Shown here piece by piece: positions 1 through 64,000 of a stretch of 64,000 bases of DNA. The notes under the pieces are model-generated. The model made no database searches and had not been told where the DNA came from. It was given only the letters and a program-made list of their open reading frames with translations. How positions within the stretch are numbered: the first letter of the stretch is position 1; each line of letters starts with the position of its first letter. Origin of the DNA: Amycolatopsis thermoflava N1165 (GTDB lineage: Bacteria; Actinomycetota; Actinomycetes; Mycobacteriales; Pseudonocardiaceae); NCBI RefSeq assembly GCF_000473265.1, contig NZ_KI421511.1, positions 5,438,360 to 5,502,359 on the forward strand. Direction: 5' to 3'. The position numbers and the translations under genes are program-made.

Positions 1-1416
1 CTCCGGCAGGTCCGGCGACAGGAAGTAGACCGGCCGGAACCGCCCGTCGTCGTCGAAGGCGAACTGGCGCTCGTACTCGACGACCGAATCGCACATCGCC
101 CGCGGCCGGAGCACGATCGGCTCCACCGCCGAGTCCGACTGCAGACCGGGCAGCGTGCGGCGGCCGGCGCACTGCTCCGCCATCCGGATCCCCAGCGGTG
201 AGTAGGGAAACGCCCGGATGCCGAGGCTGTAACCGGCGACCGCGACGTCCAGGTCGAGCGTGCGGCGGACCGCCTCGGTCATCGTCACCGCCGTCTCGCC
301 CGGCATGCCGAGCAGGACCTCGACCATCACCGGCAGCTCGACCTCGGCGATCTTGGCGCACAACGCGCGCACGTCGTCGAAGGTGTAGAACCGGCGGCCG
401 CCGCCGGAGACCTTCCAGCCGTCCAGCACGTCGTCGCGCACGTGGTCGGGCGCGAGGTTGATGCCCGCGCACCCGGCCCGCACCAGCAGGTCGAGCAGCT
501 CGTCGTCGAACGGCGTCGGCTGCGCGTAGATCCACAGCTTCAGGTTGTGCAGCGGCGTGGAGTGGTCGGTGTCGCGGCGCCGGATGATCTCGCGCAGCAC
601 GTTCTTGCTGTGCGCGATGACGAGGTTGAACTCGCTGTCGGTCGTGTGCAGGTCGTACACGCCCTGCGCGGTCAGCGCCTCCATCTCGTCGACCACGCAC
701 TCCACCGCGCGGCGCGTGAAGTGGGTGCCCTTCGCGTCCGGCTCCACGCAGTGCGCGCACGAGTAGGCGCAGCCGTTCTTGGTGAGGATGTTGCCGAGCC
801 CGCCGCCGCGGTAGTAACGCAGGTTGTCCACCTTCCACGGCTCCCCGGACCGGCGGGTGTAGCTCGTGGTCGTGTTGAGCGGCGAGGACAACGGGCGGCC
901 GCGGCGGCCGAGCTGCGGAACGACCTTCTCCACGCGCCCGCCGCCGCGGTTGACCAGCAGCCCGGGCACGGTGTCCGGCGGTTCCCCGGACCACAACGCA
1001 TTCGCCAGGCCGACGATGATTCCCTCACCCGGCCCCTTCACCCCGAATGGGATGCCGAAATAGTCGACCAACGCGAACGGCATCGAGGAAAAACCGACGC
1101 CGCCCGCGATGATCGGGGCCGCGCTGTGCATTTTGATCTCGTCGATGACGGCGCGGTGGTCGCCGAGGAAACCGCGTTGCTGTTGCGCGTAGATCGTGTC
1201 GGTGTTGCGCACCGTCACCCCGACCAGCATCGGCGTGTGGCTCGCGAAGTACTCGCGCAGCACGGCCCACCAGTCGTCCCGCCGGAACGTGAGGTCCACG
1301 ACGTCCACATCGAACCCGTCGGCCTCCAGCGAGGTCGTCAGGATGTCCAGCGCGTACGGCGTGATCGGGGGATGGACGAGATTCGGGTTGACCAGTGTGA
1401 CCAAAGACTTTCCCAT
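1..1416 (-). CDS. B12-binding-domain radical SAM protein (partial, 3' end off window)
   Basis: This frame is open from an ATG at 1416 through position 1, so 472 codons are visible and the C-terminus is missing. An AGGAG ribosome site lies at 1427-1431. Residues 1-160 look like a cobalamin-binding Rossmann-type domain ('TLVNPNLVHPPITPYALDIL'). The radical SAM motif Cys-x3-Cys-x2-Cys is at residues 216, 220 and 223 ('CAYSCAHC') and would hold the 4Fe-4S cluster that cleaves S-adenosylmethionine. Glycine-rich stretches typical of the partial TIM barrel follow. Such proteins perform radical methylations, rearrangements or ring contractions. The substrate cannot be deduced. A small XRE regulator lies upstream on the same strand across an 85-bp A-rich gap and may control it. 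Confidence 0.85.
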   Translation of the reverse strand, partial: MGKSLVTLVNPNLVHPPITPYALDILTTSLEADGFDVDVVDLTFRRDDWWAVLREYFASHTPMLVGVTVRNTDTIYAQQQRGFLGDHRAVIDEIKMHSAAPIIAGGVGFSSMPFALVDYFGIPFGVKGPGEGIIVGLANALWSGEPPDTVPGLLVNRGGGRVEKVVPQLGRRGRPLSSPLNTTTSYTRRSGEPWKVDNLRYYRGGGLGNILTKNGCAYSCAHCVEPDAKGTHFTRRAVECVVDEMEALTAQGVYDLHTTDSEFNLVIAHSKNVLREIIRRRDTDHSTPLHNLKLWIYAQPTPFDDELLDLLVRAGCAGINLAPDHVRDDVLDGWKVSGGGRRFYTFDDVRALCAKIAEVELPVMVEVLLGMPGETAVTMTEAVRRTLDLDVAVAGYSLGIRAFPYSPLGIRMAEQCAGRRTLPGLQSDSAVEPIVLRPRAMCDSVVEYERQFAFDDDGRFRPVYFLSPDLPE

Positions 1417-1501
1417 GGGACTCCCACTCCTGCGCGAAAAAAGAGCAAAACTTTCGCTGCAAAAATGGCAAAAGCGGGATGGGGAAATCAGGGGTTGTGT
1501 T

Positions 1502-1786
1502 TCACTGGCGCCGTCGCCACTGCTTCGCCGTGCGCGCGGCGGCACGCAACTCGTCCGGGGGCACCTCCAGCACCCGGCTCAGGTGACTCTGCCAGTACGG
1601 GCCGGGCACGCGCTTGCCCCGCTCCCAGCGCGAGACCTCGCCACGGCCCAGGCTCTCGTTGCCCGAGACCGTGACGAGTTCGTCCGCGAGCTGGTACTGG
1701 GTCAGCCCGCGCTCGTGCCGCGCGGACCGGATCAGCCGGCCGATCGGCATCGAGTCGCGGGCGGCCACGGCGGCGTCGGCGCTCAT
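1502..1786 (-). CDS. Small XRE-family helix-turn-helix regulator
   Basis: This 94-residue protein is almost entirely one XRE/Cro-C1 DNA-binding domain. The recognition region includes 'LTQYQLADELV' and 'VSRWERGKRVPG', followed by a basic tail. A second ATG at residue 13 ('MPIGRLIRSARHERG') could be the true start, because the preceding residues add nothing to the fold. The domain aligns closely with the N-terminus of the larger regulator that starts at 38116 ('ISHLIRAARRERKLSQYTLA'), so the two are paralogues. It has no effector domain. It lies just upstream of the radical SAM gene on the same strand, consistent with a cis-acting regulator. Confidence 0.8.
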   Translation of the reverse strand: MSADAAVAARDSMPIGRLIRSARHERGLTQYQLADELVTVSGNESLGRGEVSRWERGKRVPGPYWQSHLSRVLEVPPDELRAAARTAKQWRRRQ

Positions 1787-1849
1787 GACGCGGAAGCTAC
1801 GAGCGCCGCCCAGCCGGCACGATCCGTTCGGCGCACGGTTTTGTCCTCA

Positions 1850-2866
1850 TCACGCACGATTCGCCCCTTCACACTCCAGTAGACGTCCAGACCGTCTGTG
1901 CAATGTCGCGTTGGGTGACTCACCGAACCGCTCCCGGTAGGCCGCCGCGAAGCGGCCGTGGTGCATCAGCCCGTACTTGCTCGCGATTTCCCCGACTGTC
2001 GTGACCTCGACCTGAGCGGCCGACAACTCGTCGCGCACCCGCTGCAGCCGCACACCGCGCAGGTACTCGCTGGGCGAGCTGCCCAGCTGCTCCCGGAAGG
2101 CCTTCTGCAGCGCCCGCACACTCACCCCGGCCTGGTGGGCCAGGCTGCCCGGCGTGTGCGGGGCCTCCGGATGGCTGTGGATCAGATCGAGCGCCGCCCG
2201 CAGCGACCGCGATGGCACCGGACGGTCCCGGCCCTCGATCATCGCCGTGTAGTTGTGCGGCTGCGCGAGCAGCAACCCGGTGATCAGGTTGCGCTCGAAC
2301 TGCTCGACGGCTGCCGGGTGCGAGAGCATCGTGTCCGGCTGGTCCAGCTCCGAGACGCCGTAGGCCAGCTCCCGGTACCAGCTGCGGCCGTAACCGCGGG
2401 TGATGTCCATGCCCAGCCGGAACCGCACGGGCTCCGACACCGAACCGTCGATGAGCTCGGCCAGGCGCGCCTCCAGCGCAGGCCGCTCGATCCGGATGAC
2501 GAACTGGGCGCAGTCGTCGGACAGCCGCATCCGCAGCGGGTCGTCCGTGCCGACCACGCCGGCCGTGTCCGGCGCGGAGTTGATCTGCTCACGTCCGCAC
2601 TGGACCATGCCCCGGCCGATCACCGGAGCCAGAACCACGTAGAAGGAGCCGAGCTCGCCGGGTTCGACGCGCACGTCGGTGCCGTAGGCGACCACCGCGA
2701 TCGCCACGTTCTCCAGGCGGCGGCAGTTGACCTTGGTGTTCAGCCGCGGGTTGCGGCCGACGGTGTTCATCGAGTGTGGGCAGAACAGGCGCCCCACCCG
2801 CTCGCGGGTCTCGTCGACATCTCGCGAGTGGAAGAGCCGGTACTTGTCCAACGGCAGTACTGTCAT
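1850..2866 (-). CDS. AraC-family transcriptional regulator
   Basis: 338 residues. The N-terminal ~200 residues resemble the AraC-binding-like sensory domain ('LDKYRLFHSRDVDETRERVG', then 'REQINSAP', 'RLGMDI' and 'YWYRE'-type motifs). The C-terminal ~100 residues carry two helix-turn-helices ending in 'FAAAYRERFGESPNATL', the classic AraC signature. The ATG at 2866 was chosen because homology to the paralogue at 9811-10785 starts here ('MTVLPLDKYRLF' against 'MLTRPLEQYEIF'). A longer upstream reading is antisense to the neighbouring lyase and was discarded. The gene lies directly downstream of the tryptophanase-like gene on the same strand (164-bp gap), so it probably senses that enzyme's substrate or product. 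Confidence 0.88.
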   Translation of the reverse strand: MTVLPLDKYRLFHSRDVDETRERVGRLFCPHSMNTVGRNPRLNTKVNCRRLENVAIAVVAYGTDVRVEPGELGSFYVVLAPVIGRGMVQCGREQINSAPDTAGVVGTDDPLRMRLSDDCAQFVIRIERPALEARLAELIDGSVSEPVRFRLGMDITRGYGRSWYRELAYGVSELDQPDTMLSHPAAVEQFERNLITGLLLAQPHNYTAMIEGRDRPVPSRSLRAALDLIHSHPEAPHTPGSLAHQAGVSVRALQKAFREQLGSSPSEYLRGVRLQRVRDELSAAQVEVTTVGEIASKYGLMHHGRFAAAYRERFGESPNATLHRRSGRLLECEGANRA

Positions 2867-3030
2867 GTCCCGGGCAGTCGAAAAGATCAACGTACGGTGG
2901 CGCCGACTCCCATACACCTCCAATGCACCACTGTCCGTTGTTTGGCGTTCAATTGCTACCGACGAACGGGCGAATTTGCTATGTGCAATTTGCATCCGAC
3001 GCGTCGGGCCCCGGTTGATCAGGGGTTTTA

Positions 3031-4401
3031 CTATTCGGCGGCCGGTCGCAAGACCGCCGTGAACTGTCGAAGGGCACCTCCCTGCTCGACGATGCGATAG
3101 CCGGTCAGCTGGCCCGCCTTCGACCAGACGCCCTCGGCCACGTCGACGACGTGTTCCAGGTGGCTCAGGGTGTAGACCCGGCGCGGCAACGTGAACCGCA
3201 ACAGCTCGCGCGGCGCGGGCACGTCCGGCCCGCCGCCGGGGTCCCGCCTGCCGAAGACGAGCGTCCCCAGCTCGGTCACCCGCACCCCGCCCGCCAGGTA
3301 GAGCGCGTTGGCGAAGGCGGTCGCGGGCAGCTGCTGCGGCGGGATGTGCGGCAGCATCGCGCCCGCGTCCACGTACACCGCGTGGCAGCCGGTCGGCTGC
3401 AGCACCGGCAGGCCGGCCAGGCCCAGCTGCTCGCCGAACCAGCGCGCGCACTCGGCGCGGTACCGCAGGTAGTCCGGCTCGACGACCTCCAGCAGCCCCT
3501 CCGCGAGCGCTTCCAGATCGCGCCCGGCGAGCCCACCGTAGGTCGGGAACCCCTCGAACGCGATGAGCTGCTCGCGGGCGCGGGCGGCGAGACCGGCGTC
3601 GCGCAACGCGATGAGCCCCCCGATGTTGGCCATGCCGTCCTTCTTCAGGCTGGCCCAGCAGCCGTCCGCGAGCTCGAAGACCACGCGGGCCACCTCGCGC
3701 GGCGACAGGTGCCCGTAGCCGTCCTCGCGTTCGGTCACCAGGTACGCGTTCTCGGCGAAGCGCGACGCGTCCAGGTACAGCGGAACGCCGTGGGCGTCGC
3801 AGAGCTGGCGCACCTCCTTGACATTGCGTACCGAGACCGGCTGGCCGCCGCCCGCGTTGTTGGTGATGGTGAGAACGACGCACTTCACGCGGTCGGCCGA
3901 GGCGCGCAGCAGGTCCCGCAGCCTGCCGGTGTCGAGGTCGCCGCCGAACGGGTTCAGCTCCCCCGGCGCGACCGGCACCGGCAGGTCGACCGCCTCCGCG
4001 CCGACCGCTTCCACGCTGGCGCGCGTGCTGTCGAAGTGCGTGTTGCTGACCGAGATGTCGCCGGGTCGCAGCAGCAGGCCGAGCAGGATCCGCTCGGCCG
4101 CGCGTCCCTGGTGGACCGGCAGGACCTCGCCGTAGCCGGTCAGGTCCCGCACGACGGCCTCGAACCGCTCGAACGAACGCGCGCCGGCGTAGGACTCGTC
4201 GCCCCGCATGAGCGCGGACCACTGCGCGGCCGACATCGCCGCCGTGCCGGAATCGGTCAGCAGGTCGATGGTGATGGCACGGGCAGGCACGCGGAAGAGG
4301 TTCCAGCCCGCCGCAACGAGCGCGTCGCGGCGCTCCTCCGCCGTGGGGAACGGGATCGGTTCGACCGCCTTGATCCGGAACGGCTCCATGAAGGGCGGCA
4401 C
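3031..4401 (-). CDS. Tryptophanase/tyrosine phenol-lyase family PLP beta-eliminating lyase
   Basis: About 456 residues, the usual family length. Hallmarks include 'PFRIKAVEPIPFPT', 'IDLLTDSGTAAMS', 'MRGDESYAG', 'HQGRAAERILL', 'NNAGGGQPVSVRNVKE', 'DASRFAENAY' and the PLP-lysine segment 'SLKKDGMANIGG' (Lys254). From a remembered alignment to E. coli TnaA, the Asp137 equivalent is kept (Asp124 in 'HFDST'). The tyrosine phenol-lyase arginine of 'MERG' is absent (here 'TELG'). The tryptophanase His463 is Gln446 ('LRQFTAVL' against 'LRHFTA'). It should break a C-beta bond of an aromatic or beta-substituted amino acid to pyruvate and ammonia, but the substrate may not be tryptophan. The GTG at 4401 has a GAGGAG six bases upstream. 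An in-frame GTG at 4503 is possible but lacks a clear ribosome site. Confidence 0.85.
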   Translation of the reverse strand: MPPFMEPFRIKAVEPIPFPTAEERRDALVAAGWNLFRVPARAITIDLLTDSGTAAMSAAQWSALMRGDESYAGARSFERFEAVVRDLTGYGEVLPVHQGRAAERILLGLLLRPGDISVSNTHFDSTRASVEAVGAEAVDLPVPVAPGELNPFGGDLDTGRLRDLLRASADRVKCVVLTITNNAGGGQPVSVRNVKEVRQLCDAHGVPLYLDASRFAENAYLVTEREDGYGHLSPREVARVVFELADGCWASLKKDGMANIGGLIALRDAGLAARAREQLIAFEGFPTYGGLAGRDLEALAEGLLEVVEPDYLRYRAECARWFGEQLGLAGLPVLQPTGCHAVYVDAGAMLPHIPPQQLPATAFANALYLAGGVRVTELGTLVFGRRDPGGGPDVPAPRELLRFTLPRRVYTLSHLEHVVDVAEGVWSKAGQLTGYRIVEQGGALRQFTAVLRPAAE

Positions 4402-4554
4402 GTGCGGCTCCTCGCTGGTCAGTTCGGACAACCAGACCAGCCTGGAGTGACCGCCGGGCGCGGCGGTAGGGGCCAGTTCGCGTCCCGTGGTGAGCTGGGA
4501 CACAATCGGCGCACGAACGGGCCGCCCGGCCCGGCGACGGCGGAGGATTCACGT

Positions 4555-6249
4555 GTGGAAGCAGCGGCCGACGACGTAGGCTTCGCCTTTCAACCGCTCT
4601 ACAGCCTGAACACCGGCGGCGTCGTCGGTGTCGAAGCCCTCGCCCGGCCGGCCACCGGACGGATCCACGACCTCCTGCGCGCCGCCCAGCGCCGCGGACG
4701 GCTGGTCCACGTCGACGCCGGCCTCGCCGCGCAGGCGGTCCTCGCCGAGGCCACCCACGAGACGCTGCTCCCCCTGCACCTGAACCTGACCGCGCTGTCG
4801 GCCGCGGCGCCGCAGCTGGTGCTCGACCCGCTGCTCGAATCGCTCGGGCGCACCGGTCGCCGTCCACGTGAGATCGTGCTGGAGATCGGCGCGCCGTTCC
4901 ACGGCGTCTCGCCGAAGGCGCTGCTCGCCGGCCTGGAGCGGTTCGCCGAGCTGGGCTTCCGCCTCGCCTTCGACGGGCTCGGGTCGGGCGACCTGCCGCT
5001 GAACCTGCTCGCCGAGGCAGGCGTCGACCTCGTCAAGCTCGACCGTACGACGCTGCGGCGGCTGCCCGGCGAGGCCGCGGCGGTCGCGCTCGTCGAGTCG
5101 CTCGTGCACTTCACCTCGCGGACCGGCATCCGGCTGGTGGCGACCGGAATCGAGGCCGAGGAACAGCTGTCGGCGGTGCGGCGGCTGGGGGTGCGGATCG
5201 TGCAGGGCAACCTCTTCGCCCCGGCCCGCGCCAACGCGATGCCGTCCGGTTTGGTCACGGCGCCGCCCGAGCCCGTGGCGCCCGTGCCGCTGACCAGGGC
5301 GGCGGCGCCGCGCGTGGACGACTTCCGGCACCCCGCGACGACGCTGCCCGACGACGCGACGTGCGACGACGTCCGACGGGTGCTGCTGAACCACGATGCG
5401 CCGAGGGGAATCGTCGGGATCGACCGCGCCGGACGGCCGCGGTGGTCGATCGACCGGGCCCGGTTCCTGCTGGACCTGACCGGCCCGTACGGGCACGCGC
5501 TGCACGCGAACAAGGCGGCCGCGCGGCTGGCCGACCCGCCGCGCACCATCCGCACCGGCGCGGGCGCGCTGGAGTTGCTCGACCTGGTCGCCGACGCCGA
5601 CCTGACCCGCACCGGCGACGACATCATCGTGGTCGGCGTGGACGGCGAGTGCCTCGGCGTGGTGTTCGTGACCGAGATCGTGCGCGCGATGGCCGAGGCG
5701 AAGATCGAGGAGGCGGCCGCGCTGAACCCGCTGACCCGGCTGCCGGGCAGCGACACCGTCGCGCGCGAGGTGGACCGCCGGATCGCCGCGGGGCGGCCGC
5801 TCGTCGTGGCGTGGCTGGACGTCGACTCGTTCAAGCGCATCAACGACACGGTGGGCTTCGCGGCCGGCGACGACCTGATCCGGGCGCTGGGGCGGACGCT
5901 GACGGACCTGGCGGCGAAGCTGCGCAGCGTCACGGTGAGCCACGTCGGCGGCGACGACTTCCTGATCGCCTGCGGCATCGACGAGATCCCGGCCGTCGCG
6001 GACACCCTGCTGGGCACCCCGTGGACGGCCGAGCACCTGTCGGTCACGGTCTCGCTGGCGACGGTCGTGTGCGCCGGCACGGCGGCGAAGTCCTACCGCG
6101 AGGTTTCCCGGCTGCTGGCGCCGCTGAAGAAGCGCGCGAAGGACGTGCCGGGGTCGAGCTGGGTGAACAGCTGGCCGGGCACCGACCGTTTCGAGATACT
6201 GCGTGGACAGGGCCACGACTCATTGCGCGTCCCGAATCAAGTCCGCTGA
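4555..6249 (+). CDS. EAL-CBS-GGDEF cyclic-di-GMP signalling protein
   Basis: 564 residues from a GTG at 4555 with GGAGG at 4542-4546. Residues 1-225 form an EAL domain with 'VEALARP' (Glu27), 'HLNLTA' (Asn77), 'VLEIG' (Glu110) and 'VKLDR' (Lys161). The metal-binding 'DDFG' is reduced to 'DGLG' and 'EGVE' is 'TGIE', so phosphodiesterase activity is doubtful. Residues ~245-385 look like a CBS-type sensory pair. Residues ~390-564 are a GGDEF domain with 'DVDSFKRINDTVGFAAGDD' and active-site 'GGDDF' (465-469), so diguanylate cyclase activity is plausible. The RxxD inhibitory site is not evident. No signal or membrane segment is present, so it is cytosolic. It is divergent from the PLP lyase. Confidence 0.88.
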   Translation: MEAAADDVGFAFQPLYSLNTGGVVGVEALARPATGRIHDLLRAAQRRGRLVHVDAGLAAQAVLAEATHETLLPLHLNLTALSAAAPQLVLDPLLESLGRTGRRPREIVLEIGAPFHGVSPKALLAGLERFAELGFRLAFDGLGSGDLPLNLLAEAGVDLVKLDRTTLRRLPGEAAAVALVESLVHFTSRTGIRLVATGIEAEEQLSAVRRLGVRIVQGNLFAPARANAMPSGLVTAPPEPVAPVPLTRAAAPRVDDFRHPATTLPDDATCDDVRRVLLNHDAPRGIVGIDRAGRPRWSIDRARFLLDLTGPYGHALHANKAAARLADPPRTIRTGAGALELLDLVADADLTRTGDDIIVVGVDGECLGVVFVTEIVRAMAEAKIEEAAALNPLTRLPGSDTVAREVDRRIAAGRPLVVAWLDVDSFKRINDTVGFAAGDDLIRALGRTLTDLAAKLRSVTVSHVGGDDFLIACGIDEIPAVADTLLGTPWTAEHLSVTVSLATVVCAGTAAKSYREVSRLLAPLKKRAKDVPGSSWVNSWPGTDRFEILRGQGHDSLRVPNQVR

Positions 6250-6448
6250 CAATTGTGCGCCCGTTCTGGCTAACCCGCTCGGGTGACGACAGTGAACAAC
6301 TGACGAATTCGGCAACCGTTTCGCATTTCGCCACCCGGTAGGGTGACAGGACAGGTGTCTTCGTGATCAACCCCGTCATAGCGCGCACAGGCGCATCTTG
6401 GAGCAACCGTGAAATCCGCCCCTTTTAACGCCGTTCTACCTTCCTCCC

Positions 6449-6724
6449 GTGACCGTCCCAGAGTTCGATCCCACCGCGAAGCCGGGGTACATCTACGAGA
6501 TGATGGCGGACCACCTGGAGGCCCGCATCGAAGCCGGTGAGCTGCGCCCGAACACGCCGCTGCCGGCGGAACGACGGCTGGCCACCGAGTACGGCGTCTC
6601 ACTCGGCACGGCGCGCCACGCAACCCAGATCCTCCGCGAACGCGGCCTGGTGTTCACCATCCGCTCAAAGGGCACCTTCATCGCCGACGAGGCCCGCAGA
6701 AGAGCAAACCGGGGGGATTCGTGA
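6449..6724 (+). CDS. Short GntR-family regulator (DNA-binding domain only)
   Basis: 91 residues consisting of a GntR winged helix-turn-helix. 'IYEMMADHLEARIEAGELRP' is the typical first helix, 'LPAERRLATEYGVSLGTARHA' is the recognition region and 'GTFIAD' is the wing. No effector-binding domain follows, so it is a stand-alone DNA-binding subunit of the short GntR type common in actinomycetes. The GTG at 6449 is the first in-frame start before the domain. The 199 bp upstream contain no other gene. Confidence 0.8.
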   Translation: MTVPEFDPTAKPGYIYEMMADHLEARIEAGELRPNTPLPAERRLATEYGVSLGTARHATQILRERGLVFTIRSKGTFIADEARRRANRGDS

Positions 6725-6874
6725 ACGCCTTTCACCCGTTGTCCGGGCGGAAATCGCGCACGATACCGGAAAAGGACGACTTCCGCTCATCCCACGCCGG
6801 CAGCATTTCCCGCCGCCGTCATCTAGAGTGCGGTTGCACGTGCATCAGCATTCGCATGACGCCGAGGAGGGGTC

Positions 6875-7525
6875 GTGGTTCCTGATCTGCCGGCGAACCC
6901 TCTGTCGATCGAACTCGAGCTGAAACACCGACGATTCTGGTGGCAGATCGACGACGAGGACGAGCAGCCGGAACAATGGGACGCCAGAGCGGAGGTGTCG
7001 GAACTCGACGTGTGCCCGGACGAGCTCCGGCACGTCGGCGACATCGCACTCGTCATCGCCGATCTGACCAAGGAACGGAATCTGCTGGATTCGGTCGTGC
7101 TCGGCGAATGGGCGCTGGAGTTCATCGCGGAAACGGTGATCGACCCGGACCAGGGCAAGCTGCACCCCGAACTGGACGCGCGCATCAGCCAGGGCCCGCC
7201 GCGCATGGTGATCCTGAGGCGTATCGAGCTGACCGAGCCGTGGCGCGGGCACGGCCTCGGCGCCGCGTTGATCGCGAGCGCGTTGCGGATCCTGTCGCCG
7301 AACGCGCGCCTGGCCGCCTGCCGGGTCTCCCCGCTGGACTTCGCCCTCCCCGGCGCCGACCGCATCACCGCGGAGCTGTCGAGCCTGCGCGCCGGCGCGA
7401 TGCTGGAGAGCATCGGATTCCAGCGCTGGCGGGGAGTCCACCTGGTCGACCTGAGAAACCCCGCACTGGTCGACGCGCGCATGGAGCTGCTCGACCAGTG
7501 GTGGCCCGGCCAGGACGAGGACTGA
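6875..7525 (+). CDS. GNAT-like acetyltransferase
   Basis: 216 residues from a GTG at 6875 preceded by GAGGAGG (6864-6870). The central part carries a GNAT-like core. 'MVILRRIELTEPWRGHGLG' resembles beta-strand 4 followed by the R/Q-x-x-G-x-G/A acetyl-CoA pyrophosphate loop ('RGHGLGAALI'). 'MLESIGFQRWRGVHLVDL' resembles the C-terminal strand pair. The first ~90 residues are acidic and not recognised. It may transfer an acyl group from acyl-CoA to an amine, with unknown substrate. It ends just before the convergent PLP enzyme gene. A short GC stem (7530-7543) lies between them and may terminate transcription. Confidence 0.7.
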   Translation: MVPDLPANPLSIELELKHRRFWWQIDDEDEQPEQWDARAEVSELDVCPDELRHVGDIALVIADLTKERNLLDSVVLGEWALEFIAETVIDPDQGKLHPELDARISQGPPRMVILRRIELTEPWRGHGLGAALIASALRILSPNARLAACRVSPLDFALPGADRITAELSSLRAGAMLESIGFQRWRGVHLVDLRNPALVDARMELLDQWWPGQDED

Positions 7526-7556
7526 GTTTGCCGCGTAAGCGGCGTGCTTTCAGTTG

Positions 7557-8819
7557 TCAGAACAGGGTTTGCGCGACCCCGGTGAGCACATACCTCTCGT
7601 CGACGATCGGCACCACCCGCCACTTGTCCCACGTCGTGCAGGGGTGCGAGATGCCGAACCCGATGCGGTCGCCCACCGCCAGATCATTCTCGCCGCGGAA
7701 GTAGGCGTGCTGGTCGTTCATCGCCACCACCTCGCCGGGCGGCGGCGCCTCCAGGGACGTCCCGCCACGGCGGATCCGATGCAGCGGCACCGGAAAGCCC
7801 GAGTCCATCCCGGTGTCCCGCTTGCCGAAGTCCACAATGGCCAGATCCGGTTCCGGCGTGGACAGCACTCGCGCCCACAGTTCCAGACTGGACCGCAACG
7901 GCATCACGGCATACTCCGTCGCCAGCAACCGCCGGTACTGCTCGTAGCCCAGCGCGTCGTGCGTGACGTAGCACCCGCTCCGCAGGACGACGCGGATCGG
8001 ACGGCCGTTCCGCCAGCTCCGGCTCAACTCGGCGGCGACCAGCTCGGGGTACTGTGTGCCCCCTGCGGTCACGACGAACTCACCGGCCACGTCGTGCCGC
8101 GCCAGCACCTGGTCCGCCAGTCCCGCCAGTTCCCGGAGCCAGGCACGCACGTCGCCGAGCAACCGCGCGCCGAGCGACCCAGGAACGACACCCTCGAACC
8201 CGCCCACACCGGCCAGCTCCAGGTGGGACGAAGCCACTACCCGCTCCGCGACCGCCAGTGCCGCGCCGGCGCCACGGGCGCCGGTCCGCCCGCCGGGCAC
8301 GCCGGGCTCCACGATCACGGGCAACGGGCGGGTGCGCGACGCCCTGGCGAGCTCCTTCTCCAGCACCTCCACGCCCTCGATCGAGTCGGCGTAGCAGTAG
8401 CAGGTGAACGCCGGGTCTTCGTCCAGCTCGCCGCTGAGCCACTCGATGGCCGCCGGGTCGCACAGCTCGTTGGCCAGCAGCAGCCGATCCGCGCCCAGCC
8501 CGCGGAACGCGGCCAGCTGGGTGGGAGTGGCGAGGGTGAGCGCCCAGGCGCCGTGCTCGATCTGCGCCTGCGCGATCTCCGGGGACATCGTGGTCTTCAC
8601 GTGCGGCGAGAGCGACAGCGCGTGCTGCTCGCAGAACTGCTGCATCGCCGCGAGGTTGTGGTCGAGCTCCGGCTGCCTGAGCACGAGCAGCGGGGTGGGG
8701 AAATCCGCGCCAAGCACCTCACGCCCACGCAGGTCGTCGACCCGCGATCCCGCGGTGGACGGCGGGAAACCCTTGTGGTGGCGGGCGATGACGACATCGG
8801 GCACCCGAAGCGGCCGCAA
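7557..8819 (-). CDS. D-serine dehydratase / D-threonine aldolase-like PLP enzyme
   Basis: 420 residues with an alanine-racemase-type N-terminal barrel. The likely PLP lysine is Lys75 in 'SPHVKTTMSP', followed by 'GGFEGVVPGS' and 'TAGGTQYPEL'. The C-terminal domain has 'NDQHAYF' and 'SHPCTTWDKW', matching the His/Cys zinc site of eukaryotic-type D-serine dehydratases and D-threonine aldolases. It probably deaminates or cleaves a D-hydroxy-amino acid. The TTG start at 8819 lies four bases after the end of the upstream AraC gene, whose last codons supply GGAGTG as a ribosome site, so translation is probably coupled. A GTG six codons later is an alternative. The two upstream AraC genes are likely its regulators. 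Confidence 0.82.
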   Translation of the reverse strand: MRPLRVPDVVIARHHKGFPPSTAGSRVDDLRGREVLGADFPTPLLVLRQPELDHNLAAMQQFCEQHALSLSPHVKTTMSPEIAQAQIEHGAWALTLATPTQLAAFRGLGADRLLLANELCDPAAIEWLSGELDEDPAFTCYCYADSIEGVEVLEKELARASRTRPLPVIVEPGVPGGRTGARGAGAALAVAERVVASSHLELAGVGGFEGVVPGSLGARLLGDVRAWLRELAGLADQVLARHDVAGEFVVTAGGTQYPELVAAELSRSWRNGRPIRVVLRSGCYVTHDALGYEQYRRLLATEYAVMPLRSSLELWARVLSTPEPDLAIVDFGKRDTGMDSGFPVPLHRIRRGGTSLEAPPPGEVVAMNDQHAYFRGENDLAVGDRIGFGISHPCTTWDKWRVVPIVDERYVLTGVAQTLF

Positions 8820-8822
8820 CAG

Positions 8823-9773
8823 TCACTCCGATCGGTAGAGGGTGTCGAGCGGGGTCTCGCCGAACCGCCGGGTGTAGTGCAGACGGAACCGTTCGTCGTC
8901 CCGGAAACCGCAACGCCGGGCGGCGTAGCCGACGCTCACCAGCGGCGGGCGTCCCACCAGCAGGATCCGCCTGGCCTGCTCCAGGCGCAGCCCCAGCCGG
9001 AAGTCCTGCGGCCGGCAGCCCTCGTGGTGGCGGAAGACCCGCACGAACTCCGCCTCGGTGAGCCCGGAGGCACGGGCCAGCTCGGTCACGCTCACCTCCT
9101 TGACCGGGTCTGTCGCCCGCAGCAGCACCTTCCCGAAGTCGCTGGCGAGCGGGCCGACCTCGGCGGCGCGCGGGCCGATCGACTCGCTGTACTCGTGCGG
9201 CTGGTGCCGCAGCAGCCAGTTCACGAAGATCTCGTCCGAATGGCGCGCGAACCGCGACTTGGACCGGCCGAAGAACTGCTCCGCGCTGGTGATGAGGGGC
9301 TGGCCGCGGCCGCTGAGCCGGGTGATGACCGGGTGGAACCGGATCGGGGCGCTCGGCCACCTGCCGGTGATCCGCGCCAGCCGGACGTGCATCGCCCGCT
9401 GCTCCACGCGCACGAGCTTCAGGTAGCAGTTCGCCCCGGCCTGGAAGCCGAAGGCGTCGGCGGGGGACGCGGTGACGACGTCGCCGGTGGCCGCCTCGAG
9501 GTAAGTGGAGCCGATCCGGAACACGCAGCGGCCGCTCACCACCATGGTGGTCGTGTACGCGGTGCGCGGAACACCGAGGCGCACCACGACGTCGCGGCCG
9601 TAGGTGACGGTGGCCGAGTTCAGCTGGTCGCCCTCGTGCCGGTGCATCCGGAGGTCCATCTCCCGCGGACCGCCCTCCGGCAGGAGTTCGTGCAGTCCGA
9701 GGACCGGCTCGGCCGCTTCGACGGCGAGGGCGGGGTCGGCGGTGCGGATGTAGGCGAAGTGGTAGCCGCTCAT
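8823..9773 (-). CDS. AraC-family transcriptional regulator
   Basis: 316 residues with an N-terminal cupin-like sensory half ('YGRDVVVRLGVPRTAYTTT', 'GDVVTASPADAF') and a C-terminal AraC DNA-binding domain. The latter has two helix-turn-helices ('VTELARASGLTEAEFVRVFR' and 'VGYAARRCGFRDDERFRLHY') and ends with 'FGETPLDTLYR'. It differs more from the other two AraC proteins here than they do from each other. It lies between an AraC gene (37 bp upstream) and the D-serine-dehydratase-like gene (3 bp downstream), all on the minus strand, so it is probably co-transcribed with the enzyme and senses its substrate. Confidence 0.87.
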   Translation of the reverse strand: MSGYHFAYIRTADPALAVEAAEPVLGLHELLPEGGPREMDLRMHRHEGDQLNSATVTYGRDVVVRLGVPRTAYTTTMVVSGRCVFRIGSTYLEAATGDVVTASPADAFGFQAGANCYLKLVRVEQRAMHVRLARITGRWPSAPIRFHPVITRLSGRGQPLITSAEQFFGRSKSRFARHSDEIFVNWLLRHQPHEYSESIGPRAAEVGPLASDFGKVLLRATDPVKEVSVTELARASGLTEAEFVRVFRHHEGCRPQDFRLGLRLEQARRILLVGRPPLVSVGYAARRCGFRDDERFRLHYTRRFGETPLDTLYRSE

Positions 9774-9810
9774 TGCTCGGGGTCTCCGTTCGGGATATCG
9801 CGGCGGGACG

Positions 9811-10785
9811 TTATCGGCGGAGAGTCTGGTCGGGAGTCTCTCCGAATGTCGCGGTGTACTTGCTGGCGAAGCGGTACTGGTCGCGGAAGCCCCAGCACCG
9901 GGCCACGTCGCTCAGGCGGATCTCCCCCGGGTGCCCGTCCTGCAGCAGGTGGTAGACGGCACGCAGGCGCTCGCGGAAGAGGAAGTCCGTCACCGGCAGG
10001 CCGCGGTACCGCTGGAAGCCGGATTCCAGCCGTCCGGGCTCCACCCCGAGTGCCGCGGCGACGGAGCACGACGTCCACTCCGCCTGCGGATCGGCGCGCA
10101 CCAGCTCGGTCGCCCGCGTGACCAGCCGGGCGGGCGCGGGGTGGGCGGCGATCCGGGACAGCCGTTCCGAGTAGTTGTTGTACTGCAGCACGAGCAGCTT
10201 GGTGACGAGCCATTCCTCGAACTGCGCCGACCACGGGCTCGCGGTCCACTGCCCGTGCTTGCCGAGGGACCCGATCTCCTGGATCAGCGTCCGGTACCAG
10301 TACCGCGGCGCCCCGCCGACCACGTCCATGCCCAGTTCGAACCTGATGGGGCGGTCGGGCTCGGCGCCGAGCAGGTCCCGCAGGATCCGCTCGACCGGCC
10401 CGGTGCCGATCTTGACGAGGACGAGCTCGGTGTCGCGGGTCAGCGACATCCGCAGCGCTTCTTCCGGGGAGCTCACGACGATGCGCTTCGAGCTCGCGGC
10501 GATCTGTTCGCGGCCGGACCGGACGACGCCGCTTCCCCGCAGGTGCGCCTGCACCACGAAGAAGTCGCGCGTGCGGCCGGGATCGACGAGCACCGGCGCG
10601 CCGTATTCCACGTAGTTGAGGAGAACCTCGCTCAGGCGTGTCGAATTCATCCGCGCGTCGAGCTGGGCGGTCGGATCGAGCACGTCGAGGTAGTGCTCGC
10701 ACAGCACCCGGGACATCAGGTCGCGGGTTTGGTCGATGTCGTGGGAACGGAAGATCTCGTACTGCTCCAGGGGTCGGGTCAACAT
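9811..10785 (-). CDS. AraC-family transcriptional regulator
   Basis: 324 residues with the same architecture as the regulator at 1850-2866. The opening is similar ('LEQYEIFRSHDIDQTRDLMS'), 'SGREQIAASSKR' and 'RFELGMDVVGG' align with it, and the C-terminus is an AraC two-helix-turn-helix domain ('LSDVARCWGFRDQYRFASKY', 'FGETPDQTL'). These two are clear paralogues, each next to a PLP amino-acid-cleaving enzyme. The ATG at 10785 starts the homology. It heads the three-gene run AraC-AraC-PLP enzyme. The 104 bp upstream separate it from the glcF end and hold a small hairpin. Confidence 0.87.
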   Translation of the reverse strand: MLTRPLEQYEIFRSHDIDQTRDLMSRVLCEHYLDVLDPTAQLDARMNSTRLSEVLLNYVEYGAPVLVDPGRTRDFFVVQAHLRGSGVVRSGREQIAASSKRIVVSSPEEALRMSLTRDTELVLVKIGTGPVERILRDLLGAEPDRPIRFELGMDVVGGAPRYWYRTLIQEIGSLGKHGQWTASPWSAQFEEWLVTKLLVLQYNNYSERLSRIAAHPAPARLVTRATELVRADPQAEWTSCSVAAALGVEPGRLESGFQRYRGLPVTDFLFRERLRAVYHLLQDGHPGEIRLSDVARCWGFRDQYRFASKYTATFGETPDQTLRR

Positions 10786-10856
10786 GATCTACGTTTCGTC
10801 GCCGGGTTCAATGGTCGACACCACGGGCCCGTCGGGAGATCCGGATGTCGCAGAAA

Positions 10857-10874
10857 CTGAAACCTTCGTTTCAG
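10857..10874 (-). terminator. Candidate terminator hairpin after the glcDF operon
   Basis: A perfect 7-bp inverted repeat, CTGAAAC / GTTTCAG, encloses a 4-nt loop. It starts 16 bases after the glcF stop on the minus strand and is followed there by TTTCTG. This fits a terminator of the 17.3-10.9 kb operon. The arms resemble half-sites of the candidate IclR box (GTTTCA, TGAAAC) but in the opposite arrangement, so an operator role is less likely. Confidence 0.4.
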
Positions 10875-10889
10875 CGTCGCCCATAGTAC

Positions 10890-11984
10890 TCAGGAGCCGC
10901 TTTCAGACAAGTCTGTCTGCCGATCCGGCCGAACCTGTTTCGAGGCGATCACGAGCAGTTCGGCCAGGTGCACGGCCTCCACCCGCGAGCGCCGTTTCCG
11001 CAGGCCGGCGCGCAGTTGCCGGAGACAGCCGGGATTCACGGCGACCACGTAGTCCACCCCGGCCGCCTCGATTTCGTCGATTTTCGCCGCCAGAATCCTC
11101 GCGCTGTCACGCGGCCGCAAGATCGAGTAGGTGCCCGCCGCGCCGCAGCACGCGGCCGCCGACGGCAGCTCCACGTACTCCGCCACCGCCCGGATCAACT
11201 CGCGAGGCTGGCGCCACACGCCGAGCCCGTTGCGCAGGTGGCACGAGTCCTGCAAGGCTACGCGCGCCGGGCGGCCGTCGACCGACAGCGTGCCCAGCGG
11301 CAGGACATCGGCTTCGACGAAGAACTCGCTCGCTTCGCGGACCCGCGGACGGCCGAGGTGCGCGGCCAGGTGCGCGGCGCAGCCACCGGACGTCGTCACG
11401 ATCGTGCCGGGGAGTGCTTCGCCGAACTCCTTCGCCATCCGCTCGCCCGCGGCGGAATCCCCGTTGTGCGCGTGCAGCGCACCGCAGCAGCCCTGCCGCG
11501 GCGGCACGGTCAGCCCGGGCACCAGCGTGCGCACAGCGCGCGAAACCCGTGGGAACAAAGCACGTTCCGCACACCCGAGCATCAGCGACGGCCCGCCCGC
11601 GCTCGCCGCTGTCCGCGCGTGCCTGCGTACCAGGCCCGGCAACCGGAGCAGCCACGGGCGCGCCACGGCCGCCATGAGCAACCGCGCCCGCAGCGGCCGC
11701 CGTCCGCCGCGCCACTGGTGGTCCCGCCACTGCTCCAGCAGGTTCCCGTACTCGACGCCTGCCGGGCACACCGGTTCGCACGCCCGGCAGCCCAGGCAGA
11801 ACGACGCCTGTTCGGCGAGCGTGCCGTCGTCCTCCGGCAGTTCCCCCGTCTCCAGCGCGCGCATCAGCGAAATCCGCCCGCGCGGCGAGGACGCCTCCTC
11901 CCCCGTCATCGCGTACGTCGGGCACGCCGGCAGGCAGTACCCGCAGGAGATGCACCGGTCCAGCAACGGTTTCGCGAAGATCAT
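10890..11984 (-). CDS. glcF: Glycolate oxidase iron-sulfur subunit-like protein (GlcF)
   Basis: 364 residues. Two 4Fe-4S ferredoxin motifs are near the N-terminus ('CISCGYCLPACPTY' and 'CLGCRACEPVCPAG'). Two CCG-type cysteine-rich domains follow ('QGCCGALHAHNGD', 'DSCHLRNG', 'AACCGAAGTYS'), which bind further Fe-S or haem-like centres in succinate and heterodisulfide reductase relatives. It would pass electrons from the flavoprotein GlcD to the respiratory chain. Its ATG overlaps the glcD stop (ATGA), indicating tight coupling. It is the last gene of the operon that starts at 17333. The real 2-hydroxy acid may differ from glycolate. Confidence 0.88.
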   Translation of the reverse strand: MIFAKPLLDRCISCGYCLPACPTYAMTGEEASSPRGRISLMRALETGELPEDDGTLAEQASFCLGCRACEPVCPAGVEYGNLLEQWRDHQWRGGRRPLRARLLMAAVARPWLLRLPGLVRRHARTAASAGGPSLMLGCAERALFPRVSRAVRTLVPGLTVPPRQGCCGALHAHNGDSAAGERMAKEFGEALPGTIVTTSGGCAAHLAAHLGRPRVREASEFFVEADVLPLGTLSVDGRPARVALQDSCHLRNGLGVWRQPRELIRAVAEYVELPSAAACCGAAGTYSILRPRDSARILAAKIDEIEAAGVDYVVAVNPGCLRQLRAGLRKRRSRVEAVHLAELLVIASKQVRPDRQTDLSESGS

Positions 11985-13363
11985 GAACCGAGCTTCCCGG
12001 GGTTGAGGACGCCGGCCGGGTCGAACGCGCTCTTGATCCGGCGCAGCAACCCGAGCTGGGCCGGGCCGAGCCGCTCGGCGAGAAACGGCAGTTTCGCCGC
12101 GCCCACGCCGTGCTCGCCGGTGATAGTGCCGTCCAGCCGGATCGCGGTGCGGAAGACCTCGGCGAACGCCTTGTGCGCCCGCTCCACCGCGGCCTCGTCG
12201 TCCGGGTCCAGGACGCACGTCGGGTGCAGGTTGCCGTCGCCCGCGTGCCCGAACGTCGCGATCTGCAGGTCGAACCGCTCGGCGATCTCGTCGATCCGGC
12301 CGACCATCTCCGGCATCCGCGGCCGCGGGACCGTGACGTCCTCCAGGATCGTGAGCGAGCCGAGCCGGGACAGCGCCGGCAGCGAACACCGGCGCGCGGT
12401 CAGCAGCGCCTCGGCACGCGCGACGTCCGCCGCCACCGTCACTTCGAGCGCCCCGGACTCGGCGCAGATCTTGCGCATCCGCACCATGTTCCCGGCGACG
12501 ACCTCGAGCGGACCGTCCTCGCCGAACAGCAGCAGCGCGCCGGCGTCCAGCCGCAGCCCGAGCCCGGCGTACTCCTCCACCACGGCGACGCACTTGCGGT
12601 CCAGGAACTCCAGGGTGGCCGGTACGATGCCGGACGAGATGATGGCGCCGACCGCTCTGGACGCGTCCGCGAGCGACTCGAAGTAGGCCACGCCGGTGTT
12701 GCTCTCGGCCGGTGCGGGCAGCAGGGCCACCGTGGCTTCGGTGATGACCGCGAGCGTGCCCTCGGACCCGGTGAGCAGCCGCGTCAGGTCGTACCCGGCG
12801 ACGTCCTTCCACAGCCGTCCGCCGGTCCGCACTACCTCGCCGGTCGGCAGCACCGCCTCCAGGCCGAGCACGTAGTTGCGGGTCACGCCGTACTTCAGGC
12901 CGCGCAGACCGCCGGCGCAGGTGGCGATGTTGCCGCCCACCGTCGCGGTCGTCCGGCTGCCCGGATCGGGCGCGTACAACAGGTTCCGGGCCGCGGCGGC
13001 GTCGGCGAGCCGGGCCGTCGTCACGCCCGGCTGCACGCGTGCGAGCAGCTCCTCGGAGCTGACCTCCAGAATCTGCGTCATCCGTGTCAGCGCGAGGATG
13101 ATCCCGCCGCGCAGCGGGACGGTGGCGGCGCAGAGGTTCGAGCCGGATCCCCTCGGCACGACCGGGACGCGGTACGCAGTGGCCAGCTGCAGGACGCGGG
13201 CGACCTGGTCGGTGGTGGCCGGGAACACGACCGCGTCCGGCGGGTGGTGGAACAGCGGCGTGGCGTCGCGCGCGTAGACCGCGAGGTCGCCGGGCGACTG
13301 GCGGACGTGGTCGGGGCCGACCACCTCGGCCAGGGCGGCGGCGAAGTCGCGGTCCAGTCCCAT
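11981..13363 (-). CDS. glcD: FAD-linked 2-hydroxyacid dehydrogenase, GlcD-like
   Basis: 460 residues. An FAD-binding type 4 (PCMH) domain includes 'VVPRGSGSNLCAATVPLRGG', 'PDPGSRTTATVGGNIAT' and 'GLRGLKYGVTRNYVLGLEAV'. An FAD-oxidase C-terminal domain has 'FGHAGDGNLHPT' and ends in 'GEHGVG' and 'FDPAGVLNPGK'. This is the flavin subunit of the glycolate/D-lactate dehydrogenase family and oxidises 2-hydroxy acids to 2-keto acids. The start at 13363 shares one base with the stop of the upstream FAH-family gene (TGATG). Its place in an aminotransferase/RidA/M81 operon suggests it oxidises a pathway-specific hydroxy acid. Confidence 0.9.
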   Translation of the reverse strand: MGLDRDFAAALAEVVGPDHVRQSPGDLAVYARDATPLFHHPPDAVVFPATTDQVARVLQLATAYRVPVVPRGSGSNLCAATVPLRGGIILALTRMTQILEVSSEELLARVQPGVTTARLADAAAARNLLYAPDPGSRTTATVGGNIATCAGGLRGLKYGVTRNYVLGLEAVLPTGEVVRTGGRLWKDVAGYDLTRLLTGSEGTLAVITEATVALLPAPAESNTGVAYFESLADASRAVGAIISSGIVPATLEFLDRKCVAVVEEYAGLGLRLDAGALLLFGEDGPLEVVAGNMVRMRKICAESGALEVTVAADVARAEALLTARRCSLPALSRLGSLTILEDVTVPRPRMPEMVGRIDEIAERFDLQIATFGHAGDGNLHPTCVLDPDDEAAVERAHKAFAEVFRTAIRLDGTITGEHGVGAAKLPFLAERLGPAQLGLLRRIKSAFDPAGVLNPGKLGS

Positions 13364-14211
13364 CAGGCCTGCCCGCACACGTTGCGCTGGCGGCCGAGCC
13401 CGACCACCTCGGTCTCCACGACGTCGCCCGGCCGCAGGTAGCCGAACCGCCCGGACAGCGCGACGCCTTCCGGGGTGCCGGTGTTCACCAGGTCGCCGGG
13501 CTCGAGCACGAGGAACTGGCTGAGGTGCCAGATGATCTCGTCGACCGTGAAGACCATGTCGGAGGTCTTGGAGTCCTGGCGCGGCCTGCCGTTGACCCAC
13601 GACCGGAGTTCGAGCACCTGCGGGTCCGGCACCTCGTCGGCGGGGACCAGCCACGGCCCGAGCGGGTTGAACGTCTCGCACGACTTGCCCTTGGACCACT
13701 GCCCGCCGGGCCTGCCGAGCTGGAAGGCGCGTTCCGAGACGTCGTCGGAGGTGACGTACCCGGCGATGCAGTCCCGCGCGTCGCCGAGCGTTTCGAGGTA
13801 GCGGGCGCGCTTGCCGATGACGACGCCGAGTTCCACCTCCCAGTCGGTGCGTTCCGAACCGCGCGGGATCAGCACCTCGTCGTACGGACCGACCACCGTG
13901 TTCGGCGACTTGTGGAAGAGGATCGGCTCCGCGGGCGGCGGGTCCCCCGTCTCGGCCGCGTGGGCGGCGTAGTTCTGCCCGATGCACAGGACGGCGCCCG
14001 GCCGGGCGATCGGCGAGCCGATCCGCATGCCGACGACGTCGATCTCGTACAGGACGCCGTCGTCGAGCGCCTCCCGCACCCGGTGCAGCCCGCCCCGCTC
14101 CAGGAAGGCGCCGTCGATGGCGTGGGTCAGCGGAGACAGGTCGTAGTGGCGACCGTCTTCCAGCACCACGGGACGCTCCCGGCCGGGAGCGCCCACCTGC
14201 ATCAGTTTCAT
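13363..14211 (-). CDS. Fumarylacetoacetate hydrolase family protein
   Basis: 282 residues. The FAH fold is shown by 'VLCIGQNYAAHAAETGDPPP', 'ILFHKSPNTVVGPYDEVLIP', 'DWEVELGVVIG' and 'GYVTSDDVSERAFQLG', with acidic metal ligands in the EVELG and nearby segments, and by 'GTPEGVALSGRFGYLRPGD' near the end. Members hydrolyse or decarboxylate beta-diketo or oxo acids, or act as ureidoglycolate lyase-like enzymes. Which reaction applies here is unknown. The ATG at 14211 is four bases downstream of the M81 gene stop, and the stop overlaps glcD. The coupling implies it acts on the same metabolite series. Confidence 0.9.
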   Translation of the reverse strand: MKLMQVGAPGRERPVVLEDGRHYDLSPLTHAIDGAFLERGGLHRVREALDDGVLYEIDVVGMRIGSPIARPGAVLCIGQNYAAHAAETGDPPPAEPILFHKSPNTVVGPYDEVLIPRGSERTDWEVELGVVIGKRARYLETLGDARDCIAGYVTSDDVSERAFQLGRPGGQWSKGKSCETFNPLGPWLVPADEVPDPQVLELRSWVNGRPRQDSKTSDMVFTVDEIIWHLSQFLVLEPGDLVNTGTPEGVALSGRFGYLRPGDVVETEVVGLGRQRNVCGQA

Positions 14212-14215
14212 CCGT

Positions 14216-15697
14216 CTACTCCGGGAATTCCGCTGCTTCGAAGGGGTACAACGGCTTGCGCCGGTGCCGGTAGGTGAAGCGGTCGAGGTTCATCGCGGTG
14301 ACGCCGTCGGTGTCCACGACGAGCATCAGCCGGGCGATGGCCCCGTATGCCGCGCGCGGCGAGTTCACGCCCTTGGCCACGACGATGCGGTAGCGCGCCG
14401 GGTCCACGCCGACGCTGAGCAGCTGCTGCAGGCTGGAGTTCATGACCGCCTTGGAGCCGATCACGAGCGTGTGCCCGTCGACGGTGTCCAGGACGGCCGT
14501 CGGGCCCTGGTCGAAGAAGCGGAACCCGCCGTGCGTGGCGGTGGGCTCCTCGAAGCGGCCGTCGGACACGGTGCGGACCGTCCCGTGCACCGGCACCGGC
14601 CGCCCGGCGGAGTGCACGTGCTTCGCCCCCACGCGAAGGTGCACCGCGGCGCCCTCCCCGGCCTCGATGCACTGCCGCGCCGAGTCCGGATCCCACAGGG
14701 TCTGCACGAGCGGCGGAGCCCCCCGCCGCAGGGCCGCGTCGAGGATGACGGTGGAGTCCCCTGGCGCCCCGCCACCGATGTTGTCCCCGACGTCCAGCAG
14801 TACGACCGGCCCCGTTGGTTCCCCCACCGCGAGGTCCAGGGCCTCCTCCACCGTGCGCTCCCGCGCCTGCAACTCAGCGCGGTGCTTCCAGACGTAGCCG
14901 GCGAGCTCCTGCGCGGCGACCCCGGCTTCGACCTCGTCGCCGTCGTGGATCGCGACGCACGACATGCCCATGTGCGGGACGTCCGCGTACGGGAAGCCCT
15001 CCGAGACCCGGACCGACAGCATGCCGGGCCGGTCACCGAGTTCGCGGGCCCTTGCCACGAGAGCCGCCATTGGCTGTTCGCGGGTGTCCTGCCTCGCGAT
15101 GTTGACCACCAGCGGCAACTGCACCAGCGCCTGCCGTGGCCTGATCTCCCCCCTGGCCGCGGCCGCGATCAGCTCGGCGCACCGGACGCCCTGCTCCCGT
15201 ACGTCGACGTGCGGGTTCGTCTCGTACACCAGCGTCACGGTCAGTGCGTCCACCAGGCGTTGCGAGATGTTGGCGTGCATGTCCAGCGCCGCCCCGACGG
15301 GCACGTCCGGCCCCACGACCTGCCGGACGCGGGCGGCGATCTCACCGTCCGCGTCCAGCACGTGCTCGGCCACCGCCGCGCCGTGGATGTTGAGCAGGAC
15401 ACCGTCCCACGGGCCGCGCGCCTCCAGTTCGGCCAGCATTTCACCGAGCAGCCACTCGAACGCGTCCTCGGTGACCGGCCCGGCCGGCGTGACGAAGGCG
15501 AACAGGATCGGTTCGAGCTCGACGCCGAGCTGCTCGGCGGCCGAGAAGTACCCGCCAAGCGCGGTCGAGGAGTCCGCGTACTCCTCGACGATCTCCTCAC
15601 CGCGGGTGACCCCGCCGCGCTCGAACATGCGCCGGTCAGCACGGAGCGGGGAAAAGGTGTTTGCTTCGTGGAACAAGCCACAGGTCGCGAAGCGCAT
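14216..15697 (-). CDS. M81-family metallopeptidase (MlrC-like)
   Basis: 493 residues. The N-terminal DUF1485/M81 domain starts 'MRFATCGLFHEANTFSP' and carries likely zinc ligands Asp139 and His141 ('ALDMHANIS') and His163 ('ETNPHVD'), as in microcystinase MlrC. The C-terminal MlrC domain includes 'VVLLDVGDNIGGGAPGDST' and 'GGFRFFDQGPTAV'. Relatives hydrolyse peptide or amide bonds, but most uncharacterised members occur in operons for small-molecule breakdown with RidA and transporters, as here. The ATG at 15697 overlaps the ridA stop by one base (TGATG). A longer upstream reading is antisense noise. Confidence 0.9.
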   Translation of the reverse strand: MRFATCGLFHEANTFSPLRADRRMFERGGVTRGEEIVEEYADSSTALGGYFSAAEQLGVELEPILFAFVTPAGPVTEDAFEWLLGEMLAELEARGPWDGVLLNIHGAAVAEHVLDADGEIAARVRQVVGPDVPVGAALDMHANISQRLVDALTVTLVYETNPHVDVREQGVRCAELIAAAARGEIRPRQALVQLPLVVNIARQDTREQPMAALVARARELGDRPGMLSVRVSEGFPYADVPHMGMSCVAIHDGDEVEAGVAAQELAGYVWKHRAELQARERTVEEALDLAVGEPTGPVVLLDVGDNIGGGAPGDSTVILDAALRRGAPPLVQTLWDPDSARQCIEAGEGAAVHLRVGAKHVHSAGRPVPVHGTVRTVSDGRFEEPTATHGGFRFFDQGPTAVLDTVDGHTLVIGSKAVMNSSLQQLLSVGVDPARYRIVVAKGVNSPRAAYGAIARLMLVVDTDGVTAMNLDRFTYRHRRKPLYPFEAAEFPE

Positions 15698-16056
15698 CAG
15701 TCCCCCGCGTACGCGATCACGTCGAGCTCGAACTTGACGATGCCGCCGAGGCAACTCGTCAGGGTCGTGCGCGCCGGGGTGTGGGGGAAGTACTCCGGGT
15801 AGATCCGGTTGTACTCCGGCAGGTCTGCCGGGTCTTCGACGTACGCGCCGACCTTGACCACATCGGACAGCGTGAGACCGGCCTGCGCGAGAACCCGCCG
15901 GACGTTGTCGATCGAGCGGCGCAATTCCTCCTCGAAGGTCCCCGGGACGAGCCGGCCGTCCTCGTCGACCGCAGCCTGCCCGGAGACGAAGACGTAGTCG
16001 CCGGCACGGACGGACGGCGCGAACACCCCGGCCGGGGACGCGGCGGAACCGGTCAC
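15697..16056 (-). CDS. RidA family enamine/imine deaminase
   Basis: 119 residues of the YjgF/YER057c/UK114 family. Features include 'APSVRAGDYVFVSGQAAVDE', 'RSIDNVRRVLAQAGLTLSDV', 'YVEDPADLPEYNRIYPEYF' and 'ARTTLTS'. The arginine in 'PARTT' corresponds to the substrate-binding arginine of RidA. RidA proteins hydrolyse reactive enamine/imine intermediates released by PLP enzymes. The GTG start overlaps the stop of the upstream aminotransferase by four bases, a natural pairing for clearing its intermediates. Confidence 0.9.
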   Translation of the reverse strand: MTGSAASPAGVFAPSVRAGDYVFVSGQAAVDEDGRLVPGTFEEELRRSIDNVRRVLAQAGLTLSDVVKVGAYVEDPADLPEYNRIYPEYFPHTPARTTLTSCLGGIVKFELDVIAYAGD

Positions 16057-17333
16057 CGTCCGGCCTCCCCGGCGACAGCAGCCGCGAACCTGGTGAGGGC
16101 GGCGTCGAGTTCGTCCTCACCGTGTGCGGCGGAGACGTACCAGACACCTCGCCCGGCCACCCACAACCCGTTCTCGAGGAGAGCCTTCGACAACCGCTCG
16201 TACCGAGCCAGGTCCAACTGCTGCAGGGAGCGGTAGTCGGTGACCGGAGCATCGCCGAAGGCGACGTGGAACGCGGGTGGCAGTCCGGCCACCCGCAGCG
16301 GCAGACCGTACTCCTGGCCGATGTCGCGGAGCCCGATCATCAAGGTGTTGCCGTGCTTGGCAACCCTCTCGTAAGGCGGATCCTCGAAGAGGCTGGTCAA
16401 GGTCGCGACCACGGCCGCGGTCGCCATGACCGAGCCGTTGAAGGTGCCCGAGTGGTTCACCTCCCCGGTGCCGAGCCGGCTCATCAGGCTTTCGCGCCCG
16501 GCCAGTGCCGACACGGGGAAGCCCCCGGCGATGGCCTTGCCGTAGGTGGCCAGGTCCGGTTCGACCCCGTACCTCTCCGCAGCGCCACCGAGCCCGAGCC
16601 GGAAGCCCGAAATCACCTCGTCGAAGATCAGCACGGCGCCGTACCGGGTGCAGAGTTCACGCATGCGCTCGAGGTAGCCGGGCAACGGCTCGATCACGCC
16701 GGCGTTGATCATCACCGGCTCGGTGATGACAGCGGCGATCTGATCGCCTTCCTCCTCGAACACCGCGGCCAGCCGGTCCGCGTCGTTCCACGGCAACACG
16801 ATGAAGTCGTCGAGGTGGCTGGACAACTGTCCCGCGCTGGCCGCGCCCCACTTGCCGTCGCGCACCGCAGTGAGGACGTTGTCGAGCCAGCCGTGGTAGT
16901 GCCCCTCGAACCGGACGACCTTGGTTCGTCCCGTCGCGCCGCGAGCGAGCCGGAGTGCACCCTGCACGGATTCGGTCCCGGACACGCCGAAGCGGACCAT
17001 GTCGGCCCAGCCCAGCGCGCGGCACACCAATTCGGACGCGCGCACCTCGAGCTCGTGCTGTCCGCCGTAGATCACTCCACCCCGGCACGCTTCCGCGACG
17101 GCGTCGACGACCTGTTCCGGGGCGTGGCCAAGGAAGTTGGGGCCCTGGCCGAGCAGGTAATCGACGTAGTCGCGGCCGTCGACGCTGTAGAGCCACGCGC
17201 CCTTCGCCCTCGCGATGAAGTCCTGGGCGCCGCTCAGCCGGACGTTGGAATGCACACCCCCCGGGGTTCGCTTCAACGCGCGTTCCCTCAGTTCCTCCGA
17301 CCGCGGCAACAGCCGCGACGAGTCGCTGGACAT
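16053..17333 (-). CDS. Class III PLP-dependent aminotransferase (GSA aminomutase-like)
   Basis: 426 residues, first gene of the six-gene minus-strand operon. The opening 'LKRTPGGVHSNVR' is typical of glutamate-1-semialdehyde aminomutase relatives. 'FGVSGTESVQGALRLARGAT' binds phosphate, 'LIFDEVISGFR' holds the pyridine-nitrogen Asp, and the PLP lysine is Lys266 in 'TYGKAIAGGFP'. A haem-biosynthetic HemL role is unlikely in this catabolic operon. A beta-amino or omega-amino acid transaminase or aminomutase is more likely. A candidate operator lies 51-67 bp upstream. The divergent IclR gene starts 223 bp away. Confidence 0.9.
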   Translation of the reverse strand: MSSDSSRLLPRSEELRERALKRTPGGVHSNVRLSGAQDFIARAKGAWLYSVDGRDYVDYLLGQGPNFLGHAPEQVVDAVAEACRGGVIYGGQHELEVRASELVCRALGWADMVRFGVSGTESVQGALRLARGATGRTKVVRFEGHYHGWLDNVLTAVRDGKWGAASAGQLSSHLDDFIVLPWNDADRLAAVFEEEGDQIAAVITEPVMINAGVIEPLPGYLERMRELCTRYGAVLIFDEVISGFRLGLGGAAERYGVEPDLATYGKAIAGGFPVSALAGRESLMSRLGTGEVNHSGTFNGSVMATAAVVATLTSLFEDPPYERVAKHGNTLMIGLRDIGQEYGLPLRVAGLPPAFHVAFGDAPVTDYRSLQQLDLARYERLSKALLENGLWVAGRGVWYVSAAHGEDELDAALTRFAAAVAGEAGR

Positions 17334-17383
17334 CGACGAATCCCTCCTGCGGCCGGGCCCGGTCGAGAATCAGCTCCGGCGCC

Positions 17384-17400
17384 GTTTCATTGAGTGAAAC
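17384..17400. promoter_or_regulatory. Candidate IclR operator, GTTTCA-N5-TGAAAC
   Basis: A perfect 6-bp inverted repeat with a 5-base centre. It lies in the 223-bp divergent region between the aminotransferase operon (start 17333) and the iclR-type gene (start 17557), and nearer the former. A near-identical palindrome lies at 23777-23793, before the second operon. The shared half-sites suggest binding by one dimeric regulator, most simply the adjacent IclR protein. Confidence 0.55.
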
Positions 17401-17556
17401 TCAGAGTCTATCTTTCACCCACGGTAGGACTGACCGCGCCCAGCGTCAAGGGGTGTTATCCACCGTCCCGCAACCACGCGTGGCCCCCTGACAAGCGATT
17501 TCGATCCCGACTAAGATCTGAAACATCGACATTGCCCGCCGAAACGAGGAGGAGCC

Positions 17557-18390
17557 GTGGCTCGCGGCCGGAAACAAGACCCTGAAGACAGCCCGTCGGG
17601 AGCCGGATCGCCGGAAGAGGAGCGCGATTACTCCGTCCGCGCGGTTGAACGGGTTTGCCTGATCCTCAACCTGTTGCAGGAGTCCGTCGACGGGATCACC
17701 CTCAACGAGGTCGCCCAGACGACGGGGCTGCCGAAGTCCTCGGCATTCCGGTACCTCTGGACGCTCGAGAACCACAGGTACGTCGAGCGGGACGAGGAAC
17801 ACGGTCTGTTCCGGCTGGGCCTCGGGTTCGTCGGTATGCAGTCACGGCACCTGGAGATCCTGCGCGAGCGGGCACGGCCGACGCTCGAGAGCCTGCGGGA
17901 CGAGTTCGGCGAGACGGCGAACCTCGGCCTCCTTGACGGCGACCGCATCATCTACATCGAGATTGTCGAAAGCCGGCGGGGCGTCCGGCTGGCCGCTGCC
18001 CGCGGCGATCACGACTACCTGCACAGCACCGCCCTCGGCAAGGCGATCGCGGCCCACCTGCCCGAGGACCGGGTCCGGCAGCTGCTGGAGAACACGGGCC
18101 TGCCCGCACGGACCGCCAACACGATCACCTCGATCGACGACTACCTGGACGAACTGGCGAAGGTCCGGCGCGTCGGATACGCCGTCGACAACGGCGAGAA
18201 CGAGATCGACGGCCGGTGCGTCGCCGCGCCACTCCTGGCAACCCACCTCCCGGCGGCGATCAGCGTCAGCGGGCCGGCTTCACGCTTCACCATGCAGGAC
18301 GTGAAGAAGGTCGCCAAGACCCTGATCGACATGGCGGCGGAGATCGCGACCAACCCCGTTTCCGCAGACTTGGAAGCGCGGAAGTCCTGA
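17557..18390 (+). CDS. IclR-family transcriptional regulator
   Basis: 277 residues from a GTG with AGGAGGAG just upstream (17546-17553). Residues ~28-85 are the winged helix-turn-helix ('YSVRAVERVCLILNLL', 'LNEVAQTTGLPKSSAFRYLW'). The remainder is the IclR effector domain ('HLEILRERARPTLESL', 'LHSTALGKAIAAHLPE', 'IDGRCVAAPLL'). IclR proteins usually repress catabolic operons until a small organic acid or sugar-derived ligand binds. The position between two catabolic operons, and the palindromes at 17384 and 23777, make it the likely regulator of both. Confidence 0.92.
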   Translation: MARGRKQDPEDSPSGAGSPEEERDYSVRAVERVCLILNLLQESVDGITLNEVAQTTGLPKSSAFRYLWTLENHRYVERDEEHGLFRLGLGFVGMQSRHLEILRERARPTLESLRDEFGETANLGLLDGDRIIYIEIVESRRGVRLAAARGDHDYLHSTALGKAIAAHLPEDRVRQLLENTGLPARTANTITSIDDYLDELAKVRRVGYAVDNGENEIDGRCVAAPLLATHLPAAISVSGPASRFTMQDVKKVAKTLIDMAAEIATNPVSADLEARKS

Positions 18391-18398
18391 CCACGCGA

Positions 18399-20021
18399 TC
18401 ACCGGCCGCGAAGCAGGAACCGGCCAGCACGGGCACCCGTTGTCCGTCCGTCAGCCACAACCTGCCGACCGTTGATCCAGACGTGCCGCACGCCCTCCGC
18501 GTAGCGGCACGGATCGGTCCAGGTCGCCCTCTCCCTGACCGCGGCTAGGTCCAGCACCGCGATGTCCGCCTTCGCGCCTGACGCGATGCGGCCACGGTCG
18601 ATCAGGCCGAGCCGCTCCGCCGCGGCCAGGGTGCTCTTGTGCACGGCAGTGGGGAGGTCCACCACGGATCGCGCGCGGACGTACCGTTCGATGAGACGTG
18701 CGTGCGCACCGAAGTTCCGCGGGTGCGGTTTCCCCGGCGCGTCCTCGGTCATCGCACTGCCGTCGCTACCCACGATCGACAGCGGATCCGCGAGAAAGAA
18801 CTCGACGTCGGCTTCGTCACGGTAAAAGAGGACGACCTGAACCCGGTTGCCATACCGGGCGCAGAGGTCGAGGCACAGGTCCTCGGGGCCCGTATCGAGG
18901 GCCTCGGCCGCCTGCGCCACGCTCCGGCCCGCCAGTTCCGGCCGCCCGGTATCCACGAACGAGAACACCACACGGCTCCAGTCCCAGGGGATGGCGCCGA
19001 AGAGGCCGCGCGACAGCTCGCGACGCGCCCGGTCGTACAGGCGCCCCGATGACAGCTGTTCACGAATGCCCGTCTCTCCCGACTCCTGCAACCAACCTGG
19101 CAAATACTGCGTGAGGGCCGATGCCGAAGCGTGGTAGGGATACACGTCGTACCGGACGTCGAGCCCGCGGTCCGCAGCCGCTTGGAACAACGCGACCACC
19201 TCCGGTGCCCGTCTCCACATCTTGGGGTCGTTCAGAGCCACGTGCGAGAATTGCAGCTTGACGCCGGCAGCACGGCAAACGGCTATCGCCTCCTCGAACG
19301 GCTCCGTCCCAGGGGTCGCCCTGGCATGGGTCGCGTACATGGCACCGTGCTCGGCCAGCACCCGGCCCAGTCGCACGAGTTCATCGAGGTTTGCGAACTT
19401 CGAGGGGACGTAAGTGAGGCCGCTCGACATGCCGAATGCGCCTTGCTCGAGCGATTTGCCCAAGCTCGCCGCCAGCCGTTCCAGGTCCGCCCGGTCGAGG
19501 TGGACGTCAGCCGAGCCCGTACACGCTATTCGCAACGCACCGTGTCCCACGAGCGGCACGACGTTCATCACCGGCCCGCTCGCGGTGACTGCCTCAGCGA
19601 ATCCCGCCAGGTCATCCCACCAGACGCGCTGCCGGGGGAAACCGATCCCGGTGATGAACTCTTCGAGTGCATCTCGCCGAGACCGCGCGACGGGAAAGGG
19701 TGAAAAGCCGCAGTTACCGATGACTTCGGTGGTCACGCCCTGCGCAACCTTGCTTCCCGCCCCCGGCTCGTGGAGGAAACTGACGTCCGAGTGCGTGTGG
19801 ATGTCGATGAACCCGGGGACGATCGTCAGTCCAGTGCAATCGATGCGGTCACTCTCGTCGACCTCAGCTACCGGAGCGGAAACCGCCTTGATCTCATCGC
19901 CCGCCAACAGCACGTTTCCGAGGAACGGAGGACGCCCGGTTCCGTCGACAACCGTGCCGTTGCAAAGCCAGGTTCCATTTTCCGCAGCTCTCACCTGCGA
20001 GCCATCAAACGATCCACGCAT
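18399..20021 (-). CDS. N-acyl-D-amino-acid deacylase (D-aminoacylase family)
   Basis: 540 residues of the amidohydrolase superfamily. Metal-binding 'GFIDIHTHSD' (His75, His77), 'TTEVIGNCGFSPFP' with the D-aminoacylase Cys ligand, 'VGHGALR', 'ATHARA', 'QFSHVALND' and the catalytic-Asp region 'IVGSDGSAMTED' are all visible, ending in 'ASGAKADIAVLDL'. It hydrolyses N-acyl-D-amino acids (or related D-configured amides) to a free D-amino acid and a carboxylate. Its 5' end overlaps the upstream glycosidase gene by 17 bases. With the peptide-type importer nearby, it suggests uptake of an acylated D-amino-acid compound. Confidence 0.9.
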   Translation of the reverse strand: MRGSFDGSQVRAAENGTWLCNGTVVDGTGRPPFLGNVLLAGDEIKAVSAPVAEVDESDRIDCTGLTIVPGFIDIHTHSDVSFLHEPGAGSKVAQGVTTEVIGNCGFSPFPVARSRRDALEEFITGIGFPRQRVWWDDLAGFAEAVTASGPVMNVVPLVGHGALRIACTGSADVHLDRADLERLAASLGKSLEQGAFGMSSGLTYVPSKFANLDELVRLGRVLAEHGAMYATHARATPGTEPFEEAIAVCRAAGVKLQFSHVALNDPKMWRRAPEVVALFQAAADRGLDVRYDVYPYHASASALTQYLPGWLQESGETGIREQLSSGRLYDRARRELSRGLFGAIPWDWSRVVFSFVDTGRPELAGRSVAQAAEALDTGPEDLCLDLCARYGNRVQVVLFYRDEADVEFFLADPLSIVGSDGSAMTEDAPGKPHPRNFGAHARLIERYVRARSVVDLPTAVHKSTLAAAERLGLIDRGRIASGAKADIAVLDLAAVRERATWTDPCRYAEGVRHVWINGRQVVADGRTTGARAGRFLLRGR

Positions 20022-22017
20022 GCCACTGTTCCTCGCCTTGCAGGCCCGGCCCGGTGCGCAAGCGGTCGAGCGATGTCTCGATCTCCCGGACGAAACCCCA
20101 GTGTTCGCGCACCACCAGGGGAGCGAGGTAAGCCGGCTTTGTCGTGGCCGCGGTCTTCAACAGCTCGCGCCCGTCTGCGGACAACCGTTCGACCTCCTGG
20201 CTGGTCAATGTCGGCCGCCGGGCCGCTTCGATGACAGCGAGGAAAAGATCGGCGGTCGCCGCGAGCCGGCCCGACTCGGCTTTCCACTGCGTGACGGGCT
20301 CGGGCCAGAAGCGAACCACCCGCCCTTCGGGCATGATCGAAACCGCGTCTCGCAACGTCGCCGCGACCTGCCGGAGGACGTCTGCCATTGGCGGCTGGAT
20401 GATCGCGAACGAACGCAACAAGTCGTCCGGGTACTGGGTGCTTCCCGCAGCGGCGGTCGAGAAGTAGGGCAGCAGGTGGTGGACGATGTACATCATCAAC
20501 GGATAACTGGCGGTCACCGATCCGGCCGATCGGATGGCCTGGAGAGCGACGTCATGTTCGTCGTTCGCGATGTACCTGGCCCACCTCTGCTGGAAGCCCC
20601 CGGCGCCACCTGAGTGTTCGAGGTTCCACGACAGATCGGCGAAACACGCGTAGTTCGCGTGATCGGCGGGATCCGGCAAACTGTAGGCGAGGGCACCCTG
20701 CGCGCCGGCATTATGGCCACGGCGCAACACAGCCTCGATGTTCCCGGAAAAGTCCTGCTGGAACAGGTGCGGGAAGAGCCCGGTCGTGGGACAGCACCAC
20801 GTCTCCGCGCGATCGGCGTTCGGTCTCGGGGCCGGATCGTTGTACTTCCACCAGGCGATCACCGGCACCGGGAGATCACGCTCTTCAACCGCGTCGAGAT
20901 AACGGTCGAGGACACCCTCACGCACGAGCGTGTCGTGCCAGTGCACCATGGCAACGCCTTCGCCCGCGAGCACTTCGCCCACGCACAGGAGGTACTCGAT
21001 GAGCATGTCTCCGGGTGACAGCGACCGGCAACCTACACAACGGCAGTACGGGCTGACAACGCGCCGACGATCGGCTGGATCGACGTTCCGTATCGGATAG
21101 TACTCGTCGCCGGCGACGTGCAGCCGGGACAGCCCGTTGGGGCGCAGGTGTTCTGCGACGAGGCAGCGCACCAGGCGCGCCAGCTCCGCACGAGCCTCCG
21201 GTCGCGAGACGCAATACCCGTAGCCGGTGGGCGCTCCCTCGTCGTCCAACGCGGACAGCGCCGGTAGGGCGCGTGGTACCAGGGTGGAGTGACCGGGGCC
21301 ACCGAGATGGGGGATGATCTGGACGCCCAGGCGGTCCGCGTACCGGACCACCTCGCCGAAGAATCGGCCGGCGAACATCGCCGGCAGGTAGTCCAGGTCG
21401 ACCTCGCGTTCTGTCTCCGCGCTCCAAGTGGTCACGTGTTGTGGTGACTCGAGTTGCGGGTACCCCGGCAACGGGGTGAAGAGGTATTCACTGGGACTTC
21501 CGTCATGACGGATGTCCCAGCAGCCGTAGATCGACACGCCGACCGTGTTGATCTTCAGCTGGGACATCCGGTCGAGGAATTGACGCCAGTCCTCGATCGA
21601 CATGCGGTCCGTTCCGGCGAAGGATTCGACGAACACACCCCGGACGGCGAAGGTCGGCCAATCCGCAACCTCGCCTTCGGGCAGTGATCCGTTTCCGCCC
21701 CAGTCCCAGACGTCGAGCAGCGTGCGCACAGCGTGCAAAGCGCCAAGGCTGTCACCGGCTGACACGCGCACTCCGGTCTCGTCGAGCTGTATCTCGTAAG
21801 CCTCCCTCCTGAGTCCTGCTCGATGGAAGGTGACGGGCAGAGCGGGCAGTGACGGATCACCGGACACGAGCCCGGCGATCCTCCGGATGTGGTCTTCGTA
21901 CTTTCGCAACCCCTCGTCGAGCTCAGCGACCAACAAGGTGCTGACGCGCACAGTCCGTCCGGTCCAAGAAGCGCGCCTGGGTTGTGGCACCAAAGCCGGC
22001 CCCGCCACGGAACTCAC
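20005..22017 (-). CDS. GH20-like beta-N-acetylhexosaminidase
   Basis: About 670 residues. The N-terminus reads 'ALVPQPRRASWTG', as in the GH20b domain. 'ADWPTFAVRGVFVES' starts a TIM barrel, and 'IIPHLGGPGHSTLV' and 'LHVAGDEYYPI' follow. Asp304-Glu305 fit the adjacent acid pair that GH20 enzymes use for substrate-assisted cleavage of N-acetylhexosaminides. No signal peptide is seen, so it would act on imported substrate. Start choice is uncertain: the GTG at 22017 gives the right N-terminus, with another GTG three codons later. Ribosome sites are weak, and coupling to the preceding DUF4432 gene (stop at 22028) is likely. The C-terminal ~250 residues are unassigned. Assignment beyond a GH20-like fold is inference. 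Confidence 0.72.
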   Translation of the reverse strand: MSSVAGPALVPQPRRASWTGRTVRVSTLLVAELDEGLRKYEDHIRRIAGLVSGDPSLPALPVTFHRAGLRREAYEIQLDETGVRVSAGDSLGALHAVRTLLDVWDWGGNGSLPEGEVADWPTFAVRGVFVESFAGTDRMSIEDWRQFLDRMSQLKINTVGVSIYGCWDIRHDGSPSEYLFTPLPGYPQLESPQHVTTWSAETEREVDLDYLPAMFAGRFFGEVVRYADRLGVQIIPHLGGPGHSTLVPRALPALSALDDEGAPTGYGYCVSRPEARAELARLVRCLVAEHLRPNGLSRLHVAGDEYYPIRNVDPADRRRVVSPYCRCVGCRSLSPGDMLIEYLLCVGEVLAGEGVAMVHWHDTLVREGVLDRYLDAVEERDLPVPVIAWWKYNDPAPRPNADRAETWCCPTTGLFPHLFQQDFSGNIEAVLRRGHNAGAQGALAYSLPDPADHANYACFADLSWNLEHSGGAGGFQQRWARYIANDEHDVALQAIRSAGSVTASYPLMMYIVHHLLPYFSTAAAGSTQYPDDLLRSFAIIQPPMADVLRQVAATLRDAVSIMPEGRVVRFWPEPVTQWKAESGRLAATADLFLAVIEAARRPTLTSQEVERLSADGRELLKTAATTKPAYLAPLVVREHWGFVREIETSLDRLRTGPGLQGEEQWHAWIV

Positions 22018-22027
22018 CGCCAAGTCG

Positions 22028-22996
22028 TCAATCCGGATCCAGGGACACAGGTGGTGGAGAACGTAATCCAGTTTCCGGCACGCGCCCCAGAGGATGACTT
22101 TCGCTCGAACGAAGCTCTGCGCATTCGACCTCAAGCCGGATCGTCTTGCTGGCACCAGGAGCAAGGACGAGCTCCGGTGCGGGAGCCGGGGGCGGCACAC
22201 CGGGCAGCGGAGCGGTGGCCGGCTCCACCGCCAGAACCCCACCGTGCGGCGTGTCGCAGCGCCAAAGGTGGCCGAAGGGCAGTTCATCGCCGCTCCAGGC
22301 GATCTTGATCTCCAGCATCCGCCGGTGATCTCGGAGTACCGCCTCGGCGCGCTCCCCGGCTGGCGGCTGGGGTAGCGCCGTGGTCTGGTACGCGCGCTCG
22401 AGGTGTGGGTCACCGAGCCTCTGCCCATGCAGGAGGAACAACATTTCCGGACCGGGAAGCAGGAGGTTCACGTGGTACAGCAGGCGGACCCGCTCGGCCT
22501 GGCAACCGCGGTTCGTGATTACGTCGGAGAGCAGGAACCGGCCTCGACCCCCCTCGGTGCTGATCTGCCGCTCCACCTCGAGCAACGACCCGAGCCCGTC
22601 CGCTTCGCTGATCCGAGCGCGAGCCGAACCTTCCGGCCCGATGGCGACCAAGTGCGCGCGCTGATGCGCGAAGGTCCCGTGCAGACCACGTTCGTGCACC
22701 GGCCGGCCGATGTGAAACAGCCCGCACGTAGTGACGAGGCCACCACTGAACCCGCTGATCCAGGCGTTGTCCCTCAGCACCGCCAGCGGCGGGACGTCAC
22801 GGCTCTCGTCGTACCAGGCCAGCGGCTTGCTCCGCCACCACGCCTGGCCCACGTCGAACCCGCGGTCCGGGAGAATCCGGATGTCCAGTCCGTCTTCGAC
22901 GCGAATCTCCAACTGGCGCGTCCCCGTGGCGGGGCCGTTCGTCACGACGGACTCGCGGACCTCGCACCACCTCCCGGCGGAGTCACGAGCGCTCAC
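22028..22996 (-). CDS. DUF4432 / aldose-1-epimerase-like protein
   Basis: 322 residues resembling the galactose-mutarotase-like DUF4432 family. 'LDIRILPDRGFDVGQAWWRS' is the characteristic segment, followed by 'GFSGGLVTTCGLFHIG', 'HGTFAHQRAHL' and 'GLHGT'-type histidines that would line the sugar pocket, plus a beta-sandwich C-terminal part. These proteins are thought to mutarotate or isomerise sugars or sugar acids. Few are characterised. It lies between an SDR (ATGA overlap at 22993-22996) and the GH20-like gene, so it may handle the sugar that the glycosidase releases. Confidence 0.75.
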   Translation of the reverse strand: MSARDSAGRWCEVRESVVTNGPATGTRQLEIRVEDGLDIRILPDRGFDVGQAWWRSKPLAWYDESRDVPPLAVLRDNAWISGFSGGLVTTCGLFHIGRPVHERGLHGTFAHQRAHLVAIGPEGSARARISEADGLGSLLEVERQISTEGGRGRFLLSDVITNRGCQAERVRLLYHVNLLLPGPEMLFLLHGQRLGDPHLERAYQTTALPQPPAGERAEAVLRDHRRMLEIKIAWSGDELPFGHLWRCDTPHGGVLAVEPATAPLPGVPPPAPAPELVLAPGASKTIRLEVECAELRSSESHPLGRVPETGLRSPPPVSLDPD

Positions 22997-23763
22997 GTCA
23001 ACGTCCAGCCACCGTCCACACCGATCGCCTGTCCTGTCATGAAACGGCTGTCAGGGCCGGCCAGGAAGCTGACGACACCTGCCACGTCGTCAGCAGTGCC
23101 ACGCCGCCCGATCACCTGGTGCCGGAGCGCGGCGCGATCGGTCTGGGCACGATCAGCGAAGCTTTCCTCTTCCTCTTCAGTGCGGATGGCGCCAGGCACC
23201 ACGCAGTTCACCCTGATGCCCCGAGGTCCCAGCTCGCGGGCGAGCGACCGGGTGAAACCGATGACTCCAGCCTTGCTCGTCCCGTAGTGCAGCGCGCTCG
23301 GAGCGCCGGTACGTGCCAGGACACTGCTCACAGTCACGATGCAGCCGTCTCGAACCTCCGCGGAGCGGAACGCCCGTTGACTACACAGGAATGCGCCGCG
23401 GAGGTTCACACCGATGATCCTGTCCCACTCTTCCGGGCCGATCTCGGTCCAACTCCGGCGGACGGTCGCCGCCGCGTTCAGGACGAGGGTCCCGACCCGG
23501 CCGAGTTCACGTTCGCATTCCTCGAAGAGAAACTGCACGTCCGCGGGCTCCGCGACGTCTGCCGGGATGACGAGCGCGGTGCCGCCGGCGTCCACGATGT
23601 CCTCGGCGACCTGCTTTGCAAGGGTGACCATACGTTCGTCAGGATGACTGTTCAATGCTACGGCCATCCCCTCCGCCGCGAGGCGGCGGCCGATTGCTGC
23701 CCCGATGCCCCGTGAGGCACCCGTGACGAGCGCAACGCGCCTTTCCCCAGCAGCCACCATCAC
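22993..23763 (-). CDS. SDR-family oxidoreductase
   Basis: 256 residues, classical short-chain dehydrogenase. The nucleotide-binding motif is 'VTGASRGIGAAIG', with 'LVLNAAATV' (NNAG-like) and 'VNLRGAF'. Catalytic Ser-Tyr-Lys are in 'VSSVLARTG' and 'HYGTSKAG', and 'GVDGGWTLT' is at the end. It probably oxidises or reduces a hydroxyl of the sugar or hydroxy acid handled by the operon. It is the first gene of the minus-strand set SDR-DUF4432-GH20-deacylase. A candidate IclR box lies 14-30 bp upstream of its ATG. Confidence 0.9.
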   Translation of the reverse strand: MMVAAGERRVALVTGASRGIGAAIGRRLAAEGMAVALNSHPDERMVTLAKQVAEDIVDAGGTALVIPADVAEPADVQFLFEECERELGRVGTLVLNAAATVRRSWTEIGPEEWDRIIGVNLRGAFLCSQRAFRSAEVRDGCIVTVSSVLARTGAPSALHYGTSKAGVIGFTRSLARELGPRGIRVNCVVPGAIRTEEEEESFADRAQTDRAALRHQVIGRRGTADDVAGVVSFLAGPDSRFMTGQAIGVDGGWTLT

Positions 23764-23776
23764 CCTCCTCGACTGC

Positions 23777-23793
23777 GTTTCAGTAAATGAACA
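23777..23793. promoter_or_regulatory. Second candidate IclR operator, GTTTCA-N5-TGAACA
   Basis: Left half-site GTTTCA is identical to the 17384 site, the spacer is also 5 bases, and the right half TGAACA matches TGAAAC at four of six bases. It lies immediately upstream of the SDR gene and 31 bp beyond the transporter operon end, where a repressor could block the SDR-deacylase transcript. The match links this operon to the 17.3-10.9 kb operon. Confidence 0.45.
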
Positions 23794-23824
23794 GGATATA
23801 CCATTTCAGTCCGAAACCGGCCGT

Positions 23825-24637
23825 TCAACCCAACGCCAATTCCTCCTCGCCGGTCCCCAAGCCCAGTTCGGCATCGCGGGAGGCGCTCACGAGGCCGGTC
23901 ACGTAGGGGTCGTGCGTCAGATTTACGTCGAGCAGGTCGTCCACCGGTCCGTAGAACAACGACTTGCCGTGGCGCAGCACCAGCACGTCATCAGCGAGTA
24001 CCTTCGCCACCGCTAGGTCGTGGGTGACCACGACAGCAGCGAACCCGTGCTCCTTCTGCAACTTGAGCAGAAGGTTGATGATCTGCGCCTGCACGGACAC
24101 GTCGAGCGCAGAGGTCGGCTCGTCACACAGGAGAACCGATGGCTCGGGCGCCAGCGCGCGGGCAATGACGATCCGTTGTAGCTGACCGCCGGAAAATGAA
24201 CGAGGACGGTCTTTGGCGCGTGCTGGGTTGATGCCGACGAGGGACAGGAGCTCGGTTACCCGGGCCCGCCTCGCGGCGCGCGACCTGCCGCGCAGTGGTT
24301 CAGCGATGCTCGAGCCGACACTGCGCATCGAATCGAGCGCATCGGACGGGTTCTGAAACACCATTTGCACGGGACTGACCCGGCCCGCCCGGCATGCGTG
24401 CGGTGCGCCGTGGATGAGAGTCTCGCCACTGGTCGGGGTCTCGAGCCCGGCTATACACCGCACCAGCGTGGTCTTGCCCGCACCGCTTTCCCCCACGATC
24501 GCGAGTGTCCGGCCTCGTTCGACCGAAAACGTGATCTCGGCAAGGGCTTCGCGTTTGACGCGTCCACGGCCCCCGAAGGTCTTGCCGAGGCCAATCGCTT
24601 CAATGGCGGGGGCAGTTCCGATCACTGAGGTAGTCAC
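23825..24637 (-). CDS. Oligopeptide-type ABC transporter ATP-binding protein (DppF-like)
   Basis: 270 residues. Walker A 'GESGAGKTT', Q-loop 'VFQNPSDALDSM', signature 'FSGGQLQRIVIARAL', Walker B 'VLLCDEPTSALDVSVQAQ' and switch His in 'VVTHDLAVAK' are intact. It energises peptide/nickel-class import together with the neighbouring ATPase. The GTG start at 24637 has GGAGG eight bases upstream, immediately after the preceding gene stop. Last gene of the five-gene importer operon. Confidence 0.93.
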   Translation of the reverse strand: MTTSVIGTAPAIEAIGLGKTFGGRGRVKREALAEITFSVERGRTLAIVGESGAGKTTLVRCIAGLETPTSGETLIHGAPHACRAGRVSPVQMVFQNPSDALDSMRSVGSSIAEPLRGRSRAARRARVTELLSLVGINPARAKDRPRSFSGGQLQRIVIARALAPEPSVLLCDEPTSALDVSVQAQIINLLLKLQKEHGFAAVVVTHDLAVAKVLADDVLVLRHGKSLFYGPVDDLLDVNLTHDPYVTGLVSASRDAELGLGTGEEELALG

Positions 24638-24638
24638 G

Positions 24639-25604
24639 TCAATCCTCCAGATCAGCGAAGTGGCATGCTGCGCCGCGAGCGCCGGCCGTGACGTAGACCG
24701 GCGTCTGGTCCCTGCATTTCTCCCGAGCAGCAGGGCACCTCGGGTGGAAGTAGCACCCCGATGGCCAGTCACCCGGTAACGGCGGTTCACCGCCGACCGT
24801 GGGTAGCAGGACCCGGTTCGAACTGTTCAAGCGCAGAGAGCACGAGACGAGCGTTCGAGTATAGGGATGCGCGGGTTTGCGGAGAACGGTAGATGTCGGT
24901 CCCAGTTCTGCCAAGTGCCCGGCGTACAAGATGCCGATCTCGTCGCAGAAATGGCTTACCAATGCGAGGTCGTGGGATATCAGCAGCATGCCAGTGTTCC
25001 CGTCACCGGCGATGTCGCGTAGCAGCCTGAGCGCATCCACGCGTAAGTTGGCGTCCAGCGCGGAGGTTGGCTCATCGACGACCAGGAGTTCCGGAGCCGG
25101 CATGAGCGTCATCGCCAATGCGACACGCTGGCTCATGCCGCCGGAAAGTTCATGCGGGAACAGGCGGAACAAACTGGCCGGCTCGGGCAAACTGAGCTTC
25201 GCACAAAGCTCCTCGGCACGAGCCACGGCTTCCGGCTTGCTCATCAGCCGGTTCCGCACCACCGACTCGACCAACTGAGGCCCGATCCGCTGAACCGGAT
25301 CGAAGGCGCTCGCGGGGTCTTGCAACATGAGACCGGCCATCCTGCCCAGGAGCGGTACAACGGTGTCCGGCTTCGACAGGTCAAGCCACTGTCCACGTCC
25401 GAAACGAACGCGTCCGGCCGCTTTGAGCCCCCGCGGCAACAGACCGAGCATCGCGCGAGCAGTGACCGTCTTCCCCGCCCCCGTCTCGCCGAGGAGTCCC
25501 ACCATCCGCCCGGCTTGAACCACGAGGTTCACCCCGGACACCACTTCCGCTCCGCTCACCGTCCTGACGGCCAGGTCCTCGACGACAACCGCTGGAGCGT
25601 TCAT
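24639..25604 (-). CDS. Oligopeptide-type ABC transporter ATP-binding protein (DppD-like)
   Basis: 321 residues. Walker A 'GETGAGKTV', signature 'LSGGMSQRVALAM', Walker B 'LLVVDEPTSALDANLR' and 'LISHDLALVSH' are present. The C-terminal oligo_HPY extension has Cys-rich 'CYFHPRCPAAREKC' and a final Cys in 'AACHFADLED', as in peptide-class ATPases that carry an Fe-S-binding motif. The ATG at 25604 shares a base with the stop of the upstream permease (TGATG). A longer upstream reading through the permease is antisense-frame noise. Confidence 0.93.
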   Translation of the reverse strand: MNAPAVVVEDLAVRTVSGAEVVSGVNLVVQAGRMVGLLGETGAGKTVTARAMLGLLPRGLKAAGRVRFGRGQWLDLSKPDTVVPLLGRMAGLMLQDPASAFDPVQRIGPQLVESVVRNRLMSKPEAVARAEELCAKLSLPEPASLFRLFPHELSGGMSQRVALAMTLMPAPELLVVDEPTSALDANLRVDALRLLRDIAGDGNTGMLLISHDLALVSHFCDEIGILYAGHLAELGPTSTVLRKPAHPYTRTLVSCSLRLNSSNRVLLPTVGGEPPLPGDWPSGCYFHPRCPAAREKCRDQTPVYVTAGARGAACHFADLED

Positions 25605-26458
25605 CAATGGCCTCCGTTGTCGACGTGGAAACGGTCGCGCAGACCGTCCCCGATCAGGTTCGCAGCCAGGATGAGCACAACGATGAACAACCCGGGCACC
25701 GTTGCGATCCACCAAGAACTGCCGAGCTGGTCGCGCCCCTGCGCGATCATGTAACCAAGACTCGGCGTAGGCGGTTCCAGGCCGAGACCGAGGAACGACA
25801 AGCCCGCTTCGTACAGCATCACACCACCGACCTCCAGCGAACTGAACACGACGATGGGCGTCGCCGCCGCCGGAACCAGGTGGCTGATCAAGATGTTGCC
25901 CTTCCGCGCGCCGGCCAACCGCGCTGCCGCGATGTACCCGCGCTCGCGCTCGACGAGCGTGTGCGTCCGGAGGAGTCTCGCGAACGGCACCCAAGCGACG
26001 GAGGACAGCAGCAACACCATCGTCACTACGTTCCTCGGCACCACCATGGCAGCGGCGAGGAACACGAGAATTGGCGGCACGGCAAGCTGGAGATCGACGA
26101 TCCGCATGAGCAGCGCGTCCACCCAGCCCCCGACGTAAGCGGAAAGAGTGCCGATCGTGACGCCGACAACCGCGCTGAGCAGCGTAACCGTGACGCTGAT
26201 CATCAGTGACGTCACGATCCCGTGCGCGCACCAGTTCAGGAGATCTCGGCCGAGGACGTCCGTGCCGAGGGGATGCCCCGGGGAGAACGGGGGGAGGCCG
26301 CCCTCCGACAACTCCTGCGTGTTGGGGTCTTCGAGCCAGAACACCGCGAACAATGCGAGGGCGATCATGGCACCCAGCAGGGTTACACCGGCCCGCAGAG
26401 AAGTGGCTCCCGCGCTCGTCCGAGGCCGGCGAGGGATCCTGTCCGCTATGGCTATCAT
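25604..26458 (-). CDS. Oligopeptide-type ABC transporter permease (DppC-like)
   Basis: 284 residues. One N-terminal membrane helix ('VTLLGAMIALALFAVFWL') is followed by the periplasmic-type 'PFSPGHPLGTDVLGRDLL' motif typical of DppC/OppC. Several further helices and the cytoplasmic coupling loop 'YIAAARLAGARKGNILISH' (the EAA motif) follow. It forms half of the membrane channel. It is overlapped by four bases with the upstream permease and by one base with the downstream ATPase gene. Confidence 0.93.
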   Translation of the reverse strand: MIAIADRIPRRPRTSAGATSLRAGVTLLGAMIALALFAVFWLEDPNTQELSEGGLPPFSPGHPLGTDVLGRDLLNWCAHGIVTSLMISVTVTLLSAVVGVTIGTLSAYVGGWVDALLMRIVDLQLAVPPILVFLAAAMVVPRNVVTMVLLLSSVAWVPFARLLRTHTLVERERGYIAAARLAGARKGNILISHLVPAAATPIVVFSSLEVGGVMLYEAGLSFLGLGLEPPTPSLGYMIAQGRDQLGSSWWIATVPGLFIVVLILAANLIGDGLRDRFHVDNGGH

Positions 26459-27381
26459 GCCGTCCCCTTCCGCGTCCGAGGATCGATGAGCAGGACGACG
26501 ACATCTGCCACCAGGTTGAGCAGGACGTAGAAGGCGGCGACGACGATGATGATCGCCTGCACCACAGCGAAATCCCGCGCCTGTACGGCCGACACCACGA
26601 GGTTGCCGATCCCCGGCCAGGAGAACACCGTCTCCACGACCAGGCTGCCGCCGATCAGGTAACCGAGTTGCAGGGCAGTCAAGGTGACCGCGGGGCCCAC
26701 CATGTTGCGCAGTCCGTGCCGATAGACGATGCTTCGCTCGCTCAAGCCCCGGGCTCGCATCGCTTCGACGAAGTTCTTCCCCATCACGTCGAGCAGTTGT
26801 CCCCGGAAGATGCGGAATTGGATCGGCACGATCGGGATAGCCATCGCGAGCATCGGAAGCACCAACGCGGCCGGTTCGTTGAAGCCGAAGCTCGGCAGCA
26901 GTGGAACCTGCACAGACAGGAGCAAGATCAGCATCAGGGCGAGCCAGAAGTTCGGCATGCCCTGGAAGACTCCAACTGAACGACGCAGCGCGCGGTCCGC
27001 CACGCCTTCCCGGTGCCGCACGCTGAAGATCGCCAGGACCAGCGAGATCGCCGACGCCAGGAGCAGCGCGGAGAGAACCAGTACCAGGGTGTTCGGCAGG
27101 GACTCCATAACAACCGTCATGGCGTTCTCGTTGGACCGGTATGAAACACCGAAATCACCGGTGACGAGGTTGACCAGGAAATTGCCGAACCTCGGAAGTA
27201 CCGGCTGGTCGTACCCTAGCTGGGCGTTGAGCGCGGCACGCTGGTCGGCGGTCATGAACGGGCCACCGAGAACGTCCGACGGCTTGCCGATCAGGTTCGT
27301 CAGGGCGAAGGAAATCGCCACCGCGCCGAACAAAACGATCAGGCTCTGCCCAAGCCTGCTACCGACGTATCTGTACAACAT
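26455..27381 (-). CDS. Oligopeptide-type ABC transporter permease (DppB-like)
   Basis: 308 residues. The first helix 'SLIVLFGAVAISFALTNL', extracytoplasmic 'LNAQLGYDQPVLPRFGNFL', and EAA-type coupling loop 'NFVEAMRARGLSERSIVYRH' with 'PAVTLTALQLGYLIGGSLVV' are typical of DppB. The ATG at 27381 has GGAGGTCAG just upstream. The reading further upstream lacks family similarity and was excluded. It pairs with the DppC-like permease. The solute-binding lipoprotein gene precedes it. Confidence 0.93.
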   Translation of the reverse strand: MLYRYVGSRLGQSLIVLFGAVAISFALTNLIGKPSDVLGGPFMTADQRAALNAQLGYDQPVLPRFGNFLVNLVTGDFGVSYRSNENAMTVVMESLPNTLVLVLSALLLASAISLVLAIFSVRHREGVADRALRRSVGVFQGMPNFWLALMLILLLSVQVPLLPSFGFNEPAALVLPMLAMAIPIVPIQFRIFRGQLLDVMGKNFVEAMRARGLSERSIVYRHGLRNMVGPAVTLTALQLGYLIGGSLVVETVFSWPGIGNLVVSAVQARDFAVVQAIIIVVAAFYVLLNLVADVVVLLIDPRTRKGTA

Positions 27382-27406
27382 CTGACCTCCTAGCCGGTCA
27401 CAGGTT

Positions 27407-29029
27407 TCAGGCGCTGAGGTACACCTCGCCCAGTCGCGGCAGGAACCCGTCACGGGGAACGGAGTAACCCTGGACAGCGGACCTGTGCACGTCGATCTCG
27501 GTCACGGTGTAGAGCGGGATCATGGGCAGTTGCCGGGCGAACAGCTCTTGCATGTCCGCGATCACCTGCAACCGTTCCGGCCCGTCCGGCGTGCTTACCA
27601 TTTTTTCCTTGAGAGGCTTCAACTCCTCGAACCCGGAGACAGTCTCGAAGTACCCGGTGGTGAGGAACAGCGGAGCTCCGTTCAGCCAGCCCATGTCCCC
27701 CATGACCGACTGGTACGGCTTCTGCAGAGTTGTGTCCATGATCTGTTTTGCGATCTCACCGATGGGCTTTTGGGTGACCTTCAGCTCGACACCGATTTTC
27801 TTCACCATGCCGCTTATCGCGAACGCCATCTTGTCGAGACTCGCACCAAGTTCTGGCGCCCAGATTATCTCAGCCTGGACAGGGGAGGACAACCCGCATT
27901 CGGCGATGATTTGCTGTGCTTTTCCGAGGTCGTACGAGTACTTGGTGGCGGGCGCATGATAGCCGTACACCCCCGGGGGAAGAACACTTTCGGCAGGCGT
28001 GCCAACACCGTTCTGGATCGACTTTATCAGTGCGGCTTTGTCGATCGCGTGGGCGACGGCCTGCCGAACCTTGAGGTTGTCCGAAACCGGGCTCTTCAGG
28101 AAGAAGATGACTTCGCTTTGCGACCAGGTCGGCGCCTCTTGGACCACCAGGTTCCGATCGGAGCGCAGCGCCACCGCATCAGCTGGCGCGACCTTGGCAA
28201 CCAGGTCGATGCTGCCGGATCGCAGGGCGGAAGCACGGGCCGACGCATCAGGGATGATCAGGAACTGGACCTCCTGCACGTACGGCCCCGGGCCGCGGTA
28301 GTCCGGGTTGGCGGTGAGGACGATCGATTTCGCTGCCGTGTAACTGACGAACCTGAAGGGGCCAGTTCCGACCGCTGTCGCCTTGACGACGTCGACCCCC
28401 TGGGCGACGAGCTTCGGCGAGATGATGCCGACCAATGTGGCGTTCCGCGCCATATCCGGTGCAGGTTTAGGCGACTTGACGCGGAAGACGGCGGGGTCGG
28501 AGTCGTCGAAGACCGCATCGGCCGGGATCAGCAGCGAAAGACCGGCGTCCTCCCGGCTGTAGTACTCGAACGTCTTCCGCACGGCCGTCGAGTTCAGCAC
28601 CTCGCCGTCATGGAACTTGACGCCTTCCCTGAGCCGGAACGTCCACTCGCGAGCATCAGGGGAGGATTCGTAACTTTCCGCCAGCAGTCCTTCCACGTCA
28701 GAGGTCCCTTGCTTGAAACGCAGCAGCCCCTCGTACACGTGGTTGGAGAGCACCGAGAGGGTCGCACCGTCGAAGGCGACCGACGGGTCGAGGCTCGATG
28801 GATCCGCCGGGTGCCCGACACGGAGCACGCCGGTCGGGGTTGCCGGCGGGCTGCCCTGCCCGCCACCCGAAGACTGCTGACTACCGATGGAACAACCGGA
28901 CAAGACGGGAAGACCCACGACCAGACCCGCCCCCGCGCCGATCCCCCAGCGCAACGCCTCTCGCCTGCCGATGCCACGCCGTTTTGCTGCGAGAGCCGGC
29001 GGAGCGGTACGAGATGCGGAATTGCTCAT
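27407..29029 (-). CDS. ABC transporter substrate-binding lipoprotein (family 5)
   Basis: 540 residues. The N-terminus has twin arginines ('GRREALRWG', residues 21-29), a hydrophobic stretch and lipobox 'LSGC' (Cys46), suggesting Tat export and lipid anchoring on the outer face of the membrane. A Ser/Gly-rich linker follows, then the SBP family 5 fold ('GVLRVGHPADPSSLDPS', 'VYEGLLRF', 'WTFRLREGVKFHDGEVL', 'VRQAVAHAIDKAALI'). It captures the oligopeptide-like or other solute. It is the first gene of the importer operon. Its specificity probably matches the acylated D-amino-acid or amino-sugar enzymes downstream. Confidence 0.93.
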   Translation of the reverse strand: MSNSASRTAPPALAAKRRGIGRREALRWGIGAGAGLVVGLPVLSGCSIGSQQSSGGGQGSPPATPTGVLRVGHPADPSSLDPSVAFDGATLSVLSNHVYEGLLRFKQGTSDVEGLLAESYESSPDAREWTFRLREGVKFHDGEVLNSTAVRKTFEYYSREDAGLSLLIPADAVFDDSDPAVFRVKSPKPAPDMARNATLVGIISPKLVAQGVDVVKATAVGTGPFRFVSYTAAKSIVLTANPDYRGPGPYVQEVQFLIIPDASARASALRSGSIDLVAKVAPADAVALRSDRNLVVQEAPTWSQSEVIFFLKSPVSDNLKVRQAVAHAIDKAALIKSIQNGVGTPAESVLPPGVYGYHAPATKYSYDLGKAQQIIAECGLSSPVQAEIIWAPELGASLDKMAFAISGMVKKIGVELKVTQKPIGEIAKQIMDTTLQKPYQSVMGDMGWLNGAPLFLTTGYFETVSGFEELKPLKEKMVSTPDGPERLQVIADMQELFARQLPMIPLYTVTEIDVHRSAVQGYSVPRDGFLPRLGEVYLSA

Positions 29030-29438
29030 GATGTCTCCTCTGAACCGTGGTCAATGCCCCCGGGAGCGCAGTGTCGCCAACAAGCTCGGTTCTACTGGGT
29101 GAGATTGCTGTTTCAAACAAGGTACCCCACGGGTTGGCGTCCAACAAGAAGCGGAACCTGGGCACAGCACGCGACCGGCGCGAAGCTCCAGGTCACTTAC
29201 CGCTAACGGTGGACAACGGCTGGACCAGTCGTTTTCCTGTCCGCACGCACCGCGGCGAGGCGGTGATTGTGGTGCACCGTAGGCCATCCGGGGCGGTAGC
29301 GGTTCTCGCCATTATGAAACTGTTGTATCGTTGTCCGGAACCAGCGGGCGTCGCGCCGGCAGCGGTGACGATTCGCCTGGCCGGCCGAGCCCCACAGCAA
29401 GCGCGGCGCCGCCCGCCCGTTCGAGCAAGGAGCCGACA
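29030..29438. other. 409-bp divergent intergenic region
   Basis: No convincing gene is present. It separates the solute-binding protein (minus) from the zinc dehydrogenase (plus) and should hold both promoters. Isolated half-sites resembling the IclR box occur (GTTTCA in the ~29119 area and TGAAAC near 29316), but no full palindrome was found. An in-frame extension of the dehydrogenase to 29331 is low-complexity and lacks family similarity. Confidence 0.5.
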
Positions 29439-30530
29439 GTGGACGTTCTCGCCCCCGTGTTGAGACACCCCAATGAGCCACAGAACGTCGAACTCGTTGC
29501 ACTCGGCGAACCTCGGACTGGTGAGGTGCTCGTGCGGATGGTCGCGGCCGGGGTTTGCCACAGCTGTCTCAGCGTCGAAAAGGGGGCTTACCCGGACGTG
29601 CCCCTGCCCATGATCCTCGGCGACGAAGGCGCCGGCGTCGTCGAAGCCGTGGGACCAGGATGTGACTCACTGCAACCCGGCGATCACGTCATCCTCTCCT
29701 GGGCCCCGGTGTGCGGTCGATGTCGTTCATGCGCAGCCGGGCTTCCCGCCCTGTGCCCGAACACCTCCCCGTTCCAGATGCGGGACGGGACCACCCGCTT
29801 CGAAGCCGGCGGCACCCCCATCCAGCACTTCGGCCCCTCCACGTACAGCTCGTACGTGGTGGTGGACGCGACCGCTGCGGTCAAGATCCGCGCCGACATG
29901 CCGCTCGACAAGGCAGCGCTCATCGGCTGCGCCGTGACAACGGGCGTCGGAGCGGTGTTGAACACCGCCCAAGTACGGCCTGGCCAGAGTGTCGTCGTCT
30001 TCGGGTGCGGGGGCATCGGCCTGAACGCCGTGCAGGGGGCTGCGCTCGCAGGAGCTCAACCGGTGATCGCTGTCGACCTCGCCGAGCACAAGCTGGAAGC
30101 CTCCAAAGTCCTCGGCGCAGAGGTTCAGATCAACGCGCAGCAAACGGACCCGATCAATGAAGTCCTCGCCCACTCGGCCGGCGGAGTCGATTGCGCAGTG
30201 GTGGCGGTCGGCTCGACGCAGGTCATGGAACAGGCGCTGGCGGTTCTCCGGCCACGGGGCGTGTGCGTCCTCGTAGGTGCGCCCCGTCCTGGTGACCTGG
30301 TCCGCGTCGACCCCGGGCTGCTCACCTCGGGCGAGCGGCGGATCGTCGGGTCGAAATACGGCTCGTCAAACCCGCACGAAGCGTTCCCCGAACTGGTCGA
30401 GCTCTACCTGGCGGGCAAGTTGAAACTCGACGAGCTGATCGGTCACCGCTACCGCCTCGACCAGATCAACGAGGCCTCCGCAGCGCTCGACGAGGGCCGG
30501 GACCTCCGCGGGCTCATCGTCTTCGACTGA
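29439..30530 (+). CDS. Zinc-type alcohol dehydrogenase (MDR family)
   Basis: 363 residues from a GTG with AAGGAG at 29427-29432. The four-Cys structural zinc lobe is intact ('CGRCRSCAAGLPALC'). Catalytic zinc ligands Cys40 ('GVCHSC') and the later Cys of 'LIGCAVTTG' are kept, but the usual His of 'GHE' is Asp62 ('ILGDEGAGVV'). The NAD-binding motif is 'VVFGCGGIGLNAVQG'. It resembles class III or mycothiol-type alcohol dehydrogenases and would interconvert an alcohol and an aldehyde. It could serve the catabolic cluster, or the sugar operon that begins 67 bp downstream. The ligand change may alter zinc coordination or reflect a subfamily. Confidence 0.88.
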   Translation: MDVLAPVLRHPNEPQNVELVALGEPRTGEVLVRMVAAGVCHSCLSVEKGAYPDVPLPMILGDEGAGVVEAVGPGCDSLQPGDHVILSWAPVCGRCRSCAAGLPALCPNTSPFQMRDGTTRFEAGGTPIQHFGPSTYSSYVVVDATAAVKIRADMPLDKAALIGCAVTTGVGAVLNTAQVRPGQSVVVFGCGGIGLNAVQGAALAGAQPVIAVDLAEHKLEASKVLGAEVQINAQQTDPINEVLAHSAGGVDCAVVAVGSTQVMEQALAVLRPRGVCVLVGAPRPGDLVRVDPGLLTSGERRIVGSKYGSSNPHEAFPELVELYLAGKLKLDELIGHRYRLDQINEASAALDEGRDLRGLIVFD

Positions 30531-30597
30531 CTCTGCGGGCCCGCAGCGTAACTCGCTCTCTGGGAGCGCCGCGGCGACGGTTGATAGCAACGTAGGT

Positions 30598-31656
30598 GTG
30601 ACTGAACGGTCTGCACATACGAGAAAAGAGCCGTTGCCGACGCGAACAGGGGGTGGCCATGCGGCCACCCTCCTGAACCGCCAGGTCCTGGTGACCGGTG
30701 CCGACGGATTCATCGGGAGCCATCTGGTCGAGCGCCTCCTCGCCGAAGGCGCGGACGTCCGTGCGTTGTGCGTGTACAACTCGAACGGGTCGTACGGCTG
30801 GCTGGACGAGCTCGACCAGGACCTCGCGGAGCGACTGGACCTCCGGCTCGGCGACATCCGGGACGGGCGGTTCGTGCACGAAATCGTCGAAGGCATCGAC
30901 ATCGTGTTCCACCTCGCCGCTCTGATCGCCATCCCATACAGCTACCAGGCCCCGGCCTCTTTCGTTGAGACGAACGTGACCGGCACCCTCAACGTTCTGG
31001 AAGCGGCCAGGGCTCTTGGCGGCGTGACGGTTGTGAACACCTCGACCAGCGAGGTCTACGGAACCCCCAGTACGGTGCCCATCCGGGAGTCTCACCCGCT
31101 GCGGGCTCAGTCGCCTTATGCGGCATCGAAGATCGCTGCGGACCAGCTCTGCGAAGCGTACGCGCGGTCATTCGACCTCGACGTCCGGACCCTGCGCCCG
31201 TTCAACACCTTCGGCCCCCGGCAATCGGCGCGCGCGATCATCCCCACCATCCTCGGGCAGTTGCTCGCCGGACACACGCGAGTACGGCTGGGTAGCCTCA
31301 CCCCCCGGCGCGACTTCACCTACGTCTCCGACACGGTCGACGGCTTCGTCCGGATGGGCCTCGCCGATCTTGCTCCAGGCACCTTGGTCCAGCTCGGCAC
31401 CGGAGAAGACATATCCATCGGTGAGCTCTTCGACGTCTGTTGCCGGGTCACGGGCGCCGACGCGGTCCCGGAAACTCAATCGATACGCGTCCGGCCCAGA
31501 GCCAGCGAGGTCGAGATCTTGCGATCTGATCCCGGGAACGCACAGTCGGTACTCGGTTGGCGGGCCGAAACCGCGCTGATGGACGGCATCAAGAGAACAG
31601 CCGCGTGGCTGCAGCCGAGAACCGATCCCCACCGCGCCGTGAGGTACGCCAGATGA
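30598..31656 (+). CDS. legB: LegB-like sugar-nucleotide 4,6-dehydratase
   Basis: 352 residues of the extended SDR family. The Rossmann motif is 'VLVTGADGFIGSHLVERLL', followed by 'FHLAALIAIPYSYQAP', 'NTSTSEVYGTPS' and catalytic 'SPYAASKIAADQL'. 'RPFNTFGPRQSARAIIP' and 'RDFTYVSDTVDGF' are very close to LegB, which makes the 4-keto-6-deoxy intermediate from UDP- or GDP-GlcNAc. About 27 residues precede the fold and the GTG ribosome site is weak, so the true start could be slightly downstream. It is first of four plus-strand genes coupled by ATGA overlaps. Confidence 0.85.
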   Translation: MTERSAHTRKEPLPTRTGGGHAATLLNRQVLVTGADGFIGSHLVERLLAEGADVRALCVYNSNGSYGWLDELDQDLAERLDLRLGDIRDGRFVHEIVEGIDIVFHLAALIAIPYSYQAPASFVETNVTGTLNVLEAARALGGVTVVNTSTSEVYGTPSTVPIRESHPLRAQSPYAASKIAADQLCEAYARSFDLDVRTLRPFNTFGPRQSARAIIPTILGQLLAGHTRVRLGSLTPRRDFTYVSDTVDGFVRMGLADLAPGTLVQLGTGEDISIGELFDVCCRVTGADAVPETQSIRVRPRASEVEILRSDPGNAQSVLGWRAETALMDGIKRTAAWLQPRTDPHRAVRYAR

Positions 31657-32795
31657 CCGGTCAAGCAAATCGAATTCCCCTGGCGGAACCCGAACTCTCC
31701 GGCAACGAGAAGCGTTACGTACAGGAATGCCTCGACACGGGTTACGTGTCGTCGGTGGGACCGTTCGTGAACCGGTTCGAGCGCGAGTTCGCGGAGAGCA
31801 TCGGTGGGGCGCATACGGTGGCGTGCGCGAGTGGCACCGCGGCACTCCACGTAGCGCTCAGGCTGGCCGGAGCGGGCACTGGCTCGCTGGTCGCCGTGTC
31901 GACGCTCACCTTCATCGCCTCGGCGAACGCCGCCGCGTACACCGGTGCAGATCTGTGGCTCGTCGACAGCGAGCCACGCACCTGGAACATGAACACCCAC
32001 CTACTCCACGACGAGGTCGTGCGAGCCGCACGAGCAGGCCGTCGGTTCCCCGACGTCGTCGAGGTGGTCCACCTTCTCGGCCATCCCGCTGACATCGAGC
32101 CGCTCCTGGACCTCCGCGAACGGTTCGGCGTGCGCATCGTCGAGGACGCCGCCGAGGCGCTGGGGGCGGGATGGAGCACAGGACCGCTGGCTGGCCGACA
32201 TGTCGGCACCGTCGGTGACTACGGCTGCTTCTCCTTCAACGGCAACAAGATGATTACTTCCGGCGGCGGTGGCATGATCGCCGCCACTGACGAGCGTGCC
32301 GCGGCGAAAGCACGGCACCTCACCACGCAAGCGCGGTCACCCGAACGCGGCTACTGGCACGACGAAGTGGGCTACAACTACCGGATGACCAATGTCGCTG
32401 CAGCGATCGGTCTGGCTCAGCTGGAGCAGCTCCCGAAGAAGCTCTCGGCGAAGCAACGAATTGCCGCGCGCTACAACGCGCGTCTCGAGCAGCTAGCCGT
32501 GGAGCGTTGCCCGCACGAACCATGGGCGACCCCATCCCACTGGATCTATTCGATCCTCACAAGCGATCCCGATCCGCTGATCGACGCCCTCGCCAAGAAG
32601 AACATCGAAGCGCGGCGCCTGTGGCCACCAGTTCATCGGCAGCCTCCGTACCTCTCGTCGCACCAGGTGGGCCGGGGTGTCGCGGATTCCTTGTACCAGC
32701 GGGCCGTCTCCCTGCCCAGCTCGGTGCATTTGAGCGAGATCGACCAGGACCGCGTTCTCCACGAGGTCATCCAGACCATCAACCGAGGCCGATGA
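31653..32795 (+). CDS. legC: LegC-like sugar 4-aminotransferase (DegT/DnrJ/EryC1)
   Basis: 380 residues. Typical start 'IPLAEPELSGNEKRYVQECL' and 'GYVSSVGPFVNRFEREFA', with 'ACASGTAALHVALRLAG' binding PLP phosphate. The PLP lysine is in 'SFNGNKMITSGGGG', and 'VGYNYRMTNVAAAIGLAQLE' follows. This group (LegC, PglE, PseC relatives) transfers an amino group to C4 of the 4-keto-6-deoxy sugar made by LegB. The ATG overlaps the legB stop and the stop overlaps legG (ATGA at both ends). Confidence 0.88.
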   Translation: MTGQANRIPLAEPELSGNEKRYVQECLDTGYVSSVGPFVNRFEREFAESIGGAHTVACASGTAALHVALRLAGAGTGSLVAVSTLTFIASANAAAYTGADLWLVDSEPRTWNMNTHLLHDEVVRAARAGRRFPDVVEVVHLLGHPADIEPLLDLRERFGVRIVEDAAEALGAGWSTGPLAGRHVGTVGDYGCFSFNGNKMITSGGGGMIAATDERAAAKARHLTTQARSPERGYWHDEVGYNYRMTNVAAAIGLAQLEQLPKKLSAKQRIAARYNARLEQLAVERCPHEPWATPSHWIYSILTSDPDPLIDALAKKNIEARRLWPPVHRQPPYLSSHQVGRGVADSLYQRAVSLPSSVHLSEIDQDRVLHEVIQTINRGR

Positions 32796-33970
32796 CTCAG
32801 CTGCGGAAAGTGTGTGCGTTCACCGGATCCCGGGCCGACTACAGTCCGATGATCCCCATCTTGGAATGCCTGGACACCGATCCCGAGATCGACTTGGTGT
32901 TACTGGTGTCCGGCGGTCACCTGGTGCCAGACCAGGGAAAGACTGTTGACGAAGTCCGCGAAGACGGCTTCACGATCGCCGACGAGATCGATGTCGTGCT
33001 GTCCGGAGACCACCCCGCCGCCATGGCGAAGTCACTCGGCCTGGGAGTGATCGGGATGTCCGACGCACTGCGCAGGATCAGGCCTGACGTGCTGCTCGTT
33101 TCCGGCGACAGGTACGAAGCACTCGCCGTCGCGGTGGCAGCACTTCCACAGGACATCGTGATCGCTCACTTCGGTGGCGGTCAGCTCACCTACGGGGTCG
33201 TGGATGAACGTATCCGCCACGCCCTCACGAAGATCGCGCACCTCCATTTCGTGCTGAGTGCGACCGACAAGGGCCGCTTGGTGCGCATGGGCGAAGATCC
33301 AGCCCACGTGCATGTCGTCGGCGGCGCTCTTCTCCGCGGGCACGTCACCGGCCGAACCTTGGGCCGGGCCGAACTCGCGCAGCAATTGGGTATCTCACTC
33401 GGGCCACCGGTCTTCACCATCACCTACCACCCGGTCACGAGTGACCAACTCGAATCCGCCAAAGGGCTCGCGGCGATGCTGGACGCTCTGGATTCCCATC
33501 CCGATGCCACGCTCGTGTTCACCGCACCCAACGTCGACCGCGGTGGGCAGCAGATTCTCCTCCAGATCCGGGATTACGTGTGGCGGAACGGAAAACGAGC
33601 GCTCTTGGTGCCCTCACTCGGCTGGCGGCGGTACCAAAGCCTCCTGGCCTGCAGTGCCGTCGTGATCGGGAATTCGTCCAGCGGTCTGGTCGACGCACCG
33701 GCCGCCGGAGTCCCGAGCGTCAACATCGGCTCTCGTCAGGAGGGGCGCGATCGGGCAGCTTCGGTTCTCGACTGCCCACCAGAGCGGGCCGCGATCGCTG
33801 CGGCGATCACCAAAGCCCGTGCCGTCCAGCGCAAGGCGCCACCCGAACCCGGGAGGCCGGCGGACAACGACCTGAGCCGCCTCGTCGCAGCACCGGTGAA
33901 AAGTGCCGATTTCCCTGATTTCCAGAAGAAGCGATTTTACGAGAACGACCTCGGAGGCGTTGACAAATGA
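32792..33970 (+). CDS. legG: LegG/NeuC-like hydrolysing sugar-nucleotide 2-epimerase
   Basis: 392 residues. 'VCAFTGSRADYSPMIPIL' matches the NeuC/LegG N-terminus. 'LVSGDRYEALAVAVAA', 'HFGGGQLTYGVVDERIRHA', 'TKIAHLHFVLS', 'TYHPVTSD' and the phosphate-binding 'VIGNSSSGLVDAPAAGVPSV' are conserved. These enzymes invert C2 and remove the nucleotide to give the free ManNAc-type sugar used by nonulosonate synthases. No synthase gene follows here, so the free sugar must go to an unlinked synthase or another route. Coupled at both ends by ATGA overlaps. Confidence 0.88.
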   Translation: MTQLRKVCAFTGSRADYSPMIPILECLDTDPEIDLVLLVSGGHLVPDQGKTVDEVREDGFTIADEIDVVLSGDHPAAMAKSLGLGVIGMSDALRRIRPDVLLVSGDRYEALAVAVAALPQDIVIAHFGGGQLTYGVVDERIRHALTKIAHLHFVLSATDKGRLVRMGEDPAHVHVVGGALLRGHVTGRTLGRAELAQQLGISLGPPVFTITYHPVTSDQLESAKGLAAMLDALDSHPDATLVFTAPNVDRGGQQILLQIRDYVWRNGKRALLVPSLGWRRYQSLLACSAVVIGNSSSGLVDAPAAGVPSVNIGSRQEGRDRAASVLDCPPERAAIAAAITKARAVQRKAPPEPGRPADNDLSRLVAAPVKSADFPDFQKKRFYENDLGGVDK

Positions 33971-35013
33971 CATTGGTGTGTGTGACAGGGGCTGCCGGCC
34001 GGGTGGGTTCGACGCTCGTGCGGAGGCTCAGCACCGGCGGCTACGACGTGCGTGCGGTGGTTCGCCCCGGCAACAAGAAGTTCCCGATGCCGTCCGAGGT
34101 CGAGACGGCCGAGGCCGACCTGACTGACGGCCGTGCGCTCCGAACGGCAGTCGAAGGTGCCGACGTGGTGATCCACCTGGCAGCCCAGATGCCCTTGGGC
34201 GACAGCACGGTCGAGGAGTACTACGACATCAACGTCCTGGGAACGCTGCGCGTCCTGGAGGCGTCAGTCGGCGCAGGCCGCACGGTCCGGCGTTTCATCT
34301 ACGCCAGCACCGACAACACCTACGGTCCGGCGGACCCGAACGTCATGTCACTGACCGAAGAGTCCGAGCAGTTTCCCGGCGACTACTACGGAACTTCAAA
34401 GGTCTTGTGCGAGCACCTCGTCCGCAACTACCGCAAAATCCACGGGCTCCAGTACACAATATTGCGGTACGGATCGGTACTTGCTCCGAACGAGGCGGGG
34501 TCGCTCTTCCGGATGAGCTGGGTGAGAGGTTTCCTCGAAACACACTCGGCGCTCGGGCCGCGGAGCAACCTCTGGCCGCTGTTCAAACTTGCGCACGGCC
34601 TCGCCACCCTGCTGCCCGCGCCGGACCAGGCGGACGACCCGGCCGTCTGCCTCGTCGGGCCGGACGGTGCACCTTGGTCCATCCACCTCACCGACGTCCG
34701 CGACACCGTTGAAGGGACGATCCGGTGCATCGAGTCCCCAGCGGCCGCGAACGAGGGCTTCAACATCGTGGGGCCGCGGGCGACCAGTTTCGCCGAAGGT
34801 GCCAAGGTGATCGCTAAGCACCGCGACACCACCCTCCTCAACGCCCACATGCCGGTTCGGCTGGCGTTCGAGCTGTCGAACGCGAAGGCTGAACGGCTCC
34901 TCGGCTACCGTCCGCGGTACGACTTCGAGTCCACATTGCTCGCCGGCTCCGGCGACACGCGGGCTACGGACTACGTTCCGGTAGGAGCCGGCTGGACCGC
35001 ACCGACATCCTGA
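33967..35013 (+). CDS. NAD-dependent epimerase/dehydratase
   Basis: 348 residues, extended SDR. The Rossmann motif is 'VTGAAGRVGSTLVRRL', with 'VVIHLAAQMPLG', 'RFIYASTDNTYG' and catalytic 'DYYGTSKVLCEHL'. A substrate-domain segment 'WSIHLTDVRDTVEGTIRC' follows. It differs clearly from the LegB-like protein and probably reduces, oxidises or epimerises a sugar. The final ~25 residues are low-complexity. It is the last gene of the plus-strand sugar operon. A perfect 16-bp hairpin starts three bases after its stop. Confidence 0.85.
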   Translation: MTLVCVTGAAGRVGSTLVRRLSTGGYDVRAVVRPGNKKFPMPSEVETAEADLTDGRALRTAVEGADVVIHLAAQMPLGDSTVEEYYDINVLGTLRVLEASVGAGRTVRRFIYASTDNTYGPADPNVMSLTEESEQFPGDYYGTSKVLCEHLVRNYRKIHGLQYTILRYGSVLAPNEAGSLFRMSWVRGFLETHSALGPRSNLWPLFKLAHGLATLLPAPDQADDPAVCLVGPDGAPWSIHLTDVRDTVEGTIRCIESPAAANEGFNIVGPRATSFAEGAKVIAKHRDTTLLNAHMPVRLAFELSNAKAERLLGYRPRYDFESTLLAGSGDTRATDYVPVGAGWTAPTS

Positions 35014-35016
35014 GCA

Positions 35017-35060
35017 GATGGGGCATCGGCACGGGCGCTTGCCGGTGCCGATGCCCCATC
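35017..35060. terminator. Bidirectional terminator between convergent sugar operons
   Basis: A perfect 16-bp stem, GATGGGGCATCGGCAC (35017-35032) with its exact complement (35045-35060), encloses a 12-base loop. It lies between the converging stops at 35013 and 35059, in the position expected to end both transcripts. No long T-run follows on either strand, which is usual in high-GC actinomycetes. Confidence 0.8.
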
Positions 35061-35805
35061 AAACTCCCAGCCCGTACCCTCCGTCCACTCCGAGGACCTG
35101 CCCGTTGACGTAGGCAGCGGCGTCGCTGGCGAGGAACCGCACAACACCCGCGATGTCCTGCGGCTCACCGAAGCGGCCCAGCACGGTGCGGGCGATCACC
35201 TGGTCACGAAGGCGCTCACCGGCCTCGAAAGCGGCTCCCATTCCGAGGCCGAAGAACCCGGGAGCCACGGCGTTCACGCAGATGCCATCCTTCGCCCAGT
35301 CCGCGGCAAGTGCGCGGGTCAACCCTTCGACCCCGGCTTTCGATGCAGCGTAAGCACTCAAGCCGGGGCGCGGTTGCCGCGCGATCACCGACGACGTCAG
35401 GACGAGGCGTCCTCGCCCGGAGGCCGCGAGATAGGGGTGGGCGGCGCGGGCGGTGAGGAACGGTCCCGTGAGGTTCGTCTCGAGCGTGCGGATCCAGGTC
35501 TCTGTCCGCACCTTGTGGGCTCGCCCCGATTCCAGCGCGACGCCCGCGTTGGCGACTACGGAATCGATAGTGCCGAAGTGGTCTGCCACCTTCCGGCACG
35601 CCGCTCCGAGAGCCTCCTCGTCACGGATGTCACAAGGTACAGGCAGTGCATCCGAAGGCAGCTCGCCGGCGAGTTCGGCGAGCGCCTCGATGTTCCGCGC
35701 GACCAGCCCGAGCCGCGCTCCGTGCGCAGCGAAATCACGCGCCAGTTCGGCACCGATCCCCCGGCTTGCGCCGGTGATGAAAACTACGCGGTCCTTCAGG
35801 TGCAT
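35059..35805 (-). CDS. SDR-family oxidoreductase (PtmA-like position)
   Basis: 248 residues, classical SDR. 'VFITGASRGIGAELARDFA', 'SVVANAGVALE', 'TSSVIARQPRPGLSAYAASK' (catalytic Ser, Tyr, Lys) and 'VNGQVLGVDGGYGLGV' are seen. In Campylobacter legionaminic acid clusters an SDR (PtmA) accompanies PtmE, and this gene follows a PtmE-like gene on the same strand, but the similarity is only family-level. A FabG-like ketoreductase role for the neighbouring KAS III product is an equal alternative. Its ATG lies 10 bases inside the 3' end of the KAS III gene. Confidence 0.87.
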   Translation of the reverse strand: MHLKDRVVFITGASRGIGAELARDFAAHGARLGLVARNIEALAELAGELPSDALPVPCDIRDEEALGAACRKVADHFGTIDSVVANAGVALESGRAHKVRTETWIRTLETNLTGPFLTARAAHPYLAASGRGRLVLTSSVIARQPRPGLSAYAASKAGVEGLTRALAADWAKDGICVNAVAPGFFGLGMGAAFEAGERLRDQVIARTVLGRFGEPQDIAGVVRFLASDAAAYVNGQVLGVDGGYGLGV

Positions 35806-36815
35806 GAGGGGTCCTTCCGGTGTCGCGCCGGACCATGCCAGTGCAGAGCCGCTCCTGCCCAGGTCATACCTCCGCCGAAAGCGACGAGGAGGACGGTGCT
35901 GCCCGGCGTCAACCGTCCGTTCCGCGCGGCGTCGTCGAGCGTCACCGGAACGGATGCCGCCCCTGTGTTCCCGTACTTGTCGACGGTCACGTGCATGAGA
36001 TCTCGTGGCAGTTCCAGCGACGCCGCCATCGCCTCGAGAATGACACCGTTGGCCTGGTGGGGCACGATGAGCCCGACATCGCGCAGATCGATACCTGCGG
36101 ACTCGGTGAGGCGGACGACGACCTCGGGCAGCACCTGCTCAGCCATCTTGCGCACCTCGCGTCCCTTCATCGCGAAGTAGTGCTCACCGTGATTCACCGT
36201 CTCGTGACTGGCGGGGCGGCGGCTACCGCCGGCGGGAACCTGGACGAAATCAGCGGCGGCGCCATCCGCGCCGAGCAGGCTGGCCATCAGCCCGCGGCCG
36301 TGCGGAGCTTTACCCAGCACAACGGCACCCGCACCGTCACCGAACAGAACCGCGGTCTTTCGGTCTGTGTAGTCGAGCACCCGTGAATAGGTGTCGGCCC
36401 CGATCACCAGTGCCGTGTGCGGGCCGGCGTCTGCGACCAGCATCGCGTGCGCGATCACCAGCGCGTAGACGAAGCCTGAGCACACAGCTTCGACATCGAA
36501 TGCCGCCGCCCGCCAGGCTCCGAGATTCGCTTGGACGAGGCACGCCGACGCCGGCATCGGCTGGTCGGGGGTCGACGTGGCGACGATGATGAGATCGATG
36601 TCGGCGGCGGTCAACCCGGCGTCCCGGATCGCCTCGTGTGCAGCCTGCGTCGCCAGGTCCGAAGTGGCTTCGTCCGGTGCGGCCACGCGGCGCTCACGGA
36701 TCCTCGTCCGGTCCATGATCCACTGCTCCCCGACGCCCAGCCGATCTCCCAGTTCGGCGCTCGTGAGCACTTCCCGGGGCAGGTACGAACCGGTTCCGAG
36801 GATGGCGGTATTCAT
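35796..36815 (-). CDS. Beta-ketoacyl-ACP synthase III (FabH-like)
   Basis: 339 residues from the ATG at 36815, where the fold begins ('AILGTGSYLPREVLTSAEL'). An ATG ten codons upstream (36845) is possible. The full KAS III triad is present: Cys112 in 'AVCSGFVYAL', His253 in 'VPHQANGVI' and Asn283 in 'YGNTGAASVP'. Trp32 of the CoA pocket ('GEQWIMDRTRIRERR') is also present. Cys-His-Asn indicates true Claisen condensation; acyl-transferring relatives such as CerJ use Cys-His-Asp. It would condense acyl-CoA with malonyl-ACP. It lies inside a sugar-nucleotide operon with no ACP or other fatty-acid gene nearby, so its partner and purpose are unknown. Confidence 0.9.
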   Translation of the reverse strand: MNTAILGTGSYLPREVLTSAELGDRLGVGEQWIMDRTRIRERRVAAPDEATSDLATQAAHEAIRDAGLTAADIDLIIVATSTPDQPMPASACLVQANLGAWRAAAFDVEAVCSGFVYALVIAHAMLVADAGPHTALVIGADTYSRVLDYTDRKTAVLFGDGAGAVVLGKAPHGRGLMASLLGADGAAADFVQVPAGGSRRPASHETVNHGEHYFAMKGREVRKMAEQVLPEVVVRLTESAGIDLRDVGLIVPHQANGVILEAMAASLELPRDLMHVTVDKYGNTGAASVPVTLDDAARNGRLTPGSTVLLVAFGGGMTWAGAALHWHGPARHRKDPSCT

Positions 36816-36855
36816 TTCGCGCGTTTTCCTTCCGCTGTGCTTCATCCGTGCCGCG

Positions 36856-37902
36856 TCACCGTTCGCCGCGGGCGAGGGAAAGCTCCTCCGGGCGACCGAT
36901 GTCCTGCCAGTCGCTGGCCATGTCCCACAAACCGACTCGCTCGCCCCGGTTCAGGCAGCTCTCGATCAGCTTCGTGATCGGGTAATCGCATCCCTTCGGG
37001 ATGCGCGAGAAGAGCAACGGATCGAAGACGTAGATGCCGGCGTTGACCGGCCACCGGTGCGTCGGCTTCTCGATGATCTGGACGAGGCGGTGGCCGCTCT
37101 CCTCGAGGACCCCGAACGGAACCTCGTGCTTGTACTCGGCTGTCGCCACCGTCGCGACGGCCGACTGCTGCGCATGTGCTTCGAGGATCGCCCGGACCGA
37201 GAACTGCGTGATGAGATCGCCGTTCATGACCAGCACGGGATCGACCGGCTCGTACCCGAGGTCCTCGATCAACCCGAGGGACCCACCGGTGCCGAGCGGC
37301 TGGTCAGGGTCCTCGCGCAGGTAGTCGATCGTGCACCCGAACTGCGCGCCGTCACCGAAATGTTTCTCGATCACGCTGGCCATGTAGTTGACCGACAGGA
37401 AAACGCGATCCACGCCCGATCCGACGAGGTGCAGCAGAATGCGTTCCAGAATGGGGCGCCCCGCGACCGGCAACATCGGCTTCGGCGTCGATTTCGTCAG
37501 CGCACCCAGCCTGGTTCCCTTCCCGCCGGCCATGATCACGGCCCAATTCGGGAGGCGCCGCACTCCGATCACCTTCTGGTCGGAGTGCAGGCCGACCACC
37601 CGGCCGTTCTCGTCGACGATCGGCACTTGGCGGATCCCCAGGGCCTGCATCAGGTCGACCACTTCGGCTCGACCGGACCCCGGTGTCACCTTCACCCGCG
37701 GTTCCCTGCACAGCGGCTGGACATCGTCGTCCAGCGAGGCGCCACTGAGCAACGCGCGGCGGAGGTCCTGCTCGGTGACCACGCCCAGGAGACGGTCGCC
37801 GCCGTCCACCACCGGCACGTTGTCGAGACCGTGCATGTCGATGACCGTCAAAGCGTCCCGGAGGCGGGCTCCTTGGGTGATCAGGAAATCTTGAAGACAC
37901 AT
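36856..37902 (-). CDS. CBS-domain nucleotidyltransferase (PtmE-like, GlcN-1-P guanylyltransferase type)
   Basis: 348 residues. Two N-terminal CBS domains (residues ~5-60 and ~68-118: 'VPVVDGGDRLLGVVTEQDLR' and 'VPIVDENGRVVGL') precede a nucleotidyltransferase with 'VIMAGGKGTRLGALT', 'KPMLPVAGRPIL' and 'LVMNGDLITQF'. This CBS-CBS-NTP_transferase order matches PtmE of Campylobacter, which makes GDP-GlcN/GlcNAc for legionaminic acid. Here it would supply the activated sugar to the LegB-like dehydratase in the convergent operon. The CBS pair suggests allosteric control by an adenine or other nucleotide. It is the first gene of the minus-strand operon, divergent from the regulator at 38116. Confidence 0.88.
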   Translation of the reverse strand: MCLQDFLITQGARLRDALTVIDMHGLDNVPVVDGGDRLLGVVTEQDLRRALLSGASLDDDVQPLCREPRVKVTPGSGRAEVVDLMQALGIRQVPIVDENGRVVGLHSDQKVIGVRRLPNWAVIMAGGKGTRLGALTKSTPKPMLPVAGRPILERILLHLVGSGVDRVFLSVNYMASVIEKHFGDGAQFGCTIDYLREDPDQPLGTGGSLGLIEDLGYEPVDPVLVMNGDLITQFSVRAILEAHAQQSAVATVATAEYKHEVPFGVLEESGHRLVQIIEKPTHRWPVNAGIYVFDPLLFSRIPKGCDYPITKLIESCLNRGERVGLWDMASDWQDIGRPEELSLARGER

Positions 37903-38115
37903 GGCTCACTCATTCATCAGCTTCTCGGCCAGGAACGGTGATCTCAGACTCGCCCAATCGGAAAAACCCCAACCAGGGGACGAGTTCACCCAGCGGCGGG
38001 CTCAGTGCGCCGGGGGCGCAAAACAGATGAAAGCGTGCGCGAAACGTACGGTGCGGGGGCCGGCCGCGGAGCTACGGTCGTGGCCCAATCGGCGGAACTA
38101 GGAGCCCTGAAGATC

Positions 38116-39495
38116 ATGGAAGTGGACCTGAACCAGCCCATCTCGCACCTGATCCGGGCCGCTCGGCGGGAGCGGAAGCTCAGTCAGTACACCCTGGCCC
38201 GCGAACTGGCGACCGTTTCGGGGCGGCCGACCGTCACGCGTGATCTGGTGGCCCGGTGGGAACGCGGGCACCAGATCCCGAGACTGGGCACGCGACGATG
38301 GCTGTCCGTCGTCCTGCAGGTGCCCCAGGAACGGCTCGACCAGGCGGCCGCGGCTGCCCGGCGGCGAAATCGGCTCGGGCACGCCGTCGTCACCGACAAC
38401 GCGCCCGCCTCCCCCGGGCCCGCGCGTCGCGCGCAGGGCACTCCGGCCCTCCTCCCGGTCTTCCGCTCCCGCGTGCAGGCCGGCATCCTCGCGGCCACGC
38501 TGCTGAACCCGGACCGCTCGTTCAGCCTCACCGAACTGGCCGAGCACTCCGGCAGCTCCCTCGCCTCCGTGGACAAGGAGAACAAGCTCCTCGAGAAAGC
38601 CGGCATCCTGACCAGCCGCCGCGAGGGCACGATCCGGCTGATGCGCGCGTCCGGGGACGGGCCGCTCGCGCGCCCGCTCGCCGAACTGCTTCGCCTCACC
38701 TACGGCGTCCCCCAGATCCTCGGCGAGGAATTCGGCAGCGTGCGCGGCGTGCTGCGCATCCTGGTCGGCGGCGTGTGGGCGGACCGGTTCGCCGGCCTGC
38801 CGGGCCCGGCCCCGGAGAGCATCGAACTGCTGGTGTCCCTGCAGCCCGGCGCACCGGCCGACGAGCAGGGCCTGCACACCGCCGCGCGGCGCGCCGAGCA
38901 GCGGCTCAAGCGCCCGGTGAGCTTCTCGATCGCGGCGCTCGAGCGTGGTCTGGACGGCCTGCAGATCCCGCGGCAGCGGCCGGGCCACCCGGTCGTCGAG
39001 ATCGCGCCCATCCCGCCCCGGCAGGTGCCACCGGCCTCCGGCGTCGTCCTCAACGGGCACGACGTCGTCATCCAGCTGGTGCGGGCCGGTCACCTCGACC
39101 TCGTCGGCGGGCCCGCCGCCAACGGGCAGCCGTTCCTGGACCTCGCGGCCAAGCACATCTCCTCGGCCGAGCGGCTCGCGGAGGTGTCGCCGGACTCGGC
39201 GTTCCTGCTGCTGGCCAAGGCCGCGCAGCTGATCGGCTCCGGCCTGCTCGCCCGGCAGGGGCTGCGGCCCGCGCTGTCCGCGCCGGAGCAGGCGGTCGGG
39301 ACGGCCGTGGCGGCCCAGTTCGGGCACCAGTTCTCGCAGATCGAGCTGCTCCGCCAGCGGGCGCGGGAACTGGACATGCCCACCAGCAGGGACAGCCACA
39401 TCCTGCCCTCGGAGGCCAAGACCTACCTGGGCACCGTGCGCACCCTGCTCGCGGCCGCCCGCGAGGTCGCCGGGAAGCTCGCGTTGTTCCACTGA
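38116..39495 (+). CDS. XRE-type regulator fused to winged helix and degenerate nucleotidyltransferase-like domain
   Basis: 459 residues from the ATG at 38116. A GTG at 38080 is an alternative with GGAG upstream. Residues ~8-75 are an XRE helix-turn-helix ('LSQYTLARELATVSGR', 'LVARWERGHQIP'), paralogous to the small regulator at 1502. Residues ~115-180 resemble an ArsR-type winged helix ('FSLTELAEHSGSSLASVDKE'). Residues ~195-245 resemble a minimal nucleotidyltransferase fold with the active site lost: 'LRILVGGVWADRFAG' replaces GSx10-type 'GSWAARYAG', and 'SIELLVSL' replaces the D-x-D strand. The remaining ~210 residues are helical and unassigned. It probably acts as a DNA-binding regulator or antitoxin-like protein. 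Confidence 0.78.
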   Translation: MEVDLNQPISHLIRAARRERKLSQYTLARELATVSGRPTVTRDLVARWERGHQIPRLGTRRWLSVVLQVPQERLDQAAAAARRRNRLGHAVVTDNAPASPGPARRAQGTPALLPVFRSRVQAGILAATLLNPDRSFSLTELAEHSGSSLASVDKENKLLEKAGILTSRREGTIRLMRASGDGPLARPLAELLRLTYGVPQILGEEFGSVRGVLRILVGGVWADRFAGLPGPAPESIELLVSLQPGAPADEQGLHTAARRAEQRLKRPVSFSIAALERGLDGLQIPRQRPGHPVVEIAPIPPRQVPPASGVVLNGHDVVIQLVRAGHLDLVGGPAANGQPFLDLAAKHISSAERLAEVSPDSAFLLLAKAAQLIGSGLLARQGLRPALSAPEQAVGTAVAAQFGHQFSQIELLRQRARELDMPTSRDSHILPSEAKTYLGTVRTLLAAAREVAGKLALFH

Positions 39496-39599
39496 TCGGG
39501 GTCGAAACGAAACCGATACCGGGGCGGCGAAACAAAAATGTCGGTACCCACGGCTAACCTCGCAGCAAGTGAACGACCACCTCGACGGGGAGGTGTGCG

Positions 39600-40358
39600 A
39601 TGACGGTTCTGCGTACGGTCGCGGGTGAGATCGCGAGTGTGGTGACGCACGCGGTCCGGTACCCGGCGGGCATCGGGCGGCGCTGGGCGATCCACCCGGT
39701 CCGCCGGAGCGTGCCGGTGCCGGGCCGCCCGCTGGTCGTGCTGCCCGGCCTGGCCGACAACACCGCGATCTTCACCGACCTGAAGCTCGCGCTCGACCGC
39801 TGCGGCGCAGGGCCGGTCGTCTCGTTCAGCTACAGCCTGCTGCTGCGGGACGTCCGGTCCGCGGCCGCGCGGCTGGCCGAGCAGATCGAGCAGCTGTGCG
39901 AGGTCACCGGCGCGGCGAAGCTCGACCTGGTCGGCCACAGCCTCGGCGGCCTCATCGCCCGGTACTACGTGCAGCGGCTCGGCGGGCACGAGCGGGTCGA
40001 CACGGTGGTCACCGTCGGCACGCCGCACGGCGGCACCGTCGCGGCCTGGCTGTTCTCGCCGATCCCGCTGGCGCGCCAGCTGCGGCCCGGCAGCGACCTG
40101 CTGGCCGAGCTGGACCAGCCGGCGCCGGACTGCGCGACGAAGTTCGTCGCGTTCTCCAGCGACGGCGACGAGCTGGTGCTGCCCAGCCGCCACGGCCGGA
40201 TCGAACACCCCGACCTCGACGTGCGCAACGTGGTGCTGCCCGGGGTCGGCCACCTGGCGCTCGCCGCGCACCGCCAGGTCGTGGAGGAGATCTGCGCGCT
40301 GTCCGCGCCCGTCGCCGCTCCGGACGACGACGGGGAGACACTCACCCAGTCGGCCTGA
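39600..40358 (+). CDS. Alpha/beta hydrolase (lipase/esterase)
   Basis: 252 residues. Features are 'PLVVLPGLADNTAIFTDL', the nucleophile elbow 'LVGHSLGGLIARYYV' with the catalytic Ser, then 'VVTVGTPHGGTVAAW', 'FSSDGDELVLP' (likely Asp) and 'VLPGVGHLALA' (likely His). This is the pattern of triacylglycerol-lipase-like or PGAP1-like esterases of actinomycetes. No clear signal peptide is seen, so it is probably cytosolic or weakly membrane-associated. The small downstream gene begins 12 bp after its stop. Confidence 0.88.
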   Translation: MTVLRTVAGEIASVVTHAVRYPAGIGRRWAIHPVRRSVPVPGRPLVVLPGLADNTAIFTDLKLALDRCGAGPVVSFSYSLLLRDVRSAAARLAEQIEQLCEVTGAAKLDLVGHSLGGLIARYYVQRLGGHERVDTVVTVGTPHGGTVAAWLFSPIPLARQLRPGSDLLAELDQPAPDCATKFVAFSSDGDELVLPSRHGRIEHPDLDVRNVVLPGVGHLALAAHRQVVEEICALSAPVAAPDDDGETLTQSA

Positions 40359-40369
40359 CGGGGGCGACG

Positions 40370-40630
40370 ATGGAACAACGACGAAACCTCTCCCGCCGCG
40401 CGATGGCGATGCTGCGTGCCGTGAGCGCCGGCCGCGCGGAGATGACCTGCAGCTCGGAGCCGGACCTGTTCATCGACGGCCTCCCCTGCTGCGACCAGGT
40501 CACGGCCCACCTGCTCGCGCACGCCGGGTTCGTGTGCCCGTCGCGGCCCGGCCTGCTGGGCCAGCGGGTGGGCGTGCGGCTGACCGACGCCGGCCGCGAG
40601 ATCCTCGCCGCCCCGCCCGAAGCGGCCTGA
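40370..40630 (+). CDS. Small winged-helix-like hypothetical protein
   Basis: 86 residues. The ATG at 40370 follows a GGGGGCGAC stretch and lies 12 bp after the lipase stop, so they are probably co-transcribed. The sequence ('RRAMAMLRAVSAGRAEM', 'VTAHLLAHAGFV', 'VRLTDAGREIL') resembles a compact winged helix in which 'LTDAGREIL' is the usual last strand and helix of MarR/PadR-like folds. Two cysteines occur in 'GLPCCDQV'. Function is unknown; a DNA-binding or regulatory role is inferred from shape only. Confidence 0.65.
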   Translation: MEQRRNLSRRAMAMLRAVSAGRAEMTCSSEPDLFIDGLPCCDQVTAHLLAHAGFVCPSRPGLLGQRVGVRLTDAGREILAAPPEAA

Positions 40631-40664
40631 AAAACCGCTGGCCACGGCCGACACAATCGGGGAC

Positions 40665-41336
40665 ATGACCGGACCGTGGATGCTCGACGAGCTCGCCCAT
40701 GCCGGGCCCGAACACCTCGACCCCGGCTTCGTCGCCGGTTTCGACCGCAAGCAGGGCCGGCCGGACCCCTCGGAGGACCTCGCCCTGCTGGACGGCCACA
40801 CGGTCGTCGACCTGGGGGCGGGCACCGGCCGCTTCGCCATGGCCGCCGCGAAGCGGTTCGACCGGGTGGTGGCCGTGGACGTGTCGCCGGCGATGCTCGC
40901 CGTGATCCGGTCCGCGGGGCTGCCGAACGTCGAGTGCGTGCAGGCCGGGTTCCTCACCTACGAGCACCGGGGCGAGCCGGCGGACGCGGTGTTCACGCGG
41001 CACGCGCTGCACCAGCTGCCGGACTTCTGGAAGGCGATCGCGCTGCACCGCATCGCCGGGATGCTCCGGCCGGGCGGGCTGCTCCGGCTGCGGGACCTGA
41101 TCTACGACTTCCAGCCGGGCGAGACGGAAACAGTCCTGCGGGACTGGTTCGACCAGGCGGTCACCGATCCCGAGGTCGGCTACACCCGCGACGACCTGGC
41201 CGAACACGTGCGCACCGAGCACAGCACCTTCCGGTGGCTGCTCGAGCCGATGCTGGACGCCGCCGGCTTCGAGGTCCTGGACGTGCAGTTCACCGGCCGG
41301 GTCTTCGGGGCCTACACCTGCCAGAAGCGGGTCTAG
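40665..41336 (+). CDS. SAM-dependent class I methyltransferase
   Basis: 223 residues. Motif I is 'VVDLGAGTGRFAMAAA', with 'VVAVDVSPAMLAVI' (acidic ribose-binding end) and 'ADAVFTRHALHQLPDFWKAI'. 'GMLRPGGLLRLRDL' is the post-motif III loop, as in UbiE/ubiquinone-type methyltransferases. The substrate is unknown. The gene begins 34 bp after the small winged-helix gene and ends 36 bp before tRNA-Ser. Confidence 0.85.
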   Translation: MTGPWMLDELAHAGPEHLDPGFVAGFDRKQGRPDPSEDLALLDGHTVVDLGAGTGRFAMAAAKRFDRVVAVDVSPAMLAVIRSAGLPNVECVQAGFLTYEHRGEPADAVFTRHALHQLPDFWKAIALHRIAGMLRPGGLLRLRDLIYDFQPGETETVLRDWFDQAVTDPEVGYTRDDLAEHVRTEHSTFRWLLEPMLDAAGFEVLDVQFTGRVFGAYTCQKRV

Positions 41337-41372
41337 GCGGAGCGCGCCGAGGCCTGCTGTACCCTTCTCAGC

Positions 41373-41459
41373 GGAGGATTGGCCGAGCGGCCTAAGGCGC
41401 ACGATTGGAAATCGTGTTGGGTGTAACAGCCCTCACGGGTTCGAATCCCGTATCCTCCG
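41373..41459 (+). tRNA. tRNA-Ser (GGA anticodon)
   Basis: An 87-nt class II tRNA. The acceptor stem GGAGGAT pairs with ATCCTCC (41452-41458), G is the discriminator, and CCA is not encoded. The anticodon stem CACGA/TCGTG holds loop TTGGAAA with anticodon GGA at 41407-41409, reading UCC and UCU. A long variable arm and T-loop GTTCGAATC follow, as required for serine. Confidence 0.95.
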
Positions 41460-41601
41460 CTCTTCGCACGACGCCGGGCACCCCACAGGGGCCCGGCGTT
41501 CTGCGTTCGAGGGCGCACACGGCCGTGTGAACCGGCCCCGCGCTTCACCCGGATGCACCAGTGACCAGGCTCATGCTCCGGTCCGCTCTACCGATAGTTT
41601 G

Positions 41602-41630
41602 TTGACAGGCCGCACACGCGGCCGTACTAA
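41602..41630 (+). promoter_or_regulatory. Near-consensus promoter with palindromic spacer
   Basis: TTGACA (41602-41607) and TACTAA (41625-41630) are separated by exactly 17 bases, an SigA/HrdB-type spacing. The spacer itself is a perfect inverted repeat, GGCCGC-ACAC-GCGGCC, lying between the two boxes as an operator would. Transcription would start near 41637, giving a short leader with GAGGAG at 41641 before the ATG at 41660. It drives the four-gene FtsK cassette. Confidence 0.7.
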
Positions 41631-41659
41631 CCGCTAGCTCGAGGAGAACCCGCGTCACT

Positions 41660-41920
41660 ATGGCCGGAGTGGAAGAGATCCGCGCTGGGATCGCGATGGC
41701 GAACGAGAAGTGCAACGCCAGCGTCGCAGCCCTCCAGCAGGCCGCTCAGGCACTCGAGGAGGCCCAGCAGATCCTGGGCCAGGTCACCTCGGGAAGCACG
41801 CAGCCGGAGGTGACCCAGGCGAACAGCATGCTCGCCGAGGCGTTGCAGGGCATCAGCGGTCAGCAGAACACGATCCAGGCCGCGGTGTCGTCGGCCGAGT
41901 CGTACGCCGCCCGCCTCTAG
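41660..41920 (+). CDS. Small helical protein of FtsK/SpoIIIE cassette (1)
   Basis: 86 residues, almost entirely helical and rich in Ala, Gln and Glu ('QQAAQALEEAQQILGQV', 'EALQGISGQQNTIQAAV'). It suggests a helical hairpin or coiled coil. In size and helicity it resembles ESX-type WXG100 proteins, but there is no Trp-x-Gly motif and no C-terminal secretion signal YxxxD/E. The next gene starts on the base after its stop. The constant linkage to an FtsK/SpoIIIE ATPase suggests a substrate or partner. Function is unknown. Confidence 0.75.
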   Translation: MAGVEEIRAGIAMANEKCNASVAALQQAAQALEEAQQILGQVTSGSTQPEVTQANSMLAEALQGISGQQNTIQAAVSSAESYAARL

Positions 41921-42169
41921 ATGTTCTCGCTCCCCGAACTGCAGGCGCAGCTGACCGCGTTCCGTGCGAAACTGGCCGAGGCAAGCGAACACACCAACCG
42001 TGCGGTGGAGCTGTTGGACGAAGCGCGCGAAGTGATCGTGAACGCCCATGAACAGGCCGACGCGTGGGTGCCGCCGGAACTGGCGGCGGCGGTCGACCGG
42101 CTCGGCAAGGACGCCGACCGGCTGCGCGCCGCCGACGATCTGGTGAACACCTACCTGGCCCGGCTGTAG
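41921..42169 (+). CDS. Small helical protein of FtsK/SpoIIIE cassette (2)
   Basis: 82 residues, directly abutting the preceding gene. It is again helical ('LPELQAQLTAFRAKLAEASE', 'HTNRAVELLDEAREVIV', 'VDRLGKDADRLRAAD'). The ends of the two proteins are similar in style ('AARL' and 'LARL'), so they may be diverged paralogues forming a heterodimer, as EsxA/EsxB-type proteins do, though no WXG motif is present. The stop lies 7 bp before the ATPase gene. Confidence 0.75.
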   Translation: MFSLPELQAQLTAFRAKLAEASEHTNRAVELLDEAREVIVNAHEQADAWVPPELAAAVDRLGKDADRLRAADDLVNTYLARL

Positions 42170-42176
42170 GCGCGCC

Positions 42177-44900
42177 ATGGCGAAGGCCAACGAGCAGAAA
42201 CGCCGGGTCGTGACGGCCCTGGGCACCATGCGCGAGAAGCTCGGCATGGTGCTCGGCGCCGCGCAGGCGGGCCGTCAGATCGCCGAGACCGAGCTGGCCC
42301 GGCTCCAGCTGGAACAGCAGATCGTGCGCGTCGGCATCGACAACGCGGCCGGGGACGAGGAGCTCACCGCCGCGCTCCGCAGCCCGGTGATGGCGGGGGT
42401 GCGGGACAAGCTCAACGCGCAGCACGCCGCGTTCTACACCGACGCCGCGACGGTGCCCGCGCGGCTGCGGGACCTGGTCGCGCGCGTCGCGCCGGGGCCG
42501 GCGAGCCTGCCGCCCAGCGCGTGGCTCGGCCGCGCGGGCCGGGAGCCGCTGAAGCCGCCGCCGCTGTGGCGCATCGGGTCGTCCACAATGGACGATTCCG
42601 GCCCGTTTCCGGTGATGGTGCCGCTGCTGGACGACTCGCACCTGGCGATCACCACGGCCGTGCGCGGCCGGGCGGCCGTCGAATCGCTCATCGAGGGGCT
42701 GTTGCTGCGCGTGCTCAGCACGATGGAGCTGGGCTCGGTGCGGATCCACCTGTGGGACGTGGCGCAGCTGACCGCCGTGCTGCCGAACCTGTACCCGCTG
42801 TCCCGCACGTCCGCGGTCACGCTGTACGACCCGGACCAGCTCGGCGTGCTGCTCGACGAGGTGACCGGGCACATCCGCCGCATCCACGCGCACACCATGC
42901 AGGCGGGCCACACGTCGCTGCGCGGCCTGCGCGACCAGCTCGGGCAGCGTGTCGAGCCGTGGCGGATCGTCGTGTTGTTCGGCAACGGCGAGACGTGGGC
43001 GCCGGAACCGCTGCGGGAGCTCAAGCGCATCGCCGGCGCCGCGCTGGCCGCCGGGATCTCGCTGATCACCGTCGACATCCCGACAATCCTCGGCGGCGCG
43101 TTCGAGAACATCCGGATGCTCGACGAGCACCACGCGGCGACCAGCATGACCGGGCCCAACCTGGTCGTCGACCTGGACCCGCCGGTCCCGTCGGCCGAGG
43201 TCAGCGCCGCGGCGAGCAGGCTGGCCGACGCGATCGTGGAGAAGCAGGGCGGCCCGCGGTCGTTCCGCGACCTGCTGCCCGCCGAGCTGGGCCAGGAGAA
43301 CTCCGCGCGCGAGCTGCGGGCGCCGGTCGGCTTCTTCGAGGGCGATCCGGTCGAGGTCGTCATCGGCGACGCCAGCCCGCACGCGCTGATCGGCGGCCCG
43401 AGCGGCTCGGGCAAGACGAACTTCCTCTACGCGCTGCTCGGCAGCCTCGCCGCGCGCTACCCGCCGGACGAGCTCGCGCTGTACCTGCTGGACTTCAAGG
43501 AGGGCGTGTCCTTCGCCGGGCTCGCGCCGGGCCGCCGGGACGCGAGCTGGCTGCCGCACGCGCGCCTGATCGGGGTCAACGTCAACACCGACCGCGAGTT
43601 CGGCCTGGCGCTGCTGCGGTTCCTCGCCGACGAGCTGCGCCGCCGGTCGGCCGCGGCCAAGGAGCACGAGGTCACCGACCTGGCCGGGTTGCGCCAGCAG
43701 GACCCGGACGGGCACTGGCCGCGGATCGTCGCGGTGATCGACGAGTTCCAGTACCTGTTCGCGGGCCGTGACGGGGTCACCAACCAGGCGACCGCGTTGC
43801 TGGAGGACATCGCCCGCCGTGGCCGCGCCCAGGGCATCCACCTGATCCTGGCGAGCCAGGACATCGCGGGCATCGACGCGTTCTGGGGCAAGCCCGCTGT
43901 GTTCGAGCAGTGCACGCTGCGCATCGCCATGCCCAAGGCGCGGCGCGTGCTCGCCGAGACCAACAACGCGGCCGTCGCGGCGCCGAAGTGGCACGCGGTG
44001 ATCAACCACGACTCCGGGGTCGCGCACGGCAACCAGCTCGCGCACGTGCCGGACGCCAGCAGCAAGGACATCTTCTCGTCGTTGCAACGGGAACTGTGGG
44101 AGCGCTACGCCCAGGAGCACCAGCGGCCGCGGCTGTTCGACGGCGCGCACTCGCCGGTGCTGGAGCACTCGGCCGCGTTCGCCGGGCTCACGCCGGGCGG
44201 GCCGCCGCGGGCGCTGCTGGGCCAGTCGATCGACGTCGAGGACACGGCGTGCGCGGTGGAGCTGACCGGGGCGCCCGGCCGCAACCTGGCGATCATGGGC
44301 ACCGCGATCGCCGAGGCACTGTCCATCATGGACGCCGCGGCCCGGTCGCTGGCGAAGCAGTACCCGCCGCACGAGGTGGAGTTCCTGGTGGCGTGCCTGG
44401 TCGACCGGTGTGCGTCCGCGGTCGGCGAGCTGGCCGACGGGCTGGAGTCGGACGGGCACCGCGTGGTGCGGCTGAGCGACGTCGAGCTGGGCGAGCACAT
44501 GGCCAAGCTCGCCGAGGAGCCGCCCGAGCACGCGCGGATCCTGCTGCTGTACGGCGTCGACGCGGCGCTGCCAATCCTGGAGCAGAAGCAGCCCGGTCAG
44601 CTCAAGAGCGGGCTGGACCACTTCCGGGTGGTTCTCAAGCAGGGACCGGGCAAGGGCACTCACACGATCGGGTGGTGGCGCAGCACGGCGCGGCTGAAGG
44701 ACACGCTCGGGTTCGCGGGCACCGACGACATCGGCGCGTGGGCGGCGCTGGACGTGCAGGGCGCGGAGCTGAGCCAGTTCGCGGCCGGGCAGGTCGTGCA
44801 CTGGTCGCCGCGGCCGGGGCGGGCGCTGTTCTTCGACCGCAGCACGCACGTCTCGCCCGAGGTGATGATCCCCTTCGACCGGCCGGAGCACCAGGCATGA
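42177..44900 (+). CDS. Soluble FtsK/SpoIIIE-type ATPase
   Basis: 907 residues with no transmembrane segment. A charged helical start (1-100) is followed by a degenerate ATPase-like module (~130-360). The active FtsK/SpoIIIE module has Walker A 'GGPSGSGKTN' (Lys413), Walker B 'VAVIDEFQ' (~518-525), 'GRAQGIHLILASQDI' and an arginine-rich sensor region. A third divergent module (~650-890) has no Walker motif. The order resembles the multi-domain EccC ATPases of type VII secretion, but the membrane anchors and stalk are absent. It would pump or remodel DNA or protein in the cytosol. It is translationally coupled to the next gene (ATGA). Confidence 0.9.
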   Translation: MAKANEQKRRVVTALGTMREKLGMVLGAAQAGRQIAETELARLQLEQQIVRVGIDNAAGDEELTAALRSPVMAGVRDKLNAQHAAFYTDAATVPARLRDLVARVAPGPASLPPSAWLGRAGREPLKPPPLWRIGSSTMDDSGPFPVMVPLLDDSHLAITTAVRGRAAVESLIEGLLLRVLSTMELGSVRIHLWDVAQLTAVLPNLYPLSRTSAVTLYDPDQLGVLLDEVTGHIRRIHAHTMQAGHTSLRGLRDQLGQRVEPWRIVVLFGNGETWAPEPLRELKRIAGAALAAGISLITVDIPTILGGAFENIRMLDEHHAATSMTGPNLVVDLDPPVPSAEVSAAASRLADAIVEKQGGPRSFRDLLPAELGQENSARELRAPVGFFEGDPVEVVIGDASPHALIGGPSGSGKTNFLYALLGSLAARYPPDELALYLLDFKEGVSFAGLAPGRRDASWLPHARLIGVNVNTDREFGLALLRFLADELRRRSAAAKEHEVTDLAGLRQQDPDGHWPRIVAVIDEFQYLFAGRDGVTNQATALLEDIARRGRAQGIHLILASQDIAGIDAFWGKPAVFEQCTLRIAMPKARRVLAETNNAAVAAPKWHAVINHDSGVAHGNQLAHVPDASSKDIFSSLQRELWERYAQEHQRPRLFDGAHSPVLEHSAAFAGLTPGGPPRALLGQSIDVEDTACAVELTGAPGRNLAIMGTAIAEALSIMDAAARSLAKQYPPHEVEFLVACLVDRCASAVGELADGLESDGHRVVRLSDVELGEHMAKLAEEPPEHARILLLYGVDAALPILEQKQPGQLKSGLDHFRVVLKQGPGKGTHTIGWWRSTARLKDTLGFAGTDDIGAWAALDVQGAELSQFAAGQVVHWSPRPGRALFFDRSTHVSPEVMIPFDRPEHQA

Positions 44901-45253
44901 ACGCGGCGATGGAGTACAAGCAGATCGTCGGGCTGGCCGGCAAGGCGGCCGAGGAGCTGCGGGCGTGGGAGCGGCGCCGGGCCGAGGAGCTGGACGCCGA
45001 GATCGCGGCCGCGGAGGCCGCCGTGGCGGAGGCGAAGGAGCGCGAGGCCCGCACGGTGCAGGGCGCGCAGCACTGGTGGCGGATGGCGCAGGACAACGTC
45101 AGCAGGCTGCCGTGGCTGGAGGTCGGGGCCGACCCGGCGCCCGCGCCGCACGCCTACGCCGGACGGCTGGATCTTTACCTGCGCGAGGTCAAGGAGACCT
45201 ACCAGGCGCTGGTGGACGCGGTGCTGTCACTGGGGTGGCGCGCGCGGCGCTGA
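44897..45253 (+). CDS. Coiled-coil protein of FtsK/SpoIIIE cassette (3)
   Basis: 118 residues. The ATG overlaps the ATPase stop. A long Ala/Glu-rich helix ('AAEELRAWERRRAEEL', 'AEAAVAEAKEREARTV') leads into an aromatic middle ('QHWWRMAQDNVSRLPWLEV') and a C-terminal helix ('YLREVKETYQALVDAV'). No family is recognised. Its coupling to the ATPase implies a stoichiometric partner or adaptor. A frame-shifted overlapping reading within the ATPase gene was rejected. Confidence 0.75.
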   Translation: MNAAMEYKQIVGLAGKAAEELRAWERRRAEELDAEIAAAEAAVAEAKEREARTVQGAQHWWRMAQDNVSRLPWLEVGADPAPAPHAYAGRLDLYLREVKETYQALVDAVLSLGWRARR

Positions 45254-45271
45254 TTCAGCCGGCGGCTGCGA

Positions 45272-45439
45272 CTAGTTCGCGGGCCGCAGCCAGCTCTCCG
45301 GCTCCAGGGTGTCCGGCTTCGGCATTTCCCGGCGGACGTACGCGCGCGCCCAGCTCAGGTCGCTGCGCAGGGTCGCGGGCACCACGGGTGAGACCTCGCG
45401 GCGGGACAGGTGGTCGACGGTCGCGCGTACCCAGTTCAT
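45272..45439 (-). CDS. Possible small protein (55 residues)
   Basis: An ATG at 45439 and TAG at 45272 enclose 55 codons with natural-looking composition ('MNWVRATVDHLSRREVSP', 'LRSDLSWARAYVRREMP', 'LEPESWLRPAN'). It converges on the preceding coiled-coil gene and is divergent from the YbaB-like gene. Its ribosome site is weak. It could be a real small protein or the remnant of a larger one. Confidence 0.4.
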   Translation of the reverse strand: MNWVRATVDHLSRREVSPVVPATLRSDLSWARAYVRREMPKPDTLEPESWLRPAN

Positions 45440-45533
45440 GATCTTGGGACGTTGCGCGCCTGTGGTTGGTTCCCCACGGAACCGGTGGGGAGTCGGTCAC
45501 GTCCCAGCAGCCAGGTGAGAGGAAGAGGATCCG

Positions 45534-45791
45534 GTGAACCGCGAGCTGACCACCCAGTCCGAAGGTGTGGAGGAGCGTCCGGCCGCCCGGCGGCGCCAGG
45601 CCGCCCAGCAGGTCGTCACCGCGCAGGACGACTGGGGTCTGGTCGAGGTGGGGGTCGCCGGCAACGGGGAGGTCCTCGAAGTCGCGATCAACTCCGCCCT
45701 CTTCGAGCACGTGAAGCCGTCCGACCTGGCCGAAGCGATGCTGCAGGCCGCCCGCGCCGCTCAACGCCGCGCCCGCCAGCTGCACCGCTGA
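45534..45791 (+). CDS. YbaB/EbfC-like nucleoid-associated protein
   Basis: 85 residues from a GTG at 45534, with GAGAGGAAGAGGAT upstream. The core 'VEVGVAGNGEVLEVAINSAL' and 'PSDLAEAMLQAARAAQRRAR' is the YbaB/EbfC fold, a small dimeric DNA-binding protein. The N-terminus is Arg/Glu-rich. Short YbaB-like proteins often accompany type VII-like loci in actinomycetes (for example EspL), which fits its place just after the FtsK cassette. A 7-bp inverted repeat TCCCCAC/GTGGGGA (45471-45491) lies upstream. Confidence 0.78.
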   Translation: MNRELTTQSEGVEERPAARRRQAAQQVVTAQDDWGLVEVGVAGNGEVLEVAINSALFEHVKPSDLAEAMLQAARAAQRRARQLHR

Positions 45792-45822
45792 CCGCCGCCG
45801 CCCGGGAGGGAGGCGGCGGCGG
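45792..45822. terminator. Bidirectional terminator
   Basis: A perfect 11-bp stem, CCGCCGCCGCC (45792-45802) with GGCGGCGGCGG (45812-45822), has a 9-base loop. It lies between the converging stops of the YbaB-like gene (45791) and the nuclease gene (45831). Confidence 0.75.
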
Positions 45823-45830
45823 CCCAGGCG

Positions 45831-48212
45831 TCAGAGGATCGGGCGGTACCGGATGATCTGCGGGTCGTGGTCGCTCGCCTGCTCGGCGAACTCGGCGTTG
45901 ATGTGCACCACGTCGTAGTCGACCCACCACAGCGCCCGCGAGGTCAGGATGTGGTCCAGCACCTGCGAGTTGCCCTCGTAGACGTAGCTGTACCGCTCGT
46001 CGGCGGGCAGCCGGTCGATCTGGTCGGTGAGCGCGCCGCCCGCGGTGAGCGTCTTCAGCGCGGGCGAGAACTGGTAGTCGTTCAGGTCGCCGGCGACGAT
46101 GACGTCGGCCAAGGGATCCGCGTTCAGCAGCTGGTCGACGAACCCGCGCAGCACCTGCGCCTGCCGCCCGCGCTGCACCTCCGAACTCCGCGCCGGCGGC
46201 TGGTACCGGCCGTGCGTCGGCTGGTCGCCGCCCTTCGAGTTGAAGTGGTTGGCGATCACGAACACCGTGTGGCCGTGGAAGACGAACTCCCCGGCCAGCG
46301 GCTTGCGGCTGTTCGCCCACGCCGGGTTGCCCGGGTCGACGCGCCCCGGCGACACCGACAGGTGCGGCTTGCCGCGCTCCGTCCCCACGGACACCGCCGT
46401 GGTCGCGTCACCGCCCGGACGGTCCACGAAGGACACGCGGCGCGGGTTGAACAGGAACCCGACGCGGATGTTGCCGCCCGGCTCGCCGCCGTCGGTGAGG
46501 TCCTGCGGGTCGATCTGCCGCCATTCGTAGCGCGGCCCGCCCGCGGCGGCGATCGCGTCGGTGAACCGCTTCAACGTCTGGTCCGCGGCCACCACGCCGT
46601 CGCCCTCGCCCTCGGGGCCGTTGTTGTCCTGGATCTCCTCCAGGGTCACGATGTCCGGCGACGCCAGGTTTTCCACGATGCCGCGCGCCAGCTGGTCGAA
46701 CTTGGCCTGGTCGTCCACGGCGGACAGGTTCTCGACGTTGTAGGTGGCGACGGCCAGCTCGCTCGGCGACTGCTTGCGCGTCACCTCCCGCTGGATGCCG
46801 CCGTCCTTGACCTCGCCCAGCGTGGTCGCCTGCAGCGTGTACCCGCCGAAGCTGTCGTACTCGACCGGGCCCGCGGTGAGGCCGGTCAGTGTGTCGCCGG
46901 TGTTCGCCTGCGGGAACGGGCGCTGCGCGAACGGGATCAGCGACTCGATCTTGAGGATGCCGGTGTTCGGGCTGGCGTAGCCGGTGTAGATCGTGCCGCC
47001 GCGGTCGGTCCGGTTCTCCCCCGGCTTGGTGGTGACGTACAGCTCGTAGTACTCGGTGGACGGCCCGACCACGCGGACGTCCTGCACGCTGACGACCTCG
47101 CCCTCGTGCGACTCCCAGAAGTCCAGCGAGTACTTCGCCGGCTCCAGCGGCAGCGCTTCGATGTTGCCGCCGGCGTCGGGGGCGAGGGTGCCGGGCACGG
47201 TGGCCGGCGTGATCGCGGTCCCGGCGGGCAGCGGGTTGCCGCTCGACTGAACCGTCCACTTCGGACCGGTGATCTCGGTGGTGGACTGGTAGATCGAGCC
47301 GGTGGGGCTGTCCGGGTAGTACTCGGTGACGGTGCCGGACACCGTGACCGCGTCGCCGACGGCCACCGCGGGCGTGGTCGAGCCGGTGAACACCAGCACG
47401 CCCTCGCTGGTGCGCGGGTCGGCGTCGGGCCGCGGGTCGGTCATCCAGAACCCGCGCGCGGAACCGAAGGTGCGCAGCGCGGTGACGATCCCGGTCACGT
47501 CGGTGACCTTCTTGCCCGCCAGGGGCGACAGCCGGGTCGTGCCCTGGATGTCGTGGATCTTGGCCGGGGTGCCGCCCGCGTCGCCGCCGGTGGTCTCGCC
47601 CTTGGTGTTGACCGGCGTCGGGGCGCCTGCCGCGAAGTCGGCGGAGTTGCTATCGGTGTCGGTCAGCGTGGCGCGAGCGACCGACGTGGTGTTGCTCGCC
47701 GCCGGCGCCGGGCTGCCTTCGCGGACGGTCGCCGAGCCGTAGCCGACGAGGTCGCGGACCCGCGGGTCGGCAGCGCAGTCGGCCGCGGTCAGGCAGGTGA
47801 GCGCAGTGGTGCCCTGGACGAGGGCGACCGTGCCGGACCCCGCGGCCATCGAGATCGACCCGGCGGCGTCGGCGGTGGGCAGCGAGACCGTGCCACCCGA
47901 TCCGGTGGCCTCGGCGACCAGGTACCGCCCGCCCGCCTCGACGGAGCCGGACAGGGCGGTCACCTGCCACTTGCTCGACGTGCTGGGCGAGCCGGGCAGG
48001 TACTGCACGCTCCAGCCGTCCAAGGCGACGGTGCCGCCTGCCGTGGCGATCTCGATGAAGTCGCTGGTCAGCGTGGCGCCGCTGTTGCCACCACCACCGT
48101 AGACCTCGGCGATCACGACGTCCGGGCTCGCCGCCGACGCCGGTGCGGCAGCGACGGTCGCCCCCGCCAGAACAGCAGCGGCGAGCACGCCGATTCTTCG
48201 ACTGGTCGTCAC
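45831..48212 (-). CDS. Secreted ExeM/NucH-family endonuclease with lamin-tail domain
   Basis: 793 residues. A signal peptide ('IGVLAAAVLAGATVAAAPASA') precedes an N-terminal lamin-tail domain ('DVVIAEVYGGGGNSGATL', 'SDFIEIATAGGTVALDGWS'). A central OB-fold-like region ('VTDVTGIVTALRTFGSARG') follows. The C-terminal endonuclease/exonuclease/phosphatase domain has 'VATYNVENLS', 'IVTLEEIQDNNG', 'VIANHFNSKGGD', 'VIVAGDLNDYQ' and 'SDHDPQI', giving the Asn, Glu, His, Asp and His residues of the active site. It probably degrades extracellular nucleic acid for nutrient gain. A very long antisense reading of this gene is an artefact. Confidence 0.92.
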   Translation of the reverse strand: MTTSRRIGVLAAAVLAGATVAAAPASAASPDVVIAEVYGGGGNSGATLTSDFIEIATAGGTVALDGWSVQYLPGSPSTSSKWQVTALSGSVEAGGRYLVAEATGSGGTVSLPTADAAGSISMAAGSGTVALVQGTTALTCLTAADCAADPRVRDLVGYGSATVREGSPAPAASNTTSVARATLTDTDSNSADFAAGAPTPVNTKGETTGGDAGGTPAKIHDIQGTTRLSPLAGKKVTDVTGIVTALRTFGSARGFWMTDPRPDADPRTSEGVLVFTGSTTPAVAVGDAVTVSGTVTEYYPDSPTGSIYQSTTEITGPKWTVQSSGNPLPAGTAITPATVPGTLAPDAGGNIEALPLEPAKYSLDFWESHEGEVVSVQDVRVVGPSTEYYELYVTTKPGENRTDRGGTIYTGYASPNTGILKIESLIPFAQRPFPQANTGDTLTGLTAGPVEYDSFGGYTLQATTLGEVKDGGIQREVTRKQSPSELAVATYNVENLSAVDDQAKFDQLARGIVENLASPDIVTLEEIQDNNGPEGEGDGVVAADQTLKRFTDAIAAAGGPRYEWRQIDPQDLTDGGEPGGNIRVGFLFNPRRVSFVDRPGGDATTAVSVGTERGKPHLSVSPGRVDPGNPAWANSRKPLAGEFVFHGHTVFVIANHFNSKGGDQPTHGRYQPPARSSEVQRGRQAQVLRGFVDQLLNADPLADVIVAGDLNDYQFSPALKTLTAGGALTDQIDRLPADERYSYVYEGNSQVLDHILTSRALWWVDYDVVHINAEFAEQASDHDPQIIRYRPIL

Positions 48213-48336
48213 CCTGAGTCCCCTCGTCTGATCAACAGTCGAGGCATCTTCCCTCTATGAGGTGAGGCGAAGGAAGACTCAGCGGCAACAACCGGTAACG
48301 GTTCGTCCGCCCGGCCTACGACTGACGGAGGGTGCC

Positions 48337-48738
48337 TCAGTGGTCGTTGACGTACGTGCTCCTGGTGGCGTAGCCGGTGCTGACGCCCTTGTAATAGAGC
48401 TCGATGAACGCGCCCTCCGGCAGGTTGTAAGCACCGCCCTCGCTCGCCGAGTGCGTCACGCAGCTCCCGGAGCCGCCGCTCGCGACGGCCTTGTAACGCC
48501 ACCCGCCGTCAGCCCAGACGTTGACCTGCGCGCTGGAGCCGTTCGCCGCGCTGTCGCAGACGGAGATCCGGTCGCCGTACTCCTCGACGTAGACGGTGAC
48601 ACCGGGGGCCGTGAAGGTGTGGTCCCAGCTGTCGCCCGGCGGGTCCGGCATGGCGGCCGCGGTGCCGGCCGGCACCAGCACGCCGGCGGCCGCCACGGCC
48701 GCCGCCGCGGACAGGGTGCGGACGTTGAGCAGTCTCAT
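48337..48738 (-). CDS. Small secreted protein
   Basis: 133 residues from the ATG at 48738 with a GGGGG ribosome site. A signal peptide ('LSAAAAVAAAGVLVPAGTAAA') is followed by a mature part with two cysteines ('ISVCDSAANG', 'GSGSCVTHSAS') and many aromatic and small residues ('GWRYKAVASGG', 'AFIELYYKGVSTGYATRSTY'). It is probably a small beta-rich extracellular protein with one disulfide. No family is recognised. Reading further upstream only adds non-signal residues. Confidence 0.72.
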   Translation of the reverse strand: MRLLNVRTLSAAAAVAAAGVLVPAGTAAAMPDPPGDSWDHTFTAPGVTVYVEEYGDRISVCDSAANGSSAQVNVWADGGWRYKAVASGGSGSCVTHSASEGGAYNLPEGAFIELYYKGVSTGYATRSTYVNDH

Positions 48739-48962
48739 CGGTACCCCCAGCAGAAGAAGTGACCAAGAGGGTGAACCTACGACCTGACGCTGGCGGATCC
48801 CACGCACGCCGGCGGGCTGTTCCCGCAGGCGGGAGCGGCCGGTACGGATCGTCTGCGGGGACCCGGGCGGGCGAACCGTGCCACCCGTCCGCGTGAGCGG
48901 GCCGCCACGGGGGGCCGGGCGCGCCGAGACTGGACTCCCCGACGATGCGGAAAGGCAAGCAG

Positions 48963-49427
48963 ATGAGGCGGATGCTCGGCGTCCTCGCGGGCGCGCTCGC
49001 CGTCGCGGCGCTCGCCGCGCCGGCGCAGGCGGACAACGGCCACTTCGTCACCGGCGCCGCGTGCGGCGACACCGGCGCCGGGTTCGAGTGCACCGGCGAG
49101 GTGGCCGGTCTCGGCGGCACGACCTTCGAGGTCACCGCCGAGGCGACCGGCACCGCGCGGGTCGAGTGCGTCAACCCGGCCGGGCACCGGGTCACCGGGC
49201 AGGACACCGAGGTCGAGGTGACGGCGACCAGCGGGCGGCAGCAGACCCCGCACCACGGGCGGTCCGCCTTCCGGCTCACGAGCACCCCGGTGGGCGTCGG
49301 GCCCGTGCCGGCCTGCCCGAACCCGATCTGGACGGCGAAGGTCCTCGACGTCACCTTCGGCACCGCCACCCTGACCCTGTCCGCCGACGGCGGCACCGCG
49401 GCCGAGATCACCGTGGACGTGCGGTAG
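48963..49427 (+). CDS. Small secreted protein
   Basis: 154 residues from the ATG at 48963 (an upstream in-frame ATG at 48945 lacks a ribosome site; GGAAAGG precedes the chosen one). The signal peptide is 'MLGVLAGALAVAALAAPAQA'. The mature part has four cysteines ('AACGDTGAGFECTG', 'ARVECVNPAG', 'VPACPNPIW') and is probably beta-rich. No family is recognised. A perfect 12-bp terminator stem follows the stop. Confidence 0.75.
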   Translation: MRRMLGVLAGALAVAALAAPAQADNGHFVTGAACGDTGAGFECTGEVAGLGGTTFEVTAEATGTARVECVNPAGHRVTGQDTEVEVTATSGRQQTPHHGRSAFRLTSTPVGVGPVPACPNPIWTAKVLDVTFGTATLTLSADGGTAAEITVDVR

Positions 49428-49435
49428 CGGAAACG

Positions 49436-49473
49436 ACGAACGCCGGGCCTCCCTGGGGAGACCCGGCGTTCGT
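49436..49473 (+). terminator. Intrinsic-type terminator
   Basis: A perfect 12-bp stem, ACGAACGCCGGG (49436-49447) with CCCGGCGTTCGT (49462-49473), has a 14-base loop, starting just after the secreted-protein stop and before the 3' end of tRNA-Ser on the other strand. It may serve both transcripts. Confidence 0.75.
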
Positions 49474-49478
49474 TCCGG

Positions 49479-49565
49479 CGGTAGCGGTGGGATTTGAACC
49501 CACGGACGGGGTCAACCGTCACACGATTTCGAGTCGTGCTCCTTCGGCCGCTCGGACACGCTACC
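49479..49565 (-). tRNA. tRNA-Ser (CGA anticodon)
   Basis: 87 nt on the minus strand. The acceptor stem GGTAGCG pairs with CGCTACC, with a G discriminator and no encoded CCA. The anticodon stem CACGA/TCGTG encloses CTCGAAA with anticodon CGA, reading UCG, a frequent codon in this genome. The long class II variable arm and a T-arm with TTCAAAT follow. Confidence 0.95.
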
Positions 49566-49610
49566 GCCGACTAGGTTACTAGACGCCCAAGAGCGACTTG
49601 CAGGCACTCC

Positions 49611-49823
49611 TCACCTGGAGCGGAAGCGGCGCTGCGCGTCCCGCGCGGCGGTGGCCGCCCAGTCCGCCACCTCGGTCGTCGTCTCGCGCACGACACCGCG
49701 GATCCGCTCGGCGCGGCCGGCACTCTGGTGGCGGCGCTTACCGGTGAGGCGGCCGAACAGCTCCCGCGCCCCGCCCTTGGCCTGGCGGGACCGGCTCGTC
49801 ATCCGGTTCTTCACGACGTTCAT
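49611..49823 (-). CDS. CsbD-like small stress protein
   Basis: 70 residues, very basic ('KNRMTSRSRQAKGGARELFG', 'LTGKRRHQSAGRAERIRG'). The pattern of an N-terminal 'AKGGARELFGRLTG' turn followed by a repeat-like 'AGRAERIRG' resembles CsbD-family general stress proteins ('KGKAKEAAGKLTG ... GKAQQ.KG'). Function in the family is unclear. A ribosome-like GGAGGG precedes the ATG at 49823. Confidence 0.6.
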   Translation of the reverse strand: MNVVKNRMTSRSRQAKGGARELFGRLTGKRRHQSAGRAERIRGVVRETTTEVADWAATAARDAQRRFRSR

Positions 49824-49873
49824 CGACCCTCCTTCGACGCGGTCAGAGACGGGCTACCCCGCCTCGCGCGGCG

Positions 49874-50326
49874 TCACACGTCCCGGTGACCGGTGAAGAA
49901 CTCGGCGAGCAGCGCGGCGCACTCGGCCTCCAGGACCCCGCCGCGCACCTCCGGGCGGTGGTTGAGCCGCCGGTCGCGCACCACGTCCCACAGCGACCCG
50001 ACCGCTCCGGTGCGCGGCTCCCACGCCCCGAACACGACCCGGGCCACGCGCGCGAGCACCAGCGCCCCGGCGCACATCGTGCAGGGCTCGACCGTCACCG
50101 CGAGCGTGCAGCCGTCCAGCCGCCAGCCGTCGCCGAACTCGCGGGCCGCCTCCCGCAGCGCGATGACCTCGGCGTGCGCCGTCGGGTCGCCCAGCTCCTC
50201 GCGGGCGTTGTGGGCGCGGGCGAGCAGGCGGCCGTCGGGTGCGAACACGGCGGCGCCGATCGGCACGTCCGGGCCCGCCTCCCGCGCCGCGGCCAGCGCC
50301 ACGGACACCAGGTCGGCGTCGGACAC
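49874..50326 (-). CDS. tadA: tRNA adenosine(34) deaminase TadA
   Basis: 150 residues of the cytidine/deoxycytidylate deaminase fold. The zinc site is 'TAHAEVIALREA' (His, catalytic Glu) and 'VEPCTMCAGALVLARV' (two Cys). 'DVPIGAAVFAPDGRLL' forms the substrate pocket. It converts A34 to inosine in tRNA-Arg(ACG). It follows its usual actinobacterial partner by one base and lies near tRNA-Ser, a common arrangement. Confidence 0.93.
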   Translation of the reverse strand: MSDADLVSVALAAAREAGPDVPIGAAVFAPDGRLLARAHNAREELGDPTAHAEVIALREAAREFGDGWRLDGCTLAVTVEPCTMCAGALVLARVARVVFGAWEPRTGAVGSLWDVVRDRRLNHRPEVRGGVLEAECAALLAEFFTGHRDV

Positions 50327-50327
50327 G

Positions 50328-50810
50328 TCAGATCTCGTCGAGCAACGCGGTGAACTCGCCGCCGAACCCGCAGCGCTGCGCGATCATCTGCAGCTGCTCG
50401 TCCGGGTAGAGGTCGACCTCGCCCGCGATCACCTCGAGCTCGGGCCCGGGCAGGCCGACGTCGGCGAGGATGTCGAGGTCGCCCTCCGGCCAGATCGAGT
50501 CGTCCTCCTCGTCCGGCGGATCGACCCGCAGCACATCCAGCACGTCGGCGGCGATGTCGTAGTCCAGCGCCGCCGCCGCGTCCGATAGCAGCAGGGACGG
50601 TCCGCGCGGGCTCGGCCGCACGATCACGAAGAACTCGTCGTCCACCGCGAGCAGGCCGAACACGGCCCCCGTGGACCGCAACTTGGCCAGCTCGGTGATG
50701 GCGGCGTCCAACCCCGTGAGTGCGCCGGCGTCGAGCGCGCTGCAGCGCCACTTGCCGTCCTCCCGGACCACGGCCACCGCGAATCCCGCAACCGGCTCCT
50801 TCACCGACAT
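50328..50810 (-). CDS. tRNA adenosine deaminase-associated protein
   Basis: 160 residues from the ATG at 50810. 'VAGFAVAVVREDGKWRCSAL' opens a beta-rich domain. 'FFVIVRPSPRGPSLLLSDA' and a strongly acidic 'DPPDEEDDSIWPEGDLDIL' follow. This protein occurs next to tadA throughout actinomycetes and carries the tadA-associated name. Its biochemical role is not established. Its stop and the tadA start are adjacent, so they form one operon, divergent from the M20 gene. Confidence 0.85.
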   Translation of the reverse strand: MSVKEPVAGFAVAVVREDGKWRCSALDAGALTGLDAAITELAKLRSTGAVFGLLAVDDEFFVIVRPSPRGPSLLLSDAAAALDYDIAADVLDVLRVDPPDEEDDSIWPEGDLDILADVGLPGPELEVIAGEVDLYPDEQLQMIAQRCGFGGEFTALLDEI

Positions 50811-50868
50811 AGCGCACACCGTATACCTGGACCGATCATCGGTGCAGTCGCTCTGCGAGGATCGGAAG

Positions 50869-52095
50869 ATGACGGGACCCACGGAGTTGCCCCCATTGCC
50901 GGACACCCGGCTCGCCGCGTTGCTCTCCGAGGCCGAGGCCCTGCAACCGGCCACCGTCGCGCTGCGCCGCGAGATTCACCGGAGGCCGGAGCAGGGCCTG
51001 CACCTGCCGCACACGCAGGCCGCCGTCCGGCGGGCGCTGGAGGGCCTCCCGCTGGAGATCGTCGAGGGGAAGTCGACCTCCGCGCTGACCGCCGTGCTGC
51101 GCGGCGCGCAGGACGGGCCCGCGGTGCTGCTGCGCGGGGACATGGACGCGCTGCCGCTGCAGGAGGACACCGGGCTGGAGTTCGCCTCCGAAGTGGACCG
51201 GACCATGCACGCGTGCGGCCACGACGGTCACACCGCGATGCTCGCCTCCGCCGCGCGGCTGCTCGCGGCCCGCCGGCACGAACTGGCCGGGTCGGTCGTG
51301 TTCATGTTCCAGCCCGGCGAGGAGGGCTACCACGGCGCGCGGCACATGATCCACGAAGGCGTGCTGGACGCCGCCGGGTCGCGGGCCGAGAAGGCCTTCG
51401 GCATCCACCTGCTGTCCCACGTCGAGTCCGGGCTGATCACCACGCGGCCCGGGCCGTTGATGGCCTCGAACGACACGTTCACGGTCCAGGTCACCGGCAA
51501 GGGCGGGCACGGGTCCAGCCCGCACAACGCGATCGACCCGGTGCCGGCGGCCGCGGCGATGGTCGGCGCGCTGCAGACGATGGTGACGCGGCGGGTCAGC
51601 GTGTTCGACCCGGCGGTGGTGTCGGTGACCCGCATCCAGGCAGGCACGACGACCAACATCATCCCGGAGACCGCGGAGGTCGCCGGCACGATCCGCACGC
51701 TGTCCGAGTCCACGCGCGCCCTGGTGAAGGCCGAGCTGCCGAAGGTGTGCGAAGCGGTCGGCGAGGCGCACGGCTGCCGCGTGCTGGTCGACATCGAGCC
51801 CGGCTACCCGGTCACCGTGAACGACCCGGACCAGGCGCTGCGGGTGCTGGACCTCGCCCAGCGCGTGCTCGGCCGGGCAGAGCTGATGGCAGACCCGATC
51901 ATGGGCGCCGAGGACTTCTCCTACGTGCTGCAACGCGTTCCGGGCGCGTTCGCGTTCCTCGGCGCGTGCCCGCCGGACGTCGACCCGGCGGAGGCGCCGA
52001 CCAACCACTCCAACCGCGTGCGCCACGACGAAGGTGCTTTCCCGGCGGGTGTCGCGATGTACGCGGCCTTCGCCCTCGACGCCCTGGCAGGATGA
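50869..52095 (+). CDS. M20-family amidohydrolase (hippurate hydrolase-like)
   Basis: 408 residues from the ATG at 50869. Metal-binding motifs are 'LLRGDMDALPLQEDTGLEF', 'THACGHDGHTAML'-type 'MHACGHDGHTAML', 'FMFQPGEEGYHGARHM' with catalytic Glu, and the final His near 'GAEDFSYVL' and 'NHSNRVRHDE'. The dimerisation lid has 'GKGGHGSSPHNAIDPV'. Such enzymes hydrolyse N-acyl amino acids, hippurate, or IAA-type conjugates. It is divergent from the tadA pair and six bases upstream of the TyrA gene. Confidence 0.92.
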   Translation: MTGPTELPPLPDTRLAALLSEAEALQPATVALRREIHRRPEQGLHLPHTQAAVRRALEGLPLEIVEGKSTSALTAVLRGAQDGPAVLLRGDMDALPLQEDTGLEFASEVDRTMHACGHDGHTAMLASAARLLAARRHELAGSVVFMFQPGEEGYHGARHMIHEGVLDAAGSRAEKAFGIHLLSHVESGLITTRPGPLMASNDTFTVQVTGKGGHGSSPHNAIDPVPAAAAMVGALQTMVTRRVSVFDPAVVSVTRIQAGTTTNIIPETAEVAGTIRTLSESTRALVKAELPKVCEAVGEAHGCRVLVDIEPGYPVTVNDPDQALRVLDLAQRVLGRAELMADPIMGAEDFSYVLQRVPGAFAFLGACPPDVDPAEAPTNHSNRVRHDEGAFPAGVAMYAAFALDALAG

Positions 52096-52101
52096 CGCCC
52101 C

Positions 52102-53070
52102 GTGCGAGACGTATGCGTGATCGGGCTCGGGTTGATCGGCGGGTCGGTGCTGCGCGCGGCCGCGGCGGTGGGGCGCGGGGTGTGGGGCGCCTCGGCCTCG
52201 GCGGCCGACGCCGAGGCGGCGGCCGCCGACGGGTTCGACGCCTCGACGGACGTGGAAGCCGCCCTGCGGCGCGCCGCCGAGCGGGACGCGCTGGTGGTGC
52301 TGGCCGTGCCGCTGACCGCCGTCGAGGAGGTGCTGCGGACGGTCGACGTGTGCGCGCCGTCGTGCCTGCTCACCGACGTGACCAGCGTGAAGACGGGTGT
52401 GCTGACGGCCGCGCGGGCGTTCGCGCCGAACGCCCGGTACGTCGGCGGGCACCCGATGGCGGGCACCGCCGAGTCCGGCTGGCGCGCCGGCAACGCCGCG
52501 CTGTTCGGCGGCGCGGCGTGGGTGGTGTGCGTCGAGGACGACACCGATCTCGGCGCGTGGGCCGAGGTGGCCCGGCTGGCGATCGACCTCGGCTCGCACG
52601 TGGTTCCGCTGACCGCGGCCACCCACGACGAGGCGGTCGCCCGGATCTCCCACCTGCCGCACCTGCTGGCCGCGGTGCTCGCGGCCGTGGGGGCGGACGG
52701 CGGGCCGGTCGCGATGGCGCTGGCCGCCGGCTCCTACACCGACGGCACCCGGGTGGCCGCCACCCGGCCGGCGCTGGTGCGCGCGATGACCGAGGGCAAC
52801 CGCGAAGCGCTGCTGCCCGTGATCGACGAGGCCCTCGGCCGGCTGGGCGCCCTGCGCGGGTCACTGGCCTCGACCGGCGGCCTCGCCGTCAGCATCGACT
52901 CGGGCTACGAGGGCGCGCAAGCGCTTGCAGCCGCCAGGCAGGCCACGCTGTCGGGCGTCCGCGTCGCGCTGGACGCGCCGGACGCCCGGGACGGCCTGCG
53001 TGCGCTCGGCGAGCGCGGCGGCCGCATCACCTCCCTCACCGAGGACACCGCCATCGGCGAGGTGCCGTAA
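52102..53070 (+). CDS. tyrA: Prephenate dehydrogenase
   Basis: 322 residues from a GTG at 52102. The NAD-binding motif is 'VCVIGLGLIGGSVLRAAAAV', followed by 'DALVVLAVPLTAVEEVL', 'LLTDVTSVKTGVL' and 'ARYVGGHPMAGTAESGWRA', where the His is catalytic. 'HDEAVARISHLPHLLAAVL' continues the C-terminal helical dimer domain. It oxidatively decarboxylates prephenate to 4-hydroxyphenylpyruvate in tyrosine synthesis. The adjacency to tadA is typical for this order. Confidence 0.93.
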   Translation: MRDVCVIGLGLIGGSVLRAAAAVGRGVWGASASAADAEAAAADGFDASTDVEAALRRAAERDALVVLAVPLTAVEEVLRTVDVCAPSCLLTDVTSVKTGVLTAARAFAPNARYVGGHPMAGTAESGWRAGNAALFGGAAWVVCVEDDTDLGAWAEVARLAIDLGSHVVPLTAATHDEAVARISHLPHLLAAVLAAVGADGGPVAMALAAGSYTDGTRVAATRPALVRAMTEGNREALLPVIDEALGRLGALRGSLASTGGLAVSIDSGYEGAQALAAARQATLSGVRVALDAPDARDGLRALGERGGRITSLTEDTAIGEVP

Positions 53071-53073
53071 CGG

Positions 53074-53382
53074 TTACGGCTGACTGGTCGGCCCGGTCGG
53101 CCCGGTCGGGCCACTCTGGGGTCCGGTCTGGGGTCCGGCCGGTCCGGGTCCGCCCTGCGGGCCGGGCTCGCCGTGCCCGCCGCCGGTCTGCTTGTGCAGG
53201 AAGTCCTTCGCCTTCGACGTGACGTTGTCGATCTTGCTGGAGTGCTGGCCGAACTTCGACTTGGCGAAGCCGCTCGCCTTGTCCAGGCCGTGTTCGATCT
53301 TGCCGGCGTTGTGGCCGAGCGCCTCTTGCGCCTTTTTCTTGATCTCGTTGAAGTCGATGCCCATGAACCCATGAAACCCCAA
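53074..53382 (-). CDS. Rv0909-like antitoxin-type protein
   Basis: 102 residues. 'IDFNEIKKKAQEALGHNAG', 'IEHGLDKASGFAKSKFG' and 'SSKIDNVTSKAKDFLHK' repeat a Lys-rich helical pattern like the MT0933/Rv0909 putative antitoxin family. The tail is Gly/Pro-rich low-complexity. The start may instead be the internal ATG at 53364 ('MGIDFNEIKKK'). It is divergent, across 73 bp, from an SRPBCC gene, mirroring the Rv0909/Rv0910 pairing of Mycobacterium tuberculosis. Its antitoxin activity is inferred from that family only. Confidence 0.72.
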   Translation of the reverse strand: MGFHGFMGIDFNEIKKKAQEALGHNAGKIEHGLDKASGFAKSKFGQHSSKIDNVTSKAKDFLHKQTGGGHGEPGPQGGPGPAGPQTGPQSGPTGPTGPTSQP

Positions 53383-53455
53383 GGTCAGGCCCCCCGCATC
53401 CGGTAAGCCCCTGGTTTACTGCCCGGTAACCCCTACCCGAGCGGAAAGGCCACCG

Positions 53456-53896
53456 ATGCCCGCCAGGACGTTCTCCTTCGAGGTCACCCGCACCAGCAGC
53501 GCCCCGCCCGCGACCCTCTTCCGCCTGGAGACCGACGGCGCCCGCTGGTCCGATTGGGCGAAACCGCTCATCGTCGTGTCCCGTTGGGACCGGTGGGCCG
53601 ATCCGGCGGGCGGGGTGGGCGCGATCCGGGCCGTCGGGGCGTGGCCGCTGCTCATGCGCGAGGAGACGCTCGAGTACGAGCAGGACCGCCGCCACGTCTA
53701 CACCTTCGCCGAGCCCGCGCCGGTGCGCGGCTACCGCGGCGAGGTGACCTTCGAGCCCGACGGCACTGGCACGCGGCTGACCTGGCGCGGCTCGTTCCAG
53801 GAGAAGATCCCCGGCACCGGCCCGGTCGTGCGCGCCGCGCTCGCGGGAGCGATCAAGTTCCTGTCCGCGAAGCTGGTCAAGGCCGCCGAGCGCTAA
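53456..53896 (+). CDS. SRPBCC (polyketide cyclase/START-like) protein, Rv0910-like
   Basis: 146 residues with the helix-grip fold. 'FEVTRTSSAPPATLFRLETD', 'WSDWAKPLIVVSRWDRW', 'VGAIRAVGAWPLLMREETLE', 'YTFAEPAPVRGYRGEVTFEP' and 'GTRLTWRGSFQEKIPGTG' follow the usual order. In M. tuberculosis the SRPBCC protein Rv0910 is reported as the toxin partner of Rv0909. The two genes here face away from each other across a short gap. The stop overlaps the converging CHAT gene by four bases. Confidence 0.85.
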   Translation: MPARTFSFEVTRTSSAPPATLFRLETDGARWSDWAKPLIVVSRWDRWADPAGGVGAIRAVGAWPLLMREETLEYEQDRRHVYTFAEPAPVRGYRGEVTFEPDGTGTRLTWRGSFQEKIPGTGPVVRAALAGAIKFLSAKLVKAAER

Positions 53897-56475
53897 CCGG
53901 CGCCGAGGCAGAGGAACGGGCGGCGCAGCGGATCGGCGGCGGTCGCGTGCGCCAGTGCCAGCGCCGGGGAGATCCCCGACGCGAGCCGCTGGTGCAGGTC
54001 GGTCATCGCCTCCGCCGCCGCCCGGTCGCCGACCCGCGCGATCGCCCCGACGATCGTGCGGGACCCGCTCGCCAGCAGCGCGCCGGCGAACCCGAGCGCC
54101 TCCTCACCCGGCCGGATGTGGCTCATCGCCAGCTCGCAGGCGGCCAGCACCACCCGGTCCGGCGGGCGCCGCAGCCGCGCGGTCTCGTGCGCGAACAGCG
54201 GCCCGTCGACCAGTTCCAGCCGCGAGAACAACGCGTTCGCCGGTTCGTGCGCGCCGTGCGCGACCAGGTGCGCCAGGCCCGACCCGTCGAGCGCTTCCAG
54301 CACCGCGGAACTGGTCGCCGCCGAGCCGTCGACCAGCGTCGCCGACGGGTAGACCGCGCGCAGCTGCCGCACCTCGCCGATCGCGCCGGGCACGTCCGGC
54401 CCGCCGACCAGCACGACCGGGTCGATCAGCTCGCGGCGCATCGCGGTCACCCACGCGGTCGCCGACGGCGCGATCGACAGCGGACGGCCGCGCAACGACG
54501 GCAGGGCGGGCCACGGCAGCGCGTACAGCGGCCCGGTCGGCACGATCACCAGCTCGCGGTCGCCGATCGCGTCCGCGAGCGGCCGCACGACCCGCTCGTC
54601 GAGCAGGCGGGCGCGCTTCTCCGCGGACGCCGTGACGGCCGCGACCAGGGGCGACGGCAGGTGGTCCGGGGCCAGCGCGTTCAGGTCGGCGTGCAGCTGC
54701 TTGGTAATCTCCACGACCTCGTCCAGCCCGCCCAGCCGCACCAGCCGGAACCGGCCGTCCCGCACGACCACCGCGGACAGCTCGCCGTCCTGGCCGATCA
54801 GGCTGACCAGCACGCGCTCGCCCAGCTCGGCGGCCACCTCCTCGGGTGAGCTGACCGGGCGCGGCCTGCCCCACGGGCTGGTGTACCAGCCGAGGCGGCC
54901 CGCCTCCCGCTGCAGCCGGGCGTAGCGCTGCTCCAGCGCCGCCACCGGCCTGCCGTCCAGCCGGTTCTGCTGAGCGAGCCGCTGCACCTGCCGCATCTCG
55001 GTGATGAGCCGGGCCAGCACCGGATCGTCGATCGCGGGCAGCGGCTCGTAGCGGTAGACCTGCGCACGCGTCCGCTCCTGCCACGCGAACAGCCTGCGCG
55101 CGCCGGCGTGGCCGCGGGTGGTGCCGAGCACCAGCCCGACCGCGAGGCGGCCCAGCTCCTGGCCGTGCACCGCGGTCCCGCACACCAGGTCCAGCCCGCC
55201 CATCCGGTCGCGCACCCGGCTCAGCTCGGCGAAGCCGCTGCGCGCCTGCGCCAGCGCCGCACGCGGACGGCCGGTCGCCACGGCGAGTTCGGCGCGGCAC
55301 AGCCGCAGCAGCATGACGTGGTCGATCGGCGTGGTGCGGCGCGGCCGCGGCACCCGCGCGAGCAGCTCCTCGGCCGCCGTGACGTCCCCGCGGCGCAGCA
55401 GCAGCCGCACCGCGAGCAGCCGGGCCACCGCCGCTTCGTCGCGCAGCCCCAGTTCCGCGAGGCGGTCGGCGTGCCCGGTGAGACCCGTGACGAGCCGCGC
55501 CGGCGGCCGTCGCGTGCCGCCGAGGACCTCGGTGGCGTCGGCGCGCAGCCGGGTCAGCGCGGCGACCGCGGCCCATCGTTCGTTGCCGCGCCGGAGGAAC
55601 CGCCGCCGCGCCAGCTCGGCCAGCTCGCGGGCCCGGCCGTGGTCGTTGTCCAGGATCGCGGCCGCCGCGCGGGCCACCTCGGCCTCGGCGATGTCCTGCA
55701 CGTTGCGGCTCGAATACAGCTCGGGCAGGACCTCGTCGAGGTGCCGCGCCGCGTCCTCGGCGAGACCGGCGACGAGCAGCGCCCTGGCCTGGTCGACGCG
55801 CAGCCGGGCGAGCCAGCCTGGAGCCGCGTCCTCGTAGATCCGTGCGGCCTGCTCGTAGTGCCGCAACGCGCCGGGGACGTCGCCGAGTAGCTGCCCCTGC
55901 TCGCCCAGCAGGTGCCGGACCTTGCCCTCCAGCCGGGTCAGCCCGTGCTCGGTGGCCAGTTCGAGGCAGCGCCGCAGGTCCGCCAGCGCCGCCGCGGGCC
56001 GCTGCAGCTCGACGTTGATGTTGGCGCGGTTCATCAGGTTGCGGGTCAGCGACAGCGCGTTGTCGTCGGCCTCGTTTTCCAGCACCGGCAGGATCTCGTC
56101 GAACAGCGCCAGCGCTTCGGACAGCCGGCCGATCCGGCCGAGCACCAGCGCGCGCTGGGCGCCGACCAGCGCCCGCAGGACCCGCTGCGGCGGCCCGGGC
56201 GGCAGCCGATCGGTCAGCTGCCGGGCGTCGTCGAGGTGGCGCAGGCCCGCCGCCGCCGAGCCGGTCTCGGCCTCGGACATCGCGAGGCCGAGCAGGACCC
56301 GAGCCCGCAGGGTGATCCACTCGACGTCGTCCGGCCCGTCCGCGAGCACCCGCAAGGCGCGGTTGAACAACCGCACCGCCTCCACGTTGCGGAAGTTGCC
56401 CGCGGCGTCCGCGGCCCGCCCACGCAGCTCCGATGCCCGGCCCAGCGCACGCCGGGACTCACGCTGAGCTGACAC
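53893..56475 (-). CDS. TPR-CHAT domain protein (caspase-like protease)
   Basis: 860 residues. Residues ~1-420 are a run of helical TPR-like repeats ('NVEAVRLFNRALRVL', 'AAGLRHLDDARQLTD', 'PAAALADLRRCLELATEHG', 'PGALRHYEQAARIYED'). The C-terminal ~330 residues are a CHAT caspase-fold domain. The catalytic dyad is visible: His740 in 'LVAHGAHEPA' and Cys780 in 'VVLAACELAMSHI'. No signal peptide, so it is cytosolic. CHAT proteases cleave partner proteins in conflict and cell-death systems (for example with gasdermins or Cas7-11). It is the last gene of the sigma operon, 43 bp after the small regulatory protein. No gasdermin-like gene is nearby. Confidence 0.9.
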   Translation of the reverse strand: MSAQRESRRALGRASELRGRAADAAGNFRNVEAVRLFNRALRVLADGPDDVEWITLRARVLLGLAMSEAETGSAAAGLRHLDDARQLTDRLPPGPPQRVLRALVGAQRALVLGRIGRLSEALALFDEILPVLENEADDNALSLTRNLMNRANINVELQRPAAALADLRRCLELATEHGLTRLEGKVRHLLGEQGQLLGDVPGALRHYEQAARIYEDAAPGWLARLRVDQARALLVAGLAEDAARHLDEVLPELYSSRNVQDIAEAEVARAAAAILDNDHGRARELAELARRRFLRRGNERWAAVAALTRLRADATEVLGGTRRPPARLVTGLTGHADRLAELGLRDEAAVARLLAVRLLLRRGDVTAAEELLARVPRPRRTTPIDHVMLLRLCRAELAVATGRPRAALAQARSGFAELSRVRDRMGGLDLVCGTAVHGQELGRLAVGLVLGTTRGHAGARRLFAWQERTRAQVYRYEPLPAIDDPVLARLITEMRQVQRLAQQNRLDGRPVAALEQRYARLQREAGRLGWYTSPWGRPRPVSSPEEVAAELGERVLVSLIGQDGELSAVVVRDGRFRLVRLGGLDEVVEITKQLHADLNALAPDHLPSPLVAAVTASAEKRARLLDERVVRPLADAIGDRELVIVPTGPLYALPWPALPSLRGRPLSIAPSATAWVTAMRRELIDPVVLVGGPDVPGAIGEVRQLRAVYPSATLVDGSAATSSAVLEALDGSGLAHLVAHGAHEPANALFSRLELVDGPLFAHETARLRRPPDRVVLAACELAMSHIRPGEEALGFAGALLASGSRTIVGAIARVGDRAAAEAMTDLHQRLASGISPALALAHATAADPLRRPFLCLGAG

Positions 56476-56518
56476 GTGGTCTATCTGAGCACATGCGGGG
56501 GCCGGGGTGAGCAGCCGG

Positions 56519-57001
56519 TCAGAGGACGACCGCGGGCGTGACGACGGTGCGGCGGCTGCTGGCCCCGCCGACCGAGATCACGATCTGGGTGGTCCCGCGC
56601 GGCACGTCGTCGAGCACGAACCGGCCGCCCTCGTCGGCCACCGTCGACGACGACCCGTGTTCGGCCACCCGCACCTCGACCCCGTGCGCGGCGGCGGGCA
56701 CCAGCCAGCCGTCGATGCGGTGGCAGTGCCCGACCCTGGTCAGGTTGATCATCACCGTGAGATCGCTGACCGTGAACGTGATCGTGCCCTCGTCGGTGAT
56801 GCTGCGGACGCCGGCCAGCGCCGGGTCGGCCCGCTCCCACTGGGCGATCTCGAAGTCGAGGTTCTCCAGTTCGAGTGCGAACTGCACGCGCTCGACCAGG
56901 CCGTCCGGGGGCGGGTCGACGGCAGCCAGCACCCGGCCCAGATCGGCCAGCAGTTCTTCGTCGCCGGGGTGCGCCCCACCCCCTGGCAGATTGTCGTTCA
57001 T
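56519..57001 (-). CDS. Small protein with carboxypeptidase-regulatory-like domain
   Basis: 160 residues. The N-terminal half is acidic and helical ('DEELLADLGRVLAAVDP', 'LVERVQFALELENLDFEIAQ'). The C-terminal half is beta-rich ('DGWLVPAAAHGVEVRVAEHG', 'GGRFVLDDVPRGTTQIVISV'), like a transthyretin/carboxypeptidase-regulatory fold. Its ATG overlaps the sigma factor stop by four bases, the position usual for an anti-sigma factor, but it has no zinc-binding HxxxCxxC or membrane helix. It may hold the sigma factor or link it to the CHAT protease. Function is inferred from position. Confidence 0.75.
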   Translation of the reverse strand: MNDNLPGGGAHPGDEELLADLGRVLAAVDPPPDGLVERVQFALELENLDFEIAQWERADPALAGVRSITDEGTITFTVSDLTVMINLTRVGHCHRIDGWLVPAAAHGVEVRVAEHGSSSTVADEGGRFVLDDVPRGTTQIVISVGGASSRRTVVTPAVVL

Positions 57002-57618
57002 GCGCTGCCCCCTTCGATGTCCAGCAGTTCGCGCATCGTCTTCAGGCAGCGGCCGCGGTTCGGTCCGATGCTGCCGCGCGGCATCTGCAGCGCTTCGGCG
57101 ACGAGCCGGTACTCGGCGCGACCGGCGAGCACGGTGAGCCGCAGCAGTTCCTGGCACCGCTGCGGAAGCCTGCGGAAGGCGCGCCAGAGCCGCTGGTCGC
57201 GCTCGGTGCGCAGCACCTCGGCCTCGGGCGCGGGGTCGGTGCTCGCCACGGTCTCGGCCAGTTCGTCGGTCAACGGCACCGGCGGCGGTTTCCGCCCGCG
57301 CACGCGCTGCGATTCGTGCCGCGCGGTGACGACCAGCCAGCCGGCCAGCGCCTTCGGCTCGCGCAGCCGGTCGAGGTGGCTGACCAGCGCCAGCCACACG
57401 GTCTGCACCACGTCCTCGGCCGAGTGGCTGTCCAGCCCCTGGCCGCGCGCCACGTTCCACACCAGCGGGGTCAGCTCGGCGACCAGCCGGTTCAGCGCGC
57501 GTTTGTCCCCCGCCCGCGCCGCGGCAAGGCACGCCTCGAACAGCTCCGGTCCGCGGAGTCCCTCCCAGGACGGATCCGCCTCGGCGGTCCTCGCTTCCGT
57601 CACCGCGTTCGCCCCCAC
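56998..57618 (-). CDS. ECF-like RNA polymerase sigma factor
   Basis: 206 residues from a GTG at 57618. Region 2 is 'LVWNVARGQGLDSHSAEDVV' with 'WLALVSHLDRLREPKALAGW' (promoter -10 recognition). Region 4 is 'FRRLPQRCQELLRLTVLAG' with 'YRLVAEALQMPRGSIGPNRG' (-35 recognition helix). A 73-nt leader follows a promoter-like element (57692-57717) that is shared with the C1 protease operon, so the factor probably transcribes itself and both operons. It is first in the order sigma - small protein - CHAT protease. Confidence 0.92.
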   Translation of the reverse strand: MGANAVTEARTAEADPSWEGLRGPELFEACLAAARAGDKRALNRLVAELTPLVWNVARGQGLDSHSAEDVVQTVWLALVSHLDRLREPKALAGWLVVTARHESQRVRGRKPPPVPLTDELAETVASTDPAPEAEVLRTERDQRLWRAFRRLPQRCQELLRLTVLAGRAEYRLVAEALQMPRGSIGPNRGRCLKTMRELLDIEGGSA

Positions 57619-57691
57619 TTCGCGTGGTTCTCCTCGGGTCAGCGCTAGGCAGTATCTCCGGCTCCGTCACCGTGCAGAGCACGAAGGCGAA

Positions 57692-57717
57692 CGCCAGATA
57701 CACAACATCACTCGTTC
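57692..57717 (-). promoter_or_regulatory. Shared promoter-like element before the sigma operon
   Basis: On the minus strand GAAC (57717-57714), a 13-base spacer and TATCTGGCG (57700-57692) lie 73 bases before the sigma start. The identical layout AAAC-N13-TATCTGGCG occurs before the C1 protease operon (59927-59902), with TGTGTATCTGGCG conserved in both. The GAAC half sits in the last codons of the chagasin-like gene. It resembles an ECF -35 box with its -10 region and is a candidate target of the adjacent sigma factor. Confidence 0.6.
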
Positions 57718-58046
57718 GGAGCAGTCACGGCGAGCACGAACGTGACGGAGCGGCGCGGCTCCACCTCCCACGGCCGCGCCAGCTCCGCCCGGAGCAGGTG
57801 CCGGCCGGGCTCGACGACGTCGAGCGCCAGCCGGCGCACACCCCCCTCGCCCGGTGGCCCCTCCCCGTGGGCCACCCCCCTGGACCGGACGTGCTCGTCC
57901 GCCACCACGCGGACCGCGTCCGGCAACCGCCAGCGCCACCGGTAACCCGACGCGCGGACCTCCGGCAGGCGCAGCTCCACCGTGTCCCCCACGTGGAGCC
58001 GCGCCGTCTCCCCCGAATCCGCCTGCGCGAGCCGGATCTGTGTCAC
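57708..58046 (-). CDS. Chagasin-like (I42) cysteine-protease inhibitor
   Basis: 112 residues. 'LHVGDTVELRLPEVRASGYRW' matches the chagasin start and first binding loop ('NPTTGYxW' becomes 'RASGYRW'). 'GEGGVRRLALDVVEPG' holds the second loop (GGxG-type) and 'LRAELARPWEVEP' is the third loop with the family's RPWE. Chagasins block papain-family C1 proteases tightly. This one lacks a signal peptide and lies two genes downstream of a C1 protease gene. The simplest reading is cytosolic control of that protease. The first loop is diverged, so affinity may differ from known inhibitors. A strong stem-loop precedes it. Confidence 0.82.
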   Translation of the reverse strand: MTQIRLAQADSGETARLHVGDTVELRLPEVRASGYRWRWRLPDAVRVVADEHVRSRGVAHGEGPPGEGGVRRLALDVVEPGRHLLRAELARPWEVEPRRSVTFVLAVTAPNE

Positions 58047-58063
58047 TGGAAGCTCCCCAGGGT

Positions 58064-58102
58064 GGCGGTGGCCGGCGGCCCCCTCGGCTGCCGGCCACCG
58101 CC
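58064..58102 (-). terminator. Terminator/attenuator between repeat protein and inhibitor genes
   Basis: A perfect 13-bp stem, GGCGGTGGCCGGC (58064-58076) with GCCGGCCACCGCC (58090-58102), has a 13-base loop and lies between the repeat-protein stop and the inhibitor start on the same strand. Partial read-through would give the inhibitor at a lower level than the protease, or it could be conditional. Confidence 0.65.
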
Positions 58103-58118
58103 GGTCTGCGTGCCGCCG

Positions 58119-58685
58119 TCAGACCAGGATCTGGTCGATCTGCCCGGCGGCGTTCTCGTGGAAGGACACCGGCAGCCCGTGGTTGCGGGCCAGCAGTGCC
58201 AGCGTCGTCAGGGAGCTGCGCCCGTCCGCGGTGGCGGCGAGCCGCTTCCAGCCCAGACCCGCGATGTCCACCCAGACGCCCGGGTTGGCGCTCGTCGACC
58301 ACAGCCGCGCGACCTGCCTGCCGTGCACCCAGACGCCCTGCGCCTGCGGCACCGGCTGGACCGGCTGAGCCGGCGTGCCGTTGCCGTTCGGCGGGGTGTT
58401 CGGGTCGTACACACCGCTCGGGGGCGGGGTGTTGGGGTCGTAGACGCCGGTGGGCGGCGGCGTGTTCGGGTCGTACACGCCAGTCGGCGGCGGCGTGTTC
58501 GGGTCGTAAACGCCCGTCGGCGGCGGCGTGTTCGGGTCATACACGCCGGTCGGCGGCGGGGTGTTCGGGTCGTAGACGCCGGCCGGGCCGTCGGATCCGG
58601 GCGTCTCCCTGGTCAGTTCGGCGAGTTCGGCGTTCGGGTCGTCCTGTGGGCCGGTGTCCGGCGTCTCGCTCTTGCTCGTGGTCAT
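58119..58685 (-). CDS. Repeat protein with C-terminal domain shared with the C1 protease
   Basis: 188 residues. Residues 1-35 are acidic. Residues 36-99 are six tandem copies of the 11-residue unit GVYDPNTPPPT (last shortened). A Pro/Gln linker leads to a C-terminal ~60-residue domain ('ARLWSTSANPGVWVDIAGLG', 'WKRLAATADGRSSLTTLALL', 'LPVSFHENAAGQIDQI'). The latter aligns with the tail of the adjacent C1 protease ('WVRLAGDAAGVSRQLALLAE'). No signal peptide. It may be a substrate, scaffold or decoy for the protease, tethered by the shared domain. No known family is recognised for the repeat. Confidence 0.82.
   Translation of the reverse strand: MTTSKSETPDTGPQDDPNAELAELTRETPGSDGPAGVYDPNTPPPTGVYDPNTPPPTGVYDPNTPPPTGVYDPNTPPPTGVYDPNTPPPSGVYDPNTPPNGNGTPAQPVQPVPQAQGVWVHGRQVARLWSTSANPGVWVDIAGLGWKRLAATADGRSSLTTLALLARNHGLPVSFHENAAGQIDQILV
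58389..58580 (-). repeat. Six 33-bp tandem repeats (11-residue GVYDPNTPPPT units)
   Basis: In-frame near-identical units lie within the repeat-protein gene, differing only by a few synonymous bases and one Ser substitution, with a shortened last copy. High nucleotide identity implies recent expansion and probable copy-number variation. It is coding, with no spacers, and is not a CRISPR array. Confidence 0.9.
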
Positions 58686-58698
58686 GCTCCGCTCCCCA

Positions 58699-59844
58699 TC
58701 AGTAGGTGGTGGCAACCTTGGTCAGCACGCCCTGGTCGAGGAACGGGCTGACGGGATGCCCGCCCGCCCGAGCCTCGGCGAGCAGCGCGAGCTGACGGCT
58801 CACGCCCGCGGCGTCCCCCGCGAGCCGGACCCAGCCCAGCTGCTCCAGGCAGACCCATTCACCGGCACCGGCCGAGAACAGGCGCAGCGCGCGCTGCGGC
58901 GGTAGCCACGCGCGCAGGGTGACCCCGGTGCAGCCGAGGGTCGTCGGCCGCGGTTCCGGGTAGTCCTCGATGAAGGCCTCGCCGTAGGCGATCCGGAAGA
59001 ACCCGCCCTCGCCCCAGTCGGTGCCCCAGGAGTTCTTGGCGATCCAGCAGCTCTGCTCGTCGTCCCAGCCGATGAGCGCGACGCAGTGCCCGCCGTTGCT
59101 CTCCGTCGTGGTGGCGCGGTAGATGCCGCCGGTGTAGTGGAAGAAGTCGTCGTAGATCACCATGCACGCGGTGACCGGCCCGTAGCCGTAGATGTGGTGC
59201 TTGATCGCGGCCGGGTCCTGGGTGAGGTCGACGACGCCCTCCGCGCGCGCGACGCGGTTCACCCAGTTCGGGTGCAGCGCGCCGGTGCCCTCGTCCGAGT
59301 AGGGCCAGTAGTCCTCGAAGGTGACGCCCTTGGCCGCGCAGTCCCCCATCAGGTCGTCCGGCCAGGACCCGGTGTCACCCGGCTTGCGGTGTGCCGGCGC
59401 GAACCCGAAGAACAGGTGCGCCTCCGACAGGTCGAGGCGCATGCCGGTGTTGCGGCGCGTGTACGCGGCGGTCCCCTCAAGTGCCGCGATGGTGCCGAAC
59501 GCGCTGCAGGACCCCGATTCCCCCTGGTCCTTCACCGGCGTGACGTAGCTGCGGCCGCACACGTCGCGGAGGTCGAACTTGGCGGGCAGCGTGCTGCCCG
59601 GCGCGTGCAGCGCGGTGCAGGGCTGGCCGGCGGCCCCGAGCGCGACCTCGAGCATCCGCCCCGGCAACTCGGCCCGGGCTTCCACTTCGGCCACGCTCGG
59701 GGCCGGCACCCCCAGTCGCACCCTGCGCGACTCGCCCGCCAGCCGGCTGAGCACCGTCTCCCCCGCCTGCCACGGATCCCCCATCGTGGCAAGGGAATCC
59801 CGCACGGCGCGGATTTCCTCGGCGAAGGGCCGGGGAGAGCTCAT
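58699..59844 (-). CDS. Papain-like C1 cysteine protease with C-terminal accessory domain
   Basis: 381 residues from the ATG at 59844 with GGAGG upstream. After a ~80-residue helical leader, the papain core has Gln107 and catalytic Cys113 ('KDQGESGSCSAFG'; the usual first Cys of QGxCGSC is Ser), His253 ('SNGGHCVALIGW') and Asn271 ('AKNSWGTDWGEGG'). The leader could be a pro-region, though it is not the usual ERFNIN type. Residues ~319-377 form a tail homologous to that of the next gene product. No signal peptide, so activity is expected in the cytosol, which is unusual for C1 proteases. First in the operon with the repeat protein and chagasin-like inhibitor. Confidence 0.9.
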   Translation of the reverse strand: MSSPRPFAEEIRAVRDSLATMGDPWQAGETVLSRLAGESRRVRLGVPAPSVAEVEARAELPGRMLEVALGAAGQPCTALHAPGSTLPAKFDLRDVCGRSYVTPVKDQGESGSCSAFGTIAALEGTAAYTRRNTGMRLDLSEAHLFFGFAPAHRKPGDTGSWPDDLMGDCAAKGVTFEDYWPYSDEGTGALHPNWVNRVARAEGVVDLTQDPAAIKHHIYGYGPVTACMVIYDDFFHYTGGIYRATTTESNGGHCVALIGWDDEQSCWIAKNSWGTDWGEGGFFRIAYGEAFIEDYPEPRPTTLGCTGVTLRAWLPPQRALRLFSAGAGEWVCLEQLGWVRLAGDAAGVSRQLALLAEARAGGHPVSPFLDQGVLTKVATTY

Positions 59845-59901
59845 GCGTTCCTCCAGTCGGTGTGCAACCAGCCAACGCCCCCTATGACGCGGGGAGGCCC
59901 T

Positions 59902-59927
59902 CGCCAGATACACAGCGACAGAAGTTT
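59902..59927 (-). promoter_or_regulatory. Shared promoter-like element before the C1 protease operon
   Basis: On the minus strand AAAC (59927-59924), 13 bases and TATCTGGCG (59910-59902) lie 57 bases before the protease ATG, matching the element upstream of the sigma operon at the same spacing. The long T/A tract on either side (GTTTTTCC) marks an otherwise GC-rich region. Candidate promoter for the adjacent ECF-like sigma factor. Confidence 0.6.
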
Positions 59928-59966
59928 TTCCAAAGCACCTGGTCGGCGGCGGCCGGTTTCACCCGA

Positions 59967-60692
59967 TCAGCCCAATGCGACGGCCTCCGCGAGCTTGTCC
60001 GCCCACAGCCGGTAGCCGGCCGGTCCGGGGTGGAACCCGTCCGCCGCGAACAGCTCCGGGGCGACCACCGCGCGCGGCACCGGGCAGTGGGTGACGCCCG
60101 GTAGGTCCGCGAGCGTCGCCGCCGCCGCGTCCAGCGCCTCGCCCCGCAGGCCGAGCACGAGGCGCAACGGCTGCGGCAGCGACGGGAACGCGGCGAGCGG
60201 CGGGACGCCGGCCAGCAGCACCGGGACCGGCCCGAGCGCCCGTCGCGCCGTCACCACCAGTTCCAGCAGGTCGCGCCGGTAGCGGGTGGGTGAGCGCATC
60301 TCGATGGTGTCGTTGACACCGAGCGCCACCGCGACCAGGTCCGCCCGCTCCCGGCACGCCTCGTCGAGCAGCTCCGTCCGGACCGTGCGCGCGTTGGCGC
60401 CCGTCCGCCCGGCCACGCGCCAGTCGATCCCGCGCCCCAGCCGCCGGGCGAGCGCCGCGGCCAGCTGCCCGGTCAGCGCCTCCTCGTGCGTCCCCGCGCC
60501 GACGCCATCCACAGTGGACTCGCCGACCACCAGCAGCCGCAGCGGGTCCGGTCCGGGCGCCGAACCCCGCAGCGGCCCGGACGCGCCCGGCAGCCGCGGT
60601 GTCGTCCGGCGCACGTGCAGGCCCTGGGCGACCAGCACCGGGGCGAGTCCGACCGTGGCCGCGAGGGTCAGGGCAGTCCGCGAAGTTGACAC
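59967..60692 (-). CDS. SGNH/GDSL-family hydrolase
   Basis: 241 residues. An N-terminal hydrophobic segment ('ALTLAATVGLAPVLVA') could be a signal anchor. The SGNH blocks are Ser in 'LLVVGESTVDGVGAG', Gly in 'WRVAGRTGANA', Asn in 'VALGVNDTIEM' and Asp/His in 'FAADGFHPGPAGYRLWA'. It is an esterase/lipase or acyl-transferase-type hydrolase with unknown substrate. Transcribed on the minus strand after a 9-bp gap from the next gene. Confidence 0.88.
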   Translation of the reverse strand: MSTSRTALTLAATVGLAPVLVAQGLHVRRTTPRLPGASGPLRGSAPGPDPLRLLVVGESTVDGVGAGTHEEALTGQLAAALARRLGRGIDWRVAGRTGANARTVRTELLDEACRERADLVAVALGVNDTIEMRSPTRYRRDLLELVVTARRALGPVPVLLAGVPPLAAFPSLPQPLRLVLGLRGEALDAAAATLADLPGVTHCPVPRAVVAPELFAADGFHPGPAGYRLWADKLAEAVALG

Positions 60693-60701
60693 CCGTTCAC
60701 A

Positions 60702-61337
60702 TTAGCCCTTGGCGATCGACACGGCCATCCTCGTCAGCTCCGGATCCGCGGCCGCGCGCAGCACGTAGTCGGCCAGGTCGGCGCGGGAGATGGTGAAACT
60801 GCCGCGCACGTTCCCCCTGGTCTCGCTCGCGATGCGGCCGGTGTGACGGCCGTCGTTGAGCTTCGGCGGGCGCACGATCGTCCAGTCGAGCCCGGACTCG
60901 ATCACCCGGCGCTCCATCTCGCCCATGTCGGCGTATCCCTCACGCAGCATGCGGATCAGCAGCGGCTTGACCACCAGGCGCGTGAACCACCCGTCGCCCT
61001 CGGGGTGCATGCCGCTGTTGCTCACCACGACCAGCCGCCGCACGCCGGCCGCGGCCATCGCGGTCATGATGGCTCTCGTCCCGTCCCGGCAGATCACGCT
61101 CGGCCCCCGGTCGCGGGGCCCCAGCGCGGACAGCACGGCCTTGCGGCCGGTGATGGCGGGCACCAGCGAATCCGCGTCGAACACGTCCGCGGTCACGACC
61201 TCCAGCCGCGCCTGCGGTGGCACGTCCAGCCGCGCCGGATCACGCACCACGGCCGTCACCTGGTGACCCGCGGCCAGCGCCTGCCGCACGATCTCCACGC
61301 CCGTCCCGCCGGTCGCGCCGAACACCGTCAGCTTCAT
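60702..61337 (-). CDS. NAD(P)-binding oxidoreductase, NmrA/atypical SDR type
   Basis: 211 residues. 'LTVFGATGGTGVEIVRQALA' is the nucleotide-binding motif of atypical SDRs, with 'AVVRDPARL', 'LSALGPRDRG', 'VVSNSGMHPEGDG' and 'WTIVRPPKLNDG'. It lacks the classical Tyr-x3-Lys, as in BLVRB-like flavin reductases or NAD(P)H-sensing proteins. It is divergent from a TetR gene with a palindromic operator between them, so it is probably the TetR target and may detoxify the inducing compound. Confidence 0.88.
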   Translation of the reverse strand: MKLTVFGATGGTGVEIVRQALAAGHQVTAVVRDPARLDVPPQARLEVVTADVFDADSLVPAITGRKAVLSALGPRDRGPSVICRDGTRAIMTAMAAAGVRRLVVVSNSGMHPEGDGWFTRLVVKPLLIRMLREGYADMGEMERRVIESGLDWTIVRPPKLNDGRHTGRIASETRGNVRGSFTISRADLADYVLRAAADPELTRMAVSIAKG

Positions 61338-61350
61338 GGTCTTCCTCCCT

Positions 61351-61396
61351 GGTTAGTGTTCACTCACCTGCTATGGTGGGTGAGCACTCACTAACC
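61351..61396. promoter_or_regulatory. Candidate TetR operator in divergent promoter
   Basis: GGTTAGTG (61351-61358) and CACTAACC (61389-61396) form a perfect 8-bp inverted repeat with shorter internal palindromes (AGTGTTCACT and TGAGCACTCA). It lies between the oxidoreductase and TetR starts, so one repressor could control both genes. Confidence 0.65.
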
Positions 61397-61429
61397 GTCA
61401 AGCGAGCACTGAGAGAACGCTGAGGACGC

Positions 61430-61993
61430 ATGGGAACTCGGGAGAAGATCCTCGCCGCGGCCGCGGAGGTGATGCGCGAGCAGGGCTACGCGCGCGCCAC
61501 CACCAAGGAGATCGCCCGCGCCGCGGGTTTCTCGGAAGCGGCGCTGTACAAGCACTTCGCGGACAAGACCGAGATCTTCCTCGGCGTCATGACCTCACAG
61601 CTGCCCGGGCTGGAGGCAGTCCTCGGCGACATCGCCCCCGGGCGGCACACGGTGCGCGGCAACCTGATCCGCATCACCAGCACAGCGATCGACTTCTACA
61701 CCGAGAGCTTCCCGATCGGCGCTTCCCTGTTCTCCTCGCGGGAACTGCTGGCGGCCCACCGCGCCGCGATCCACGAGCACGGGGCCGGGCCGCGCACACC
61801 CGTGACCAGGCTGGCGAACTACCTGCGCGCCGAACGGGACCTGGGCCGTCTGCCGTCCACATCGGACCCGGACGCGATCGCGACGCTGTTGCTGGGCGCC
61901 GCCTTCCAGCAGGGTTTCCTGCGGCACTGGGACACCGAGGCCGGGGACCCGACGGCGCTGGCGCGCAAGCTCGTCAAGGCCGTCCTGCCCTAG
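61430..61993 (+). CDS. TetR-family transcriptional regulator
   Basis: 187 residues from the ATG with GAGGACGC upstream. The N-terminal helix-turn-helix is 'REKILAAAAEVMREQGYARA' and 'TTKEIARAAGFSEAALYKHF' with 'DKTEIFLGVM'. The C-terminal ligand-binding helical part is 'FYTESFPIGASLFSSREL' and 'IATLLLGAAFQQGFL'. It probably represses itself and the divergent oxidoreductase gene through the palindrome at 61351-61396. Its end overlaps the GbsR/MarR gene end by four bases. Confidence 0.92.
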   Translation: MGTREKILAAAAEVMREQGYARATTKEIARAAGFSEAALYKHFADKTEIFLGVMTSQLPGLEAVLGDIAPGRHTVRGNLIRITSTAIDFYTESFPIGASLFSSRELLAAHRAAIHEHGAGPRTPVTRLANYLRAERDLGRLPSTSDPDAIATLLLGAAFQQGFLRHWDTEAGDPTALARKLVKAVLP

Positions 61994-62463
61994 CGACTCG
62001 CCCGCTCCTTCTCCCAGCGCTCCAGCAGCAGCGGCAGCTCCCTGATGATGAACGACAGGAAGTCGCGCATATCGGCGAGCCGCCTGCCGGCCGGGGTGCC
62101 CGCCCCCACCGCGTCGACGCCCTCCTCAGCGGCGTCCCGCCACATCTCCATGAGCCGGTCGCGCTTGCGCAGGCTGGCGAACCACATGTCGTCGAGCACC
62201 CGGAAGTGGTCGCGCCGCGAGCCGGGCTCCCGCTCCCGCTCGACCAGCCCCACCTGCTCCAGGTAGCGCACCGCCCCGGATACCGCGGCCGGGCTGACCT
62301 GCAGGTTCTCCGCCAGCTCCGCCGCGGTCAGGCGGCTGTCGTCGGTGACCACGAGCGCGGCGAACACGCGTGCGGCCATGCGCTGGATGCCGAGCTGGTT
62401 GAGCACGAGAGCCAGCCGCTCGACGTACCGCCGAACCGCCTCTTCGTCCCGCATGGAGATCAT
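61990..62463 (-). CDS. GbsR/MarR-family transcriptional regulator
   Basis: 157 residues. The winged helix includes 'RMAARVFAALVVTDDSRLTA', 'AELAENLQVSPAAVSGAVRY' and 'LEQVGLVEREREPGSRRDHF', the GbsR-like MarR pattern. Dimerisation helices include 'MRDFLSFIIRELPLLLERWE'. It is divergent from an ABC exporter, with a perfect palindrome in the gap, the standard layout for a repressor of drug- or polyketide-type export. Confidence 0.9.
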   Translation of the reverse strand: MISMRDEEAVRRYVERLALVLNQLGIQRMAARVFAALVVTDDSRLTAAELAENLQVSPAAVSGAVRYLEQVGLVEREREPGSRRDHFRVLDDMWFASLRKRDRLMEMWRDAAEEGVDAVGAGTPAGRRLADMRDFLSFIIRELPLLLERWEKERASR

Positions 62464-62511
62464 CCTTCCTCACCCGTCCAGCGCTTCAGCCAATCTATAC
62501 GTTTTCCTAAC

Positions 62512-62527
62512 TTCACAACTTTGTGAA
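62512..62527. promoter_or_regulatory. Candidate GbsR/MarR operator
   Basis: A perfect palindrome TTCACAA-CT-TTGTGAA lies in the 84-bp gap between the regulator (start 62463) and the ABC ATPase (start 62548). It is the expected size for a dimeric MarR-type protein and lies close to the exporter's start. Confidence 0.65.
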
Positions 62528-62547
62528 ATGACTGTAGCTTCGGCCGC

Positions 62548-63444
62548 ATGGACAACGCCATCTCCATCGAGGGCCTGCACAAGTCGTTCGGTGCGACCAA
62601 GGCCCTCGACGACCTGAACCTGCAGGTCAAGACCGGAGAAGTGCACGGCTTCCTCGGCCCGAACGGGGCCGGGAAGTCGACCACCATCCGTGTCCTGCTC
62701 GGTCTGCTGCGCGCGGACCGGGGCACCGTCCGCCTGCTCGGCGGCGACCCCTGGCGCGACGCCGCGAGCCTGCATCACCGGCTCGCCTACGTCCCCGGAG
62801 ACGTCAACCTCTGGCCCAACCTGTCCGGCGGCGAGGTCATCGACCTGCTCGGGCGGCTGCGCGGCGGGCTCGACAAGCGCCGACGCGACGAGCTGATCGA
62901 GCGGTTCGACCTCGATCCGAAGAAGAAGGGCCGCACCTACTCCAAGGGCAACCGGCAGAAGGTCGCGATCGTCGCGGCCCTGTCCTCCGACGTCGAGCTG
63001 CTGATCCTCGACGAACCGACCTCGGGCCTCGACCCGCTGATGGAGGCCACCTTCCAGTACGCGATCCAGGAGGAACGCGACAAGGGCCGCACGGTGCTGC
63101 TGTCCAGCCACATCCTCGCCGAGGTCGAGGCGCTGTGCGACCGGGTCAGCATCATCCGCAACGGGCACGCGGTCGAGACCGGCACGCTGAGCGAACTGCG
63201 GCACCTCACCCGCACGTCCATCGTGGCCGAGCTCGCCGGCCACCCGAACGGGCTCGGCTCGCTGGCCGAGGTGCACGACCTCAAGGTCGACGGCAACCGG
63301 GTCCGGTTCGACGTGGAGACCCAGTCGCTGGACCAGGTGCTGCGCAAGCTGACCGAGGTCGGCGTGCGCAGCCTGACCAGCCAGCCGCCGACGCTGGAGG
63401 AGCTGTTCCTGCGCCACTACACGACCGAAGCGAGCGCGCGATGA
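62548..63444 (+). CDS. ABC exporter ATP-binding protein
   Basis: 298 residues. Walker A '[18 protein letters not shown]', signature '[15 protein letters not shown]' (a YSKGN variant usual in this exporter group), Walker B '[15 protein letters not shown]' and switch His in '[13 protein letters not shown]'. The C-terminal extension '[20 protein letters not shown]' is typical of DrrA/CcmA-like drug or polyketide exporters. The permease ATG overlaps its stop (ATGA). Confidence 0.93.
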
Positions 63445-64000
63445 CCGCGCTCGTGGGCACCCGGCACCTGGTGCGTCTCGCGCTACGGCGGGACCGGGTC
63501 GTGCTGCCGCTCTGGGCGCTGGTGATCGGCGTCCTGCCGGCGAGCAGCGCCGGCGCCTACGACCAGCTGTACCCGGACGCCGCCAGCCGCGCGTCCCTGA
63601 CGACGGGGATGAGCGCGAACCCGTCGATCACCCTGCTGTACGGGCCGCCGTTCGACCTGTCCACCGCAGGCGGGTTCACGGCATGGCGCTTCGGCGTGTT
63701 CCTGCCCCTGTTCGCGGCGCTGGCCTGCATCTTCACGGTCACGCGGCACACCCGCCAGGAGGAGGACACCGGGCGGCAGGAGTTGCTGTCCTCGACCGTG
63801 ACCGGGCGCTACGCCGCGTTGACGGCCGCGCTGATCACCGCCGCCATCGGCGCGGTGGGGACCGGGCTGCTGGTGGCGCTCGGCCTGATCGGCGCGGGGC
63901 TGCCCGCGGGCGGGTCGGTGGCATTCGGGCTCGGGACCACGCTGACCGGGCTGGTGTTCGCCGCGGTCGCCGCCATCGCCGCCCAGCTCGCCGAGTACTC
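63441..64000 (+). CDS. ABC-2-type exporter permease (partial, 3' end off window)
   Basis: About 186 codons are visible from the ATG at 63441. A first hydrophobic segment ('[18 protein letters not shown]') is followed by an extracytoplasmic-type loop ('[14 protein letters not shown]'), then '[20 protein letters not shown]', '[15 protein letters not shown]' and further membrane helices. The RxEEDTGRxEL segment is typical of 'polyketide antibiotic exporter' permeases of actinomycetes. It partners the ATPase just upstream. Confidence 0.88.

Follow-up and report, generated by a model that had tools for sequence, protein, structure and literature searches.

In the Type III-E CASP/Craspase system the TPR-CHAT protease Csx29 cuts Csx30, which inhibits an ECF sigma factor; motifs in the locus of this sigma factor suggest positive autoregulation (PMC10028731). 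A comparable release of a sigma factor, by a Lon protease, is described for CalpL-CalpT-CalpS (PMC11417357). EACC2-caspase systems, which comprise a caspase-fold domain, an ECF sigma factor and a TPR protein, are proposed as a conflict system (PMC8195603). Within the literature found, the CRISPR-linked Csx29 is the only TPR-CHAT protease with a substrate-and-output circuit.

The 8.69 Mb genome of the soil actinomycete Amycolatopsis thermoflava N1165 harbours the window, i.e. the whole stretch of 64,000 nucleotides that was analysed. Like the CASP locus, the window encodes a TPR-CHAT protein, a small protein and an ECF sigma factor together; a caspase-fold domain, an ECF sigma factor and a TPR protein are likewise common to the window and the EACC2-caspase systems. 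Since the order sigma-small protein-TPR-CHAT is accompanied by an autoregulation-like motif, a reading of the Csx29/Csx30 type is invited.

Gene content and the two proteases

Gene reading together with Pfam and profile searches places six genes at 53893-59844, all on the minus strand, in the order C1 papain, gene 2 (a repeat protein), I42 inhibitor and then ECF sigma factor, P5 and TPR-CHAT. A sequence-only reading had arranged them as two operons, C1-repeat-I42 and sigma-small protein-TPR-CHAT, and its positions, strand and grouping were confirmed. By hydropathy its statement that signal peptides are absent holds as well: none of the six proteins has a fitting hydrophobic stretch or a membrane span, and the highest 19-residue mean hydropathy among them lies at 0.25 to 1.38. 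Three features had been missed, namely a C-terminal domain common to C1 and gene 2, a motif common to both operons and a conserved hairpin before the I42 gene. Neighbours are an SGNH hydrolase gene (59967-60692) and a polyketide-cyclase-type gene (53456-53896), followed by prephenate dehydrogenase and M20 peptidase genes.

The papain-like protease (58699..59844, minus strand, 381 aa) belongs to peptidase family C1 (PF00112, E 4e-38, 132.1 bits against a Pfam cut-off of 20.7) and is the only PF00112 match in the whole genome. Its active-site residues Q107, C113, H253 and N271 are present. Among 30 C1 sequences His253 and Asn271 are invariant and Cys113 is kept in at least 90%, in agreement with the catalytic residues Cys113/His253/Asn271 assigned earlier. 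The nearest named papain gene, in a search that may omit the nearest records, is from Amycolatopsis tucumanensis (99%). About 80 propeptide-like residues form the N-terminus. The predicted model aligns with proforms (procathepsins) from residues 1-7 on, in a structural alignment (VIA-align list) that covers residues 1-312 only; Pfam lists no propeptide family for this protein. The C-terminal domain of about 70 residues is modelled with a pLDDT of about 35-58. Probably, the papain is a dormant, cytosolic zymogen with a predicted propeptide-like region.

Gene 2 (58119..58685, minus strand) encodes 188 aa, consisting of six 11-residue units (GVYDPNTPPPT) and then a C-terminal domain of the papain type. 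At the DNA level the repeat has a 33-nt period, 6.0 copies and 87% matches; the protein gave no Pfam or profile match. The common domain of about 70 residues is encoded at 58702..58920 in the C1 gene and at the homologous 58122..58337 in gene 2 (both minus strand). It has no Pfam match and, within the search made, was found only at this cassette. A profile search with it matched designed armadillo-type chains only, across half of the domain (best E 6e-5), and these matches were regarded as a repeat artefact. A supposed association between loss of Cys113 and loss of gene 2 was abandoned, since gene 2 is absent in only two of seven Ser113 loci.

As had been read from the sequence, the third gene (57708..58046, minus strand, 112 aa) encodes a chagasin-family (I42) cysteine protease inhibitor (PF09394, E 3.5e-14, 53.3 bits against a cut-off of 27.2). 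GEGG and RPW can be aligned to solved relatives, and the first loop, RASGY, stands where these have NPTTG-type residues; presumably these three positions are the inhibitory loops. Of 37 loci in which Cys113 is intact, 10 have no I42 gene. The conserved RNA hairpin (58064..58102, minus strand), located between gene 2 and the I42 gene, has a 13-bp stem and the loop AGCCGAGGGGGCC. Rfam returned five weak matches, every one far below its gathering score.

The TPR-CHAT protease (53893..56475, minus strand, 860 aa) is a CHAT peptidase by PF12770 (E 2.8e-26, 93.1 bits against a cut-off of 24). The dyad His740/Cys780, already proposed by the sequence-only reading, is invariant among 21 CHAT sequences. 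Membership in Csx29 was dismissed (NF041237, 19.3 bits against a 300-bit cut-off). Searched alone against solved structures, the CHAT part gave weak IMPDH matches only, and a profile search with the whole protein only weak matches over the TPR part. CHAT homologues occur in 14 of 16 genomes searched. The sigma factor (56998..57618, minus strand, 206 aa) is of the ECF type, with 72 bits to TIGR02937 (cut-off 42.9; model positions 2-164 of 165) and a match above cut-off to PF04542. It adjoins P5 (P0005; 56519..57001, minus strand), a small protein and candidate anti-sigma factor, in each of the 30 top-scoring loci, a set that comprises the window and a further member of the family.

A promoter-like motif common to both operons

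Both operons are preceded by a bipartite promoter-like motif, TGTATC-N17-C[GT][CT]. Upstream of the papain operon it consists of TGTATC, 17 nt and CGTC (59886..59912, minus strand); for the sigma operon it consists of TGTATC, 17 nt and CTC (57677..57702, minus strand) and is located just after the I42 stop codon. The 13-mer TGTGTATCTGGCG has exactly two exact occurrences in the genome, one before each operon. When up to one mismatch is allowed, four genome matches are obtained, with both exact ones at these operons. A scan for consensus sigma-70 promoters and terminators found none.

In relatives TGTATC and C[GT][CT] 17 nt downstream are retained, whereas the flanks have drifted. For counting, C1 matches below 50% identity (hence L038-L041) and short ones were left out, and redundancy above 85% similarity was removed from the upstream regions, which reduced the C1 set from 67 to 39 and the sigma set from 78 to 51. 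All 39 non-redundant C1 genes have GTATC upstream, 55-109 nt ahead of the estimated start, and it is present in 33 of 51 sigma upstream regions (18 are without it), compared with 276 of 5760 random 155-nt windows. Together with the downstream box it is found in 37 of 39 C1 regions (L159 and L161 fail) versus 341 of 41700 random windows. Both promoters fit in 17 loci, and in 14 of these they have the same two bases following GTATC. The upstream sequences are related by descent, so that motif occurrences are not independent events; the argument is that the boxes are kept while the spacer drifts.

Within the genus, TGTATCTG-N{14,16}-CGTC precedes C1 in all 17 C1-bearing genomes among 19. It has no match in the two genomes devoid of C1 (G008 and G018), and these have no P5 or CHAT match either. 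The genome studied here contains no match other than at C1. Eleven further matches lie elsewhere in other genus genomes (reversed-pattern control: 3). Four loci (L038-L041) encode C1, gene 2 and I42 with no sigma-P5 nearby, and in these the motif is absent from the 143 bases shown before C1.

Common regulation of both operons is, in our judgement, well supported and probable from these upstream sequences. The DNA signals common to both suggest one protease-controlled circuit. The earlier proposal of a set under one sigma factor hence gains in silico support from the motif, but the set as such is not obligatory.

Linkage and exchange of the second protease

Where C1 occurs it is accompanied by sigma-P5, but C1 is absent from the majority of genomes with P5. 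In the family, 57 of 297 genomes have C1 matches and 45 have orthologs of 56% or more identity (our count); P5 is matched in 163 of the 297 (27 of 46 genera). All 45 genomes with a C1 ortholog carry P5. In 42 of these both genes are on one contig, no more than about 3 kb apart; in two (G011, G015) contig ends split them, and in G129 the distance is about 217 kb. The search for conserved linkage put forward by the sequence-only reading thus came out positive for C1 and P5, but the links to CHAT and I42 are not universal. CHAT follows in all 13 complete named loci (L023-L037 minus the cut L025 and L032; a few are also in the G set of genomes). It also follows in 9 of 17 C1 loci that we chose from other genera (L151-L166, L170) and not in the other eight, whose genomes all have CHAT homologues elsewhere.

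In the window and in two further loci (L023, L024) the papain operon sits between the SGNH gene and the sigma gene, and in seven C1-less loci the SGNH gene is located upstream of sigma with no papain operon. This pair of arrangements suggests that the papain operon is a presence/absence cassette. At the majority of the remaining loci this position has no SGNH gene.

Sigma-P5 is the stable core of the module. The P5 profile matched 62 of 394 genomes of the class (33 of 138 sampled genera), and wider stretches were read for 24 of the 60 matched genomes that lie outside the family, chiefly those with high scores. Eighteen of these 24 neighbourhoods contain CHAT and an S8 subtilase but no papain, in the order S8-sigma-P5-CHAT or sigma-P5-S8-CHAT. 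The S8 gene is on the strand of sigma in 17 of the 18; in the remaining one (L288) a weak S8 is on the opposite strand and CHAT stands before sigma. In L289 CHAT lies about 4 kb further on. The other six neighbourhoods, five of them in one family (f22), have sigma-P5 with neither CHAT nor S8 within the stretch. Two S8 proteins were confirmed by Pfam (PF00082, E 4e-16 and 2e-22), and the other S8 calls rest on a profile built from these two.

When operon order is disregarded, GTATC precedes the sigma gene in 12 of these 24 loci outside the family and the S8 gene in 5 of 18. Sorted by operon order, it is found before the first gene in nine of nine sigma-first and four of seven S8-first loci, against a background of 237 in 4800 windows; this sorting omits L279, which is cut at the edge, and L288 has GTATC before sigma. 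Among the six loci without CHAT one has GTATC before sigma. Where CHAT is located apart from sigma-P5 (14 loci, L197-L210), an S8 gene immediately precedes it in five. Within the family one locus (L167) combines S8, sigma, P5 and CHAT with a divergent C1, and no S8 was found in the 20 C1-less family loci L171-L190.

Proposed circuit and relation to known systems

The reading we prefer is a private, CRISPR-free ECF sigma regulon with restraint by P5, cleavage of P5 by CHAT and an output of pro-papain, partner and inhibitor. Jointly with this, the module would be a switch with an exchangeable second protease, a subtilase taking the papain's place in other actinomycete families; we assign the whole a rough probability of 0.5. 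P5 would keep sigma inactive until a signal, probably via the TPR part, activates TPR-CHAT. Active CHAT would then cleave P5, by analogy with the cleavage of Csx30 by Csx29. The released sigma factor would act on matching promoters to transcribe both the papain operon and its own, as motif conservation indicates. The papain, with its predicted propeptide-like region, would be produced as a cytosolic zymogen, which gene 2 may position or restrain through the common C-terminal domain, and I42, where present, would act as a brake on the papain, judging from its family. For the parts, we slightly favor P5 as an anti-sigma factor, and we hold its cleavage by CHAT only tentatively, at somewhat less than even odds.

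A more far-reaching version is speculative and in our view rather unlikely. It would be a CRISPR-free relay across actinobacterial families, in which CHAT destroys the anti-sigma factor and sigma drives a second, cytosolic zymogen protease (papain here, subtilase in other families), an adaptor with the C-terminal domain of this protease and a chagasin brake, as an analogue of initiator and executioner that halts or kills an attacked or stressed cell.

The papain could instead serve ordinary protein turnover or development, with zymogen and inhibitor as a safety measure and no role in death or defence, and we regard this as quite conceivable, if a little short of an even chance. It would fit the surroundings, since eight of nine neighbouring ORFs scanned match Pfam families, common ones such as prephenate dehydrogenase and SGNH hydrolase, and no CRISPR family is among the Pfam matches of the nine. 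PADLOC models likewise matched none of the six proteins at an E-value limit of 1, so that membership in a PADLOC defence system was dismissed. A turnover enzyme accords less well with the patchy occurrence (45 of 297 genomes), the presence or absence at one site beside the SGNH gene, the linked sigma factor and the replacement by a subtilase elsewhere.

Instead of an anti-sigma factor, P5 may be a co-activator, a chaperone or a sensor that acts with CHAT, sigma being governed by its expression only. No recognised anti-sigma domain is present, and profile searches detected no kinship to a named anti-sigma family. The predicted structure has two N-terminal helices, a conserved but low-confidence linker and a beta-sandwich C-terminal half, which weakly resembles carboxypeptidase regulatory (CarboxypepD_reg) domains, below the Pfam cut-off; against solved structures the model found generic beta-sandwiches only (best E 0.025). 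Yet the helices and the conserved low-confidence stretch would suit folding upon binding, and sigma and P5 remain adjacent where no CHAT is seen nearby. We consider such a role of P5 with CHAT unlikely.

Still less probable is that the motif is the operator of another regulator, the operons being co-regulated without sigma as the direct driver. A conserved GATACT stretch further downstream in sigma upstream regions could presumably be a housekeeping -10 box, as this explanation would have it. However, the two boxes at fixed spacing resemble an ECF promoter in our judgement, the motif accompanies sigma-P5-CHAT into other families, and the two genus genomes devoid of P5, CHAT and C1 contain no match to it. 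That two unrelated operons are neighbours by chance, for which the many P5 genomes without C1 and the L038-L041 cassette lacking both sigma-P5 and motif might speak, was dismissed as highly improbable because 42 of the 45 C1 orthologs are no more than about 3 kb away from P5 and the motif is common to both operons.

The preferred circuit differs from known systems in several respects. The papain shares the papain fold with a predicted propeptide-like region, and its operon a chagasin-family inhibitor, with the procathepsins and the chagasin-cathepsin B complex (PDB 4i04, 1mir, 3cbk); in contrast to these it is bacterial, has no visible signal peptide, is linked to a sigma factor and carries an extra C-terminal domain that is also present in the repeat protein. 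Compared with Type III-E CASP, the CHAT protein reaches only 19.3 bits against the 300-bit Csx29 cut-off, general profile searches found no sequence link between P5 and Csx30, and the predicted regulon holds a second protease with its own inhibitor. The protease of CalpL-CalpT-CalpS is a Lon-SAVED protease activated by cA4, and the complex as described contains neither papain nor chagasin (PMC11417357). EACC2 systems are set apart through EACC2 with variable C-terminal domains.

No paper combining chagasin with a CHAT domain was found. Among the matches listed, judged by titles, abstract openings and passages and with subscription papers mostly outside their scope, the CHAT-papain-chagasin-sigma set is undescribed; those for CHAT with ECF, papain, subtilisin or sigma concern only other subjects besides CRISPR systems and PMC8195603. 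The locus is best filed among the protease-controlled sigma circuits, its new element being a second, exchangeable protease. If the proposed circuit is true, the logic of Csx29 exists without CRISPR, in many genera, and ends in an exchangeable second protease. Since a promoter is defined, a regulon of two operons predicted and a candidate substrate at hand, the role of such CHAT proteases becomes directly testable in a cultivable genus.

RNA hairpin before the inhibitor gene

An RNA hairpin with a 13-bp stem (58064-58102, minus strand) lies between gene 2, which encodes the 11-residue-repeat protein, and the gene of the chagasin-family (I42) inhibitor. Its loop reads AG[CT]CGAGGGGGCC, and the stem is marked by compensatory changes, with 235 of 247 pair cells paired across 19 distinct rows. 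The hairpin core is present as a single copy per genome in 16 of the 19 genomes of the genus; two of the other three genomes are without the C1 protease. The hairpin could set the ratio of protease to inhibitor.

Other features near the module

Upstream of the sigma factor gene, a GATACT stretch (57651-57656, minus strand) is conserved in relatives and is perhaps a second, housekeeping promoter. Another gene near the module (53074-53382, minus strand) encodes a small protein that has a match to the MT0933-like antitoxin family and carries a tail rich in Gly-Pro.

Module genes in other arrangements

Among 14 CHAT loci distant from the genes for the sigma factor and its adjoining small protein P5, five (L198, L202, L204, L208 and L209) have an S8 subtilase gene directly upstream of CHAT, which suggests that the S8-CHAT pair is a module in its own right.

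In seven loci of one genus (L160, L163, L166, L170 and L216-L218) Ser replaces the catalytic Cys of the papain, and an inhibitor gene was not detected in these loci. The C-terminal protease tails of L160 and L166 resemble the ending of gene 2, as if the C-terminal domains of the two proteins had recombined.

Close to a contig end in genome G062 (L272:7931-8737), the I42 gene adjoins gene 2; a papain match was not found in the fetched stretch. On a Microcystis contig (L042:7977-9969), a C1 protease is followed by an I42-like protein; thus, the protease-inhibitor pair is present beyond actinomycetes.
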